The position numbers were made by a program, and so were the translations under genes. From Phyllobacterium chamaecytisi (GTDB lineage: Bacteria; Pseudomonadota; Alphaproteobacteria; Rhizobiales; Rhizobiaceae): a DNA stretch of 64,000 nucleotides. The stretch is taken from the NCBI RefSeq assembly GCF_020164455.1, contig NZ_JAIQWW010000001.1:1-64000 (forward strand). The letters run 5' to 3'. Under the pieces are notes generated by a model, which did not search any database, was not told the DNA's origin, and saw only the letters and a list, made by a program, of their open reading frames with translations. Numbering within the stretch: position 1 is the stretch's first letter; every line of letters starts with the position of its first letter. This document shows, piece after piece, positions 1-64,000 of the stretch.

Positions 1-30
1 CGTTCGACTCTCGTCTCATAAGGTAAATCC

Positions 31-783
31 ATGTCCGACCATATTCAAATCGAACGCCATGGCGCAGTCCAGATCATCCGGATGAACCGGCCGGAGAAGA
101 AAAACGCACTTACACGGGCCATGTATACAGGTATGCGAGAGGCGATACTCAGCGGCGATGCCGACGCCTCGATTGGCGCACACGTGTTCTTTGGCGTGCC
201 AGGAGCCTTTTCGTCCGGCAATGACCTGCAGGACTTCATGGCCTTTGCCACCACTGGCAATATGGGCAGCGAAGTCATTGATTTTCTGATTGCGCTGGTC
301 AACGCGAAGAAGCCGCTTCTGGCAGGCGTGGACGGCCTTGCGATTGGGGTCGGCACCACGATTCATTTCCATTGCGATCTGACGTTCGCTACACCGCAAT
401 CATACTTCAAGACGCCGTTTGTCGATCTCGGACTGGTACCGGAAGCGGGATCCAGTTTGCTTGGACCGGTATTGATGGGCCACCAAAGGGCTTTTGCTTT
501 CCTGGCCATGGGCGAAGGATTGCACGCGGTTGAAGCCAAAGAGGCGGGACTGGTCTACAAGCTGGTCGACACAGAGGAACTGGAAAGCACAGTCTTGAGT
601 GTGGCGGCCGAGATTGCAGCAAAGCCACCGGAAGCCATGCAGATTTCACGCGATCTTCTGCGGATGCCGCGAGAAGATGTTGTCGAACGCATCAAGCTCG
701 AGGCAAAATTTTTCGCCGAGCGTCTCCAGTCCGAGGAGGCGCGGGGCGCATTGATGGCCTTTCTCACGCGAAAGAAAGGCTAA
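31..783 (+). CDS. Enoyl-CoA hydratase/isomerase family protein
   Basis: This 250-residue protein has the crotonase fold, which hydrates or isomerises 2-enoyl-CoA thioesters in fatty-acid or aromatic-acid breakdown. The first oxyanion-hole segment is [10 protein letters not shown] (residues 60-69) and the second is the Gly-rich AIGVGTT stretch near 104-110. LVPEAGSS (135-142) supplies a Glu at the position that is catalytic in many hydratases and isomerases. Length is normal for a single-domain member. The start is ATG with AAGGT upstream. Its stop overlaps the stop of the convergent pdxH by 4 bases. No linked beta-oxidation genes are visible, so the substrate cannot be assigned. Confidence 0.9.
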
Positions 784-1391
784 GGATAGAGCCTTGTCTT
801 GCCCCAGTCGCCTTCCGGCGTAAGACGGCTGAAGACCACCCGGTCATGCAAGCGAAACGGCCGGTCATGCCAGAACTCGATGGACGTTGGCCGAATGCGA
901 AACCCCGACCAATAGTCAGGTCGCGGAATTTCACCGATAGCGTAACGAGCGGTGTATTCGGCGACGGCCTTTTCGAGCGCAAACCGGCTTTCGAGGGGGC
1001 GAGATTGTTTTGATGCCCAGGCGCCGATACGGCTTCCGCGAGGGCGCGTTGCATAGTAGGCATCGGCCTCTTCTCTGCTGACGATCTCGACGGGCCCGCG
1101 GATGCGCACTTGACGACGAAGCGATTTCCAGTGAAAGCACATTGCCGCTTTCATGGACCCCAAGATTTCCTGGCCCTTCTGACTATCGAAATTTGTATAG
1201 AAAACAAAGCCTTGGCTATCAAAGCCCTTGAGGAGTACCATGCGAACATCTGGCAATCCTTCATTGTCCACTGTTGCCAGCGCGACAGCATTGGGGTCAT
1301 TGGGCTCGGTCTTGCCTGCCTCCGCCAGCCATTCATCGAAAAGCGCGAACGGCTCGGATTTCTCCGTGAAGTCATCTGTTGTTAACTTCAT
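780..1391 (-). CDS. pdxH: Pyridoxamine/pyridoxine 5'-phosphate oxidase
   Basis: This FMN enzyme oxidises pyridoxamine or pyridoxine 5'-phosphate to pyridoxal 5'-phosphate, the last step of vitamin B6 synthesis and salvage. The 203 residues fit the family. The N-terminal split-barrel ([19 protein letters not shown] region, about 50-70) carries the FMN-contact residues. The protein ends in the diagnostic W-G-K-T-R-L-Y-P tail, where the Arg contacts substrate phosphate. It is cytoplasmic and transcribed towards the enoyl-CoA hydratase gene. The ATG lies about 50 bases from the divergent lipoprotein start, so both promoters must share a very short region. Confidence 0.96.
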
Positions 1392-1441
1392 TTAATCCAT
1401 AGTCCCATAGTCATTTCGGATTGACCTTGTTAAAGAGAGAT

Positions 1442-1912
1442 ATGTGTTTGGCGTTTCTACAATCTGATAGCAAGAAATTTGGTGCAAAAAAACAGCATTG
1501 GCATGGGCCTTATCCGGGCTTTGCCGTTGGTGTCGCCCTATGCTTGTTGTCGGGATGCGCCATGAAGGATTTCAGCATCGAGAAAGCGGCTCCGGATCAG
1601 GCAACAGTAACAGGGTCGGTCGCTCCTGCACAACCTGTCGACGCCAAGGGCTCGTCGGATCAAATGACTGTGCGCAACATCGTCTCGGCGCTGAATTTCA
1701 CCCAGTGGGGCAACAAGCCGGTTCCTTGGTCGAATCCCGAGACGGGCAGCCAAGGTACAATAACGACCATTGCTGAAAAGAAAGACGACGCCGGTCTTTG
1801 CCGCGAGTTCCAGACTTCGCGCGAGTCATTTGACGGGGTCATGATTTACAAGGGCGAGACCTGCATGCAAAATGGCGGGCAGTGGACGTTGAAATCTTTC
1901 GCGCCTATGTAG
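1442..1912 (+). CDS. RT0821/Lpp0805-like surface lipoprotein
   Basis: This is a small exported protein of about 156 residues. A hydrophobic stretch ends in the lipobox L-L-S-G-C near residue 40, followed by a low-complexity linker and a C-terminal domain with the pattern W-S-N-P-E-T-G-S-Q-G. That pattern is typical of the RT0821/Lpp0805 surface-protein group found across Hyphomicrobiales. The ATG at 1442 is preceded by AAAGAGAGA and is preferred over an in-frame TTG at 1421. The n-region before the hydrophobic core is unusually long for a lipoprotein, so the exact start is uncertain. Function is unknown. It probably sits in the outer membrane. Confidence 0.75.
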   Translation: MCLAFLQSDSKKFGAKKQHWHGPYPGFAVGVALCLLSGCAMKDFSIEKAAPDQATVTGSVAPAQPVDAKGSSDQMTVRNIVSALNFTQWGNKPVPWSNPETGSQGTITTIAEKKDDAGLCREFQTSRESFDGVMIYKGETCMQNGGQWTLKSFAPM

Positions 1913-2037
1913 CACATGAAGAATCTGGGCCATTTTTCAACTTTTTCGTCTCAAATCTCTGGAATTTCTTCCTATTCGTGAGCATATAGCAGCGGAATCC
2001 CAAGACATCTCGCTCCGTTGCGAAGAAAGGCAGACAC

Positions 2038-2961
2038 ATGCGCGATCCCTATAGCGTGTTGGGCGTCGCCAAGACGGCGAAGCCCGAGGAAATTAAATCG
2101 GCGTTTCGCAAACTCGCCAAGAAATATCATCCTGACCAGAATCAGGATGACCCAAAGGCGCAGGCAAATTTCTCCGAAATCAATCAGGCCTACGAAATCG
2201 TTGGTGACAAGGAGCGTCGCGGGCAGTTTGACCGGGGCGAGATTGACGCCGAAGGCAAGCAGCGCGCACCGCAGGGCTTTGAAGGTTACTCGAGTGCAGG
2301 CGGCGACCCGTTTGCGGGTTTTGGTGGCGGGCGCCGTCCGGGCAATTTCGAGTTCCGGAGCGGCGGGACATCTGGCCTAGGTGCCGAAGACATATTGAGC
2401 AGCCTGTTTGGCGAAACCGGCGGCATGGGCGGCTTTGGCGGGGCCACGCGTCGCGCGGGGCCACGCAAAGGTGCCGACCTACAGGCAACTATCGATATCA
2501 GCCTTGAGCAGGCAGCTGGCGCCGAAAAGGTTGAAGCAATATTTCCCAACGGCAAAAGGCTGGCTATCAAACTGCCCGCACAGGTGGAAAACGGTCAAAC
2601 GATTCGCTTGAAAGGACAGGGAGAAGCTGTTCCTGGAGGCACCGCTGGTGATGCTTTAGTCACAGTGCGGTTCAAACCGCATCCGAAATTTCGGGTCGAG
2701 GGAAGGGATCTGCATGTCGAACTTCCGGTTTCGTTGAGCGACGCTGCCCTCGGTTCGCGGCAGGAAGTTGAAACCCTCAATGGCCGTGTAGCCGTCAAAG
2801 TCGCGCCGTGGACCAGTTCCGACAGGGTTTTACGGCTGAAGGGCAAGGGTTTGCCAAAGAAGCCAGATGGCCATGGCGATCTGTTCGCTCACGTCCGCAT
2901 CATGTTGCCGGAACATGGGGATCCAGCTTTGGAAGCCTTTTTACGCGATTCCAGTCATTGA
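2038..2961 (+). CDS. J-domain co-chaperone, CbpA-like (type II DnaJ)
   Basis: This 307-residue co-chaperone starts with a J domain carrying the HPD tripeptide at residues 31-33, the motif that stimulates DnaK ATPase. A Gly/Phe-rich linker follows (about 85-145), then two C-terminal substrate-binding beta domains (about 148-300). The four CxxCxGxG zinc repeats of true DnaJ are absent, which makes it a CbpA/DnaJ-C type protein, not the housekeeping DnaJ. It is cytoplasmic. It lies about 90 bases upstream of fabI on the same strand and may be co-transcribed with it. Confidence 0.92.
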
Positions 2962-3053
2962 AAATCCAAAACCAGATTAGATACCGCGCTTGAAGCCCGG
3001 CGCGGGCTGTGCGATACCCCACATCAATCATAAGTCTCATGAAGGGTTGGTAT

Positions 3054-3872
3054 ATGACCGCCAAAACTGGTTTGATGCAGGGTAAACGCGGCCTTATAAT
3101 GGGTGTCGCCAACAATCGGTCGATTGCCTGGGGCATTGCCAAGGCAGCGCACGACGCAGGTGCCGAACTTGCATTTACCTATCAGGGCGATGCTTTGAAA
3201 AAGCGCGTTGAGCCGCTCGCACAGGAGCTCGGCGCTTTTTTATGCGGGCATTGCGATGTTTCGGATGCGTCGACCATCGACGCCTGCTTTGCTGCGCTCG
3301 AGCAGCATTGGGGCAAGATCGACTTCCTGGTCCATGCCATCGGTTTCTCCGACAAGGACGAACTTACCGGTCGCTACGTCGACACGTCGGAAGCCAACTT
3401 CACAAAGACAATGCTGATTTCCGTCTTTTCGCTAACGGCGGTTGCCAAGCGGGCGGAGAAGCTGATGACGGATGGCGGCTCCATCCTGACGCTGACCTAT
3501 TACGGTGCAGAAAAGGTCATGCCGAACTATAATGTCATGGGCGTTGCCAAGGCCGCGCTTGAGGCGAGCGTCAAATATCTGGCTGTCGATCTCGGACCCG
3601 ACAATATTCGCGTCAACGCGATTTCCGCAGGCCCGATCAAAACCCTTGCTGCTTCCGGCATCGGTGATTTCCGCTACATCCTGAAGTGGAACGAGTACAA
3701 CGCGCCACTGCGACGCACTGTGACGATCGAGGAAGTCGGTGATGCGGGTCTTTATTTCCTTTCCGACTTGTCGCGCTCCGTTACGGGCGAGATCCATCAC
3801 GCCGATAGCGGTTATCATGTCGTTGGAATGAAAGCAGTCGACGCACCGGATATTTCTGTCGTCAAGGATTGA
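3054..3872 (+). CDS. fabI: Enoyl-[acyl-carrier-protein] reductase (NADH)
   Basis: FabI reduces trans-2-enoyl-ACP in the last step of each type II fatty-acid elongation cycle. The protein is a divergent short-chain dehydrogenase of 272 residues. The nucleotide-binding segment is GVANNRSIAWGIA (17-29). The catalytic Tyr159 and Lys166 lie in the PNYNVMGVAK segment, matching the Tyr-X6-Lys spacing of FabI and not the Tyr-X3-Lys of ordinary SDRs. An in-frame codon at 3009 would add 15 residues, but GAAGGG just before the ATG at 3054 and the usual family length favour 3054. The next gene starts 7 bases after the stop. Confidence 0.95.
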   Translation: MTAKTGLMQGKRGLIMGVANNRSIAWGIAKAAHDAGAELAFTYQGDALKKRVEPLAQELGAFLCGHCDVSDASTIDACFAALEQHWGKIDFLVHAIGFSDKDELTGRYVDTSEANFTKTMLISVFSLTAVAKRAEKLMTDGGSILTLTYYGAEKVMPNYNVMGVAKAALEASVKYLAVDLGPDNIRVNAISAGPIKTLAASGIGDFRYILKWNEYNAPLRRTVTIEEVGDAGLYFLSDLSRSVTGEIHHADSGYHVVGMKAVDAPDISVVKD

Positions 3873-3879
3873 AGTTCAA

Positions 3880-4476
3880 GTGATTCTGCGTGGCTCGGTG
3901 ATCTACTTTTCGCGTCATGGCGAGACGGATTGGAACGTCGCCGAACGAATCCAGGGTCAAGCAGACGTCGATATGAATGCGCGTGGCCGGGCCCAGGCCG
4001 ATCGCAATGGTGATCTGCTGAAATCATTGATCGGCGATGGGGCGGGCTTCGAATTCGTTGCCAGCCCTTTGCGGCGCACGCGCGATACGATGGAGCGAAT
4101 CCGTACCCGCATGGGTCTCGATCCCAAGAACTACCATACCGATCCACGCCTGATGGAAGTGAGTTTCGGAGATTGGCAGGGCTTCATGATTGAAGACATC
4201 GCAGCCAAAACGCCGGAGCTTGTAGAAGAACGGGGGCGGGACAAGTGGAATTTCGTCCCACCGGGGGACACCGCCGAGAGCTATGCGACATTGAGTGTTC
4301 GTGTTGCAAGTTGGTTAGCCGAGGTAAAGGGACCCACGGTTTGCGTAACCCATGGCGGTTGCCTGAGAACGATATTCCGTATGGTCGAGAAACTTGACGG
4401 CCACGATGCTGCCAATCTTCTTATCACACAGGATCAACTTCTGCGTCTGGAGGATGGTCACCTTACCTGGCTGTAG
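3880..4476 (+). CDS. Histidine phosphatase (phosphoglycerate mutase-like)
   Basis: This 198-residue protein belongs to the histidine phosphatase superfamily. The RHGETDWN signature at residues 12-19 supplies the phospho-accepting His13, and a second catalytic-pocket His lies in CVTHGG near the C-terminal part. The length fits the small broad-specificity GpmB/CobC-like phosphatases better than a glycolytic mutase, so I do not assign a glycolytic role. It starts with GTG 7 bases after the fabI stop and is probably in that operon. Its stop directly abuts the stop of the convergent DUF1344 gene. Confidence 0.88.
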   Translation: MILRGSVIYFSRHGETDWNVAERIQGQADVDMNARGRAQADRNGDLLKSLIGDGAGFEFVASPLRRTRDTMERIRTRMGLDPKNYHTDPRLMEVSFGDWQGFMIEDIAAKTPELVEERGRDKWNFVPPGDTAESYATLSVRVASWLAEVKGPTVCVTHGGCLRTIFRMVEKLDGHDAANLLITQDQLLRLEDGHLTWL

Positions 4477-4731
4477 CTACTCGGTGGTCTCTTCGATGTC
4501 GGTGATGAAGCGTTCCTTGTTGACCACGTCGAACATCAACGTAACCTTCATACCCTGCTCGATAACGCTCAGGTCAAATTCGCCGGGCAATTTATAGACC
4601 TTGCCATCGTCGAGAGTAATGGTCGAATTGTCTTCATCGATCTTGGTGATTGTACCTTGCGCATCGTCCGCAAGAGCGCCGACCGGAAGCAGGGAGGCGA
4701 TGAACATGAACGTTGCTACGATGAAGCGCAT
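4477..4731 (-). CDS. DUF1344 small periplasmic protein
   Basis: This 84-residue protein begins with a clear Sec signal peptide (hydrophobic residues 4-20, cleavage likely after A-L-A). The short domain that follows reads like one small beta-barrel: GTITKIDEDNSTITLDDGKVY, then a V-T-L-M-F-D strand. The pattern matches DUF1344 proteins common in Hyphomicrobiales. The function is unknown. It has no Cys. It faces away from aroC, and the 169-base gap between them should hold both promoters. Confidence 0.85.
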   Translation of the reverse strand: MRFIVATFMFIASLLPVGALADDAQGTITKIDEDNSTITLDDGKVYKLPGEFDLSVIEQGMKVTLMFDVVNKERFITDIEETTE

Positions 4732-4900
4732 TTGAATTCCCCTATTATCAAATCTGTATGCCGGTCAATGACGCAAGTTAGAGCTTCCATTTGTGGCAAA
4801 ACAATTGCTTTTTTCGTGTGGGATAAAGGAATTTCAACGGCGGGTTTGACCACAGGAGTAAACGCTCATAAAACCCCCTGACAAAACGTCGGATACGCTT

Positions 4901-5995
4901 ATGTCGCACAATACTTTCGGTCATCTTTTTCGCGTCACCACATGGGGTGAAAGCCATGGAATTGCGCTTGGATGCGTGGTCGATGGCTGCCCTCCGGGTA
5001 TTTCCTTTACGGAAGCGGAAATCCAGTCGTACCTCGATAAGCGCAGGCCCGGGCAGTCGAAATATACGACGCAACGTCGTGAGCCTGATCAGGTCCGCGT
5101 GCTTTCCGGCGTTATGCTGCAAGATGACGGCCTTACCATGATTTCGACGGGGACGCCGATCTCGATGATGATCGAGAACACCGATCAGCGCTCGAAGGAT
5201 TACGGCGATATTGCTCGCCAGTATCGTCCGGGTCACGCCGATTACACCTATGATGTCAAATATGGGATACGCGACTATCGGGGTGGTGGGCGTTCTTCGG
5301 CGCGTGAAACCGCTGCGCGCGTTGCCGCCGGCGCCATAGCGCGCAAGGTTGTGCCCGGTCTCGTTGTGCGTGGAGCGCTGGTTGGGATGGGAATACACAC
5401 CATAGACCGCGGCCGCTGGGATTGGGATGAGGTAAACAACAATCCATTCTTCACACCGGATGCGGGGTCGGTCGACATATTCGCGGACTATCTGGACGGC
5501 ATTCGCAAGGCAGGGTCTTCCATTGGTGCTGTTGTTGAAGTCGTGGCGGAGAACGTTCCTGCAGGTCTCGGTGCTCCGGTCTACGGCAAGCTTGATCAGG
5601 ATATCGCCAGCTACCTCATGTCGATCAATGCCGTGAAAGGCGTAGAGATTGGCGATGGTTTCGACACTGCCAGACTCACCGGTGAAGAAAACGCTGACGA
5701 AATGCGCATGGGTAACGACGGAAAGCCAATTTTCCTGTCCAACCATGCCGGTGGGATTCTGGGCGGCATTTCCAGCGGCGCACCGGTCGTCGCGCGCTTT
5801 GCCGTCAAGCCGACATCATCGATTTTGACGCCGCGCCGGAGTATTGATGCGGATGGCAATCAAGTCGATATCATGACCAAGGGCAGACATGACCCATGTG
5901 TCGGTATACGTGCCGTGCCGATCGGTGAAGCAATGGTGGCGTGCGCCATCGCAGATCATTATCTCAGACATCGCGGCCAAACCGGCCGTATCTAA
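4901..5995 (+). CDS. aroC: Chorismate synthase
   Basis: AroC eliminates phosphate from 5-enolpyruvylshikimate 3-phosphate to give chorismate, the branch point for aromatic amino acids, folate and quinones, using reduced FMN. The 364-residue protein has the N-terminal signature [11 protein letters not shown] (10-20). The central [18 protein letters not shown] segment and the C-terminal [12 protein letters not shown] block are also diagnostic. Length is standard for the bacterial monofunctional form. Only a weak ribosome site precedes the ATG. ribB follows after 16 bases. Confidence 0.97.
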
Positions 5996-6011
5996 GCAAG
6001 GGGACGCTCAT

Positions 6012-7115
6012 ATGGCCTACAATCAAAAACGGGTCGTCGATGCCCTACGCGCTTTCGAACGCGGTGAAATCGTGGTTGTCATGGACGATGACGGCCGCGA
6101 GAACGAAGGTGATCTGATCGTCGCCGCAGTTCACTGTACGCCCGAGAAGATGGCCTTCATCGTTCGCCACACTTCAGGCATTGTCTGCACGCCGATGACC
6201 CGCGAGCACGCCAAACGTTTGAATCTCGCGCCAATGGTGGCCGACAATGATGCGCCCCATTCGACGGCGTTTACTGTCACTGTCGACTACAAACATGGCA
6301 CGACGACCGGTATCTCGGCTGAAGATCGCACGTTGACAGCCAGAAACCTTGCCAATCCGAACGCCGGTGCCATCGATTTCGTGCGTCCCGGCCATATTTT
6401 TCCGCTGGTTGCCCGCGAAGGGGGCGTACTGATGCGTTCCGGCCATACAGAGGCCGCTGTTGATCTTTGCAAGCTGGCGGGACTCCCGCCCGTCGGGGTT
6501 ATTTGCGAGTTGGTGAACGACGACGGTTCGGTTATGCGCGGCCCCCAGGTCGCAAGCTTCGCCGAAACTCATAAGCTGCATCAGGTAACGGTCGCCGATC
6601 TCATTGCCTATCGCCAGCGCAAGGAAACCCTGATCGAGCGAATTGGCGAGTACGAGGTCGATACCTGCGCCGGACGTGCCAAGGCAATAACATACGCACT
6701 GCCTTGGGAGCCGATGCACCATGCCGCCATCGTTTATGGCGATATTCGCGATGGTGAGGATGTTCCTGTTCGCCTGCAGCGTGAGGATGTGCTGAGCGAT
6801 GTATTCGGCGCCCGCAACACGCTTGACAGTATCATGAAGCGCATCGCTGAGGAAAAGCGCGGAGTTATTGTCTATCTGCGCGAAGGATCGGTCGGTGTTG
6901 GCCGGGATGATGACCGCAATCGGGCAGCGTTGCAGGAGCGCGAAGTCCATGCGGAAGCGCGCGTGCGCGAAGAGGAATGGCGTCAGATCGGGCTTGGTGC
7001 CCAGATTTTGAAGGATCTCGGCATCACATCGATCCGTCTATTGTCTTCGCGCGAACGGCACTATGTCGGGCTCGAAGGATTTGGTATCCAGATCACCAAG
7101 ACCGATATTATTTGA
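6012..7115 (+). CDS. ribB: 3,4-dihydroxy-2-butanone 4-phosphate synthase with degenerate RibA-like domain
   Basis: The N-terminal half (about 1-205) is a 3,4-dihydroxy-2-butanone-4-phosphate synthase of riboflavin synthesis, with the acidic metal/substrate loop [11 protein letters not shown] (25-35) and the [10 protein letters not shown] segment. The C-terminal half (about 215-367) aligns in pattern with GTP cyclohydrolase II. However, the three zinc cysteines of the SECLTGD...LRCDCG motif are replaced: the matching region reads [16 protein letters not shown], with no Cys. It is therefore probably monofunctional RibB, and GTP cyclohydrolase activity must come from elsewhere. AAGGGGA precedes the ATG at 6012, which I prefer over an upstream in-frame ATG inside aroC. 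Confidence 0.93.
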
Positions 7116-7175
7116 AAACTGGCTCTCGCTTCTTGCGAAGTCCGCTTCAAAATAGCAAGGAATGGTCGTTGGATT

Positions 7176-7184
7176 TGCTATAAT
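7176..7184 (+). promoter_or_regulatory. Extended -10 promoter element (TGCTATAAT)
   Basis: The 9 bases TGCTATAAT form a perfect extended -10 (TG-N-TATAAT), 36 bases upstream of the PLP enzyme start at 7220. No good -35 lies at 16-18 bases, which is normal for extended -10 promoters. It would separate this gene from the aroC-ribB unit. Confidence 0.5.
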
Positions 7185-7219
7185 CTCGCTGGATAGGTTC
7201 ATTCAGCGAGGAGACTGCC

Positions 7220-8503
7220 ATGACCGCTCCCCATCCCTCCAAAACGCATATCGGCAATCACGAACTGCATCCTGAGACGCTGATGCTGAACTACGGCTAC
7301 GATCCGGAACTATCCGAGGGGGCTGTCAAACCACCTGTGTTCTTGACCTCGACCTTCGTATTCAAGTCCGCTGAAGAAGGCCGGGATTTCTTCGATTTTG
7401 TCTCTGGTCGCAAGGAACCGCCAGCCGGTACGGCGGCTGGTCTGGTCTACTCACGTTTTAATCATCCCAATAGCGAAATCGTCGAGGACCGGTTGGCCGT
7501 CTATGAGCGCACGGAAAGCTGTGCGGTTTTTTCCTCGGGAATGTCGGCGATTGCCACGACCCTGTTTGCCTTCGTCCGTCCGGGCGACTCGATCCTGCAC
7601 TCGCAGCCGCTCTATGGCGGCACCGAAACGCTGCTCGCCAAGACGTTCCTCAACATGGGCGTTGCAGCGGTCGGCTTCGCTGATGGCGTGAACGAAGCTT
7701 CGGTACAAGCTGCCGCTGACCAGGCTATGCAGAAGGGCCGTGTCTCCGTGATCCTGATCGAAACGCCTGCCAATCCAACCAACAGCCTGGTTGATGTGGC
7801 AATGATCCGCCGGATCGCCGAGGCGATTGGCGAAAGACAGGGCCATCGCCCGATAATCGCTTGCGACAACACATTGCTTGGCCCTGTATTCCAACGGCCA
7901 ATCGAGCACGGCGCGGATATTTCGCTGTATTCACTGACAAAATATGTCGGCGGCCACTCCGATTTGATTGCCGGAGCGGCGCTCGGATCAAGAGCCGTGA
8001 TGAAACAGGTTAAGGCGCTGCGTGGTGCAATCGGCACGCAACTCGATCCGCATTCCTGCTGGATGCTCGGCCGATCACTCGAAACTCTCAGTATTCGCAT
8101 GGAAAAGGCCGACAATAACGCCTTGGCCATTGCCAATTTCCTTCGCGATCATCCGAAGGTCGAGAAAATACACTATCTGCCATATCACGACGCGTCTTCA
8201 CCCCTCGGTAAAACGTTTGCCGCTCAGTGCACCGGAGCTGGCTCGACTTTCTCATTTGACATCGAGGGTGGACAGCCGGCGGCCTTCAAGTTCCTCAACG
8301 CATTGCAGATATTAAAACTGGCGGTCAGCCTTGGGGGTACGGAATCGCTCGCCAGCCATCCGGCAACGATGACTCATTCGGGCGTTCCCATCGACGTGCG
8401 CCAGCGCATTGGCGTGCTGGATTCAACAATAAGATTGTCGATCGGCATCGAACATCCGGATGACTTGATTGCCGATCTGACGCAGGCATTGAGCATAGCT
8501 TGA
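7220..8503 (+). CDS. Cys/Met-metabolism PLP-dependent enzyme (cystathionine gamma-synthase / methionine gamma-lyase family)
   Basis: This is a fold-type I PLP enzyme of 427 residues. The Schiff-base Lys241 sits in [11 protein letters not shown], and Asp216 (ACDNT) should contact the pyridine nitrogen. YSRFNHPN (77-84) and SSGMSA (105-110) are the usual phosphate-binding and substrate segments. The family contains cystathionine gamma-synthase, gamma/beta-lyases, methionine gamma-lyase and O-acyl-homoserine sulfhydrylases, and motifs alone do not separate them. The leader before YSRF is longer than in E. coli MetB. It has its own extended -10 promoter, and GAGGAG precedes the start. Confidence 0.9.
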
Positions 8504-8624
8504 CCAATCGGCTCGTACGGTAGAATTCGCTGACTTGTCTCTTGTACAACAGCGGGTAGCTGGTGCAATTTGTGCGTGACTGTCCGGTCATGCTCATGCC
8601 CTTTTGCTGTTGCAGAAAGCTTTC

Positions 8625-9551
8625 ATGGTAACCCGTTTTTATTCGCACCCGATTTATCTGGAACATTTGACACCTCCGGGGCATCCTGAACGGCCGGATC
8701 GATTGCGCGCGCTCAATAAGGTGCTGGAGGACAGCACCTTCGATGCACTGGATCGCGTCCAGGCACCAATGGGCGACGAAACAACGATCCTTTATGCGCA
8801 TCCCCAAACGTTTATTGAACGTGTCCGCGATACCATCCCTGAAGAAGGGCTGACGCGAGTCGATTCGGATACGACTGTAAGCCCCAAAAGCTGGGAAGCG
8901 GTGTTGACCGCAATCGGCGCAGCGAACGCCGCTGTGGATGACGTATTCACAGGCGTCGCGGACAATGTCTTCGTGGCTTCGCGTCCCCCCGGCCACCACG
9001 CAGAGCGGGACAAAGCCATGGGCTTTTGTCTGTTCAACAGCGCCGCGATCGCCGCCAGGCACGCCCAAAAAGCTCATGGCGTCGAACGCGTTGCGATCGT
9101 TGATTGGGACGTGCATCACGGCAATGGTACGCAGGACATTTTCTGGGATGATCCGTCGGTGCTTTACTGTTCGACGCATCAGATGCCGCTCTATCCCGGC
9201 ACCGGAGCCAAGGACGAGACGGGTGCTGGCAATATCATCAATGCGCCTCTCAGCCCGCAGACCGGCAGCGACCATTTCAGAGAAGCATTTAACACGCGTA
9301 TTCTCCCCGCTATCGATGAGTTTCGGCCGGAGCTGATTATTGTTTCTGCCGGCTTTGATGCCCATCACCGTGACCCGTTGGCTGAAATAAATCTGAACGA
9401 GGACGATTTTGACTGGGCGACCGGTGCCCTGATGGAAAGAGCTGGGAGCTATGCGTCAAACCGCCTTGTCAGCCTTCTGGAAGGCGGCTACGACCTCAAG
9501 GGTATGTCGCTCTCGGCGGGCGCGCATATAAGACGCTTGATGGGAGGATGA
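8625..9551 (+). CDS. Histone deacetylase-fold hydrolase (AcuC/APAH family)
   Basis: This 308-residue protein has the arginase/deacetylase fold. Tandem His at 124-125 (RPPGHHAE), the zinc ligands Asp162 and His164 in DWDVHHGNG, and a further Asp in SAGFDAH are all in place, so a Zn-dependent amidohydrolase is expected. Bacterial relatives act on acetylpolyamines, on acetylated acetyl-CoA synthetase or on other small amides, and the substrate here is open. The ATG at 8625 is chosen over an in-frame TTG at 8604. xseB begins 3 bases after the stop, so the two are surely co-transcribed. Confidence 0.92.
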   Translation: MVTRFYSHPIYLEHLTPPGHPERPDRLRALNKVLEDSTFDALDRVQAPMGDETTILYAHPQTFIERVRDTIPEEGLTRVDSDTTVSPKSWEAVLTAIGAANAAVDDVFTGVADNVFVASRPPGHHAERDKAMGFCLFNSAAIAARHAQKAHGVERVAIVDWDVHHGNGTQDIFWDDPSVLYCSTHQMPLYPGTGAKDETGAGNIINAPLSPQTGSDHFREAFNTRILPAIDEFRPELIIVSAGFDAHHRDPLAEINLNEDDFDWATGALMERAGSYASNRLVSLLEGGYDLKGMSLSAGAHIRRLMGG

Positions 9552-9554
9552 AGC

Positions 9555-9809
9555 ATGGCCGATGTAGAGAACAATTCCGATATCGCTGCCATGAGCTTCG
9601 AGCAGGCGCTCGATCAGCTGGAAAAAATAGTCGATGATCTGGAACGTGGTGATGTGCCACTTGAACAGTCGATCCGGATCTATGAGCGGGGCGAAGCCCT
9701 CAAGAAGCATTGCGATACGCTCTTGAGCGCTGCTGAAGACAAGGTGCAGAAAATCCGCCTTGGCCGTAACGGTGAACCCGTCGGCACAGAGCCGCTCGAT
9801 CCGGAGTGA
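9555..9809 (+). CDS. xseB: Exodeoxyribonuclease VII small subunit
   Basis: This 84-residue protein matches XseB, the small subunit that joins XseA to form exonuclease VII, which degrades single-stranded DNA from both ends. The hallmark is [19 protein letters not shown] (15-33), followed by [15 protein letters not shown] and a second helix. The C-terminal tail is acidic. No xseA is in the window. The gene lies between the deacetylase-fold gene and a pirin gene, with dxs further downstream. Confidence 0.95.
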
Positions 9810-9880
9810 AGCACAGCGATGCTGTTCAGCACCATGAAGAACCGCTATGCTAAGGCTCCGACCCCTTCGGAGTAGCGCGC

Positions 9881-10819
9881 ATGAGTTTTTCCCCCTGCCC
9901 AGATCCCAAGATAGGTGACTTAGTCGCAATCGATGCAATCGAGACGCTAATTATCCCGCGCACCAGCGATATTGGCGGGCTCGAAGTTCGGCGTGCCCTA
10001 CCGAGCGCCAAGCGCCGACTTGTCGGTCCCTTCATTTTCTTCGACCGGATGGGTCCGGCGATCCTTCGCCCGACGGACGCGCTTGATGTGCGGCCGCATC
10101 CGCACATCGGTCTTTCGACTGTGACCTATCTTTTCGACGGGAACATACGTCACCGCGACAGCCTAGGCACGGAGATGGTCATCAAACCTGGTGACGTCAA
10201 TCTTATGACGGCTGGCCGCGGAATCGTTCATTCAGAACGTTCACCGGAGGAGTTGCGGACCGAGCCGTTGCCGATCTCGGGGCTGCAGACCTGGCTCGCG
10301 CTGCCAGATCATCTGGAGGAAATCAACCCGGCCTTTGCCAATACAGGTGTAGGTGAACTGCCGGTACTGCGCGAAGCGGGTATGAAAGCGCGTATCGTCA
10401 TGGGCAAGTTCCATGGGGCTGGTTCTCCCGTCAAACAGCATGCGGAAACGCTTTACGTGGACATTCGGCTCGATCCGGGGAGCCATATCCAATTGCCAGC
10501 AAACATCGCCGAAGAGCGGGCCATCTATACGCTGGACGGCTCGGTAGAAGTGGCAGGAGAGAACTTCCCGGCGGACCGTCTATTGGTGTTCCGCGCCGGT
10601 GACGAGATTATTGTTCGTGCACCGCAAGGCGCGCACTTCATGCTGTTTGGAGGTGCTGCTCTGCCATCCAAGCGCTATATCTGGTGGAATTTCGTGTCTT
10701 CATCCCAGGAGCGGATCGAGCAGGCAATAGAAGAATGGCGCACGGGCCGTTTCGATATCGTTCCTGGCGACGAGGAAGAATTCATACCGCTGCCTGAAAA
10801 CCGACCCATGGAGCGGTAA
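9881..10819 (+). CDS. Pirin family protein
   Basis: This 312-residue bicupin protein has an N-terminal cupin with the metal site RPHPHIGLSTVTYLFDG (about 68-84) plus a later H-R-D-S-L-G segment, giving the His3/Glu iron site of pirins. The C-terminal cupin (about 170-290) ends in LFGGAALPSKRYIWWNF. Some bacterial pirins act as quercetin dioxygenases and others bind enzymes or regulators. Nothing here decides between these. It is cytoplasmic and lies in the same direction as xseB and dxs, with gaps of 71 and 75 bases. Confidence 0.92.
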   Translation: MSFSPCPDPKIGDLVAIDAIETLIIPRTSDIGGLEVRRALPSAKRRLVGPFIFFDRMGPAILRPTDALDVRPHPHIGLSTVTYLFDGNIRHRDSLGTEMVIKPGDVNLMTAGRGIVHSERSPEELRTEPLPISGLQTWLALPDHLEEINPAFANTGVGELPVLREAGMKARIVMGKFHGAGSPVKQHAETLYVDIRLDPGSHIQLPANIAEERAIYTLDGSVEVAGENFPADRLLVFRAGDEIIVRAPQGAHFMLFGGAALPSKRYIWWNFVSSSQERIEQAIEEWRTGRFDIVPGDEEEFIPLPENRPMER

Positions 10820-10894
10820 ACTCCGCTTCTTGCTGGTCGGCTGGTTTTCCTTTAGGGAACGGCAAGAATTGAGCTTGGAATTGGAACCTGCGCT

Positions 10895-12814
10895 TTGGCC
10901 AAGAATTTTGAAACACCACTGCTTGATCGCGTTAAAGTTCCTTTGGATTTGCGCCAACTGCCGGAATCCGATCTGCCTCACCTGACGCAGGAACTGCGCA
11001 CCGAACTGATTGATGCGGTTTCGACCACGGGCGGCCATCTCGGGGCCGGGCTTGGGGTCGTCGAACTAACCGTCGCACTCCATCATGTTTTCGATACGCC
11101 GCATGACCGGATCATCTGGGACGTCGGCCATCAGGCCTATCCGCACAAGATATTAACCGGCCGGCGCGACCGCATCCGCACCCTGCGGCAGGAAGGCGGG
11201 CTTTCCGGATTTACCAAGCGCAGCGAAAGCGAGTACGACCCCTTCGGCGCTGCCCATTCGTCCACGTCCATTTCCGCAGGCCTCGGAATGGCGGTTGCCA
11301 GCGATCTTTCGGGCACGAAGCGCAACGTGATCTCGGTGATAGGCGACGGAGCGATGTCGGCAGGCATGGCCTATGAGGCGATGAACAATGCTGGAGCTCT
11401 CGATGCGCGGCTGATCGTCATTCTCAATGACAATGACATGTCCATTGCACCGCCCACCGGGGCGATGAGCGCCTATCTTGCCCGTCTCGTTTCGGGGCGC
11501 GCTTACCGTTCATTTCGCGAAACCGCCAAGCAGCTTGCCAAGAAACTGCCGAAATTCCTGCAAGAAAAGGCGCGCCTCTCGGAAGAGTATGCGCGTGGCT
11601 TCTGGACCGGCGGAACGATGTTCGAAGAGCTTGGCTTCTACTATGTCGGGCCCATCGACGGGCACAATCTCGATCATCTGTTGCCCGTACTGAAGAACGT
11701 CCGCGATACGATGGATGGCCCGGTTCTGATCCATGTCGTTACCCAAAAGGGCAAGGGCTACGCTCCGGCCGAGGCAGCTGCGGACAAATATCACGGTGTT
11801 AATAAATTCGACGTTATCACCGGAGCCCAGGCGAAGCCGCCCGCCAACGCGCCAAGTTATACGAAGGTTTTTGCCACGAGCCTGATCGAGGAAGCGCGTC
11901 ACGACGACAGGATCGTTGCCATAACCGCAGCGATGCCGGGCGGAACCGGTCTCGACCTTTTTGGGGAAGTTTTCCCGGAACGTACCTTCGATGTTGGTAT
12001 TGCGGAGCAGCACGCCGTGACTTTCGCAGCAGGTCTCGCAAGCGAAGGCTTAAAGCCGTTTGCCGCGATCTATTCGACGTTTCTGCAACGTGGTTACGAC
12101 CAGGTGGTGCATGATGTGTCACTGCAGAACTTGCCGGTACGTTTTCCCATAGATCGGGCGGGGCTGGTCGGTGCCGACGGCGCGACCCATGCCGGCTCAT
12201 TCGATACGGGTTTCCTGGCTGCGTTGCCGGGCTTCGTTGTCATGGCCGCATCTGATGAGGCCGAGTTACGTCATATGGTGCGCACGGCTGTCGAGTATGA
12301 TGAAGGGCCGATCTCGTTTCGCTATCCTCGCGGTGACGGTGTCGGTATCGATTTGCCCGAGCGTGGACAGGTTCTACAGATCGGCAAAGGCCGAGTTGTC
12401 CGTGAAGGGTCGAAGATCGCATTGCTCTCGTTTGGCACCCGCCTGCAAGAATGTTTGGCTGCCGCAGATGAGTTGGATGCGGCGGGACTTTCTACGACCG
12501 TTGCCGACGCACGGTTTGCCAAGCCGCTGGACGAGGAATTGATTCGCCGTCTGGCGCGGGAGCACGAGGTGTTCGTTACGGTGGAGGAGGGGGCCATTGG
12601 AGGTTTTGCGTCGCACGTTCTGCATTTCTTGAGCCGCGACGGGTTGCTGGATAACGGCCTTCGTGTCCGCACGTTGACATTGCCAGACCTCTATCTCGAT
12701 CACGCTAAACCGGAAACGCTCTACGTGCGTGCAGGGCTTGACAGTGCCGGCATCGTGCGAACGGTCTTTGGCGCACTTGGCCGCGAGCACATTATTTCGC
12801 CAGCTCGCGCGTAA
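10895..12814 (+). CDS. dxs: 1-deoxy-D-xylulose-5-phosphate synthase
   Basis: DXS condenses pyruvate and glyceraldehyde 3-phosphate to DXP, feeding the non-mevalonate isoprenoid pathway; ispH of the same pathway is at 23.8 kb. The 639-residue protein has the thiamine diphosphate motif starting [18 protein letters not shown] (about 150-167), the catalytic Glu in [11 protein letters not shown] (about 368) and the transketolase central and C-terminal domains. The first codon is TTG, with only GGAA as ribosome site. The next gene, tlyA, begins 5 bases after the stop, a tight operon arrangement with the RNA methyltransferase that follows. Confidence 0.96.
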
Positions 12815-12819
12815 CGTTG

Positions 12820-13563
12820 ATGCGGCTCGATCAGCTTCTGGTTGATAAGGGGCTTTTTGCAAGCAGGTCACGGGCACGCGACGCCATCATACGCGGCACG
12901 GTGCAAGTCAACGGTTTTGTCATCACCAAGCCGGGCACCACGGTTTCCATCGACGCAGCAGTCCTTGCCGATGATCCCGCCAGTAGCTATGTCTCGCGCG
13001 CAGCGTTGAAACTTGTTGCCGGTCTTGATCATTTTGCCATCGATGTGAAAGATTGCACTGCTCTCGACATCGGTGCGTGCACCGGTGGTTTCACGCAGGT
13101 TTTGCTCGAGCGCGGTGCAGATACCGTGATCGCTATCGATGTTGGTCATGGCCAACTGCATGAGAGTCTCAAGGCTGACGCACGTGTCATCAATCTTGAA
13201 ATGCTCAATGCCCGGGAATTGGTCCGCGAGCATCTTGGTGGTCACAGGATCAATCTCGTCGTTTCTGACGTCAGTTTTATATCGTTGAAACTTGCGCTAC
13301 CACCGGCCTTGGATCTGGCAGAGCCTGGTAGCCACTGCGTTCTTCTCGTCAAGCCGCAATTCGAGGCCGGGCGCGAAGCTATCGGGAAAGGCGGCATTTT
13401 GCGCGATCCGAAGGATGGTGAACGCGTCGCAAATGATCTAAGGAACTGGTTGGATGGATTGCCGGGCTGGAAAGCCCTTGGGTACTGCCCTTCGCCCATA
13501 GAGGGCGGTGATGGCAATCGCGAGTTTCTGCTGACCGGCCTGAAAGCCACGATTGAGAAGTAA
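12820..13563 (+). CDS. tlyA: TlyA family rRNA methyltransferase / hemolysin-like protein
   Basis: The 247-residue protein joins an N-terminal S4 RNA-binding domain (about 1-62, MRLDQLLVDKGLFASRSRA) to an FtsJ-like methyltransferase domain. The SAM site is DIGACTGGFTQVLLERGA (about 87-104), and VVSDVSFIS is the following acidic motif. The TlyA family 2'-O-methylates rRNA cytidines. It was first described as a haemolysin, a role I would not infer here. The ATG at 12820 is used although a TTG lies directly upstream. dxs ends 5 bases before it and an RNA methyltransferase starts 6 bases after it. Confidence 0.93.
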   Translation: MRLDQLLVDKGLFASRSRARDAIIRGTVQVNGFVITKPGTTVSIDAAVLADDPASSYVSRAALKLVAGLDHFAIDVKDCTALDIGACTGGFTQVLLERGADTVIAIDVGHGQLHESLKADARVINLEMLNARELVREHLGGHRINLVVSDVSFISLKLALPPALDLAEPGSHCVLLVKPQFEAGREAIGKGGILRDPKDGERVANDLRNWLDGLPGWKALGYCPSPIEGGDGNREFLLTGLKATIEK

Positions 13564-13569
13564 AATCAT

Positions 13570-14799
13570 ATGAGTACGCGCGTAACGATCGAACGGATGG
13601 GCGCCGGCGGTGACGGCATTGCCGCCACTTCGGCGGGAAGCGCCTATGTGCCGTTTTCGTTGCCCGGCGAGGTTGCCAATGTGGCGCTGGAAAATGGCCG
13701 TGCCACGCTTGTGGCGCTGTTGGAACCATCGCCCGAGCGCATTGCGCCCGCCTGCCGCCACTTTGAGGAGTGCGGAGGCTGCACCTTGCAGCATTGGCAG
13801 GACAGCGCTTATCGCGATTGGAAAAGATCGCTCGTCCACGATACGCTTGCGGGCCGGGGGTTCGCGTTCACGCTCGATCCGCTTGTGCCGTGTGCCCCGC
13901 AGACCCGGCGCCGTGCAGTTTTTGCCGTCCGCACGAGTGAGAGGGGTGCCGTACTCGGTTTCAACAAGCATCTCAGTCACGAACTGGTGGATATTGCGGA
14001 ATGTCCAGTAACAGTGCCGGAAATCGTTTCGCGTCTTGACGATCTGCGCGAACTCGTAGCTGTTCTTGGTGGCGGTATGAAACCCTTCAAGTTGACAGTC
14101 ACGTCCACGGCTTCAGGCCTGGATATTGTGGCATCAGGGTGTGGCGCACTCGACGCCGCCAAACGTCAGGCGCTGACAGCGCTGGTTATCAAAAAGGATT
14201 TTGCCCGACTGAGCTTTGAAGGCGAAATCATCGTCGAGCCACGAAAGCCCATTGTTCAGTTTGGTAAAGTTCCAGTTTTTCTACCCGCTGGCGGCTTTCT
14301 CCAAGCGACCTTGGAAGCCGAGGTCGCCATGTCTGCATTGGTTACTGGGCATCTGGCCAAGGCAAAGAAGACGATCGACCTCTTTAGTGGGGCGGGCACC
14401 TTCACATTCAGGATGGCAGAAAAATCAGCAGTCCATGCTGTTGAGGGCGAGCAGTCCGCCGTTGATGCGATAGACCGTAGCATCCGGCATGTTCAGGGTC
14501 TCAAGCCGGTCACGGTGGAGCGCCGTGATTTGTTCCGGCGACCTTTTCTGGCGCGGGAACTGAAGCCGTATGCGGGTCTCGTTTTTGATCCGCCGCGTGC
14601 GGGCGCGGAAGCACAGGCAATTGAGATCGCGAAATCCACCGTGTCGAAAGTTGCGGCGATCTCGTGCAATCCCGTCACCCTCGGCCGCGACCTGAGCATC
14701 CTCGTCAAGGGTGGCTATAAAATCGACCGCGTGGTGCCAATCGATCAGTTTCTCTGGTCATCGCACGTCGAAGTGGTGGCTTTGCTCAGCAAAAAATAG
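13570..14799 (+). CDS. TrmA/RlmD-like RNA m5U methyltransferase
   Basis: This 409-residue SAM-dependent enzyme belongs to the RumA/RlmC/RlmD/TrmA group that makes 5-methyluridine in rRNA or tRNA. The iron-sulfur motif Cys-X5-Cys-Gly-Gly-Cys lies in CRHFEECGGC (about 57-66), with a fourth Cys further on. The SAM segment is DLFSGAGTFTF. The catalytic Cys sits in ISCNPVTLGRDL near the C-terminus and the FDPPRAG motif precedes it. An N-terminal TRAM-like stretch of about 45 residues is present. The exact target base cannot be read from motifs. It ends the dxs-tlyA unit and converges on tldD with an 8-base gap. Confidence 0.92.
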   Translation: MSTRVTIERMGAGGDGIAATSAGSAYVPFSLPGEVANVALENGRATLVALLEPSPERIAPACRHFEECGGCTLQHWQDSAYRDWKRSLVHDTLAGRGFAFTLDPLVPCAPQTRRRAVFAVRTSERGAVLGFNKHLSHELVDIAECPVTVPEIVSRLDDLRELVAVLGGGMKPFKLTVTSTASGLDIVASGCGALDAAKRQALTALVIKKDFARLSFEGEIIVEPRKPIVQFGKVPVFLPAGGFLQATLEAEVAMSALVTGHLAKAKKTIDLFSGAGTFTFRMAEKSAVHAVEGEQSAVDAIDRSIRHVQGLKPVTVERRDLFRRPFLARELKPYAGLVFDPPRAGAEAQAIEIAKSTVSKVAAISCNPVTLGRDLSILVKGGYKIDRVVPIDQFLWSSHVEVVALLSKK

Positions 14800-14807
14800 G
14801 GATCTAG

Positions 14808-16220
14808 TTAGACCGCCGTTCCGCCTACAGTCATCTGATCCATACGCAGATGTGGTTGGCCGACACCCACTGGCACCCATTGACCGCCCTTACCGCAATT
14901 GCCAATGCCCGTATCAAGCTGCAGGTCATTGCCGATCATTGAAATGCGTTGCATCGCGTCGGGCCCATTGCCGATCAGCATGGCGCCCTTGACGGGCGCA
15001 CCGATCTTGCCATTCTCGATCATGTAGGCCTCGGTACAGCCGAACACGAATTTGCCGGAGGTGATGTCCACCTGGCCACCACCGAAGGAAACGGCATAGA
15101 TTCCGTTCTTGACCGAGGCGATGATTTCTTCCGGCGTCTTGTCGCCGCCAAGCATATATGTGTTGGTCATGCGCGGCATCGGTGCATGAGCGTAGGATTC
15201 GCGCCGTCCGTTGCCGGTTGGCTCCATTCCCATCAGGCGAGCGTTTTGCCGATCCTGCATGTAGCCGACAAGAATGCCGTCATCGATCAACACAGTCTTG
15301 TTGGTTGGCATGCCCTCGTCGTCGACAGTCAGTGAGCCCCGACGTTCGGAGATGGTGCCGTCATCGACAACGGTAACCCCTTTCGAGGCTACCTTCTGGC
15401 CGAGCAAACCGGCAAAGGCAGACGTTTTCTTCCGGTTGAAATCACCCTCAAGACCGTGGCCTACAGCTTCGTGAAGCATCACGCCCGGCCAACCGCTGGA
15501 AAGCACGATGTCAAACGTACCAGCGGGCGCAGGGATTGCTTCGAGATTTACCAGTGCCTGGCGTAGTGCTTCATCGGCAGCATATTGCCATTTATCCGCG
15601 ACGATGAATTCGCCGAAGCCCTTGCGGCCTCCTGCGCCATAAGTTCCGCTTTCCTGCCGGTCGCCATCTCCGACAACAACGGACACGTTAAGTCGAACCA
15701 TGGGGCGAACATCGCGCACAAAATGTCCATCGGCGCGCAGAATTTCTACCTGCTGCCATGAAGCCGCAAGCGAGACCGAAACCTGCCGCACCTTCGGGTC
15801 CTTTGCCCGAAGATAGCCATCAATCTCCTGGAGCAGTTTCACCTTCGCCTCGAAACTCGGAGAGCCAAGCGGATTTTCGTCGCTGTAGAGGCTCCGGTTC
15901 GTTCCGGGCGGCGCTGCGGTATAAGTTCCGGCGTAGCCAGTCCTTACCGCCGAAGCTGCATCCGAGGCACGCTTCAATGCGCCTAGCGACAACTCGCCCG
16001 CATGCGCATAACCGACTGAATCACCGGCCACGGCGCGCAGGCCAAAACCCTGGTCCTGGTTGAATGAACCGTTTTTCAGCCGGCCATTGTCAAAGGCGAG
16101 ACCCTCTGATTCTCTGTATTCGATGAAGAGTTCGCCATCATCCGCTCCGTCGAGGCTCTGCTTTACGATTTCGAGGATTTTGTCGCGCGGCGCATCAAAA
16201 CTGTCGATGAGACTTTTCAT
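14808..16220 (-). CDS. tldD: Metalloprotease TldD
   Basis: TldD pairs with TldE/PmbA in a heterodimeric protease that trims small peptides such as microcins and CcdA. The 470-residue protein carries the zinc motif His-Glu-X3-His at 250-255 (HEAVGHGLEGD), which marks the catalytic D subunit; the E subunit lacks it. It ends in the conserved D-T-G-I-G-N-C-G-K-G-G-Q-W-V-P-V-G-V-G-Q-P segment, including a family Cys. No tldE is in the window. It is cytoplasmic. The gene converges on the RNA methyltransferase and lies downstream of the IalB-like gene on the same strand. Confidence 0.95.
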   Translation of the reverse strand: MKSLIDSFDAPRDKILEIVKQSLDGADDGELFIEYRESEGLAFDNGRLKNGSFNQDQGFGLRAVAGDSVGYAHAGELSLGALKRASDAASAVRTGYAGTYTAAPPGTNRSLYSDENPLGSPSFEAKVKLLQEIDGYLRAKDPKVRQVSVSLAASWQQVEILRADGHFVRDVRPMVRLNVSVVVGDGDRQESGTYGAGGRKGFGEFIVADKWQYAADEALRQALVNLEAIPAPAGTFDIVLSSGWPGVMLHEAVGHGLEGDFNRKKTSAFAGLLGQKVASKGVTVVDDGTISERRGSLTVDDEGMPTNKTVLIDDGILVGYMQDRQNARLMGMEPTGNGRRESYAHAPMPRMTNTYMLGGDKTPEEIIASVKNGIYAVSFGGGQVDITSGKFVFGCTEAYMIENGKIGAPVKGAMLIGNGPDAMQRISMIGNDLQLDTGIGNCGKGGQWVPVGVGQPHLRMDQMTVGGTAV

Positions 16221-16300
16221 GAGAATGGGTCCGGTTCAAATGGTGTGAACGGGATGTAGGCCTTCACAGCCCTTTCGACAACCGCAAACTCCCTCGAAAC

Positions 16301-16819
16301 TTATGGAAGTGCGTCAAAACCCTCGCCAAACCCATTAAGTTCGACCGGAATGCCGATACCTTCTTCCGGTGTCTGGAAGACGATGAATGTCGCAGCCTTG
16401 CCGGTCTTTAGCGTCTGGACAAGCTGATCTTCCAGAATGACCTCGGCATAGCAACCATCCTCGAAGCAACGAACGAAGTAAGCGCGGCCGATATCCTTAC
16501 CATCCACATTGAGGCCAAGGCCGTTGGGCAGGAGTACACCAAGGGGGGCAAGGACGCGCAAGATCTTCGCTTTGTTGTCCGCAGTTTTCAGAACGACGAC
16601 GGAGAGGCCCATTTCCGGGCGATCCGCCGCGACGACGTTCTGGATAAGCGCGCATTGCTCCGATTTGGCACCCGCCGGCGTATCGCATAGAATCGACCAT
16701 GCGCCATGGGTGGACTTGACTGTGCCGCTTTGCTGCGCAGCCATTGCGGCGCCCGCAACGACAGTCATTGACAGGGCAAGCAGACCGGCAGCGATGCTAC
16801 GTAGCGCGAAAAAGAACAT
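16301..16819 (-). CDS. Invasion-associated locus B (IalB) family protein
   Basis: This exported protein has 172 residues. A signal peptide of about 27 residues ends in A-M-A-A, followed by one IalB domain. The domain has two Cys pairs, ILCDTPAG...EQC and RCFEDGC, spaced for disulfides as in Bartonella IalB and its many alphaproteobacterial paralogues. IalB was linked to erythrocyte invasion in Bartonella, but most paralogues are of unknown role. GGAG lies 7 bases before the ATG at 16819, whereas the in-frame ATG at 16840 has no ribosome site, so I use 16819. The gene diverges from the cytochrome oxidase cluster. Confidence 0.88.
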   Translation of the reverse strand: MFFFALRSIAAGLLALSMTVVAGAAMAAQQSGTVKSTHGAWSILCDTPAGAKSEQCALIQNVVAADRPEMGLSVVVLKTADNKAKILRVLAPLGVLLPNGLGLNVDGKDIGRAYFVRCFEDGCYAEVILEDQLVQTLKTGKAATFIVFQTPEEGIGIPVELNGFGEGFDALP

Positions 16820-17175
16820 GTAGGCTCCAAAACGAATCATCCAGACGTTAAACCGCTCCGCCCCGGATGAAAAGAATGCCGCTCAAACGCTCCCCAGCAT
16901 AGCGCGGCTTATGAGATGTGGTGTAGCCGAAAAATGGCCGGATTGTGAGCCCAATGGCCCTGTGTGCTGCAAAACAGCTGCAAGAACGAAAAAACTGCTG
17001 CTTCGAGTGGTCTGGGGCTTGCGGCTGGAAAGCCGCGCGCAAAAATGCCGCATGAGATCACGTTCGCCTTCCTTGCGATGTAAGCTAATGTGTGGTTTGA
17101 ACGCGCCATACATCGGGCCATCACGCTGCCCAGTCTTATTCTATGGAATCAATGCTTCATTCGGGAGATTTCTAG
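16820..17175. other. Divergent non-coding region before the cytochrome oxidase cluster
   Basis: This gap of about 355 bases separates the divergent IalB-like gene and coxB. It must contain promoters for both and is longer than most gaps here, leaving room for regulator sites upstream of the oxidase operon. I found no convincing gene, hairpin or consensus sigma-70 element. Confidence 0.5.
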
Positions 17176-19738
<2,563 letters not shown>

Positions 19739-19742
19739 ACGC

Positions 19743-19781
19743 TTCAATGCCGGGACTACCAGAGGTTGTCCCGGCATTGAA
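19743..19781 (+). terminator. Strong stem-loop between coxA and ctaB
   Basis: The 14-base arms 19743-19756 and 19768-19781 are perfectly complementary around an 11-base loop. Only TAAAAC follows, so there is no U-tract for intrinsic termination. It could be a leaky terminator, or an RNA-stabilising or processing hairpin that keeps coxBA message above the assembly genes. Which of these applies is inference. Confidence 0.6.
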
Positions 19782-19799
19782 TAAAACAAGACGGATCAA

Positions 19800-20744
19800 A
19801 TGGCACTGATTGAGAAAAACGCAAATCTTGATGCGAGTATTGGCCTCTCGGAAGCCAATGCATCGGATTATATTGCGCTGCTCAAGCCACGCGTCATGTC
19901 CTTGGTCGTCTTTACCGGCTTCGTTGGGATGATGGCTGCTCCTGGCCAGATCAATCCCGTCTTGGCCGCAATCGCCATCCTTTGTATTGCAGTCGGGGCA
20001 GGCGCCTCAGGTGCACTCAACATGTGGTACGATGCCGACATCGACGCCATTATGAAGCGCACCTCCAAGCGGCCGATCCCTGCGGGACGTATCTCGCGCG
20101 GCGAGGTGTTGACGTTTGGCCTCCTGCTTTCGGCCTTTTCAGTCGTAACGCTCGGCCTGTTCGTCAATCTTCTCTCGGCATTTCTGTTGGCATTCACGAT
20201 CTTCTTTTATGCTGTCATTTATACGATGTGGCTGAAGCGTTCGACGCCGCAGAACATCGTTATCGGTGGAGCAGCGGGTGCGTTTCCGCCCATGATCGGC
20301 TGGGCGGCAGTCACGAATTCCGTGAGCATGGAAAGCATCGTCCTTTTTCTCATCATCTTCCTGTGGACGCCGCCGCATTTCTGGGCCTTGTCGCTCTTCA
20401 TGTCGGATGACTATGAGAAGGCGAAAATTCCGATGATGCCCAATGTCGCAGGGCCTGCATCGACGAAGCTTCAGATTTTTCTCTATACTTTGCTGGTAGC
20501 ACCAGTTGGTGTCCTCCCTTGGATCATGGGATTCGCGGGGCCAGGTTATGGCCTGTTTGCCATAGTAATGGGCTGCGCCTTTCTTGCTTCGGCCTTCACT
20601 GTATGGCGTGCTCCTGTTGGCGATGCGATGTTGAAGCCTGCCAAGAAGATGTTCGCTTTCTCCATTTTCTATCTTTTCAGTTTATATGCGGTGCTCCTCG
20701 GCGAGATTCTGGTGCGCAAGGCATTTCTGGTAGCTGGTGTTTGA
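19800..20744 (+). CDS. ctaB: Protoheme IX farnesyltransferase
   Basis: CtaB (COX10) adds a farnesyl group to haem b to make haem O, the precursor of the haem a used by the adjacent oxidase. The 314-residue membrane protein belongs to the UbiA superfamily. The first Asp-rich motif [19 protein letters not shown] (about 77-95) and the second loop with [14 protein letters not shown] bind Mg-diphosphate. Eight or nine hydrophobic helices are visible. The gene sits between coxA and the small coxF, whose start is 2 bases after its stop. Confidence 0.97.
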
Positions 20745-20745
20745 T

Positions 20746-20922
20746 ATGAGCAACGACATGGTAACTCTCACGGACAAGCAGAAGCGGGCACAGCGCAGTC
20801 GCTCCCTGGCGCTCGCGCTGGCGTTGGCCGCGTTTGTCGTCGTTGTCTATGTCGGGACATGGGCCAAAATCGGGGCCAATCACTCTTCGCAAACGGCGCC
20901 CGTAACGAGGCCCGCACAATGA
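20746..20922 (+). CDS. coxF: Small membrane protein of oxidase cluster (CoxF-like)
   Basis: This protein of about 58 residues has one transmembrane helix (about 22-42, rich in Leu/Ala/Val), a charged N-terminal [10 protein letters not shown] segment on the cytoplasmic side and a short Pro/Thr tail. Small proteins of this kind occupy the same slot between ctaB and ctaG in many alphaproteobacteria and are annotated CoxF. The role in assembly is not established. The start is the ATG at 20746, 2 bases after the ctaB stop; an ATG at 20758 is also possible. Its stop overlaps the ctaG start in an ATGA. Confidence 0.8.
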
Positions 20923-21518
20923 GCGATGCACCGAAGCGCAAGGTTTCCGACCGGACGATCGCGATTTCTTGCCTCGCCTTCTTCTTCGGCATGGTGGGTA
21001 TGGCGTTTGCTGCCGTCCCGCTCTACGCCATGTTCTGCCAGGTCACAGGATATGGTGGCACGACCCAGCGCGTCGAACAGATGTCCGATACAATTCTTGA
21101 CAAAAAAATCACTGTGCGTTTCGACGCCAATACGTCTGGTGGTTTGCCGTGGCAGTTCGAGCCTGTACAGCGCGAAGTCACGATGAATATCGGCGAAACC
21201 AAGCTGATCAAATATGAGGCGAAGAACATCGTCGACAAGCCGACCGCGGGGCGCGCGTCATTCAACGTGACGCCGCAGGCTGCAGGTGCTTACTTCAACA
21301 AGGTCGAGTGCTTCTGCTTCACGGATACGGTCCTGAAGCCAGGTGAAGATCTGGAAATGCCGGTCGTCTTTTTTGTCGATCCGGACATCGTCAATGCGCC
21401 TGAGCTGAAGGGCGTCAACACAATCACTCTATCCTACACGTTCTTCCCGATCCCTATGCCAGCACCCGTTGCTGCCAATACCGAGGTCAAGAAGAATGGT
21501 ACATCGGGACAACTCTAA
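20919..21518 (+). CDS. ctaG: Cytochrome c oxidase copper chaperone CtaG/Cox11
   Basis: Cox11/CtaG delivers copper to the CuB site of subunit I. The 199-residue protein has a short cytoplasmic N-terminus, a single transmembrane helix (about 15-37) ending in [14 protein letters not shown], and a periplasmic immunoglobulin-like domain. The Cu(I)-binding Cys-Phe-Cys motif is in VECFCFTD. The ATG at 20919 overlaps the coxF stop by 3 bases, so it is translationally coupled. An upstream in-frame start inside coxF is not needed. Confidence 0.96.
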
Positions 21519-21574
21519 ACTGCGCCGGCTTAGCCCGGTGTCAAAACCAATGAACAGACCTTGCGAGGGTTAGA

Positions 21575-22453
21575 ATGGCCGAGACGCACCAAAAGAACCA
21601 CGATTACCACATCATCGATCCTAGCCCATGGCCATTTCTTGGCTCGGTTGGCGCGTTTGTTCTTGCAATCGGCGGCATCGCTTTCATGCGTTACCACAGT
21701 GGCGGCGAGCTTGTCCTTTTCAGAGCTAACCTCACAAGTCCCTGGATCCTGCTCATAGGCGTAATGATCGTTCTTTATACGATGTACGGCTGGTGGTCCG
21801 ACACGATCAAGGAGAGCAAGGAAGGCCATCACACACGCGTTGTGTCGTTGCACCTGCGCTACGGCATGATCATGTTCATCGCTTCAGAAGTGATGTTCTT
21901 CGTTGCCTGGTTCTGGGCGTTCTTCGATGCCAGTCTTTTCCCCGGGGAAGCAGCGCAAGTAGCGCGGACAGCATTCACCGGCGGTGTATGGCCCCCGAAG
22001 GGTATTGAAGTTCTCGACCCGTTGCACCTGCCACTTTATAATACTGTCATCCTGCTTTTGTCCGGCACGACGGTCACATGGGCGCACCATGCTCTGATCC
22101 ACAATGATCGCAAGGGCCTGATCAGGGGCCTGACGCTCACCGTCCTGCTCGGTCTGCTCTTTTCCTCAGTGCAAGCCTACGAATACATTCACGCTCCATT
22201 TGCGTTCAAGGATTCGATCTACGGTGCAACATTCTTTATGGCGACTGGTTTCCACGGTTTCCACGTCATCATTGGAACCATCTTCCTCGCCGTATGCTTG
22301 CTTCGTTCGCTCCGGGGGGACTTTACACCGACCAAACATTTCGGCTTCGAGGCTGCGGCCTGGTATTGGCACTTCGTTGACGTGGTCTGGCTGTTCCTGT
22401 TCTTCTCGATCTATGTATGGGCATCCTGGGGTGCTCCGATAGCCGTGGAATAA
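21575..22453 (+). CDS. coxC: Cytochrome c oxidase subunit III
   Basis: This 292-residue integral membrane subunit has seven hydrophobic helices. It does not bind redox metals but stabilises the catalytic core and proton uptake. N-terminal HDYHIIDPSPWPFLGS and the helix VTWAHHALIH are typical of the family, as is the C-terminal FEAAAWYWHFVDVVWLFLF. The gene completes the structural set with coxB and coxA. A candidate terminator hairpin lies just downstream at 22477-22509, which would separate the oxidase genes from DUF983-surf1. Confidence 0.97.
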   Translation: MAETHQKNHDYHIIDPSPWPFLGSVGAFVLAIGGIAFMRYHSGGELVLFRANLTSPWILLIGVMIVLYTMYGWWSDTIKESKEGHHTRVVSLHLRYGMIMFIASEVMFFVAWFWAFFDASLFPGEAAQVARTAFTGGVWPPKGIEVLDPLHLPLYNTVILLLSGTTVTWAHHALIHNDRKGLIRGLTLTVLLGLLFSSVQAYEYIHAPFAFKDSIYGATFFMATGFHGFHVIIGTIFLAVCLLRSLRGDFTPTKHFGFEAAAWYWHFVDVVWLFLFFSIYVWASWGAPIAVE

Positions 22454-22476
22454 GCGGACTTGTCTAAAATTTGCGG

Positions 22477-22509
22477 GCGGTCGTGGAAACACGGCCGCTC
22501 TCACTTTTT
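22477..22509 (+). terminator. Candidate rho-independent terminator after coxC
   Basis: A 9-base-pair stem (22477-22485 with 22490-22498, one G-T pair) closes a GAAA tetraloop and is followed within a few bases by five T residues (22505-22509). The layout is that of an intrinsic terminator on the + strand. Confidence 0.65.
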
Positions 22510-22572
22510 CAGCACATTCCTGCGCGACCATCCGATATACTTACTGCAAAAGCCCCTCCGGCCTTGAGGCAC

Positions 22573-22974
22573 ATGACCATGAATCAAGACACGGCGCTTT
22601 ACCCACCAGTTGACCCCGTAGCTGCCGGTGTAAAAGCACGCTGTCCTCGATGCGGGCAGGGGAAGCTGTTCGACGGGTTCCTCGCGCCGGCGAAGCACTG
22701 TTCCAGTTGTGGGCTGGATTATTCATTCATTGACACAGGCGAGGGCCCAGCAGTTCTGGTGATGCTCTTGATCGGCTTCATTGTCGTCGGCCTTGCCCTC
22801 TGGATGGAGGTGACGCTCGATCCGCCATTGTGGCTGCATTTTATCCTGTGGATACCCTTGGCCCTCGTGCTCTGCCTTACGGCCCTCCGCTGGATGAAGG
22901 GCATTCTGATAGCCTTGCAGTACAAGCATAAAGCCGCAGAGGGTCGGCTTGATACGCTGGATAGCCATGACTGA
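22573..22974 (+). CDS. DUF983 family membrane protein
   Basis: This 133-residue protein has a zinc-ribbon-like N-terminus with two Cys-X2-Cys pairs, CPRCGQGKLF and CSSCGLDY, followed by two transmembrane helices (about 57-76 and 82-101). DUF983 proteins are regularly found beside cytochrome oxidase assembly genes in alphaproteobacteria, so a role near oxidase biogenesis is plausible but unproved. TTGAGG lies 5 bases before the ATG at 22573; ATG 22579 is an alternative. The stop overlaps the surf1 gene, which starts at 22967. Confidence 0.87.
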   Translation: MTMNQDTALYPPVDPVAAGVKARCPRCGQGKLFDGFLAPAKHCSSCGLDYSFIDTGEGPAVLVMLLIGFIVVGLALWMEVTLDPPLWLHFILWIPLALVLCLTALRWMKGILIALQYKHKAAEGRLDTLDSHD

Positions 22975-23767
22975 GCGCGTGACACCTTTACCAAGCAACC
23001 GCTTCCCGTGGATAAAAGTTGTTCTGGGTGCAATCGTTTTCGCAATCTTGATCGCCCTCGGGACATGGCAGGTCGAACGTCTCTATTGGAAGGAAGGCCT
23101 GCTGGCGGAGATAGATGCTCGAACGCATGCGAAGCCCTCTTCGCTCGCCGAGATAGAGAAAGTCTGGGCGGCTGAAAAGGATGTCGACTACCGGACAGTG
23201 ACAGTGACCGGCCGGCTGCTTAATGATCGCGAGCGTCACTATTTCGCGACCTATGACGGCACTTCCGGGTTCTACGTCTATACGCCGCTTTTGCTTGATG
23301 ATGGTCGCGCAGTCTTTGTCAATCGCGGCTTTGTTCCCTATGACAAGAAGAATTCCGTGACACGGCCCGAAGGTGAAGTTGAGGGACAGGTGGTTGTAAC
23401 GGGGCTTGCGCGCAATCCGCTTTATGACAAGCCTTCGTCGATCGTGCCGAACAACGACCTCATGACCAATATCTACTATTGGAAAGACCTGCCAACGATG
23501 GCGGGACAGTCGGGCATTGCAGATGACAAGCTGGTTCCTTTTTTCATCGATGCCGACAAGACGCCAAATCCCGGGGGGCTACCGGTCGGCGGCGTAACGA
23601 TCATCGATCTGCCAAACAGCCACCTGCAATACGCGGTAACCTGGTATGGCCTCGCCGCGACACTGCTTGCGGTCGCGGGAATTTCGCTTTGGCAACGATA
23701 CCATCCCAAAGATCCAAACGAGCCTGATCCCAGCCAATCTGAAGCTTCGGACTTGACTTCGCGTTGA
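22967..23767 (+). CDS. surf1: SURF1 family cytochrome oxidase assembly protein
   Basis: SURF1 helps insert haem a into subunit I. The 266-residue protein has the family layout: an N-terminal transmembrane helix (about 14-33) running into [15 protein letters not shown], a periplasmic domain containing VFVNRGFVP, and a second helix near the C-terminus (about 225-245) preceded by [14 protein letters not shown]. The ATG lies inside the end of the DUF983 gene, an 8-base overlap. It precedes ispH. Confidence 0.95.
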
Positions 23768-23817
23768 TTGCCGCCCAATTCCAACAGCACTGTAACGCTT
23801 CCATGAGACACGACACG

Positions 23818-24819
23818 ATGGCTGACAAGAAACCACTGACAATCCGCCTGTGCGGACCGCGCGGTTTTTGCGCCGGTGTGGATCGCGCCATCCAGATCGT
23901 CGTTTTGGCGTTGAAGAAACATGGCGCGCCTGTCTACGTTCGCCATGAGATCGTGCACAACCGCTACGTCGTCGAAGGCTTGCAGGCTCGCGGAGCGGTT
24001 TTTGTCGAAGAGCTTGACGAAATTCCTCCGGAGCATCGCAATCAGCCTGTTGTCTTTTCCGCGCACGGTGTGCCGAAATCGGTTCCCTCCGATGCGCAAA
24101 GCAAGAACCTTTTCTATCTGGATGCAACATGCCCGCTGGTCTCCAAAGTTCATAAGCAGGCGATGCGCCACCAGCGGCTTGGCCGCCACGTCATCCTCGT
24201 CGGTCACTCTGGCCATCCGGAAGTCATCGGTACGATGGGTCAATTGCCCGAAGGTGCGGTCACGCTGGTCGAAACCATCGCCGAAGCTGAGACCTATGTC
24301 CCCGAGGATCCCGATAACCTCGGCTTCGTGACGCAGACAACACTTTCCGTTGACGATACTGCCGGGATCATCGCGACGTTACAGCGCCGCTTCCCCGCGC
24401 TGACGGCACCAGCTGCAGAATCGATCTGCTACGCCACGACGAACCGCCAAGACGCTGTGAAAGCCGCGGCTCCAGGCTGCGACCTTTTTCTCGTCGTGGG
24501 GGCTCCGAACTCTTCCAATTCAAAGCGACTGGTTGAGGTCGCCGAACGGTCGGGGGCCGTACAATCTCTGTTGGTTCAACGAGCCGGCGACATCGACTGG
24601 AGCAAGGTCGGCAACATTTCGGTGGTCGGATTATCCGCCGGAGCTTCAGCTCCGGAGATCATCGTTGACGAAATCATTCAGTCCTTTTCGGAGCGGTATA
24701 TCGTGTCGATCGAACTCGCGGAAACAACCATCGAGACCGAGAATTTCCATGTGATGCGGGATCTGCGCGACGTGGAACTGACGAGCGCCGATATGGCATT
24801 CGTCAACGGAAGCCGCTGA
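23818..24819 (+). CDS. ispH: 4-hydroxy-3-methylbut-2-enyl diphosphate reductase
   Basis: IspH makes IPP and DMAPP in the last step of the non-mevalonate pathway that starts with the dxs gene at 10.9 kb. The 333-residue iron-sulfur enzyme has its three cluster cysteines in [25 protein letters not shown] and [10 protein letters not shown]. The active-site Glu/Thr region is [14 protein letters not shown] and [10 protein letters not shown]-terminal [13 protein letters not shown] and [10 protein letters not shown] are also conserved. In-frame starts exist at 23764 and 23803; 23818 gives the usual family length. thrB starts 2 bases after the stop. Confidence 0.97.
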
Positions 24820-24821
24820 TA

Positions 24822-25802
24822 ATGGCCGTCTATACCGACATCAATGAAATCGACTTGGCGCACTTCCTCAAAGACTACGATATCGGCGAGCTGCTTTCGT
24901 ATAAGGGCATTGCCGAGGGCGTCGAAAACTCCAACTATCTGCTGCATACCAGCACTGGATCGTTCATTCTGACGTTGTACGAGAAACGTGTGAACAGCAA
25001 CGATCTGCCGTTCTTTCTCGGTTTGATGCGACATCTGGCGGGCAAGGGGATACGCTGTCCTTTGCCAGTGAACCAGAAGTCCGGATCAAGCATCGGCGAA
25101 CTGGCTGGTCGGCCTGCTGCGATCGTAACCTTTCTCGAAGGCATGTGGATGCGCCGCCCGACCGTGCAGCATTGCTTTGCCTTGGGCGAGGCAATGGCGA
25201 GGATGCATGTCGCGGGGGAAGATTTCCCCATGCGCCGCCCCAATGCGCTCTCTGTAGAAGGCTGGCGGCCTCTATGGGATAATTCCAAGGCCGGTGCCGG
25301 TCGGGTTGAACCGGGCCTTGCCGAGGAGACCGAGGCCGATCTTGCCTTCTTCGAGTCAAACTGGCCGTCGCACTTGCCCTCGGGTGTGATCCATGCCGAC
25401 CTTTTTCCAGACAACGTCTTCTTTTTGGGAAACAAATTGTCGGGACTGATCGATTTCTATTTCGCCTGTACCGATCTGCTTGTCTACGATGTGGCCGTTT
25501 GCCTGAACGCCTGGTGCTTTGAAAAGGATCATTCCTTCAATCTGACCAAGGGCACAGCCTTGCTCCGAGGCTACAATTCTGTTCGCCCGCTCTCGGCGGA
25601 CGAAGCGGTAAGCCTGCCTGTCCTTGCACGCGGTTCGGCGCTGCGTTTCATGCTCACAAGATTGTACGATTGGCTCAACACGCCGGAAGGCAGCCTCGTC
25701 GTCAAAAAAGACCCGATGGAATACATCCGCCGGATGCGCTTTCACCGCCAGATCAGGTCGGCAAAAGAATACGGGCTTATCCTGGAAGGGTCAAAAGTGT
25801 GA
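24822..25802 (+). CDS. thrB: Homoserine kinase (ThrB, APH-fold type)
   Basis: This 326-residue kinase phosphorylates homoserine for threonine synthesis; threonine synthase is encoded at 34350-35756. It is the aminoglycoside-phosphotransferase-fold form common in alphaproteobacteria, not the GHMP form of E. coli. The catalytic loop is [11 protein letters not shown] and the metal Asp lies in [13 protein letters not shown]. Start and stop are tightly packed: 2 bases after ispH, and its TGA overlaps the rnhA GTG. Confidence 0.94.
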
Positions 25803-26254
25803 AGGAGATTCAGGCTTTTACCGATGGCGCTTGCTCCGGCAATCCCGGCCCGGGAGGCTGGGGCGCGGTTCTACGCTGGAACGGCAATGAAAAGGAACTC
25901 TCTGGCGGTGAAGCCGACACGACCAACAACCGTATGGAGTTGATGGCGGCGATCTCGGCTTTGAATGCCCTGAAGGAACCCTGCCAGGTCGATCTCTATA
26001 CGGATTCGGTCTATGTTCGCGATGGTATTTCTGGCTGGATCGACGGCTGGAAGCGTAACGGTTGGAAAACTGCCGCGAAGAAGCCGGTGAAGAATGCCGA
26101 ACTCTGGCAGGCGCTGGATGAGGCGCGCAAGCGCCACAAGGTGGTCTGGCATTGGGTCAAAGGGCATGCGGGTCATCCGGAGAATGAACGTGCCGACGAA
26201 CTCGCGCGCGCTGGCATGGCTCCTTTCAAACAAAAGCGAATGCCGCAAGTTTAA
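25799..26254 (+). CDS. rnhA: Ribonuclease HI
   Basis: RNase HI cleaves the RNA strand of RNA/DNA hybrids. The protein is about 151 residues. The four catalytic acidic residues are visible in [29 protein letters not shown] and NERADELA. The basic handle region, with [16 protein letters not shown], is present, as in E. coli. The start is GTG at 25799, overlapping the thrB stop, with GGAAGGG about 7 bases upstream; an open frame continues upstream inside thrB but is not part of the gene. Confidence 0.95.
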
Positions 26255-26352
26255 GCATATCACGTGAAGAGGTGCGCGGCGCGCAAGGATGGCGATACGT
26301 TGCGGCCGGTATTTCGCGAGGCCCGGCGATAGGGCCTTCCCGGCATGAAATA

Positions 26353-26378
26353 GAGGGATCGGCGCGAACCAATCCCTC
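26353..26378. terminator. Stem-loop between convergent rnhA and lipoprotein genes
   Basis: A 10-base-pair stem (26353-26362 with 26369-26378, one mismatch) closes a 6-base loop between two convergent genes. Neither side has a good T-tract, so it is only a candidate bidirectional terminator. Confidence 0.4.
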
Positions 26379-26384
26379 ATAACG

Positions 26385-26686
26385 TTACTGGCCGGTCATG
26401 ATGCCCTTGACGCCGCGCCCCATGGTGCAAGCTTTCAGATGGGCGATTTCCGCCTCATGGTCGCCTCCGCTCATGCTGGCTACCGGCAAACCGATCAGGA
26501 AAACGCCAAGCGCGTCATTGGTCGCGGCAGATTGCTGAACCGATGAAAAGGCGGCAAGTTGTTGCGCCGCGTTGGGTGGGCAATTGCTGGCATAGGCAAG
26601 TGGCTGGATGCGGCCGGGCGGCGTGGCGCAACCGGAGAGCAAGCTGATGCGATGAATGGTGCTGCTAGTTTCTTCAATTTGGTCAT
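26385..26686 (-). CDS. Small lipoprotein with apparent frameshift in signal peptide
   Basis: One minus-strand frame gives a mature lipoprotein-like sequence: LLSGCATPPG, then CPPNAAQQLAAF, DALGVFLIGLPVASMSGGD and E-A-E-I-A-H-L-K, a pattern seen in small Hyphomicrobiales lipoproteins. Upstream in that frame the sequence is hydrophilic and not a signal peptide. A different frame provides a good one: ATG at 26686 after AGGGGAA, reading MTKLKKLAAPFIASA. One missing base near 26643 would join them into MTKLKKLAAPFIASA-LLSGC. Either this is a recent frameshift or a sequence error. If read unshifted from 26744, the product would not be exported. Confidence 0.55.
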
Positions 26687-26744
26687 TTTCCCCTGAAAGC
26701 GTTTTCTCATCAAGCCGGTTTGTCATCCCCCCGGCGACGGGCAA

Positions 26745-27386
26745 GCGCCCGAATGGTCAGAGTAAACGCTCAAGGCTTAAGGATTGCGCCCGACTTAGAT
26801 TAAGCTTTTAACCAACTAACGCGCATCGATGATATTATCAGCCTTTGTCTTCATCACAGCCGATGTTCAGCGGCCGGCGACTTCTGCGAAAGGATTGATG
26901 GAGTTCACCTTGGAGGCGTCCTTGGACAGAACTTCCCCCGGACAGTGGGCCCGTTACCCGCCATCGGAGGCGCCACTTCGAACGGCTCCGGAAGCAGTTC
27001 CCGCCGAGAGGACGGGGAGAAGGATAACCCGGGTTTGGAGAGCGTGGATAAACAGCCACAATTATTTCTGTCTGAGGCTGCTGATTTGCCCGATGGCAAT
27101 GCTTGCTGTACGTGGTTCGACAAGCTCACCATGAGGGAAGTGGGTTCATTGCAGGAGCCAGGAACAGCAACACTGATGCCCCTCGACGCCTCCGGTTATC
27201 TTGCAGTTCACCCATCTCCCTCATGGTGAGCTTGTCGAACCACGCACAGTGCCTTTTGCCAAAATCTAGTACCGACAGCAAAATGTCTCTCACTCTCCCC
27301 CCTGTGGGGAGGGAGGATGCGCAGCAGCAGGGAGGGGTCCTCTGGATTTGCACCCAGACTTATCCCCACCCCGATACGAGTTTTTC
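26745..27386. other. 640-base non-coding region with palindromic repeat
   Basis: I see no gene in this gap between the small lipoprotein and the 3' end of the peroxiredoxin gene. It holds a 34-base inverted repeat (27111-27244) and, near 27292-27312, a short C-rich/G-rich hairpin-like stretch. Short open frames here lack ribosome sites and family resemblance. The content is that of a repeat-accreting intergenic region. Confidence 0.6.
27111..27244. repeat. 34-base inverted repeat with 66-base spacer
   Basis: The arm 27111-27144 and the reverse complement of 27211-27244 differ at only two adjacent positions. The core is GTGGTTCGACAAGCTCACCA. The arrangement is that of a dispersed palindromic intergenic element or a small non-autonomous mobile unit; no transposase is present. 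Confidence 0.8.
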
Positions 27387-27872
27387 CTACAGCTGATTGA
27401 GAATGGTAGCTGCGCTTGAGGTGACGGCCTGACCAGGAGACTCTTCGATATTGAGCTGCTTCACCACGCCGTCTTCAACCAGCATTGAATAACGCTTGGA
27501 GCGTATGCCCATATTACCGGCACCAAGATCGACATCGAGACCGACAGCCTTGGTGAAAGTGGCATTGCCGTCCGAGAGATACTGAATTTTGCCCTCGCCA
27601 TTCGTTGCCTTGGCCCAGGCGCCCATGACATGCGGATCATTGACGGCGACGACGACAATTGCGTCGATATCCTTTGCCAGAATTGCATCTCTGTTTTCAA
27701 GATAACCCGGCAGATGGTTCATGCTGCAGGTCGGCGTAAATGCGCCAGGAACAGCAAAGAGAACAATTCTCTTGCCCTTGAAGAGCGCATCGGAGCGGAC
27801 TTCACTGACGCCCTCGTCCGATTTCGTCTTGAATATAGCGTCCGGCAAACGCTCGCCCACCTTGATCGTCAT
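27387..27872 (-). CDS. Peroxiredoxin (Prx5-like, 1-Cys)
   Basis: This 161-residue thiol peroxidase is of the Prx5/AhpE-like group, which reduces H2O2 and organic peroxides. The peroxidatic Cys49 is in the signature PGAFTPTC, with the family Arg further on in IRSKRYSM. There is no second Cys in the protein, so it should recycle with an external thiol such as glutathione or a glutaredoxin. The ATG at 27872 follows GGGAGCT; a longer open frame upstream is not supported. Confidence 0.93.
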   Translation of the reverse strand: MTIKVGERLPDAIFKTKSDEGVSEVRSDALFKGKRIVLFAVPGAFTPTCSMNHLPGYLENRDAILAKDIDAIVVVAVNDPHVMGAWAKATNGEGKIQYLSDGNATFTKAVGLDVDLGAGNMGIRSKRYSMLVEDGVVKQLNIEESPGQAVTSSAATILNQL

Positions 27873-27951
27873 GAATAGCTCCCTGTGAGATGATGATATG
27901 CGCCCTTCCGCACATAGGGTGCGTACTTGCAAAAGTCGAGAATTTTGATCG

Positions 27952-28749
27952 TTATTCCTGCACGTTGATCATGCCGGAGACGGCCTTGTCTCCTTGAACC
28001 AGCGTGTAGTTAAGAGGGGGTGTTTTTTTGTCCTTTCCGGAAATGATCCGCACGGAAAAAACGGCACTATTTGCCTGCCGGTCCTTCAGTTTCGACATGC
28101 CGAACGTAACGATTCCATCGCCCGCGACGAAAATGTCGGTGTTTGGATCATCGGAAGGCAGGTCGACCGTTACCCTCACACGATCATCCTTGCGTACCGC
28201 GCTACGCGCGCCGAATGTCGCCGACGCTTCGCCCGGCAGCTGTTCGAAGGCCGAATCTATGAGCGTTTTGGTCAGGGCGTCGGTCGGTTTGGTGTTGTCG
28301 ACGGTAAAATCAAACTCCGCTTTAACAGGGATGCAGATCGTCTCGCAAATCCCAAGAAATGCATGGCCCTTCAAATGGGCAGGCTTGGCAGGATCGGCGA
28401 GTATGAGCGTGAGCGGCAGGGAGACTGGTTTCTTGTATCCTGCCCAGTGGGTATTGCCGTCATCGAAGCGATGCGGCGTTGGAAACGCAAGCGCATAGCT
28501 TTTGATGTTGGTGCTTTCAGTGAGATCGAGTTCTGGCGGCACACCCGCATCACCGGGTTCTCGCCAATAGGTTTTCCAGCCCGGATCAAGATTAATTTCT
28601 ATCGCCCCGCGGATCTCGGGCGATGGCTGGACGGGATTGTCGATGACGAGCCTGACATTGCCGCCGGGTGTCTTCGTCCATTCGGAATTTGCATGCGCCG
28701 GAGCGGTAAACGCAATCACGGCCGCAAAAAAGAGCAGTTTTATTTTCAT
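27952..28749 (-). CDS. Periplasmic protein with DsbD N-terminal-like domain
   Basis: This 265-residue protein has a Sec signal peptide (about 1-20, ending APAHA). It resembles the periplasmic alpha domain of DsbD and ScsB-type thiol reductases: [17 protein letters not shown] and a close Cys pair in [10 protein letters not shown], which would be the redox site. The membrane and thioredoxin-like domains of DsbD are missing, so it must act alone or with a partner. The ATG at 28749 is chosen because it begins the signal peptide; an upstream in-frame ATG at 28809 would give a long charged leader. Confidence 0.82.
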
Positions 28750-28923
28750 TTTTGGACCTTTACAGGCCTTTTGGGCACTATCAAGGATGTGACTGATTTT
28801 GCGCATCATTTCTGTGTGAGAAGTAATCCCGCAATGCGTGCACGGCTGAGGGATTTAAGTATCATTTACAATTCGTTACCCAAAGCCGTTGTCATTTACA
28901 GAATCCTTGGTACCTTTATTCTC

Positions 28924-29526
28924 ATGGAGATTTTCAGAGACGCCAACAAAGAGACCGGATTTCTGAATGGACAGTTCCTTCTCGCCATGCCGGGAATGGA
29001 CGACAGCCGGTTTGCGCGTTCGGTCATCTATGTTTGTGCGCACTCTGAAAAGGGCGCTATGGGCCTGATCATCAACCGTGTCCAGGACATGGAGTTTTCG
29101 GATATCCTTGTTCAACTGGGTGTTCTCGATGAGCAACAGGCAATCATGATGCCTGAGCGGACGCGCGATTTTCTGGTGCGCAATGGGGGACCTGTCGAAA
29201 TGCGGCGAGGCTTTGTCCTGCATTCCGATGATTATCTCACCGATTCAACCATGCCGGTCGCAGAAGAAATTTGCCTGACGGGAACTGTGGATATACTACG
29301 TGCAATCTCTGGTGGCCGCGGACCGCGCAAAGCCTTGATGACGCTGGGTTATTCCGGTTGGGCTTCGGGTCAACTTGAGACCGAGATTGCCAACAATGGC
29401 TGGCTCACCTGCAAGGCGTCGCAGGAGTTGCTTTTCGATACGGATATCGACAGCAAGTACGATCGGATTCTCGCCTATATGGGCGTTGATCCGTCACGGC
29501 TGGCCACTGTCGCCGGCCACGCCTGA
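28924..29526 (+). CDS. YqgE/AlgH family protein
   Basis: This 200-residue UPF0301 (YqgE/AlgH) protein has the family landmarks [10 protein letters not shown] (about 16-25), [17 protein letters not shown] and a C-terminal [11 protein letters not shown]. The biochemical role of the family is unknown; AlgH was named as an alginate regulator in Pseudomonas. The open frame extends far upstream, antisense to the DsbD-like gene, but family length fixes the ATG at 28924. The ribosome site is weak. It diverges from the DsbD-like gene and converges on the GGDEF-EAL gene. Confidence 0.92.
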
Positions 29527-29529
29527 TTT

Positions 29530-32409
29530 CTACGACGCTTTCGATTGCTGGAACTGCTCACGCAATAGCTTCGTCGCGACGTCCAGTGTAAGCGGCGGGC
29601 TGAACATGAAACTCTGCGCATACTCGCAGCCCATCTGGCGGAGTTGCAGCGCATCGCTTTCGTTTTCAATGCCTTCCGTCACAACAGACAATCCAAGATC
29701 ATGCGCCATGCTGATCATGGAACGAAGCAGTGTCACCTTCTGCGGTTGATCCGCCTTCAGGAAGGACCGGTCGATCTTGATCATGTCGAACGGGAAGGAG
29801 GTCAGGTAGGACAGCGAAGAGTACCCCGTGCCGAAATCATCGAGCGATACACCGACGCCCATCGCCTTGATGCTGGAGAGCACATAGTTGGAGCGCTCCG
29901 GATTTTCCATCATCAGGGATTCCGTCAGTTCCAGTTTCAAACTGGCCGGCTCGATCTGGGTTTGTAGCAGCACCGATCGTACATCATCGATCAGATCCTG
30001 CCGGATCAGTTGGCTGCTGGAAATATTGACCGAGACAAAGAGTGGCGAGGCGCCAAGATTGCGCTGCCAGTTGACGAGGTCTTCCGCCGCCTTCTGCATG
30101 GCAAAAAGACCGAGCTGCACGATAAGACCGGAGCTTTCGGCAATCGGAATGAACTCCGACGGCGGAATGGAGCCACGGCGCGGATGATCCCAGCGCATCA
30201 GCGCTTCGAACCCAGCAATGCTGTTGTCTTCCAGGCGCATGATCGGCTGATAGGCCATGTGAATTTCGCGTCGCTCGAGCGCGCGACGCAGATCAGATTC
30301 CAGCTGCAGCCGGTCACTGCCGACTGCACGGAAGGCAGGGCGGAACGGCTCGATGCGATCGCCGCCGAACCGCTTCGCCTGGAACATGGCCAGCTCGGCA
30401 TCCTTGATCAGATCTTCCGGTGAGGCCGCGCTGCCGCTGGTCCAGGTAATCAGGCCAAGCGATGCAGTCAGCACGATCTCGCGTTTGGAAAAAGCAATCG
30501 GCGCCCGGATGGCTTGTTTCACCGCTTCGGCGAAGGCGGCGATTTTGGCGGGCTCGCTCTCGGAAACAAGAATGAGGCCAAACTGGTCGGCAGCCAGACG
30601 GCTGAGCGTATCCTGCGGCCGCAACAGGCGGTGCAAACGGCGCGAAATCGTCAGCAAGAATGTATCGCCCGCCGACATGCCAAGCCCGTCATTGACCTGC
30701 TTGAACCGGTCAATGTCGATGATGAACACGGTCGGGCGGATCCTGCTCTCGGTCTGCGCCATGGTGATGACGGAGCCCAGGCGGTCCAGGAAGAGTTCGC
30801 GGTTCGGCAGGCCTGTCAGATTGTCGTGCACGGCATCGTGGAGCAGGCGTTCTTCCGCCTTTTTCTGCTCGGTGACATCGATAAGCGTGCCGACACACCG
30901 GACAATTTCACCGTCGGAACCGATGACAGGGCGAGCCTTCAGCGAGTACCAGTAGTAGTGGCCGTCATTGGCGCGCAGGCGGAATGTTTGCGAAATGCGG
31001 CCGCGCCTGTTCTCGAGAATAACATCTAACGTCGTCCGGAAGCGATCGCGGTCGTCCGCATGCAGGCTTGGCAACCAGTTTCGCACGGCGCCGTGCAAAG
31101 AACTTGCCGAGGCTCCAAGGAAATTGGTGAGGTCCGGCGTAGTAACGACGCGATCACGCGGCACGTCCCAATCCCAGACAATATCGCCGGAACCGATAAT
31201 GGCGAGCGCTTGCCGCTCCACATCGGAGAACAGGCCCTGTTGCAGCGCGCCGCCGGAAAATGCGTGCTGCATGACGGTGAAGCCGATGAGGAGAACGATG
31301 AGAACGAGGCCGCCGGCAAGCGCCGGTTGAATGATATCATTGGCCAGAATTCCCGATACGGTGAGCCAGCTGCCCATCAACCAGACGAGGAGGAGTATCC
31401 ATGTCGGTATCAGCATGATCGCGCGATCATAACTTCGGAAGGAGAAGAAGCCGATCAGGACGATGCCAGAAATGATGGTCAGGGCGAAGGAGAAGCGGGC
31501 GATACCGGCCGCGATCGGCGGGTCGAATATGGCAACGCCGGAGACGATGCCGAGGCCGAGAATCCATGTCAGCGCGCCATAGCTGAAATTGTCATGCCAT
31601 CGGTTGAGATTGAGATAGGTGAAGAGGAAGATCACCAGCGTCGCCGCAAGCGCCACCTCGGTGCCCGCTCGCCACATCTGTTCGTTGCCTGGCGTTATCT
31701 CTATCAGCTTGTTCCAGAAGCCGAAATCGACGCAGATATAAGCCAGCACCGCCCACGCGAGCGCGGCTGTTGCAGGAAAAAGCGACGTTCCCTTGACGAC
31801 AAACAGAATGGTCAGGAACAACGCGAGCAAGCCAGCGATTCCGAGAAGAATGCCGCGGTAGAGTGTATAGGAATTGACCGTATCCTTGTAAGCATTCGGC
31901 TCCCAAACGTAGACCTGAGGCAGGTTGGGTGATGCAAGTTCGGCAACAAGCGTGATCACGGCTCCGGGATTGAGCGTAATCAGGAAAATATCGGCATCTT
32001 CGCTGGCTTGCCGGTCCAGCGCGAATCCCTCGCTCGGCGTAATGGATGCGATGCGGGTCGAGCCGAGATCGGGCCAAATGAAACCAGATCCGACGAGGCG
32101 GAAGTGCGGCGCGACTATCAGCCGGTCGATCTGCTCGTCCGTCGGATTGGCAAGGGAGAAGGCTGCCCAGTCACCTGTAGACCGCTTGTCGTTAGCCTGC
32201 ACCTCGATGCGGCGAACGATACCGTCGGTACCCGGTGCGGTGGAAATCTGGAAAGTCTCGCCTTGGTTCCGGTACACTTCGACGGCTTTTGACAGGTCAA
32301 GTGCTGTGCTTTCTTTGGTGATCTTGATTGTCTCGAACGCGTTCGCGACCGATTGCATCGATATCAACAAAATGACGAGCGCAAAAACCCGCGATAAGCC
32401 TTTCAGCAT
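29530..32409 (-). CDS. 7TM sensor with PAS, degenerate GGDEF and EAL domains (cyclic-di-GMP)
   Basis: The protein is about 959 residues. A signal peptide precedes a periplasmic sensor domain (about 25-170) and seven or eight transmembrane helices (about 185-385), the 7TMR-DISM layout. A PAS domain follows (about 405-525, ending in GTLIDVTEQKKAEE). The GGDEF domain has the active-site loop RLAADQF where RLGGDEF is expected, so cyclase activity is unlikely. The EAL domain keeps FEALMRW, LELTESLMMEN and DDFGTGYSSL, so it should hydrolyse cyclic di-GMP. The ATG at 32409 begins the signal peptide; GTG 32430 and ATG 32463 are alternatives. A GNAT gene lies just upstream. Confidence 0.93.
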   Translation of the reverse strand: MLKGLSRVFALVILLISMQSVANAFETIKITKESTALDLSKAVEVYRNQGETFQISTAPGTDGIVRRIEVQANDKRSTGDWAAFSLANPTDEQIDRLIVAPHFRLVGSGFIWPDLGSTRIASITPSEGFALDRQASEDADIFLITLNPGAVITLVAELASPNLPQVYVWEPNAYKDTVNSYTLYRGILLGIAGLLALFLTILFVVKGTSLFPATAALAWAVLAYICVDFGFWNKLIEITPGNEQMWRAGTEVALAATLVIFLFTYLNLNRWHDNFSYGALTWILGLGIVSGVAIFDPPIAAGIARFSFALTIISGIVLIGFFSFRSYDRAIMLIPTWILLLVWLMGSWLTVSGILANDIIQPALAGGLVLIVLLIGFTVMQHAFSGGALQQGLFSDVERQALAIIGSGDIVWDWDVPRDRVVTTPDLTNFLGASASSLHGAVRNWLPSLHADDRDRFRTTLDVILENRRGRISQTFRLRANDGHYYWYSLKARPVIGSDGEIVRCVGTLIDVTEQKKAEERLLHDAVHDNLTGLPNRELFLDRLGSVITMAQTESRIRPTVFIIDIDRFKQVNDGLGMSAGDTFLLTISRRLHRLLRPQDTLSRLAADQFGLILVSESEPAKIAAFAEAVKQAIRAPIAFSKREIVLTASLGLITWTSGSAASPEDLIKDAELAMFQAKRFGGDRIEPFRPAFRAVGSDRLQLESDLRRALERREIHMAYQPIMRLEDNSIAGFEALMRWDHPRRGSIPPSEFIPIAESSGLIVQLGLFAMQKAAEDLVNWQRNLGASPLFVSVNISSSQLIRQDLIDDVRSVLLQTQIEPASLKLELTESLMMENPERSNYVLSSIKAMGVGVSLDDFGTGYSSLSYLTSFPFDMIKIDRSFLKADQPQKVTLLRSMISMAHDLGLSVVTEGIENESDALQLRQMGCEYAQSFMFSPPLTLDVATKLLREQFQQSKAS

Positions 32410-32449
32410 TCGTCCCGTCAATAATTTCACTGATACAACCTTTATTTCC

Positions 32450-33031
32450 CTAGCGCCGTACATCGCCTTCAATCATCGAGAAGAGCAGATGATCTTGCCA
32501 CATACCATTTATCTTTAAGTATGAGCGTAGCAGTCCTTCCCTCTGAAATCCGGCTTTTTCGAGAAGGCGGATCGATCTTTCATTGCTTGGAATACAGGCC
32601 GCTTCCAGCCGGTGCAACCTCACCTTGGTAAAAGCATAGGGAATAAGCAGGCCCAGTGCTTCATGCATGAAACCCTGTCCGGCAAACGGCTCGCCGATCC
32701 AGTAACCGATCATACCATTCTGCCCAACACCGCGGCGGATATTGCCGAGCGTAATGCCTCCAAGCAGGCGCGAATCCTTGTTCCGGAAAAGAAAGAAAGG
32801 ATGCGCTGTTCCAGCTGCCGCCTCTTCGTCATAGTGTCGAATTCTGTGGCGAAAGGCTCCCCGCTCCAGATCGTCGACCGCCCACAGAGGTTCCCACGGC
32901 GAGAGGAACTCGCGACTCTGCGCGCGAAGCGTGGACCACGCGCGGTAATCGGAAAGTTGCGGCGGACGCAAATAGAGCCGCTCGCCCTGCAGGGGCGGCG
33001 CGGCGCTTTTCAGGAAGGGCAGGGCGATCAT
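32450..33031 (-). CDS. GNAT acetyltransferase (RimJ/RimL type)
   Basis: This 193-residue N-acetyltransferase resembles RimJ/RimL ribosomal-protein and related amine acetylases. The N-terminal motif is GERLYLRPPQLSDY. The CoA-binding loop is IGEPFAGQGFMHEALG and the C-terminal LEAACIPSNERSIRLLEKAGF is the standard GNAT end. The target cannot be told from sequence. The ATG at 33031 lies 23 bases after the stop of the M16 peptidase gene; upstream in-frame starts would lie inside that gene. Confidence 0.88.
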   Translation of the reverse strand: MIALPFLKSAAPPLQGERLYLRPPQLSDYRAWSTLRAQSREFLSPWEPLWAVDDLERGAFRHRIRHYDEEAAAGTAHPFFLFRNKDSRLLGGITLGNIRRGVGQNGMIGYWIGEPFAGQGFMHEALGLLIPYAFTKVRLHRLEAACIPSNERSIRLLEKAGFQREGLLRSYLKINGMWQDHLLFSMIEGDVRR

Positions 33032-33053
33032 GGCCTTCGAGGCTCTCTGGCCG

Positions 33054-34349
33054 TCAGACTGCGATTTTTCGGGGACTTGCTGTTGCAGAAGTAAGCTCCT
33101 GACGGACATCGGCGAATTTCATCAGCGAACCAACCGGACCGACAGCGGCAATCGTCGGCGTCGTATCGAGGAAGAGGCGGCCCGCGAGATCCGTCAGCCG
33201 CTCTGTAGTGATCTTCGATAAACGCTCGACCAGTTCTTCGGTCGAGACTGCGTGCCCGTAGAGCAGCATCTGTCGTGCAATCTGTCCGGCTCTGCTCGCG
33301 GCACTTTCGTGTGACATCAGCAGACTGGCACGATATTGCGCACGTGCACGGTTCAACTCTTCCTGACTGATGTTCCGAGCAGCTTCATGCAGCTCATTGA
33401 TGATGACTGGAACAAGCTTCTTAAGATGGTTGCGCCCGGTTGCGGCGTGAATTCCAAAAATGCCGGTATCGGAAAAACCCCAGTGGAACGCATAAACGGA
33501 ATAACACAGTCCGCGTTTCTCACGCACTTCCTGGAAAAGACGGGAGGACATTCCGCCGCCAAGGATCATGGCCAGCAATTGCGAAGCATAGAAATCGCGA
33601 ACGTGATAGGCACGTCCCTCGAAGCCGATGACGACCTGTGCGTCCATCAAATCGCGTTGCTCGCGGAAGTCGCCGCCAACATAATGCGACAGATCCGGTT
33701 CCGGTGCTGTTGATTTGGCACGGAAGGAACCGAGACGCTTCTCGACTTCGCGTACGAATTCATCGTGCTTCACACCGCCAGCGGCGACGACAACCATGCG
33801 CTCGGCGCTGTATTGTTCATCCATGTAGCGGCGAAGATCGGCGGAAGAAAAGGATTGCACGGTTTCCGGCGTTCCAAGAATTGTCCGGCCGATCGTCTGG
33901 TTTTGAAACGCTGCTTCCGTGAAGCGGTCAAAGACAACGTCGTCAGGTGTGTCGTGAGCCGCGCCGATTTCCTGCATCACAACATTTTTTTCGCGCTCGA
34001 GCTCGTCAGCATCGAACTTCGAACCAGTCATGATATCGCTGAGGATGTCGATTGCCAGAGGCATGTCGTCTCGCAAGACGCGCGCATAATACGATGTTGT
34101 TTCGACACTGGTGGCCGCGTTGATCTCGCCGCCTACGTCTTCAATGTCGGCTGCAATTTTCCAGGCGGAACGATTTTCAGTTCCCTTGAAAGCCATGTGT
34201 TCAAGAAGATGAGCAATACCGTGCTGATGGTTGCCCTCATTCCTCGACCCTGCCTTGACCCAGATGCCAAGCGCTACACTCTCCACATGCGGCATTGTCT
34301 CTGTCGCAATCGTCAAACCGTTGGAGAGGCGACTGATTTCAACGCCCAT
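33054..34349 (-). CDS. M16 family zinc peptidase
   Basis: This 431-residue inverzincin-type protease has the motif His-X2-Glu-His at 47-51 (HLLEHMAFKGTENR), so it is the catalytic type of the family; the usual distal Glu region follows in about 75 residues. A C-terminal M16 domain contains the R/Y segment EKRGLCYSVYAF. Homologues in alphaproteobacteria are processing peptidases related to the mitochondrial beta subunit. No signal peptide is visible, so a cytoplasmic role is likely. Its ATG directly abuts the thrC stop, and the GNAT gene follows, giving a thrC-M16-GNAT operon. Confidence 0.94.
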   Translation of the reverse strand: MGVEISRLSNGLTIATETMPHVESVALGIWVKAGSRNEGNHQHGIAHLLEHMAFKGTENRSAWKIAADIEDVGGEINAATSVETTSYYARVLRDDMPLAIDILSDIMTGSKFDADELEREKNVVMQEIGAAHDTPDDVVFDRFTEAAFQNQTIGRTILGTPETVQSFSSADLRRYMDEQYSAERMVVVAAGGVKHDEFVREVEKRLGSFRAKSTAPEPDLSHYVGGDFREQRDLMDAQVVIGFEGRAYHVRDFYASQLLAMILGGGMSSRLFQEVREKRGLCYSVYAFHWGFSDTGIFGIHAATGRNHLKKLVPVIINELHEAARNISQEELNRARAQYRASLLMSHESAASRAGQIARQMLLYGHAVSTEELVERLSKITTERLTDLAGRLFLDTTPTIAAVGPVGSLMKFADVRQELTSATASPRKIAV

Positions 34350-35756
34350 TCAATGCTCCTTACCCGCCGCTCTTGAATGTCGGCTCACATACTCTTCCAC
34401 ACTTTTAACGTCGTTGGGAAGTACCGTGTACTGTTCTTTTCGTTGCATGAGGTCGCCCAGCCAGAGCGGAAGGTCAGGATGAATGCCGCTTGCCGCCTCG
34501 ACGGCATCGGGAAATTTCGCCGGATGAGCAGTGGCAAGTACAACGCTTGGCGTTTCCCTCCCGGCCTTCTCACGCGCAACTTTCAGTCCGATGGCCGAGT
34601 GCGGATCAAGAAGATAGCCAGACTGCTTCAGGACATTTGCAATTGCCTCGGCCGTTTCCGCCCGGCTAGAGCGCCCCGCCGCGAATTCAGCGCGGATTGC
34701 GGCAAGCACAGTGTCGGAAATCGTGAAGCTGCCTGATTGTTTCAACCCGCCCATCAATCGGCGCACTGCGCCGGCGTCCCTGCCGTGTGCTTCAAAAAGC
34801 AGGCGTTCGAAATTGGAAGAAACCTGTATGTCCATGGAAGGCGATGTCGTGTGGAGTACGCCCCGGGTTTCATAGATTCCCGTTTCGATCGTGCGGGTCA
34901 AAATATCGTTATCGTTGGTCGCAATGATGAGCTGGTCAATCGGAAGGCCCATGCGCTTTGCAACGTAACCAGCAAAGATATCGCCGAAATTGCCGGTCGG
35001 AACGGTGAAGGACACCGGGCGCTCCGGGCTTCCGAGCGAAACGGCAGCCGTGAAATAATAGACGATTTGCGGCATGATCCGCGCCCAGTTGATCGAATTG
35101 ACCCCCGATAGAGAAAGGGAATCGCGGAAGGCCAAATCGTTGAACATCCCTTTGACCAGGGACTGGCAATCATCGAAATTCCCTTCGACGGCCAGCGCGT
35201 GGACATTCGCTGCCGCCGATGTCGTCATCTGCCGCTGCTGCACTGGCGAAACGCGGTTGTGCGGAAACAGGATGAAGATATCCGTGCGATCCCGGTTGGC
35301 AAATGCCTCGATGGCTGCACCGCCCGTATCGCCGGAAGTTGCACCGACGATGGTGGCGCGCTCGTTACGCTTGGTCAGGATATAATCCATCAGTCGTGCC
35401 AACAACTGCATCGCCACATCCTTGAAGGCGAGGGTTGGTCCATGGAAAAGCTCGAGAACAAACTCGTTGTGCCGGGTCTGCACCAATGGGCAGACCGCTT
35501 CGTGCCGAAACGTACCATAGGCTTCATGCACCATTTTCTCGAAATCAGCCTGGTCTATGTCGCCGGCGATAAAAGGCGTCAGAACCTGAATGGCAACTTC
35601 GGCATAGGTTTTGCCGCGCAGCGAGCGGATCTCGCTTGCGGAAAACTGTGGAAATTGCTCCGGAAGATAGAGCCCGCCGTCGCGGGCAAGACCGGACAAA
35701 AGCGCATCGGAAAAGCCCAAAACCGGCGCTTCTCCCCGGGTACTCACATATTTCAT
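34350..35756 (-). CDS. thrC: Threonine synthase
   Basis: ThrC converts O-phosphohomoserine to threonine with PLP, completing the pathway that uses the thrB product. The 468-residue protein is the long type II form with the N-terminal MKYVSTRGEAPVLGF. PLP Lys112 is in HGPTLAFKD, and GATSGDTGGAAIEAF is the phosphate-binding loop. An in-frame codon at 35807 adds 17 residues not seen in the family, so I use 35756. The gene is divergent from a lipoprotein gene and the first of a three-gene unit. Confidence 0.96.
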   Translation of the reverse strand: MKYVSTRGEAPVLGFSDALLSGLARDGGLYLPEQFPQFSASEIRSLRGKTYAEVAIQVLTPFIAGDIDQADFEKMVHEAYGTFRHEAVCPLVQTRHNEFVLELFHGPTLAFKDVAMQLLARLMDYILTKRNERATIVGATSGDTGGAAIEAFANRDRTDIFILFPHNRVSPVQQRQMTTSAAANVHALAVEGNFDDCQSLVKGMFNDLAFRDSLSLSGVNSINWARIMPQIVYYFTAAVSLGSPERPVSFTVPTGNFGDIFAGYVAKRMGLPIDQLIIATNDNDILTRTIETGIYETRGVLHTTSPSMDIQVSSNFERLLFEAHGRDAGAVRRLMGGLKQSGSFTISDTVLAAIRAEFAAGRSSRAETAEAIANVLKQSGYLLDPHSAIGLKVAREKAGRETPSVVLATAHPAKFPDAVEAASGIHPDLPLWLGDLMQRKEQYTVLPNDVKSVEEYVSRHSRAAGKEH

Positions 35757-35901
35757 CTCGGTCGCCTCATGTGTTTTGCCCAATAGTGCTGTCGCTGCCC
35801 TTGTCAAAAAAAGGCTGCAATGCCCCGTCGCATTATTTCCTTACCGTTGGTATAGAACACGCTCGTTCGTCAAGGTTCGTTCTTCAAGGAAAGTTCTGTT
35901 C

Positions 35902-36519
35902 ATGAAGTCAGAAGCACAAAAATCTCTGCCCTTCTATCAACTTTGCGCCCCGGTTTGTGCAATGATCTTTGCTATCGGTCTTGCAGGATGCTCTACCAGC
36001 GGCAGCAACAAAGACGACCCGAATAGTGAGAAAGCGCTGGCCACTGCGGAAGCGCAAAAACGCATAACAGCTTCCGAATTAACAGCCTTCTGCCCCACGG
36101 TGACGATCCGCGAAGGGACCTCGGTCCTGACGAATTATGGAAAATCAGCCGACAAGACGCCTGAAAACCTGATCTATCAAGCTTCGATCTCGAACGAAAC
36201 GCGATCGTGCCAGTCAAGTGATGGTACCATGACCATGAAGGTGGCCGTTGCCGGCAAGGTCGTACCCGGTCCTAAATTCACGCCCGGGACAATTACAGTG
36301 CCTATCCGCGTCGCCGTCATTCAGGGAACAAATGTACTTTACTCGACACTGCACAAGCAGGCGATATCGGCTTCGGATGGCAATGCAGCCACACAGTTCG
36401 TTTTCAACGATCCTAATGTGAGTTTCCCAAAGCCAACGGCGCAGAACATTCAGGTGTTCATAGGTTTCGACGAAGGGCCCGCAAGCGCGGCTTCAAAATC
36501 AAAGCCGAAAACACAGTAA
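35902..36519 (+). CDS. Putative lipoprotein
   Basis: This 205-residue exported protein has a signal peptide ending in the lipobox G-L-A-G-C (near residue 30), then a Ser/Asn/Asp-rich linker and a globular domain of beta-type sequence. The domain contains CPTVTIREGTSVLTNYG and a second Cys in TRSCQSSDG, a likely disulfide. The C-terminus is Ala/Ser/Lys-rich. Similar small lipoproteins occur widely in Hyphomicrobiales without a known role. AAGGAA lies about 10 bases before the ATG. Confidence 0.82.
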   Translation: MKSEAQKSLPFYQLCAPVCAMIFAIGLAGCSTSGSNKDDPNSEKALATAEAQKRITASELTAFCPTVTIREGTSVLTNYGKSADKTPENLIYQASISNETRSCQSSDGTMTMKVAVAGKVVPGPKFTPGTITVPIRVAVIQGTNVLYSTLHKQAISASDGNAATQFVFNDPNVSFPKPTAQNIQVFIGFDEGPASAASKSKPKTQ

Positions 36520-36522
36520 GAA

Positions 36523-36541
36523 GGCTGGCGCCATGCCAGCC
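36523..36541. terminator. Stem-loop between convergent genes
   Basis: A perfect 7-base-pair GC-rich stem (36523-36529 with 36535-36541) closes a 5-base loop, 4 bases after the lipoprotein stop and before the convergent HAD gene end. No T-tract follows; it is a candidate terminator. Confidence 0.4.
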
Positions 36542-36562
36542 CCCTCTAGATCCTGACCCCAG

Positions 36563-37249
36563 TCAGACTGCTTCGGACCATACCGTCATTGCTTCGATAA
36601 CTGCCGGCAGATCGCGATGACGGCTGATAACCGTTTCCGCGCCCGCATCGGTCAGCTTGTCGGCATGTCCCGGATACGTATGGGCGCCGCCCGTAAAACC
36701 AATTACCCGCATGCCCGCAGTCCGTGCAGCGTGAACGCCATGGCTCGAATCTTCGATAACGATACAGCGCGCCGGATCGACGTTGAATTGCTTTGCTGCG
36801 AACAAAAACACGTTTGGATCCGGCTTTGCCTTCTGTGTACCGACTTCGCGCGCCGAGAAGATATGTGGCGCGAAAAGATCATAGAGCGTGCTTTGTTCGA
36901 GCATCATCTTCAGTGAAGAGCTGATCGAATTGGAGGCGACGCATTTCGGATACTTCAAAGCTGCGATGACCTGTTCGGCACCCTCGATGACGTTGAGTTC
37001 GTTGCGCAATTTGTGATCCATCTGCCGCGACGATTCTTCGATCAGCGAGGCTGAAATCGGAATGCCGGATTCCTTTTCCACCTGAAGCAGAATATCCGTC
37101 CAGGTCAGCCCGGCAAAACGTTCGGCGATGTCTTCCGGTCCAATGGGGTAGCCGGATTGTGTCAGCAGCTGGGATTCGACTTCGGCGGCAAGAATTTCTG
37201 AATCGACAAGCACACCATCGCAGTCGAAAATAATAAGCTGAGGTTCCAT
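36563..37249 (-). CDS. HAD family hydrolase (subfamily IA)
   Basis: This 228-residue phosphatase or phosphomutase of the haloacid dehalogenase superfamily has motif I FDCDGVLVDSE (8-18), a helical cap, motif II SNS, motif III Lys in KAKPDPNVF and motif IV IEDSSHGVHAA. The DGVLVDSE form is shared by beta-phosphoglucomutase-like and sugar-phosphate phosphatases, so the substrate is open. It is cytoplasmic and is divergent from ccrM. Confidence 0.9.
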   Translation of the reverse strand: MEPQLIIFDCDGVLVDSEILAAEVESQLLTQSGYPIGPEDIAERFAGLTWTDILLQVEKESGIPISASLIEESSRQMDHKLRNELNVIEGAEQVIAALKYPKCVASNSISSSLKMMLEQSTLYDLFAPHIFSAREVGTQKAKPDPNVFLFAAKQFNVDPARCIVIEDSSHGVHAARTAGMRVIGFTGGAHTYPGHADKLTDAGAETVISRHRDLPAVIEAMTVWSEAV

Positions 37250-37273
37250 TAGTCATACCTGTTCGTAAAATAG

Positions 37274-38590
<1,317 letters not shown>

Positions 38591-38596
38591 AGATTC

Positions 38597-38706
38597 ATGC
38601 TATGACGGCCTGCAAATGGCGTTTTTCTCGGCTCCGGTGCTCACGTACCAGTATGTACGCTGCGCTCCGGTGCTCGAAAATCACCATTTTCGCTGCGTCA
38701 TAGCAT
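38597..38706. repeat. 110-base imperfect palindromic intergenic element
   Basis: The two ends are exact complements: ATGCTATGACG at 38597-38607 and its reverse complement at 38696-38706. The halves remain similar as inverted copies inward, with CTCCGGTGCTC at 38631-38641 and again at 38665-38675 and GTAC on both sides of the centre near 38651. The size and form are those of dispersed intergenic palindromes of the Brucella group, such as the Bru-RS elements, but I cannot confirm the family from sequence memory. Confidence 0.75.
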
Positions 38707-38730
38707 AAATCCCAACATGCTTGCGGCGCC

Positions 38731-38760
38731 CCCGAGGCATGCCTCGGGCGTTTCGCTTTT
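38731..38760 (+). terminator. Terminator after ccrM (perfect 18-base palindrome)
   Basis: CCCGAGGCATGCCTCGGG at 38731-38748 is a perfect palindrome, followed by GTTTCGCTTTT. It lies between ccrM and the convergent HAD gene, so it probably ends transcription of ccrM. Confidence 0.65.
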
Positions 38761-38768
38761 AGGTGGGA

Positions 38769-39380
38769 TCAGATGCGGATTCCAAGGTTGTTGAGATCGG
38801 CCTTGAGTGTTTCAGGATCGATGAATTGCACCGACTGCCAACCTACGGCCTTGGCACCGGCAACATTCTTGGCGCTGTCATCGATGAAAAGCGTTGCCGA
38901 AGGCTCAAGGTCAAAGGTAGCGACATGGTGATCGTAGATTGCCTTGTCGGGCTTGATCAGGCCGATGTCGCCAGAAATCGTAACGCCGCGGCTTTCTGTC
39001 AGGAACGGGTATCGCTCCCACGCCTCGCGCAAAGTGTCCGAGGCGAAATTGGTAAGCATCGTCACATCGTGACCATCGGCGATCAGCTTGCGCATGATCG
39101 CGACGCTGCCATCGATCGAATACGGAACCATCATGTGCCAGTTCTGCCGAAACGCGCGGATATGGTGCTCGCGGTCGGGAAAATCGGCGATCAATAGAGC
39201 CTCAGCCTCCGGCCATTTCCGCCCCCGATCCTGCTCTATATTCCACTCGTGCGTGCAGACGTTGTCAAAGAACCATTTGCGCTCATTGGCATCAGGAATG
39301 ACATCCAGGAAGGCGGCATCCGGGTCATAGTGAATAAGAACCATGCCAATGTCGAAAACGATATGCTTGACCTGAGTCAT
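38769..39380 (-). CDS. HAD family hydrolase (YihX-like)
   Basis: This 203-residue HAD-IA protein has motif I in FDIGMVLIHYD: the second Asp of the usual DxD is replaced by Gly-Met, as in several YihX-like and dehalogenase-like members. Motif II Thr is in MLTNFASD, the Lys in GLIKPDKAIYD and motif IV in FIDDSAKNV. YihX acts as a glucose-1-phosphatase; substrate here is unassigned. The ATG is 1 base after the mutY stop, so the two are one operon. Confidence 0.88.
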   Translation of the reverse strand: MTQVKHIVFDIGMVLIHYDPDAAFLDVIPDANERKWFFDNVCTHEWNIEQDRGRKWPEAEALLIADFPDREHHIRAFRQNWHMMVPYSIDGSVAIMRKLIADGHDVTMLTNFASDTLREAWERYPFLTESRGVTISGDIGLIKPDKAIYDHHVATFDLEPSATLFIDDSAKNVAGAKAVGWQSVQFIDPETLKADLNNLGIRI

Positions 39381-39381
39381 T

Positions 39382-40461
39382 CTAATTTCTGCTCCTTGCG
39401 AACGCGTCTGGAATGGCGGCAGCAATGGCCTTTTTCATGACCGTGGGCAAGGCTTCGCCTCCCAATTTATCAACCTTGACCCACCACCCGCCAGCCGCAA
39501 TGTCTTTCTCTACGTCATGGGCTTTGTAGATCTTAAGACGCAATTCGAAATGCGTAAAAACATGGGTGATGTTGCCGGTGGCGACCCAGTTTGCGGGAAA
39601 GGGGGCTGCATCCAATTCGGTTCCCCCATCCAGACGTGCCGTCCATGAAGTCGTCGGAACTTCCGCCATTCCACCAAGCAATCCCGTCTCTGCACGGCCA
39701 CGCAAAAACACCTCATTATTCGAAATAGCCACGTAGGCAGCCCCAACTCGAACGGGCTTCTCTTTCTTGGGCGCTTTGACGGGAAAGAATTCCGGATCGG
39801 CGGTTTTCAACGCCTGGCAATCGTCGTTAAGCGGGCAAATGACGCATGCAGGTCGCCTCGGCGTACAGATCGTCGCTCCGAGATCCATCATTGCCTGCGC
39901 AAAATCCCCCGGTCTTTCATCAGGTGTAAGCGCCTGCATGCGCGCGCGGATCTCCGGCTTGGCGAACGGCAGGGGGGTAGCGAGGGCATAGAGCCGGGTG
40001 ATGACACGCTCCACATTGCCGTCGACAACGGCCATGGGCAGATCGAATGCAATCGAGGCGATCGCGGCCGCCGTATAATCGCCGATACCGGGCAGCGATT
40101 TCAAGCTGGCGAGATCGGGCGGGAAACGCCCGCCATATTCTGCACAGATGATATCGGCACATTTCTTCAGGTTTCGCGCGCGCGAATAATAACCAAGGCC
40201 AGCCCAGGCGCGCAAAACGTCATCCTGGCTCGCAGCGGCCAAATCCACAACCGTCGGCCATTTTTCGATGAAAAAGCTAAAATAGGATTTGACGGCTTCA
40301 ACCGTCGTTTGTTGCAGCATGATTTCGGAAAGCCAGATCCGATAGGGATCGGCAGTGATGCCTGCGAGACGCTCGCGCGGCGAAATGCGCCATGGTAGAG
40401 TTCGATGATGGGAATCATACCATAGCAGCAGGCGGGTGGTTATTGGTTGCATCAATTCCAA
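39382..40461 (-). CDS. mutY: A/G-specific adenine glycosylase
   Basis: MutY removes adenine opposite 8-oxoguanine. The 359-residue protein has catalytic Glu46 in LSEIMLQQT, the helix-hairpin-helix LKSLPGIGDYTAAA (about 120-133) and Asp147 in VVDGNVERV. The 4Fe-4S cluster is Cys-X6-Cys-X2-Cys-X5-Cys at 199, 206, 209 and 215. A NUDIX-like C-terminal domain (about 235-350) recognises 8-oxoG. The first or the fourth codon (both Met) may be the start. The HAD gene follows directly. Confidence 0.96.
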   Translation of the reverse strand: MELMQPITTRLLLWYDSHHRTLPWRISPRERLAGITADPYRIWLSEIMLQQTTVEAVKSYFSFFIEKWPTVVDLAAASQDDVLRAWAGLGYYSRARNLKKCADIICAEYGGRFPPDLASLKSLPGIGDYTAAAIASIAFDLPMAVVDGNVERVITRLYALATPLPFAKPEIRARMQALTPDERPGDFAQAMMDLGATICTPRRPACVICPLNDDCQALKTADPEFFPVKAPKKEKPVRVGAAYVAISNNEVFLRGRAETGLLGGMAEVPTTSWTARLDGGTELDAAPFPANWVATGNITHVFTHFELRLKIYKAHDVEKDIAAGGWWVKVDKLGGEALPTVMKKAIAAAIPDAFARSRN

Positions 40462-40538
40462 ACTGCGCTACACGAAGCCTTGACGGTTCTTACAAAAACG
40501 GTTGCAAGCATGAATTTCATAGTCATTCGGAACCTTAA

Positions 40539-41882
40539 ATGCTTCCAGATCAATTAGCCAAAGCGGTAATGCTCCCCACAAGGGGCCATTTTATCGGAAT
40601 CGATCGCAACAATCGTCTCTTTACGTTTGTGTTTGCGCTGTTTCCTGGCCTGCTGGCAAGCGGAACTTCCGTGACCTTGGTCTGCGCCTTTTTATGGGCA
40701 ATCGTTTCACTGGCAGCAAAACGCTTCCGGTTCGAGATGAGCAGAACCGACAAGATCGTCGCCTGGTGTCTGACCTTCTACGTTTTCGTGACCATACTTT
40801 CAGTGGTTGTGCATCCAGATGCGTCGAAGGGAGTTACTTTCATCTTCAAGATGATTCCCTTCCTTGCGATCTGGGCTGTTCTGCCGCGACTTCGAGCGAG
40901 CCTTCCCGGTCGTCTTGTCCCCTTTTTGATCACCGGTGCTGGCATCGGCATGATCGGTTCGCTCATATTCAGCATCGTCCAGATCGCCTTTCTGTCGCCT
41001 CGCGCTGAAGGGGGTGCGGGCAACGCCGCCGTGTTCGGACTGTTTACAGTGTTGTTTGGCAGCATTTCACTGCTCAATGCACATTCAGACAGCAAAACCG
41101 AGCGATTTATTGCAATCGCTGGTTTTGCCTGTGGTCTTGTATGTGCATTTCTCTCCGGCACGCGCTCAGCCTGGCTGGTCATGCCGATAAACTTTGCCAT
41201 CTTGTATTGGTACTTGCGAGGACAAACCCTGCCGACGATCACCAACGTCGTGAAGGTCGTTGGAGCTGTCATAATCGTTGGCATCATCGCCATTGCGGCA
41301 ATGAAGGTGACAGAGCGCTATCACGCGCTCGAAAGCGATATCGTGCAGCTAGATCGTCAGCCAGACAGTATCAATTCGCTCAATGCGCGGCTGATGCTGT
41401 GGTCGGCCGCCAAGCGGGCTTTTCTGGCATCGCCATTGATCGGCTATGGTCCGCAAAATCGCATGTCCCGGGTCAACGAGATCCTGAGTTTGCCTCCTGA
41501 CAAGAAAATGTCTTTTACTCACGTTCACAACGGTCTTTTGAATGCCGCTGTCGACAGCGGCATATTGGGTGTGCTGTCGGTGGTCGGGCTTCTTGCTGCT
41601 CCAATAGTCGCCGCACGCAGGAAGGAGCCCGGGCCGGGCCGGGATCTTGCAATCGCTATTTCCCTATTGCTGGTGAGCAGTTATGTGGTTACGGGCATGC
41701 TGGGTATCATGTTCGGTCATGATGCGACGGACGCGGTTTTCATTTATCTGACGCTGATGATCTGTTGGATATCTGGAACCTCGCCCTATCTGTCGATACC
41801 GCAATTGGCCGCCCAGGCCGAAGCCGACAAGCTTGCTTTGAGTGATTTGGACCAGAAACTCGCCATGGCGAAGAGCGCTTAG
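40539..41882 (+). CDS. O-antigen ligase / Wzy-type polymerase family membrane protein
   Basis: This 447-residue polytopic membrane protein has about ten to twelve hydrophobic helices and a Wzy_C/WaaL-type central region. The first conserved Arg motif is LSGTRSAWLV, and a periplasmic loop with YGPQNRM leads to THVHNGLLNAAVDSGILG, the His-containing signature of O-antigen ligases and related polymerases. Such proteins ligate or polymerise surface sugars at the periplasmic face. It precedes a sugar-nucleotide epimerase gene by 18 bases, so the pair probably works in surface polysaccharide synthesis. Confidence 0.85.
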   Translation: MLPDQLAKAVMLPTRGHFIGIDRNNRLFTFVFALFPGLLASGTSVTLVCAFLWAIVSLAAKRFRFEMSRTDKIVAWCLTFYVFVTILSVVVHPDASKGVTFIFKMIPFLAIWAVLPRLRASLPGRLVPFLITGAGIGMIGSLIFSIVQIAFLSPRAEGGAGNAAVFGLFTVLFGSISLLNAHSDSKTERFIAIAGFACGLVCAFLSGTRSAWLVMPINFAILYWYLRGQTLPTITNVVKVVGAVIIVGIIAIAAMKVTERYHALESDIVQLDRQPDSINSLNARLMLWSAAKRAFLASPLIGYGPQNRMSRVNEILSLPPDKKMSFTHVHNGLLNAAVDSGILGVLSVVGLLAAPIVAARRKEPGPGRDLAIAISLLLVSSYVVTGMLGIMFGHDATDAVFIYLTLMICWISGTSPYLSIPQLAAQAEADKLALSDLDQKLAMAKSA

Positions 41883-41900
41883 AATGATGTTGGGTACTTC

Positions 41901-42875
41901 ATGAAGGCTATCGTTACAGGAGCAGCGGGTTTTATTGGATTTCACGTTGCGAGACGGCTCGCCAGCGAAGGCTTTGACGTTATCGCGATCGACAATCTCA
42001 ACGACTATTATCCCGTAGCGCTCAAGGAAGCCCGGCTCTCCGCGCTGGATGGTCTTTCCAGTATCCGTTTTGCTCGTGGCAACATAGCCGATCCCCAAGG
42101 GCTTTCCACAGCGATTGGCGATGATGTGGACGCCGACATCATCGTTCACCTCGCAGCACAGGCGGGCGTACGCTACTCGGTCGAAAACCCCGCAGCCTAT
42201 GTCGACGCCAACGTACATGGTCAGGTGACGATATTCGAGCAGGCGCTGAAAATGCCGAAGCGGCCTCCTGTGGTTTACGCGAGTTCCTCATCGGTCTACG
42301 GCGCCAATACCAAAGTACCGTTCTCCGAAAACGATCCCGTCGATCATCCTGTTTCGGTCTACGCCGCGACCAAGCGCTCGGCAGAGCTTCTTGCTCACTC
42401 TTATCGGCACGTGCACAAGATTGCTTCGACAGGCCTGCGCTTTTTTACAGTCTATGGCCCCTATGGTCGCCCTGACATGGCCCCCTGGCTTTTTACGGAT
42501 GCGATTTTGCAAGGCAAGCCGATCAAGGTTTACAATCACGGCCACATGCAGCGCGATTTCACGTTCATTGATGACATCGTCAGCGGTGTTTATGGAGCCG
42601 TAAATCGCATTCTCGCCCATCCCGAAGGAACGGCACCAGTCTACAATCTCGGCAACAACAAGCCGGTCGCCTTGATGCGTTTTATCGAAATCATCGAAAA
42701 AGCCTGTGGCCGAGAGGCGATAAAACAATTTGAGCCGATGCCCCCCGCTGATGTTAAATGTACATATGCGGACATCGACCTTGCATCACGAGACCTCGGT
42801 TTTTCGCCCGCCACCACCCTGGAACAAGGTATTCCTTTGTTCGTTGAATGGTTCCGCGGCTATAATGGCCGCTGA
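41901..42875 (+). CDS. NAD-dependent sugar-nucleotide epimerase (UDP-glucuronate 4-epimerase-like)
   Basis: This 324-residue extended short-chain dehydrogenase has the NAD motif GAAGFIGFHVARRL (7-20), the catalytic Ser region YASSSSVYGA and Tyr-X3-Lys in YAATK. The segment IDNLNDYYPVALKEARL and the TVYGPYGRPDMAPWLFT block are typical of UDP-glucuronate 4-epimerases, which make UDP-galacturonate for surface polysaccharides. UDP-glucose 4-epimerase or another hexuronate epimerase is possible. It follows the O-antigen ligase gene closely. Confidence 0.9.
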   Translation: MKAIVTGAAGFIGFHVARRLASEGFDVIAIDNLNDYYPVALKEARLSALDGLSSIRFARGNIADPQGLSTAIGDDVDADIIVHLAAQAGVRYSVENPAAYVDANVHGQVTIFEQALKMPKRPPVVYASSSSVYGANTKVPFSENDPVDHPVSVYAATKRSAELLAHSYRHVHKIASTGLRFFTVYGPYGRPDMAPWLFTDAILQGKPIKVYNHGHMQRDFTFIDDIVSGVYGAVNRILAHPEGTAPVYNLGNNKPVALMRFIEIIEKACGREAIKQFEPMPPADVKCTYADIDLASRDLGFSPATTLEQGIPLFVEWFRGYNGR

Positions 42876-42905
42876 AACTCTCTCTGAAACAGGTGCGATA
42901 GGCCA

Positions 42906-43406
42906 ATGAGCGATGATCGCAGTAAAAAAGGCTTTCGCCCGCTTGCCGACCCGGCTGCAGGAATTCTCGATCCTGTGTTGCGCAAGCGCGCGGGGATAAC
43001 GATCGAACTTGTTCAGGCTTGGGAAGAGGTCGTTGGGCCAGCCCTGGGCGCGCAATCAAGACCGCTCAAACTACTTTGGCCGCGCCGGGCACATGAGAAT
43101 GACCCGTTCCAGCCGGCAACGCTGGTCGTCGCTTGTCAAGGTTTTACGGCCATGCGAATTCAACACGAAACGGGCGAAATCATCAGCCGCGTCAATGCAT
43201 TTCTGGGCTTTGCAGCTGTCGGCAGGATCAAGATCGAACAGAAGCCTGTGGAACAGCCGGTTACAAAACGCCGGACCTTGCCGCCAGTAGACGCGGCAAC
43301 AGCCGACAAGATCAGCCGCTCCGTCGAACCGATCGAGGATGATGGTCTACGCGAGGCGCTGCAACGGCTGGGGCAGAGCATTCATGCCGACAAGATGAAA
43401 CGATAA
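42906..43406 (+). CDS. DUF721 / DciA family protein
   Basis: This 166-residue protein has a DUF721 domain (about 25-110), seen in AWEEVVGPALGAQSRPLKL and in LVVACQGFTAMRIQHETGEII. Members related to DciA load the DnaB helicase in bacteria that lack DnaC. The C-terminal 50 residues are charged and low in conservation. In related genomes this gene normally faces mutY; here the O-antigen ligase and epimerase genes lie between them. Confidence 0.85.
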   Translation: MSDDRSKKGFRPLADPAAGILDPVLRKRAGITIELVQAWEEVVGPALGAQSRPLKLLWPRRAHENDPFQPATLVVACQGFTAMRIQHETGEIISRVNAFLGFAAVGRIKIEQKPVEQPVTKRRTLPPVDAATADKISRSVEPIEDDGLREALQRLGQSIHADKMKR

Positions 43407-43548
43407 TTTTTAATCGTGTGAATTCATTGATGTTGCATCACGAAAAATTCAAAGACAGAACGCATACTGTGCCTTAAAGAAACTGGCATGAACCCTAACG
43501 AGTCAAAGACTTGTAATTGCATAACCAACACCGGAGACAGGTGATCTT

Positions 43549-44247
43549 ATGACTGAATTGCTGACACGCAGAAAAATTCTGACGCTCGCCGCTGTTTCCA
43601 CGGCCGCCATCGCTTTGGCCACTGGCACGGAGGCTTGGGCACAAGACGCTACTCCTGTCCCAAATGCATCCGATGTAAAGGTTCCGCCTGCGGCAGGGAC
43701 AGTCGATGAGGCGAAGCTGCTTGCGCCCGGCACCTTGAAAGACATCGTGATGGGCAAGGCCGAGGCTCCCGTAACGATCGTTGAATACGCATCGATGACG
43801 TGCCCGCACTGCGCGCATTTCGCAACGACGACCCTGCCCACGATTAAGGAAAAATACATCGATACGGGCAAGGCCAAGCTCATCCTGCGCGAATTCCCAT
43901 TTGATCCGCGCGCAGCGGCTGCTTTCATGCTGGCCCGTTGTGCTCCTGAAGAACGCTACTACCCGCTGGTCGAAGTTCTCTTCAAACAGCAGGAACAGTG
44001 GGCAGGAGCGGCAAATGCAGAAGAACCTTTGCTGCAAATCTCCAAATTGGCCGGTTTTACACAGGAGTCCTTCAAGGCTTGCTTGACGAACCAAAAACTT
44101 CTGGATGATGTGAATGCTGTGCGTGAGCGCGGAGCCAATGAATTTGGGGTTAATGCTACTCCAACATTCTTCATCAATGGCACCAGATACTCGGGAGCCC
44201 TTTCGGTTGACGAAATGTCAGCGATTATTGACGGACTGCTTAAGTAA
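43549..44247 (+). CDS. DsbA-like thiol-disulfide oxidoreductase
   Basis: This 232-residue periplasmic thioredoxin-fold protein has the catalytic Cys-Pro-His-Cys at 85-88 in ASMTCPHCAHF, the DsbA-type dipeptide. The cis-Pro loop is VNATPTFFING. The signal region MTELLTRRKILTLAA contains twin Arg, so Tat export is possible, with cleavage near A-W-A-Q. It lies upstream of smc, with an 84-base gap, an arrangement common in Hyphomicrobiales. Confidence 0.93.
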   Translation: MTELLTRRKILTLAAVSTAAIALATGTEAWAQDATPVPNASDVKVPPAAGTVDEAKLLAPGTLKDIVMGKAEAPVTIVEYASMTCPHCAHFATTTLPTIKEKYIDTGKAKLILREFPFDPRAAAAFMLARCAPEERYYPLVEVLFKQQEQWAGAANAEEPLLQISKLAGFTQESFKACLTNQKLLDDVNAVRERGANEFGVNATPTFFINGTRYSGALSVDEMSAIIDGLLK

Positions 44248-44331
44248 CCGCCACCCGGTTTCCGGCGGGCACTTAGCCGTGTCCGCCATCCAATCTTTTG
44301 CACTTGCGGTGTTTGTCGGAAAGGGCATCTG

Positions 44332-47300
44332 ATGCGCTTTACCAAGCTCCGCCTTCTCGGCTTCAAATCGTTCGTAGAGCCTGCTGAATTCGTCATTGAA
44401 AGCGGCTTGACCGGCGTCGTCGGTCCCAATGGCTGCGGCAAGTCGAATCTCGTCGAAGCGCTACGCTGGGTGATGGGCGAAAGCTCTTACAAAAACATGC
44501 GCGCCTCCGGCATGGACGATGTGATTTTTTCCGGATCGGGGACACGGCCATCACGAAATACCGCGGAAGTGACGCTCTTCCTCGACAATCAGGACCGCAG
44601 TGCGCCGTCCGCATTCAATAACGCGGACGAGCTTCAGGTTTCGAGGCGCATCGAGCGCGAGGCCGGCTCGGTTTATCGCATCAACGGCAAGGATGCGCGC
44701 GCCAAGGACGTACAATTACTGTTTGCCGATCAATCGACAGGCGCGCGTTCGCCTTCGATGGTCGGGCAGGGCCGTATCGGCGAGCTTATCCAGGCGAAAC
44801 CACAGGCGCGCCGGGCCTTGCTGGAGGAGGCGGCGGGGATCTCCGGCCTGCATACCCGTCGCCATGAGGCTGAACTGCGTCTACGGGCAGCGGAACAGAA
44901 CCTTGAGCGGCTCGAGGATGTCGTCGGTGAGCTTGAAACGCAGATCGAAAGTCTGAAGCGGCAGTCGCGTCAGGCAAATCGCTTTAAAAGCCTGTCCGCC
45001 GATATACGCCGGTCGGAAGCCATTCTTCTGCATCTGAAGTGGTCTGTTGCCAAGGCGCAGGAAGGCGAGGCGCAATCGGCGCTCTCGGTGGCGACGGTTG
45101 GCGTCGGCGATCAGGCACAAAAGCAGATGAACGCCGCCAAGGAACAGGCGATCGGCGCACATAAATTGCCTGATTTGCGCGAAGCGGAAGCCAAGGCGGC
45201 GGCGATATTGCAGCGTCTAACCATCGCTCGGTCGCAGCTCAATGAGGAAGCCGAGCGGATGCGGGCGCGCCAGAACGAATTGGAAAAGCGCCTCGTTCAG
45301 TTCACCGCCGATATTGCGCGCGAAGAGCAGATGGTGCGCGATAACGCCGATGTGCTGGCACGTCTCGACACGGAGGAGCGGTCGCTCAACGAAGAAAATG
45401 CCAATGCTGGCGAACGCGAGATCGAAACGCGTGCAGAATTCGAGCGCGCCGACGCCAAGTTGAAAGAAAGCGAAACAGCACTGGCCAAGGTTACTGCCGA
45501 GCGCGCCGAAGCGTCTGCCGAACGTGCGCAAGTCGAGCGGAACTTGCGCGAGAGTGCCGAGCGGCGTGAGCGCCTGATGCGTCAGATGAGCGATGTGGAG
45601 CGCGACTTGTCTGCAGTCGCAGCCCAAATAGGCGCGCTGGCCGATCCTGTTGAGAAACAAGGTCTGGTGGAAACCGCTGAAGCCGCACTCGAGCATGCCG
45701 AAGAATCTGCGCTCACCGCTGAAGCGGCGGTGGAAACCGCGCGCCGGCGGGAGGCCGAACTTCGCCAGCCTCTGCAGGAAGCGCGCAGCAATCTGGGCCG
45801 TATAGAGACGGAAGCGAATACGCTTGCCAAGATGATCAACCTTGGTGGGTCAGACCTTTTTCCCGCGGTCGTGGAGTCGCTGAAAGTTGAGAAGGGGTAT
45901 GAAGTAGCTCTTGGAGCTGCCTTGGGTGAGGATCTTGACGCACCTACGGACAAAAGCGCCCCGGTCTTTTGGGGTGAAGTAGACGGTTCGGGGGACCCGG
46001 CGTTGCCGGCAGGTCTTCAATCCCTGGCGGAATTTGTCCGGGCTCCGCGCCAACTGGCGCGCTGTCTTGCCCAGATCGGCATTGTCTCCGAGGCAGACGG
46101 GGCGCGGCTACAATCCGCGCTGAAGCCGGGTCAGCGGCTGGTCAGCCGCGATGGCGCGTTGTGGCGCTGGGATGGCTATACGGCAAGCGCCGATGCACCA
46201 ACGCCGGCCGCGCAGCGCCTTGCCCAAAAGAACCGCTTGGCCGAACTTGATCTTGAAGTGGTCGAGGCAACGAAAATCCTGCGTGCTGCGGAAGCCGGAA
46301 TAGCCGCCGCCGAAGCGGCCGTTCGGCAATCCATTGAAGTAGAGCGCACTGCACGCGATCAATGGCGTGGCATGCAACGCTCCGTCACCGATGCGCGCGA
46401 AGCCTTGGCCGCCGCCGAACGCGCCGCGGGCCAATTGTCCAGCCGCCGCGCCGCGCTCGAAGAGGGCAAGGCCCGCCTTGCCGAAAACCTGGAGGAAACC
46501 CAGGAGCAATTCCTGGAGGCGGAAACCCGGCTGTCGGGTGCCGCCGACCTTGATGAAGTCAATATCCGGCTCGCCAATTTGACGAGCGAAGTGACGCTTG
46601 ATCGCGCCGCACTGGCGGAAGCCCGCGCGATTCATGATGGTCTGCGCCGCGAAGCCGAAAATCGTATGCGTCGCCTCGAAGCGATTGGTCACGAACGCAA
46701 GAGCTGGGTCAACCGCGCCGACAATGCCGACCGCCAGATCACGTCACTTTCCGAACGCCGTCTGGAAGCGGAGCGCGAGGCGGAGAATCTCGCTGACGCT
46801 CCCGACGAGCTTGCCGAGCGCAATCGGACATTGCTTTCGCAATTGTCCGAAGCGGAGGCGTTGCGCAAGGATGCAGCCGACAAGCTTGCCATTGCGGAAA
46901 ACAGGCAACGGGAACTCGACCAGTTTGCAACCGATGCCATCCAGGCTTTGGCCACAGCGCGCGAGGGCAGGGCGCGCGCCGAGGAACGGCTCACTGCTGC
47001 GCAAGAACGTCGCAAGGATGCCGAAACCCGCATTGCCGAGGCGCTGAATTGTGCCCCGCACGAGGTGATGAAGCTGACCGGTCTCGGCCCTGATGATCCG
47101 CTGCCGGATGTCGATGCAACGGAGCGCAATCTGGAGCGTCTGAAGATTGAGCGCGAACGTCTCGGGGCCGTCAACCTGCGGGCGGAGGAAGAACAAGACG
47201 AACTTTCCGCGCGACTTGAGACGATCATCAGCGAGCGCGAGGATATCATCGAGGCGGTCAAGAAGCTGCGCCAGGCGATCCACAGTTTGAACCGGGAGGG

Positions 47301-47787
47301 ACGTGAGCGGCTGCTGGCCGCGTTCGAAGTGGTCAACGTCCAGTTTCAACGCCTGTTCACACACCTCTTTGGTGGCGGCACCGCAGAGCTGCAATTGATC
47401 GAGTCCGATGATCCGCTGGAAGCGGGCCTCGAAATCCTTGCCCGCCCGCCCGGCAAGAAGCCGCAGACGATGACGCTGCTGTCGGGCGGCGAACAGGCGT
47501 TGACCGCGATGGCTTTGATATTTGCAGTGTTCCTCACAAATCCGGCACCAATCTGCGTTCTCGACGAAGTGGATGCGCCGCTCGATGATCATAATGTCGA
47601 GCGTTTCTGCAATCTGATGGACGAAATGGCAGCGTCCACCGATACGCGGTTTGTCGTCATTACCCACAATCCCATCACCATGGCTCGTATGAACCGTCTC
47701 TTCGGCGTCACCATGGCCGAACAGGGCGTTAGTCAACTGGTCTCCGTCGATCTTCAGACGGCAGAGCAGCTGCGTGAGGCAAGCTGA
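44332..47787 (+). CDS. smc: Chromosome segregation protein SMC
   Basis: This 1151-residue ATPase organises and segregates the chromosome with ScpA/ScpB, which are not in the window. The Walker A GPNGCGKSN is at 31-39. Two long coiled-coil arms flank a hinge near residues 500-610 that contains E-V-A-L-G-A-A-L-G-E-D-L-D-A-P. The signature LLSGGEQALTAMAL and Walker B ICVLDEVDAPLDDHN close the head near the C-terminus. Long antisense open frames here are by-products of the Ala/Glu/Arg-rich coiled coil. Confidence 0.98.
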   Translation: MRFTKLRLLGFKSFVEPAEFVIESGLTGVVGPNGCGKSNLVEALRWVMGESSYKNMRASGMDDVIFSGSGTRPSRNTAEVTLFLDNQDRSAPSAFNNADELQVSRRIEREAGSVYRINGKDARAKDVQLLFADQSTGARSPSMVGQGRIGELIQAKPQARRALLEEAAGISGLHTRRHEAELRLRAAEQNLERLEDVVGELETQIESLKRQSRQANRFKSLSADIRRSEAILLHLKWSVAKAQEGEAQSALSVATVGVGDQAQKQMNAAKEQAIGAHKLPDLREAEAKAAAILQRLTIARSQLNEEAERMRARQNELEKRLVQFTADIAREEQMVRDNADVLARLDTEERSLNEENANAGEREIETRAEFERADAKLKESETALAKVTAERAEASAERAQVERNLRESAERRERLMRQMSDVERDLSAVAAQIGALADPVEKQGLVETAEAALEHAEESALTAEAAVETARRREAELRQPLQEARSNLGRIETEANTLAKMINLGGSDLFPAVVESLKVEKGYEVALGAALGEDLDAPTDKSAPVFWGEVDGSGDPALPAGLQSLAEFVRAPRQLARCLAQIGIVSEADGARLQSALKPGQRLVSRDGALWRWDGYTASADAPTPAAQRLAQKNRLAELDLEVVEATKILRAAEAGIAAAEAAVRQSIEVERTARDQWRGMQRSVTDAREALAAAERAAGQLSSRRAALEEGKARLAENLEETQEQFLEAETRLSGAADLDEVNIRLANLTSEVTLDRAALAEARAIHDGLRREAENRMRRLEAIGHERKSWVNRADNADRQITSLSERRLEAEREAENLADAPDELAERNRTLLSQLSEAEALRKDAADKLAIAENRQRELDQFATDAIQALATAREGRARAEERLTAAQERRKDAETRIAEALNCAPHEVMKLTGLGPDDPLPDVDATERNLERLKIERERLGAVNLRAEEEQDELSARLETIISEREDIIEAVKKLRQAIHSLNREGRERLLAAFEVVNVQFQRLFTHLFGGGTAELQLIESDDPLEAGLEILARPPGKKPQTMTLLSGGEQALTAMALIFAVFLTNPAPICVLDEVDAPLDDHNVERFCNLMDEMAASTDTRFVVITHNPITMARMNRLFGVTMAEQGVSQLVSVDLQTAEQLREAS

Positions 47788-47934
47788 TCGATCGTAAATG
47801 ACGAAGGATTTCAAAGCTTAATGCGGATTTACTCTGCTAATCGATTTGAATGCTGCGATGCAGCATTTTTTAATGGTGCTTGACGAATTGATCGCGTAGA
47901 CCTCTCCTGTGTTTCAGCGGCAAGGGAGGCTGCA

Positions 47935-50604
<2,670 letters not shown>

Positions 50605-50628
50605 GTCACGTCTGCCATAAATATGCTT

Positions 50629-50657
50629 AGTTTCGCGCGCCTTGTCCGCGCGAAACT
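50629..50657. terminator. Strong stem-loop between ppdK and deacetylase gene
   Basis: Eleven perfect base pairs (50629-50639 with 50647-50657) close a 7-base loop, 25 bases after the ppdK stop and 10 bases before the deacetylase ATG. There is no T-tract. It may reduce read-through from ppdK or mask the weak ribosome site downstream. Confidence 0.5.
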
Positions 50658-50666
50658 ACTCAATCC

Positions 50667-51428
50667 ATGGCGAAAATCGTGCGCTCAACGTCTGCAATCA
50701 TCACTGCAATTGTTCTCGGCGCCTCCGTCGTCACGGCAGCAGCCAAGGAACATCCTCACTTCATAGAACCCAAACTTTTCATCACCAGAGGCGGCGATGC
50801 AACGCCGCAAGTCGCGTTGACGCTGGATGCCTGTTCCGGCCAGACAGATCAGCGTATTCTCAACGCGTTGGTTGAAAACCATATCCCGGCGACAATCTTT
50901 GTCACCGGCCGCTGGCTCAGGCGCAATGCCCCTTCAGTAGCGATCATGAAAGCGCATCCAGACCTGTTTGAACTGGAAAATCATGGGCTTAACCATATCC
51001 CGGCCATAGACGACCAAGCCAGGATGTTCGGCCTGAAGACGGCAGGATCTCTACCTGCTATCCGCACGGAGATCGAAGGCGGTGCGAATGCGATGATTGC
51101 AGCAACACTGACGAAGCCGGCCTGGTATCGTGACGCGACGGCACGCTACAGCGACGATGCGATAGCACTCGCCCATCAGATGGGATACCGGGTGGCCGGC
51201 TATTCCCTGAACGCCGATGTGGGTGCCTCGTTGCTGGCCGGCCAGGTTGAAAAGCGAATTTCAGCCGCCAAGGACGGCGACGTGATCATCGCCCATGTGA
51301 ACCAGCCGACGCGAGCAGCGGGAGAGGGTGTCGTCAAAGGCATTCTCGCGCTCAAGCAAAAGGGCTTCCATTTTGCGCGCCTTGAGGACGTTCAGGAGAG
51401 CGAGCAGCCAGTGCGGCCGGGCGTTTAA
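50667..51428 (+). CDS. Polysaccharide deacetylase (CE4-like), exported
   Basis: This 253-residue protein has a signal peptide (about 1-26) and a NodB-type domain. The first motif reads LTLDACSGQTD instead of TFDDG: the catalytic-base Asp is present, the metal-ligand Asp is replaced by Ala, and a later Asp in the loop may substitute, as in the DACGG-type subgroup. The His motif is intact as NHGLNH, and IPATIFVTGRWL is standard. It should deacylate a cell-surface or external polysaccharide. Its role is not certain, and the motif change leaves activity open. No strong ribosome site is visible. Confidence 0.85.
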   Translation: MAKIVRSTSAIITAIVLGASVVTAAAKEHPHFIEPKLFITRGGDATPQVALTLDACSGQTDQRILNALVENHIPATIFVTGRWLRRNAPSVAIMKAHPDLFELENHGLNHIPAIDDQARMFGLKTAGSLPAIRTEIEGGANAMIAATLTKPAWYRDATARYSDDAIALAHQMGYRVAGYSLNADVGASLLAGQVEKRISAAKDGDVIIAHVNQPTRAAGEGVVKGILALKQKGFHFARLEDVQESEQPVRPGV

Positions 51429-51784
51429 CCATCGTTGATATTTATACGACTATCGAAATATCTAGACTTTGGGATAATTGACAGGCTTGTCTGTATTGTG
51501 TTCGTTGCGGAACGCTCATTGAGCGACACCTTGGGAGGGGTTCATCCGCATGAAGATATAAAAATTCATATGATTTTTGCGGATACATCCGCGCAGTTCA
51601 TTTTTTAGCGAACCATTTGTAAAAGACAGAACCACACCAGAGCTGGATCAAATATGTGATGCGCGATTGTGCCGACACGGCCAACCGCGCAACGGCGCCG
51701 CAAGTTCGGACGTAGCTGCGTATGTCATTGATTTTCCGTCGAAATGTCTGGTTTTGCCTCACCTTGATTTGAGGAGGAATTATC
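51429..51784. other. 356-base non-coding region before the collagen/GH31 gene
   Basis: This AT-richer gap holds no convincing gene. A TTGACA lies at 51478-51483, but no good -10 is at 16-18 bases. A strong AGGAGG ribosome site close to 51785 belongs to the next gene. I see no other structure. Confidence 0.5.
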
Positions 51785-54613
51785 TTGAACCGCATTCAAA
51801 TTTCCATACTGAGCTTGATGTTATTGCCGGGTCTCGCTGGTTGCAACGATTCAAAGACAGACACAGCACAATCAGGCGGTGGTACATTTGCCGGTCTGCC
51901 TGGACCCAAGGGTGAGCCCGGCGAAAAGGGACCAACTGGCGACAAAGGCGAAGCTGGCGGCAAGGGTGAAGTCGGAGACGCAGGCACAAACGGAGACAAA
52001 GGCGAGGCTGGCGATAAGGGTCTGGCCGGAGACAAAGGTGAGGATGGTGACAAAGGTGAGGCTGGCGACAACGGCGCAAACGGAGACAAAGGCGGGGCCG
52101 GAGACAAAGGCGAGGCCGGCGACAAAGGGCTGGCCGGAGATAAAGGCGAAGTTGGCCTCAAGGGCGAAGTTGGGGACAAGGGTGGAACGACGGTCGAGCC
52201 GGTAAGGGACGGCACTATCACACCAAGGCCGGGCGGCTTTGACGTGCAGTTGCAGAAAGACGTGCTCGAGGTTCGTGCAGTGACCGCCAACGCGTTTCGG
52301 GTTCATTATTTGCTGGATGGAAAGGGCACAGAGAAAACTCGGGTGATCGACCCTTCCTTTAAATCCGATGCCACCTACGAGTTGAAGGACTCAATTCTTC
52401 CGACGGATAAAGACCTTGTTCTGGGACAATACACCGCCCGCTGGAATCCTTCAGACGCAACTGTCTCGATTCTCGACGCCAAAAGCGCGAAGGTGATGAC
52501 GATCGATGTCAACGAGCTCAAGATCGGCAACGTCAACGTAGAGCACAATGCAAATGATCTTCGTTACGGTATCAATGGCAGTGGGGTGGGTGAACATCCC
52601 ACTTCCCTCTTTCGCAACTGGGAAGAGGGCCTGAACGCCGGCGATCAGGGTCACGCTGGTGCACCCTTTGTCTGGAGCACCGCAGGCTATGGGGTTCTTG
52701 TCGATACGATGGGTTCTGCCAGCAGGAAGATTGATCTGCGCGACAACAGAAGCATCAAATTCCTTGGCACGTCAAAGATTGATACAGATGCCTATTTACT
52801 CGTGGGCCGTCCGCCCGAGTTGTTCGGTGCACTTGCGAAGATAAGCGGACGTTCACCGCTATTTCCAAAATGGGCCATGGGCTTTACCAACAGCCAATGG
52901 GGCGCAGACGATCAATGGGATGGATACAGGTACGACAAAGGTCTTAACGAAGCAAAGCTTCGTAAAATCATCAGTCGTTACCGAAGCGAAGGCATACCGA
53001 TCGACGCATTCACATTTGACCTGGACTGGATGTACTGGGCCAGAGGCGACATTCCCTATAGCCAGTTTACCTGGAACTTAGAAAAATTTCCCGGAATGGC
53101 GGCGAATGTTCCAGATAATGACAAGCTGAAGCTGTGGCTTGACGGGCAGGGTGTCAAGATGACGGCTATCTTGAAGCCCCGTATCCCGGTCAAATCAGTC
53201 GAAGGGGAGGTTGCACAGAGCCGTAGTTTCTGGATGCCCACTACAAAAGACCAAGATGATTACTTCTTAAAGACTACAAAGATGCGGCACCTGAATTTCG
53301 CGAAGCCCGAGGTTACCGCATGGTATTTTGACCATCTTAAAGGTGCGTTCGATTCCGGTATTGCGGGCTGGTGGAATGATGAGTTCGATTCGAGTGAAGC
53401 CGCTGATGACGGTAATGAAACCGAAGGTTTCGATATGCAACGCGCGGTCTACGAATGGCAGCGCAGCTACGCGCCAGAAAAACGCGTCTGGTCCATCAAC
53501 CGTAACTTCTATCTGGGCGCTCAACGCTACGCCTATGGGCTCTGGTCGGGCGATATCGAAAATGGCTTCCAGGTCATGGCTGATCAGCGCAAGAAAATGC
53601 TGAGTGCAATCAATGCCGGCGCCATGCAATGGACCATGGATACCGGTGGCTTTCGCAATGGAAAGGGAACGAAAGATGGTGCCACCGGCCCTGAGGATTA
53701 TGCGCGCTGGATGCAGTTTGCGATTTTTACCCCGATGTTCCGCGTCCACGGTGACAATGGGATACAGCGCCAACCTTGGTATTATGTACCAAACAAGCCT
53801 CATTCGAGCGAGCCTCAAGCAATGAAGGATACCGCAATGTACGAGGCGATCAAGCTGCGCTACAAGCTCATTCCCTATATTTACAGTTACGAACATCAGC
53901 GCAACAAAACCGGCGTCGGCATTGTCCGTCCATTGATATTCGATTGGCCGGAAGACAAGAAAGTTGAAAGCGATATCGACAGCTGGCTGTTCGGCGATTG
54001 GCTGCTGGCCTCTCCGGTGGTGACGCAAGGACAGGGGAACAAGGATATCTACCTTCCTGCGGGGAGCTGGACCGAGTGGAATTCAGGTCAAACGAAGCAG
54101 GGTGGCCAGTCGACCAGCTTCAATACAGTCAAATGGGAGAATAACTTCCCGCTGTTCATCCGCCAGGGTGCGATTATCCCGATGATGCACGAAGACGTGC
54201 AATATGTGGGAGAAAAGCCGCTCAAAGAACTGGATGTGGAAGTGTTCCCGGACACAAAGCGCACGTCGTTCGAGTATTATGATGATGACGGCAAAACCTA
54301 TGATTATGAGAAGGGTGTATATTTCCTGCAGAACTTGTCCGTGCAACGGACTGGCAAAACGGTTCTATTCGAAACAGCTACTCCAGAGGGTAGTTTCACA
54401 CCGGAACTCGAATATTATACTGTGAAGATTCATGGCCCTGTTGCCACGAGTGCCGAGTTGAATGGCGCGAAGCTCGATCAGGTTGCAAACCAGGCCGCTC
54501 TGACCGGCGAAGGCTGGTATTCGGGACTGGACGAGGCTCATGGCAATATACCAGTGACCTATGTTCGGTTAAACGCCCGGAAACAGCAAAGCGTTACGCT
54601 GACCACCCAGTGA
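51785..54613 (+). CDS. Lipoprotein with collagen-like repeat fused to GH31 glycoside hydrolase
   Basis: This 942-residue exported protein has three parts. A lipoprotein signal ends in L-A-G-C with Cys20. A collagen-type region of 33 Gly-X-Y triplets spans about 37-135 (GLPGPKGEPGEKG...). The rest is a family 31 glycoside hydrolase: a beta-sandwich (about 145-370), a TIM barrel with the likely nucleophile Asp532 in WWNDEFDSSE and acid/base Asp590 in SGDIENGF, and C-terminal beta domains. GH31 members act on alpha-glucosides, alpha-xylosides and related bonds; the substrate is not predictable. The start is TTG after AGGAGG. The protein should be anchored on the membrane with a rod-like collagen stalk. 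Confidence 0.9.
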   Translation: MNRIQISILSLMLLPGLAGCNDSKTDTAQSGGGTFAGLPGPKGEPGEKGPTGDKGEAGGKGEVGDAGTNGDKGEAGDKGLAGDKGEDGDKGEAGDNGANGDKGGAGDKGEAGDKGLAGDKGEVGLKGEVGDKGGTTVEPVRDGTITPRPGGFDVQLQKDVLEVRAVTANAFRVHYLLDGKGTEKTRVIDPSFKSDATYELKDSILPTDKDLVLGQYTARWNPSDATVSILDAKSAKVMTIDVNELKIGNVNVEHNANDLRYGINGSGVGEHPTSLFRNWEEGLNAGDQGHAGAPFVWSTAGYGVLVDTMGSASRKIDLRDNRSIKFLGTSKIDTDAYLLVGRPPELFGALAKISGRSPLFPKWAMGFTNSQWGADDQWDGYRYDKGLNEAKLRKIISRYRSEGIPIDAFTFDLDWMYWARGDIPYSQFTWNLEKFPGMAANVPDNDKLKLWLDGQGVKMTAILKPRIPVKSVEGEVAQSRSFWMPTTKDQDDYFLKTTKMRHLNFAKPEVTAWYFDHLKGAFDSGIAGWWNDEFDSSEAADDGNETEGFDMQRAVYEWQRSYAPEKRVWSINRNFYLGAQRYAYGLWSGDIENGFQVMADQRKKMLSAINAGAMQWTMDTGGFRNGKGTKDGATGPEDYARWMQFAIFTPMFRVHGDNGIQRQPWYYVPNKPHSSEPQAMKDTAMYEAIKLRYKLIPYIYSYEHQRNKTGVGIVRPLIFDWPEDKKVESDIDSWLFGDWLLASPVVTQGQGNKDIYLPAGSWTEWNSGQTKQGGQSTSFNTVKWENNFPLFIRQGAIIPMMHEDVQYVGEKPLKELDVEVFPDTKRTSFEYYDDDGKTYDYEKGVYFLQNLSVQRTGKTVLFETATPEGSFTPELEYYTVKIHGPVATSAELNGAKLDQVANQAALTGEGWYSGLDEAHGNIPVTYVRLNARKQQSVTLTTQ
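51893..52189 (+). repeat. In-frame collagen-like Gly-X-Y repeat DNA
   Basis: Ninety-nine codons give 33 consecutive Gly-X-Y triplets, rich in G-D-K and G-E-A. The block GDKGEAGDKGLAGDKGE occurs twice, 12 triplets (108 bases) apart, so the DNA has internal repeats that could slip or recombine in frame. Confidence 0.85.
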
Positions 54614-54621
54614 TAAAATCA

Positions 54622-54656
54622 TGAAAGGGCAGTCTCAGACTGCCCTTTCATATCTT
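54622..54656. terminator. Bidirectional terminator between GH31 and aminotransferase genes
   Basis: A perfect 14-base inverted repeat (54622-54635 and 54637-54650) lies between two convergent genes. T-rich tails are modest: TATCTT on the + side and TGATTTT on the - side. It is well placed to end both transcripts. Confidence 0.75.
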
Positions 54657-54668
54657 AACCAATTGAAA

Positions 54669-56063
54669 TCACACCACCCGTAGCCCGTTCTTCGACACGT
54701 AAGCCTCGGTGTCGGCCAGGGCCAATTCGAAGCGATTGAAGAGTTCGTTGAGTTCATCCTCGGTGATTATCATCGGCGGGCAGAACGCAATTGTATCGCC
54801 AAGGGCGCGAAGTATGGCGCCATGTCCTTCGAGAAACTTTGCAAGATTTGATCCAACGCCATGCGCTGGGTCGAAGGAGCGTTTCGTGGCCTTGTCAGCA
54901 ACCAATTCCACAGCTCCTACAAGTCCGCAGGAACGAACTTCACCCACGAGCGGATGATCTTCGATTTTGGCAAGGCGAGCTTCGAAAGTCGGCGTCAGCC
55001 CGCGCACATACTCGACAATATTCCGGCGCTGGTAGATTTCGATTGCCTTCACGCCAAGCGCGCACCCGACCGGATGACCGCCATAAGTGAAACCATGGCC
55101 GAAACTGCCGAGCTGGGCGCTGTGGTCGACATAGGCCTGGTAGACGTCCTCGGGAACGAGCACGGCACCGAGCGGCGCATAGGCTGCGGTCAGCTGTTTG
55201 GCAACGGATATGGTTGTCGGTGTCATGCCGACGCTCTGGCTCCCCCACCAGTTGCCCGTACGGCCGAAACCGTTGATGACTTCGTCGGCGATGATGAGAA
55301 TATCATGCTCGCGCAGGATCGGTTCGATGGCGGCGAAGTAGCTCGAAGGCGGAACGATGACGCCGCCAGCACCCATGACAGGTTCGGCGATAAAGGCGGC
55401 AATAGTGTCTGGGCCTTCGCGTTCGATCATATCTTTCAATGACTTGGCAAGTCGCGCCACAAATTCGGCCTCGCTTTCGCCCTCGAGGCCGAAACGATAA
55501 TAATGCGGGCAATCCGTATGCAGCACGCGGTCCACGGGCAAGTCCCAGCCCTTGTGGTTCCCGGGCAGGCCGGTCAGCGACGCGGCCATGACCGTGACGC
55601 CATGATAAGCCTTGACGCGGGAGATGATCTTCTTCTTTTCCGGTCGGCCAAGGGCGTTGTTATAGTACCAGGCAAGCTTGACCTGCGTGTCGTTTGCCTC
55701 GGAACCGGACGATGTATAGAACACTTTCGAAATCGGCACCGGCGCGATTTCCTTAAGCTTTTCAGCAAGTTCGATAGCTGGCTCCATACCCTTGCCACCG
55801 AAGAGATGGTAATAGGGCAGGGTGCGCATCTGCTCATTGGCTGCCTCGATCATCTCCTCGTCGCCATATCCGAGACCGGCGCACCACAGACCCGACATGC
55901 CCTCGATATATTCCTTGCCTTGAGTGTCGTAGAGGTAGACGCCTTTGCCATGCCCTATGACCAGCGGCCCGGTTTCTGCAAGCTTGTGGAGGGGAGTATA
56001 GGGGTGCAAAACCGCGTTGATATCGCGCTGCTGGACATTGGTAAGGGGATGGCCATTCGCCAT
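54669..56063 (-). CDS. Class III omega-aminotransferase
   Basis: This 464-residue PLP enzyme belongs to the class III (subgroup II) aminotransferases that act on omega-amino acids or amines with pyruvate or 2-oxoglutarate as acceptor. PLP Lys289 is in ISVAKQLTAAYAPLG and Asp260 in IIADEVINGFGRTG. YTSSGSEANDTQ (116-127) binds phosphate. The region around W60 and Y85 resembles beta-alanine/pyruvate and polyamine-type transaminases; substrate is open. It is convergent with the GH31 gene. No dehydrogenase or decarboxylase partner is nearby. Confidence 0.92.
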   Translation of the reverse strand: MANGHPLTNVQQRDINAVLHPYTPLHKLAETGPLVIGHGKGVYLYDTQGKEYIEGMSGLWCAGLGYGDEEMIEAANEQMRTLPYYHLFGGKGMEPAIELAEKLKEIAPVPISKVFYTSSGSEANDTQVKLAWYYNNALGRPEKKKIISRVKAYHGVTVMAASLTGLPGNHKGWDLPVDRVLHTDCPHYYRFGLEGESEAEFVARLAKSLKDMIEREGPDTIAAFIAEPVMGAGGVIVPPSSYFAAIEPILREHDILIIADEVINGFGRTGNWWGSQSVGMTPTTISVAKQLTAAYAPLGAVLVPEDVYQAYVDHSAQLGSFGHGFTYGGHPVGCALGVKAIEIYQRRNIVEYVRGLTPTFEARLAKIEDHPLVGEVRSCGLVGAVELVADKATKRSFDPAHGVGSNLAKFLEGHGAILRALGDTIAFCPPMIITEDELNELFNRFELALADTEAYVSKNGLRVV

Positions 56064-56288
56064 TTGGTAACTCCGGCTTTGAAAGATTTGCGACCTTAGC
56101 CAGACTCGTTTGAAAGTGCAAAGCGCGGCGCGACAAAAAAACTGCTTGCAACCATGCTAACCAAAATTTCAACTCAGGGTGAAAAAAAGCATCCCGGAAT
56201 CGACTATTCTCACATAGGAATCGTCAGGTCTTGCGCCATTTTCGCGTATTGTTGCGCAAAAACCTTGCTGGAATAGACGAGCGCCGAT

Positions 56289-56651
56289 CTAAGTCCGAAA
56301 ACGTTTGATGAGAGCGGCAAATTCCATCCCGAGTTTGCTCTGCGGTGCGGTCTCGGGCTGATCCGTGGTCACGGTCAAACTTGTTCCGTCGTTGCCGAGC
56401 ATCACGAACACGGTCTGATCGGTCGTACCGTCCGACACGGAGATGGCGGCGATCCGCTGCTGATCGCTATTTTCCGGTGCTCTGATATTGAAGATCACTT
56501 CGCCGCCGACGAGATCTGCGGCTTTGCGCAAGGCGCCCTCAAAACCGTCGGCGACGATGTCCTGGGCACCGAGCGCAAGCTCGATTTCCACAACTTCAAG
56601 CGAAACCGCTTGGCCAGCCTCAGGCATATTGTCCGGCCTCGTTATCTTCAT
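56289..56651 (-). CDS. Conserved hypothetical protein (120 aa)
   Basis: I do not recognise this 120-residue protein. It has no signal peptide, membrane helix or Cys. The middle reads like a small alpha/beta domain (GEVIFNIRAP, IAAISVSDGTTDQTVFVMLGNDG), with a helical N-terminal part and C-terminal F-A-A-L-I-K-R-F. The codon pattern looks coding. It is likely cytoplasmic. It lies 225 bases downstream of the aminotransferase start on the same strand and is divergent from the phospholipase array. Confidence 0.65.
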   Translation of the reverse strand: MKITRPDNMPEAGQAVSLEVVEIELALGAQDIVADGFEGALRKAADLVGGEVIFNIRAPENSDQQRIAAISVSDGTTDQTVFVMLGNDGTSLTVTTDQPETAPQSKLGMEFAALIKRFRT

Positions 56652-56929
56652 GTTTGAAATGCGGTTTGCGTTCCGCCCTCTGCTTTCCCGAAACGATTGT
56701 CCAAATCAGGACGGTGATCATGTCAGCACTGTGACACCTGATCCACTCATAAAGTGTAAACGGCTTAAATGCAGGTGGGGGTTGAACGTAATTCCATCCC
56801 GGAGTTGTCATCCAGATTTCATGCTCGCTCTATATGTGACGGGCAGAGACAAGCATTTTGCAGACAACGCACTTTAATATTTTCATCCAAAATAATTCAT
56901 TAAATCAATAATTTGACTTAGAGGCTCCC

Positions 56930-59900
56930 ATGGAAAGACGCGACTTTATCAAGATGCTCGGCATTGCCGGCACGAGTGCTGCGGCCTATACGGCTTGTTC
57001 CAATTATATGAGTGACGCTCTGGCACAGTCCACCAGCATAGATGATTTGCTGAGCACTGCAGCGCATTGCAATGGAGGCTCGCTCAAGGACGTTGAGCAC
57101 GTGATCCTCTTGATGCAGGAGAACCGCTCCTTCGATCATTATTACGGCACTTTGCGCGGCGTGCGCGGCTTCGGCGATCCGCGGCCCTTGCGGCTCAAGA
57201 GTGGTGTATCGGTGTTCAACCAGCCAAGAGCGCCGCTCCTTTCGTCATTCAGCTATTCGTTCAACAACGTTAGCTGGGATATGATCGAAGCTTTCGTCGC
57301 ACCATTCGAGCCGGCACAGCTCAAGCGGCTCCTCAGGGAGCAGATTGATATGATGTTCCCGACGGCGGCGCCGACGGTCACACCGTTGATCGATACCATG
57401 CCCGATGATTTTCTCCTGCGTGTGCTGCGCAGCGACTGGGACAGCCTGCTGCCGCCGGAGATGGCCGGCAAGACCATTCCGGAGTTACTGGAGAAACTAA
57501 AAGACGGCCTCGTGGTTTTGAAGCCTGACGATATCGATCCGACGTTTGCCGATATAGTGAAGAATGGAGTTATGTCTCTATTCGACAACAAGGAGGTGCT
57601 GGATCTGATCGGAAAGGCCCTGCCAGAGGGCGGTTTCCTCAAGCCCGATATGATCAAAGGGATGATGGAAGGGATGCCGGCGCAACAGGTTGTTGCAACC
57701 CTTGTGGGTCTTGTCGCCTCTCTGATCAAGATTGATGAATTGAAGACCTCCTGGCCCAGTGCGGTCGCGGTGTTGCCGTCGCTTGGCAAGGGCTTGCCAA
57801 ATCTGGCGGAACTCTTCCATTGGTTGCAGGGACTGTCGAAGGAGTTCGCGGCGTCACCGGTCGTTGGCAAGTTGCCGCAGGACCCTCAATCGATACCTCT
57901 TGAAATTGCCAAATATATTCCCGAGGATATCAAGGCCCAGTATCCGAAGCTTGTTGCCTTGCTTAAAGGCAAGGGGCACATCAAACCGTTCCAGGTGCAG
58001 CGCGGTACCGATTCAGCCGGTGAATATAAATCATTCGGGCTGATGCACACCTATGACGATCAGCGTGATGCCATCAATCGCGGCTGGAATGATCAATGGA
58101 TGCTGACAAAGGGCGAGGCGGCGATGGCGCATCTCGATGTCGCCAAGGACCTTTCATTCTACCACAAGCTTGTGGACGCCTTCACCATTTGCGACGGATA
58201 TCATTGTTCTTCCCATACGGGGACGGACCCTAATCGTGCCCATTTTTATTCAGGCACGGCCAATGGCTGGACCAGCAATCTGTTTTTCAGCGGCGGCAAA
58301 ACCGTGCCCGACTGGAAAACCTATCCGGAGACGTTGCAGAACCTGGGTGTAAGCTGGAAATGCTATCAGGATGGCCTGGGAGAAGAAGACTTATTTCATG
58401 GCAATTTCGGCGACAATCTGCTGGCGGATTTCAAGCAATATAAAGTTGCCGACAGTGAAATCGCCAAGCATACGCTGATCGTGAACACGATATTACGCAC
58501 CGATGCCGATGTCCCCTCGCAACTGGAAAAGGATATCGCTGAGGGTACGCTGCCCGCCGTTTCCTGGATCGCCGCGCCCCAGGCCTTCTGCGAACATCCA
58601 AGCGGTATCTCGCCGCATTTCGGCGAATATTACGTTAACCAGATATTGAAAGCTCTCGCGGCCAATCCGGAAGTGTGGAAGAAGACCGTCTTCATCATCA
58701 ATTACGATGAAAATGACGGTTTCTTCGATCACGTGCCGCCGCCATTGCCGCCGTTGCCCGCAGCCAAGGATGCAGGCAAGGTCTCGGATGGCATCGCGAT
58801 TTCAGCGAACGGCTTCAATGCAGAACATGCGACGAAACTGGCGCAGGACCTTGTCACGGCGGAGTATGCCCGCTATCCGACCGGGCCCAAAGAGCAACTG
58901 ACCATGGGTCTCGGCTGCCGTGTGCCTTGCCTTATCATATCGCCATGGACTGTCGGCGGGCGTGTCTGCTCCGAACTCTTCGACCATACCTCGACCTTGC
59001 GCTTCCTCGACACGTGGCTTGCGGCCAGGGGAATGCAACCGGCCGGCTCGACGTTCGAGAACATATCTTCCTGGCGTCGAGCCATTTGCGGCGACATGAC
59101 CAGCGCCTTCGATTTTACCCGCAAGCTCGACACCGTCGCCAGCCAGGGCAAGACCAGGATCGATGCGGCGGTTGCGGCGATAAAGTCTGTTCCGGCTTAC
59201 CGGACCGAGGCCGATCAAGCGGCGCTGATGAAGGCTCTGCCAAAGTATGAGGGGAAGGGAACCGATATCGCCGCCGACCTGGCCAAGGAAACACGGCTAA
59301 AGCAGGATCGGACGCAGGTGGAGCTCTTGCCACTCGGCTATGATTTCAACGTCCTTTCTGCCATTACCGAAGACGCTGGCAACCCGGACAAGTTCAAACT
59401 GACCTTCCGTAATAAGGGGAAGATCGGTGTCGCACTCAATGTCTATTCCTACCATAACTACGACGAGGACAGGGGTGCCTGGTTCTATGCGCTGACCAAG
59501 GCGGACAAGGATGGCAAACCTGTGGAACTTGCCGATGAGTACGATCTCATCGCGCGCGGCGGCGCCTATGAATTTGCCGTGCACGGCCCGAACGGCTTCT
59601 TGGCCGAGTTCAAGGGAGATACGAACCGGACGGAGCAGCGGCTTCCGGAGGTGATCGATATACGCTCGATCGACGGCGGCGAGACGGTCGAGTTCGTGTT
59701 CGATAAGTGGCCGACAGCCAATGGCAGCATAAAGGCAATCTCTGCCTATACCGGGCAGATAACTTATTTAAGCAGCGGCGCAATCAAACTTGCTTTGCCA
59801 ACCGAGAATGGTTGGTACGATGTCTCTTTTATCGACAGCGACAACGCTATCGTGGTGTCAGCGGAAACGACCACCGGTTATCTGCGACGTTATGCCGGGC

Positions 59901-59992
59901 ATCTCGAAAACGGCAAGCTCAGCAAGACCGACCCTGCCATCGGCAGGAAATATAACGAGAAAACCAGAATTTACGAGGCGGCGACAGCCTGA
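56930..59992 (+). CDS. Tat-exported phospholipase C-type phosphoesterase with ~240-residue insert (copy 1)
   Basis: This 1020-residue protein is of the non-haemolytic phospholipase C / acid phosphatase family. The Tat signal is ERRDFIKMLG with a likely SPase I site after A-L-A. The catalytic phosphoesterase domain has MQENRSFDHYYGTLRGVRGF (63-82), the HTGTDPNR loop (Thr about 432) and NYDENDGFFDHV. C-terminal beta domains of the bacterial PLC type follow (TRLKQDRTQVELLPLGYDF). Compared with copy 2, about 240 extra residues (101-348) lie between the first motif and GHIKPFQ; they are helical and unrecognised. The family hydrolyses phosphatidylcholine or related phosphodiesters. Confidence 0.92.
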   Translation: MERRDFIKMLGIAGTSAAAYTACSNYMSDALAQSTSIDDLLSTAAHCNGGSLKDVEHVILLMQENRSFDHYYGTLRGVRGFGDPRPLRLKSGVSVFNQPRAPLLSSFSYSFNNVSWDMIEAFVAPFEPAQLKRLLREQIDMMFPTAAPTVTPLIDTMPDDFLLRVLRSDWDSLLPPEMAGKTIPELLEKLKDGLVVLKPDDIDPTFADIVKNGVMSLFDNKEVLDLIGKALPEGGFLKPDMIKGMMEGMPAQQVVATLVGLVASLIKIDELKTSWPSAVAVLPSLGKGLPNLAELFHWLQGLSKEFAASPVVGKLPQDPQSIPLEIAKYIPEDIKAQYPKLVALLKGKGHIKPFQVQRGTDSAGEYKSFGLMHTYDDQRDAINRGWNDQWMLTKGEAAMAHLDVAKDLSFYHKLVDAFTICDGYHCSSHTGTDPNRAHFYSGTANGWTSNLFFSGGKTVPDWKTYPETLQNLGVSWKCYQDGLGEEDLFHGNFGDNLLADFKQYKVADSEIAKHTLIVNTILRTDADVPSQLEKDIAEGTLPAVSWIAAPQAFCEHPSGISPHFGEYYVNQILKALAANPEVWKKTVFIINYDENDGFFDHVPPPLPPLPAAKDAGKVSDGIAISANGFNAEHATKLAQDLVTAEYARYPTGPKEQLTMGLGCRVPCLIISPWTVGGRVCSELFDHTSTLRFLDTWLAARGMQPAGSTFENISSWRRAICGDMTSAFDFTRKLDTVASQGKTRIDAAVAAIKSVPAYRTEADQAALMKALPKYEGKGTDIAADLAKETRLKQDRTQVELLPLGYDFNVLSAITEDAGNPDKFKLTFRNKGKIGVALNVYSYHNYDEDRGAWFYALTKADKDGKPVELADEYDLIARGGAYEFAVHGPNGFLAEFKGDTNRTEQRLPEVIDIRSIDGGETVEFVFDKWPTANGSIKAISAYTGQITYLSSGAIKLALPTENGWYDVSFIDSDNAIVVSAETTTGYLRRYAGHLENGKLSKTDPAIGRKYNEKTRIYEAATA

Positions 59993-60021
59993 CCTACAAC
60001 TGCGCTTCCGCCGGGCGGGAG

Positions 60022-60050
60022 GGCTCTCCTGGCGGCAGAGCCTGATTTTT
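60022..60050 (+). terminator. Rho-independent terminator between copies 1 and 2
   Basis: A 6-base-pair stem (60022-60027 with 60037-60042) around a 9-base loop is followed by TGATTTTT. It sits just upstream of copy 2, which therefore probably has its own promoter in the AT-rich leader. Confidence 0.65.
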
Positions 60051-60087
60051 CGAATTTTGTTTCATTCATTTTTGTAGGGGATTATTT

Positions 60088-62421
60088 ATGGAAAGACGCG
60101 ATTTCATCAAGATGCTGGGCATTGCCGGCACCAGCGCTGCGGCCTATACGGCTTGTTCCAACTATATGAGTGAGGCGCTGGCGCAATCGACGGTGATCGA
60201 CGATTTGCTGACCGCTTCGGCTGATTGCAAGCTCGGCTCGCTCAAGGATATCGATCATGTGATTTTCCTGATGCAGGAAAACCGCTCCTTCGATCATTAT
60301 TATGGGACCTTGCGCGGGGTGCGCGGCTTTGGTGACCCGCGGCCGCTGCGGCTGAAAAATGGCGAGAGTGTTTTCAACCAGCCGAAAGGGAAGCTCAAGC
60401 TCAGTGGCAGCCACATCAAGCCGTTTCAGATAAGGCGGGGAGTGGAATCGGCAGGCGATTATAAGGGGTTTGGATTGGCCCATGGCTATACTGATGGTTT
60501 AAGCGCGCTTGGCGGCGGCTGGAACGATAATTGGATAGTCGCCAAAGCCAACGATGCCTCGGCAATGGCGCATCTTGAGACAAGCAAGGATCTCCCATTC
60601 TACCAAAAGCTCATTGAAGCGTTCACGATTTGCGACGGCTACCACTGCTCAATGCATGGATCAACGTCGCCCAACCGCTCGTATCACTTGACCGGCACAG
60701 CGAGCGGAGGAACCGAAAACAAATATTTCGGCGACACCACCGAGAAGGGTCTGCCGGTCCCGGATTGGAAAACCTATCCTGAAAGATTGCAGGATCTTAA
60801 GGTTAGCTGGAAATTCTACAAGAATGATCTTGTCACCGACGGCACGGGCTTGAAGGACAGTTTCAGCGGTGTATATGCGAACAGTACGCTCCGTTTCTTC
60901 AAACAGTTCCAGGATAAAGAAACCGACTTTGCAAAACAGTTTGCGATCAACAGTTCCGTTTTGCGCAACAGCGCCACACCGGACGAGCCATCACAATTTG
61001 AGCTAGATGTGAGGGATGGCAATCTGCCCGCTGTTTCGTGGGTCATGGCAAATGGGGCTTTCCACGAGCATCCGGGCTCAACCACGCCGCATTTTGGCGA
61101 ATTCTACGTCAATGAAATATTGAAAGTGCTTGTTACCTATCCGGAAGTCTGGAAGAAAACCGTGTTCATCCTCAATTATGACGAGAATGACGGGTTTTTC
61201 GACCATGTGCCGCCACCCCTCTCGCCGCTGCCAGGCGTGAAAGATGTTGGCAAGGTTTCGGCAGGCATCGTCATTCCGGAAGCGGGCGATGTGACGAATG
61301 TAGATACTGAAAGCATGATATTTCCCAAGGTCGACGCCACAAAGACCCTGGGCCTTGGCTCGCGCGTTCCTTGCCTGATCGTATCTCCCTGGACAGCTGG
61401 CGGGCGGGTCTGTTCCGAACTCTTCGACCATACCTCGACATTGCGCTTTCTCGATACGTGGCTGGTGGCCAAGGGGCTGCAGCCGGAGGGAACGATTTTC
61501 GATAACATCTCCTCTTGGCGCCGGGCGATATGCGGAGACTTGACCAGTGCGTTCGATTTCAATCGGAGCGGAGCCAAGATCGCCAAACAAAGCCTTGCAC
61601 AATTGAGTGATGTCACGAAAATCGTCAAACCAGTTACAACATATGTCAAGCCGAAAGATTACGCCGAATTCCTGAAAAATCTCCCGCAATATACAGGCGA
61701 GGATGCGGACATCGCCATCGACAATGCCAAGGAGACGCGTCTGAAACAGGACCGCACGCAGGTGGAGCTTTTGCCGCTTGGCTATGATTTCAACGTGTTT
61801 GCGACGATCATCACCAAGGCCGATGCGGCTAAAACCGACAAGCTGCTGCAACTGACCTTCAGAAACAGGGGCAGGATCGGCGTTGCGCTCAATGTTTATT
61901 CCTATGTGAAAGCGGATGAGAAGCGGGGCGCCTGGTTTTATGCGCTGACCAAGGCTGCAAAGACCGATGCGCCGGTGGTGGTCTCCGATGAATACGATCT
62001 CGTCAAACGCGGCGGCAAATATGAATTTGCCGTGCATGCACCGAATGGCTATCTGAGTGAATTCCGGGGCGATGCCAACAATGCCAATCAGAAGCTGATC
62101 GCGGATATTGTCGATGTGCAATCGGCCGACGACGCAACAAAGGTCCGCTTCGATTTCGGTGCTTGGCCGACGGCCAATGGCGATCTGACGATGATCAATG
62201 CCTATACGGGGGAGAGCGAGACTGTTGCCGCACAAACCACGTCGGTCAGCGCTGCCACCAGGGATGGCTGGTACGATGTGGCTTTCGTCGACAAGGCGGG
62301 CACCGGCTATCTGCGGCGTTATGCCGGCCATCTCGAAAACGGCAAGCTCAGCAAGACCGATCCTGCCATCGGCATTCGATACGATGTGACAAAACGAATT
62401 TACGATTGGGCGGGCGCTTAG
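60088..62421 (+). CDS. Tat-exported phospholipase C-type phosphoesterase (copy 2)
   Basis: This 777-residue paralogue of copy 1 has the same Tat signal and almost the same first 95 residues, then moves directly to SHIKPFQIRRGVESAG without the large insert. Catalytic segments are MQENRSFDHYYG, HGSTSPNR (where copy 1 has HTGTDPNR) and NYDENDGFFDHV. The C-terminal beta domains end in the same LRRYAGHLENGKLSKTDPAIG block as copy 1. Length is close to that of known phosphocholine-specific phospholipases C. GGGGATT precedes the ATG. The loop differences suggest distinct substrates from copy 1. Confidence 0.93.
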   Translation: MERRDFIKMLGIAGTSAAAYTACSNYMSEALAQSTVIDDLLTASADCKLGSLKDIDHVIFLMQENRSFDHYYGTLRGVRGFGDPRPLRLKNGESVFNQPKGKLKLSGSHIKPFQIRRGVESAGDYKGFGLAHGYTDGLSALGGGWNDNWIVAKANDASAMAHLETSKDLPFYQKLIEAFTICDGYHCSMHGSTSPNRSYHLTGTASGGTENKYFGDTTEKGLPVPDWKTYPERLQDLKVSWKFYKNDLVTDGTGLKDSFSGVYANSTLRFFKQFQDKETDFAKQFAINSSVLRNSATPDEPSQFELDVRDGNLPAVSWVMANGAFHEHPGSTTPHFGEFYVNEILKVLVTYPEVWKKTVFILNYDENDGFFDHVPPPLSPLPGVKDVGKVSAGIVIPEAGDVTNVDTESMIFPKVDATKTLGLGSRVPCLIVSPWTAGGRVCSELFDHTSTLRFLDTWLVAKGLQPEGTIFDNISSWRRAICGDLTSAFDFNRSGAKIAKQSLAQLSDVTKIVKPVTTYVKPKDYAEFLKNLPQYTGEDADIAIDNAKETRLKQDRTQVELLPLGYDFNVFATIITKADAAKTDKLLQLTFRNRGRIGVALNVYSYVKADEKRGAWFYALTKAAKTDAPVVVSDEYDLVKRGGKYEFAVHAPNGYLSEFRGDANNANQKLIADIVDVQSADDATKVRFDFGAWPTANGDLTMINAYTGESETVAAQTTSVSAATRDGWYDVAFVDKAGTGYLRRYAGHLENGKLSKTDPAIGIRYDVTKRIYDWAGA

Positions 62422-62488
62422 CCCGAAATCCGAGTGCATTCAAATATTGATTTTTAAAATTTACAACTTTTACTTTGGAGTATTTATT

Positions 62489-63013
62489 TTGAAAAAGAAT
62501 CTATTGTTGGTATTTCCGTTGATCCTGCTTTCCGCATGTAATGGATCGGATTCAAATTCAGACAAGGTTGCCAAATCGACTTTCGATGCGGTGACGGCAG
62601 AGCTTGAACAGGCAAACAAAGCCAAAGATGAACTGACCAAGAAAAATCAGGAACTTGCCGGTCAGCTCAATACCGCCAACGTGACCATTGTCGGACTTAC
62701 CAGCGAACGCGAGGCCAGTTTGAAGAAAATCGCGGATCTGAACACCAGCATCGAAGCTGAAAAGCAAAATTATCTGACTTTGACGACAGACTATGATGCG
62801 TTGCAGATAAAACACCAGAATGCGCTGAGCACCGGCAAGATCGGACCGGATGGCAAGACCGGGTTTGAAGGTGAACTCAAGGACAAGGCGGATGCACTGA
62901 AAATTTCCGAAGATAACCTGACCAAGATGACATCGGAGCGCGACGCTGCAATCTTCGATCGTGACCGGTTAAACGCGGCGCTGGCAAAGCTCGTCGAAAA
63001 AGTCTGCAAATAA
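62489..63013 (+). CDS. Coiled-coil lipoprotein with short Gly-X-Y run
   Basis: This lipoprotein of about 174 residues starts with TTG after GGAG and reads MKKNLLLVFPLILLSAC, a compact signal with Cys17. Residues 25-110 are Lys/Glu/Ala/Leu-rich with heptad-like spacing and should form a coiled coil. Near residue 115 come five consecutive Gly-X-Y triplets (GKIGPDGKTGFEGEL), then a second helical stretch with a C-terminal V-C-K. An in-frame ATG at 62447 would give a poor signal peptide. It lies 67 bases after copy 2 and before copy 3, in the same direction. The function is unknown. Confidence 0.8.
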   Translation: MKKNLLLVFPLILLSACNGSDSNSDKVAKSTFDAVTAELEQANKAKDELTKKNQELAGQLNTANVTIVGLTSEREASLKKIADLNTSIEAEKQNYLTLTTDYDALQIKHQNALSTGKIGPDGKTGFEGELKDKADALKISEDNLTKMTSERDAAIFDRDRLNAALAKLVEKVCK

Positions 63014-63023
63014 CGGTTGGCGC

Positions 63024-63062
63024 AGGGTCAGGCGGCGCTTGTTTGGCTGCCTTGACCCTTTC
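63024..63062 (+). terminator. Candidate terminator after the coiled-coil lipoprotein
   Basis: A stem of seven plus about six pairs with one bulge (63024-63036 with 63046-63059) is followed by a short T-run. It lies 11 bases after the lipoprotein stop. Confidence 0.5.
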
Positions 63063-63106
63063 ACTCCCAACATCCTTTGTCGTTCAAAAAATTTCAGGTA
63101 GCCATT

Positions 63107-64000
63107 ATGGATAGACGCGATTTCATCAAGATGCTGGGCCTTGCCGGCACCAGTGCCGCAGCTTACACCGCTTGTTCTGCCTATATGCAGGAGGCGCTGG
63201 CACAATCTACAACGATCCAGGACTTGCTGACCAGCGCTGCCGAGTGCCCGGGCGGTACGCTCGCTGACATCGAGCATGTGGTGATCCTGATGCAGGAGAA
63301 CCGCTCCTTCGATCACTATTTCGGCACGCTGCGCGGCGTGCGCGGCTTTGGCGACCCGCGGCCTTTGCGGTTACGCAACGGCAAACCGGTCTGGGAACAA
63401 TCGGATGGCGCAAGACCTTATCGGCTGCCCAAGATGAAAGCCCATGAATCGGGCATCGACGGGGAAACAATCCCGGCCAATAGCGCGGGGAGCGTCTTCC
63501 TCCAGGATCCGGCGCATGGATACGACACCGGCCTCTATGCCTGGAACGGCGGTTTGATGGATGAGTGGAAAGAACGGAAGGACTTCGTGTCCTTTGCTCA
63601 CTATACTGAAGCTGATATTCCGCTTTATTTTAAACTGGCAGAAGCCTTTACGCTCTGCGATGCCTATTTCTGCTCGCACAACGGCGCGACGGATTCCAAT
63701 CGCAGCTACTTTTGGAGCGGGACGTGTAATGGCCTGGCATCCAACGATTTCTTCAGCAGCAGATCAGGGCCGAGGCCTGAATGGAAAACCTATCCGGAGA
63801 AGCTGGAAGACCTGAAAATTGACTGGAAATTTTATCAGGACGGGCTGACCTGGACGGCTAACGATGCATTTGCCGGAAATTATGGTGACAACACGCTCGA
63901 ATTTTTCAAGCAGTACGAAGACAAAACGACTGCCCTTTACAAGAAAAACCAGAGTGTCAATTCGGTGTTGCGCACGGATGCCAACAAGCCGTCGCAGTTC
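63107..64000 (+). CDS. Tat-exported phospholipase C-type phosphoesterase (copy 3, cut by window edge)
   Basis: The frame is open for 298 codons to the window end, so the C-terminal part is missing only because the window stops. The N-terminal signal is again D-R-R-D-F-I-K-M-L-G, with a Tyr-Thr-Ala-Cys-Ser patch and A-L-A cleavage. MQENRSFDHYFGTLRGVRGF is intact. After residue 95 it differs from both other copies: LPKMKAHESGID and AWNGGLMDEWK replace HIKPFQ, and the active loop reads HNGATDSNRSYFWSG. It therefore lacks the insert of copy 1 and is more diverged in the substrate region. Confidence 0.9.
   Translation, partial: MDRRDFIKMLGLAGTSAAAYTACSAYMQEALAQSTTIQDLLTSAAECPGGTLADIEHVVILMQENRSFDHYFGTLRGVRGFGDPRPLRLRNGKPVWEQSDGARPYRLPKMKAHESGIDGETIPANSAGSVFLQDPAHGYDTGLYAWNGGLMDEWKERKDFVSFAHYTEADIPLYFKLAEAFTLCDAYFCSHNGATDSNRSYFWSGTCNGLASNDFFSSRSGPRPEWKTYPEKLEDLKIDWKFYQDGLTWTANDAFAGNYGDNTLEFFKQYEDKTTALYKKNQSVNSVLRTDANKPSQF

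Follow-up and report, generated by a model that had tools for sequence, protein, structure and literature searches.

A predicted lipoprotein of Phyllobacterium that joins a collagen-like region to a GH31 enzyme

The 64,000-nucleotide stretch of DNA analyzed here (the window; the start of contig NZ_JAIQWW010000001.1 of Phyllobacterium chamaecytisi, a bacterium of soil and plants) raised the question of whether a bacterial lipoprotein, in which a collagen-like repeat precedes a complete glycoside hydrolase of family 31 (GH31), could form a trimer of enzymes held away from the membrane on a collagen stalk. The fusion gene (51785-54613, plus strand) is one open frame of 942 amino acids (aa) with a TTG start, which lies 7 bases behind a ribosome-binding site, GAGGAGG (51771..51777, plus strand); the initial leucine (TTG) of the leader is common to four intact orthologues. 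The predicted lipoprotein signal peptide (residues 1-19; 51785..51841, plus strand) ends at a lipobox, L-A-G-C (residues 17-20), whose cysteine lies where the signal peptide ends, as in bacterial lipoproteins. This Cys20 (51842..51844, plus strand), the predicted lipidation site, is followed in the sequence by Asn. Beyond a spacer, a collagen-like region of 33 uninterrupted Gly-X-Y triplets (residues 37-135; 51893..52189, plus strand) is joined by a short linker to the GH31 enzyme unit (residues 143-942; 52211..54610, plus strand), delimited by Pfam, by its closest match, the alpha-1,6-glucosyltransferase 5x7o, and by the structural model. Four Pfam domains were found, namely Collagen (PF01391), the GH31 barrel (PF01055), PF21365 and DUF5110. 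The original prediction had described a lipobox, a 33-triplet run and a complete GH31 enzyme with both catalytic Asp residues in one frame, and our reading of the frame and the Pfam search agreed with it in coordinates and in every feature. The frame also proved to be intact between repeat and enzyme, as had been claimed, and collagen and enzyme share one open frame in three further Phyllobacterium genome records (G009, G001 and G004), which rules out an artifact in which a frameshift or misassembly fused two genes. Within the 6.36-Mb genome that holds the window, the single GH31 match and the single collagen match both correspond to the fusion gene.

The collagen-like region scored 48.4 bits against PF01391 (cut-off, 27.2) and has the long uninterrupted run expected of a collagen-like protein. 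All 33 glycine codons of the run begin with GG and their third base takes all four letters. Acidic residues occupy position X in 22 of 23 cases, with one Asp in Y, and all 14 Lys residues occupy Y; the same partition of charge holds, with zero exceptions, in all three relatives whose frame is intact and includes collagen. Because the glycine codons uniformly keep GG with a free third base, and because charge is partitioned by X and Y, the run is not a product of chance. Part of this regularity in charge and glycine is nevertheless accounted for by expansion of repeat units, since units of 18, 36 and 54 bases are present in the collagen-coding DNA. The complete set of glycines, the acids in X and the Lys in Y, with the one exception, are consistent with the chemistry of a triple helix, and triple helix and enzyme trimer are thus plausible on these sequence grounds. 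Several observations count against the trimer. Proline is scarce, filling 4 of the 66 X and Y positions, and KG[ED] salt-bridge motifs are not enriched, with 9 seen versus 9.0 expected from shuffled triplets. The structure predicted for a single mature chain (pTM 0.81) displayed a GH31 fold, and its first 120 residues, including the collagen, had a pLDDT of <50. Copies of the gene with a short run or with no stalk point in the same direction.

These copies were sought in a set of 20 Phyllobacterium genomes, the window's included. A copy of the fusion gene was present in 9 of the 20 genomes, five intact and four broken, and 11 had none; weak matches in two of the latter (G006 and G013) are not copies. 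The leader is common to all nine copies and the cysteine is kept in 9 of 9, followed by Asn in eight and by Asp in one (G019); the lipobox variant of P. endophyticum is the less typical L-A-N-C. The length of the run differs widely. Among the open frames, 33 triplets were counted in the window copy, 25 in Candidatus P. onerii, 17 and 20 in P. bourgognense (37 in total, with one Gly-to-Ser break between the two runs), 11 in P. endophyticum and 0 in P. trifolii, whose enzyme is intact. Among the broken copies, that of P. brassicacearum (19 triplets) lacks ~290 core residues and contains a TGA, that of P. sophorae (G011; 7 triplets) is split once, that of G019 (13 triplets) carries several stops, and that of G018 (6 triplets) is scattered across several frames and interrupted by stops. 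The P. brassicacearum and G018 copies look like true pseudogenes on their sequences, and the single split in P. sophorae could be a sequencing error. The breaks in G019 are possibly assembly or sequencing errors as well, because the deacetylase gene next to that copy (L163 and L164) is likewise split into two frames. P. trifolii retains remnants of the repeat edges (FAGLPEHKEEP versus FAGLPGPKGEP), and in a quick tree built from the intact rows it was nested among the copies that carry collagen, so that the sequences are most simply explained by a loss of the collagen in this species. The stalk is therefore a genus-level and dispensable addition to the enzyme, and its exact length would not be needed, given that open-frame relatives span 0 to 37 triplets. 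The case for an important stalk was weakened by this range across nine copies, by the loss in P. trifolii with the frame intact and by the four broken copies, although the fused architecture itself stood.

The variability also bears on the strongest alternative to a trimeric stalk, according to which the Gly-X-Y run is a flexible charged spacer, unfolded or transiently helical, and the enzyme is a monomer or a native GH31 oligomer. We regard this alternative as a serious one that nevertheless falls short of being probable. A spacer may well range from 0 to 37 triplets, vanish in P. trifolii and tolerate a Gly-to-Ser break in P. bourgognense, and it would agree with the low proline content, with KG[ED] motifs at chance level and with a collagen part that the model rendered without confidence. 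It is harder to reconcile with 33 of 33 glycines kept despite drifting third codon bases, and with a near-strict X/Y partition of charge in four intact collagen copies, which a mere spacer does not need; repeat expansion explains a part of this.

As for the enzyme, the TIM-barrel domain (PF01055; 52856..53887, plus strand) scored 194.9 bits, and both this barrel and the C-terminal domain exceeded their Pfam cut-offs, as befits a GH31 member. The two catalytic Asp residues are present: alignment with 5x7o placed D532 in GWWNDE (53378..53380, plus strand) and D590 in LWSGDI (53552..53554, plus strand), which we take from the GH31 pattern to be the nucleophile and the acid/base, respectively. Their columns (positions 513 and 571 counted from Cys20) were invariant in 29 aligned rows. 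When a profile of the 29 rows was compared with PDB sequences, 5x7o scored 861.7 bits and the next entry, a GH31 dextranase, 324.6. Foldseek also ranked 5x7o first by E value. Comparison of folds does not separate the GH31 groups and shows no preference for 5x7o. On sequence grounds, we place the enzyme in the group of 5x7o, the alpha-1,6-glucosyltransferase of Paenibacillus sp. 598K, which is its closest characterized relative. The match covers approximately the whole enzyme unit and both catalytic motifs are common to the two proteins. In contrast to the window protein, the 5x7o chain is 1263 aa long, of which the match spans residues 43 to 816; the chain thus has extra C-terminal parts, and the residues ahead of the match are too few for a collagen stalk of this length.

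The 6-alpha-glucosyltransferase of Paenibacillus sp. 598K is described, in the portion of the source available to us, as an extracellular enzyme that builds isomaltooligosaccharyl ends on alpha-1,4-glucans (PMC13084667). Unlike the Paenibacillus system, the genome that contains the window lacks a GH66 partner; neither GH66 nor a second GH31, the partners in cyclic glucan synthesis, was found in it. For catalysis by an alpha-1,6-glucosyltransferase as such, a partner enzyme is unnecessary. Since the GH66 and the second GH31 were not found in the genome, we infer that the protein is an alpha-glucan glucosidase or transglucosylase that acts alone. Comparison of the intact copies gave dN/dS values of 0.14-0.29 for the enzyme in 7 of 10 pairs, the other three pairs being saturated. 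The pairs that involve the collagen-less P. trifolii yielded 0.14-0.21, values that are rough because all four rest on dS >1. As far as dN/dS goes, purifying selection appears to keep the enzyme with or without the stalk.

All copies of the gene occupy one site. To the left lies a polysaccharide deacetylase-like gene (50667..51428, plus strand), for which all the matched models scored below their curated cut-offs, and to the right a gene named by eye as an aminotransferase (54669..56063, minus strand); both served as markers of the site. A deacetylase match and an aminotransferase match of 88% identity or more were each found in 20 of 20 genomes of the genus, and the two genes flank the fusion copy in 9 of 9 copy-bearing genomes, with ~1.6 kb of extra DNA between copy and aminotransferase in G018. 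In three copy-less genomes (G006, G010 and G016) the site is near-empty, the two matches lying 78, 61 and 73 bases apart, respectively. The interval measures ~1.5 to 20 kb in the other eight (G003, G005, G007, G008 and G012-G015; loci L211-L213 and L217-L221), and nine proteins scanned from seven intervals include phytase-like, citrate synthase, GH2, epimerase and FAD-binding proteins. When the copy-less intervals that were retrieved (about half of the interval in G013) were searched by tblastn with the window protein, the best E value was 1.4. The insertion site is thus a variable spot in the genus, near-empty in three genomes and filled with other DNA in eight. A 15-pair hairpin (54620-54652), which lies where the fusion gene and the aminotransferase gene converge, is possibly a shared terminator; terminator-like sites overall were no more common than in shuffled sequences.

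Outside the genus, we kept the best 80 of 187 relatives on genome contigs, which comprised 6 Phyllobacterium loci and 74 others. Judged by their titles, nearly all of the 74 non-genus relatives come from Rhodanobacteraceae or kin, and 70 are proteobacterial, three are from Bacillota and one is labeled Eremiobacteraeota. None of these 74 loci, drawn from the best 80 of 187 relatives, has a collagen run that reaches 8 triplets, and two (L084 and L094) carry runs of 4 triplets far upstream. Neighboring genes, scored against the genes of one annotated Dyella locus, included an alpha-amylase-like gene in 68 of the 74 loci, a TonB-receptor-like gene in 53 and an MFS transporter in 40, and none of the three kinds occurs in any of the six named Phyllobacterium loci. 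Amylase-like genes near 68 of 74 relatives and TonB-receptor-like genes near 53 of 74 suggest an alpha-glucan substrate for the group; the Phyllobacterium enzyme's own substrate gains no support from its context, because an amylase gene is missing from all six loci. The window enzyme is 45-50% identical in alignment to the Rhodanobacteraceae GH31 enzymes encoded beside an alpha-amylase gene, and it differs from loci of that type, which are without a collagen run of at least 8 triplets and mostly have amylase and TonB-receptor neighbors.

Identity to Rhodanobacteraceae and kin amounts to 42-47% by best segment, whereas across 199 genomes of the family (three from the genus, the window's included) the next-best enzyme matches, own gene aside, were ~30% identical. 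GTDB places Phyllobacterium in Rhizobiaceae; the family label in our tree is Phyllobacteriaceae. In this tree, rooted at the midpoint, the five open Phyllobacterium rows formed a fully supported group on a long stem. Closer kinship with Rhodanobacteraceae than with the family, the long stem and the near-empty sites make it likely, from sequence comparison, that the enzyme was transferred into the genus horizontally, from a donor that the tree does not specify.

The gene might instead be a decaying passenger, that is, a transferred enzyme with a runaway N-terminal repeat that is of little use and is leaving the genus. We consider this improbable. It would explain why 4 of the 9 copies are broken and 11 of the 20 genomes lack the gene, why its surroundings lack the amylase and TonB-receptor genes of the Rhodanobacteraceae loci, and why second GH31 and GH66 are both missing from the genome; it does not sit well with five intact frames whose dN/dS, where computable, is low and whose catalytic residues are conserved. 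A further point against it is that sequencing error may account for two of the four broken copies. A third alternative, in which the protein serves mainly as an adhesin of the collagen-like type and its GH31 part as a binding head, is very unlikely: surface adhesins make up many of the bacterial collagen-like proteins described, as the original prediction also noted, and the collagen part does score with Scl adhesin models, weakly (55.1 bits for a cut-off of 325 and 54.4 bits for one of 400), but both catalytic Asp residues are kept and in P. trifolii the enzyme outlasts the collagen.

We give about an even chance to the whole of the reading that we prefer, in which a lipid-anchored alpha-glucan GH31 enzyme was gained by transfer and is trimerized by its stalk. 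A Phyllobacterium ancestor would have acquired the enzyme horizontally between the deacetylase and aminotransferase genes, and the N terminus of the enzyme would have acquired lipobox and collagen-like stalk. The product would be exported, lipidated at Cys20 and inserted into the outer membrane, its probable location; by the +2 rule, Asn after the lipidated Cys is compatible with outer-membrane sorting. Three chains would probably zip into a rod that ties three enzymes into one membrane-held trimer. With the rise of collagen, 0.286 nm per residue, 33 triplets would give a rod of up to ~28 nm, and those of the relatives, if folded, would measure 0 to ~32 nm. The enzyme would act on alpha-glucans, with maltodextrin-like substrates, either hydrolyzing them or transferring single glucosyl units in the manner of the Paenibacillus alpha-1,6-glucosyltransferase. 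A bolder version, in which three lipid-anchored alpha-glucan transglucosylases share one collagen triple helix at the cell envelope as a natural bacterial counterpart of ColQ-acetylcholinesterase, with a rod length that changes fast from species to species and perhaps with extracellular glucans as substrates, strikes us as doubtful.

As far as genomes were sampled, the fusion of lipoprotein leader, collagen and GH31 appears confined to Phyllobacterium. No sign of a wider distribution was found in the samples of GH31 relatives searched. Searches of 199 family, 397 order and 398 phylum genomes (overlapping sets, with a threshold of 1e-40 for order and phylum) gave, own gene aside, no match to collagen plus enzyme among the matches listed; separate collagen-only matches were listed in the family search. 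In the plasmid collection, 201 records matched, and coverage of the query was 80% or higher in three of them. The 20 matches listed start at residue 132 or later, the collagen ending at residue 135. None of 28 candidate lipoprotein-collagen loci in the family, inspected on both strands, combined the leader of the fusion with the enzyme. Several of these 28 collagen loci resembled phage fibers by eye, and two (L175 and L192) carry a loose lipobox string before the collagen. Of seven further loci inspected in Phyllobacterium, six show at least 8 consecutive triplets in some frame, and the leader is absent from all of them. Two of the genus loci, L133 and L134 (G006 and G010), encode frames of 332 and 394 aa that are rich in collagen-like sequence, are related to each other and end in a conserved tail without collagen. 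Look-alikes occur in other family genomes (L169 and L170), and by eye these frames are possibly phage. The frame at L138 (G005), of 507 aa, comprises a possible outer-membrane barrel (by eye) and then a proline-rich collagen tail with a 22-triplet run.

Both halves of the protein are of known kinds, and their combination has partial precedents. The original prediction held the layout to be an undescribed system, and no published description was found in a literature that included few subscription journals. Collagen-tailed acetylcholinesterase (ColQ) is an enzyme held off membrane or matrix by a collagen tail; that system is animal, and its collagen and enzyme are separate chains. The phage hyaluronate lyase HylP is not known to have a lipid anchor, and its run is shorter than that of the window protein (10 versus 33 triplets). 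As far as the accessible part of the source goes, HylP joins a (Gly-X-Y)10 run to a glycan-cleaving enzyme, and it is a phage-encoded lyase with a triple-stranded beta-helix (PMC4585773). Bucl8 (Burkholderia collagen-like protein 8), in the sections of its description that were available, is an outer-membrane lipoprotein with 6 to 38 repeats whose collagen region was triple-helical by CD, and its GAS-repeat collagen region forms a triple helix without proline and with a variable repeat number (PMC7682875). Unlike the window protein, Bucl8 is an efflux-channel protein whose collagen follows the channel domains, and the same sections describe no enzyme (PMC7682875).

If the triple helix forms, the fusion would be a simple natural case in which collagen trimerizes and tethers a bacterial enzyme, and it would offer protein engineering a charge-rich, proline-poor collagen sequence. 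Phyllobacterium would provide a comparative series in which one enzyme at one site carries 37 triplets (split into two runs), 33, 25, 11 or 0, which would allow direct measurement of the effect of the tether on location, assembly and catalysis. Farther along the window, two consecutive genes of the phospholipase C type lie at 56930-59992 and 60088-62421, both on the plus strand; the first scored 583.2 bits against a model of phosphocholine-specific phospholipase C (cut-off, 580.25), and the second carries PF04185 and PF05506.
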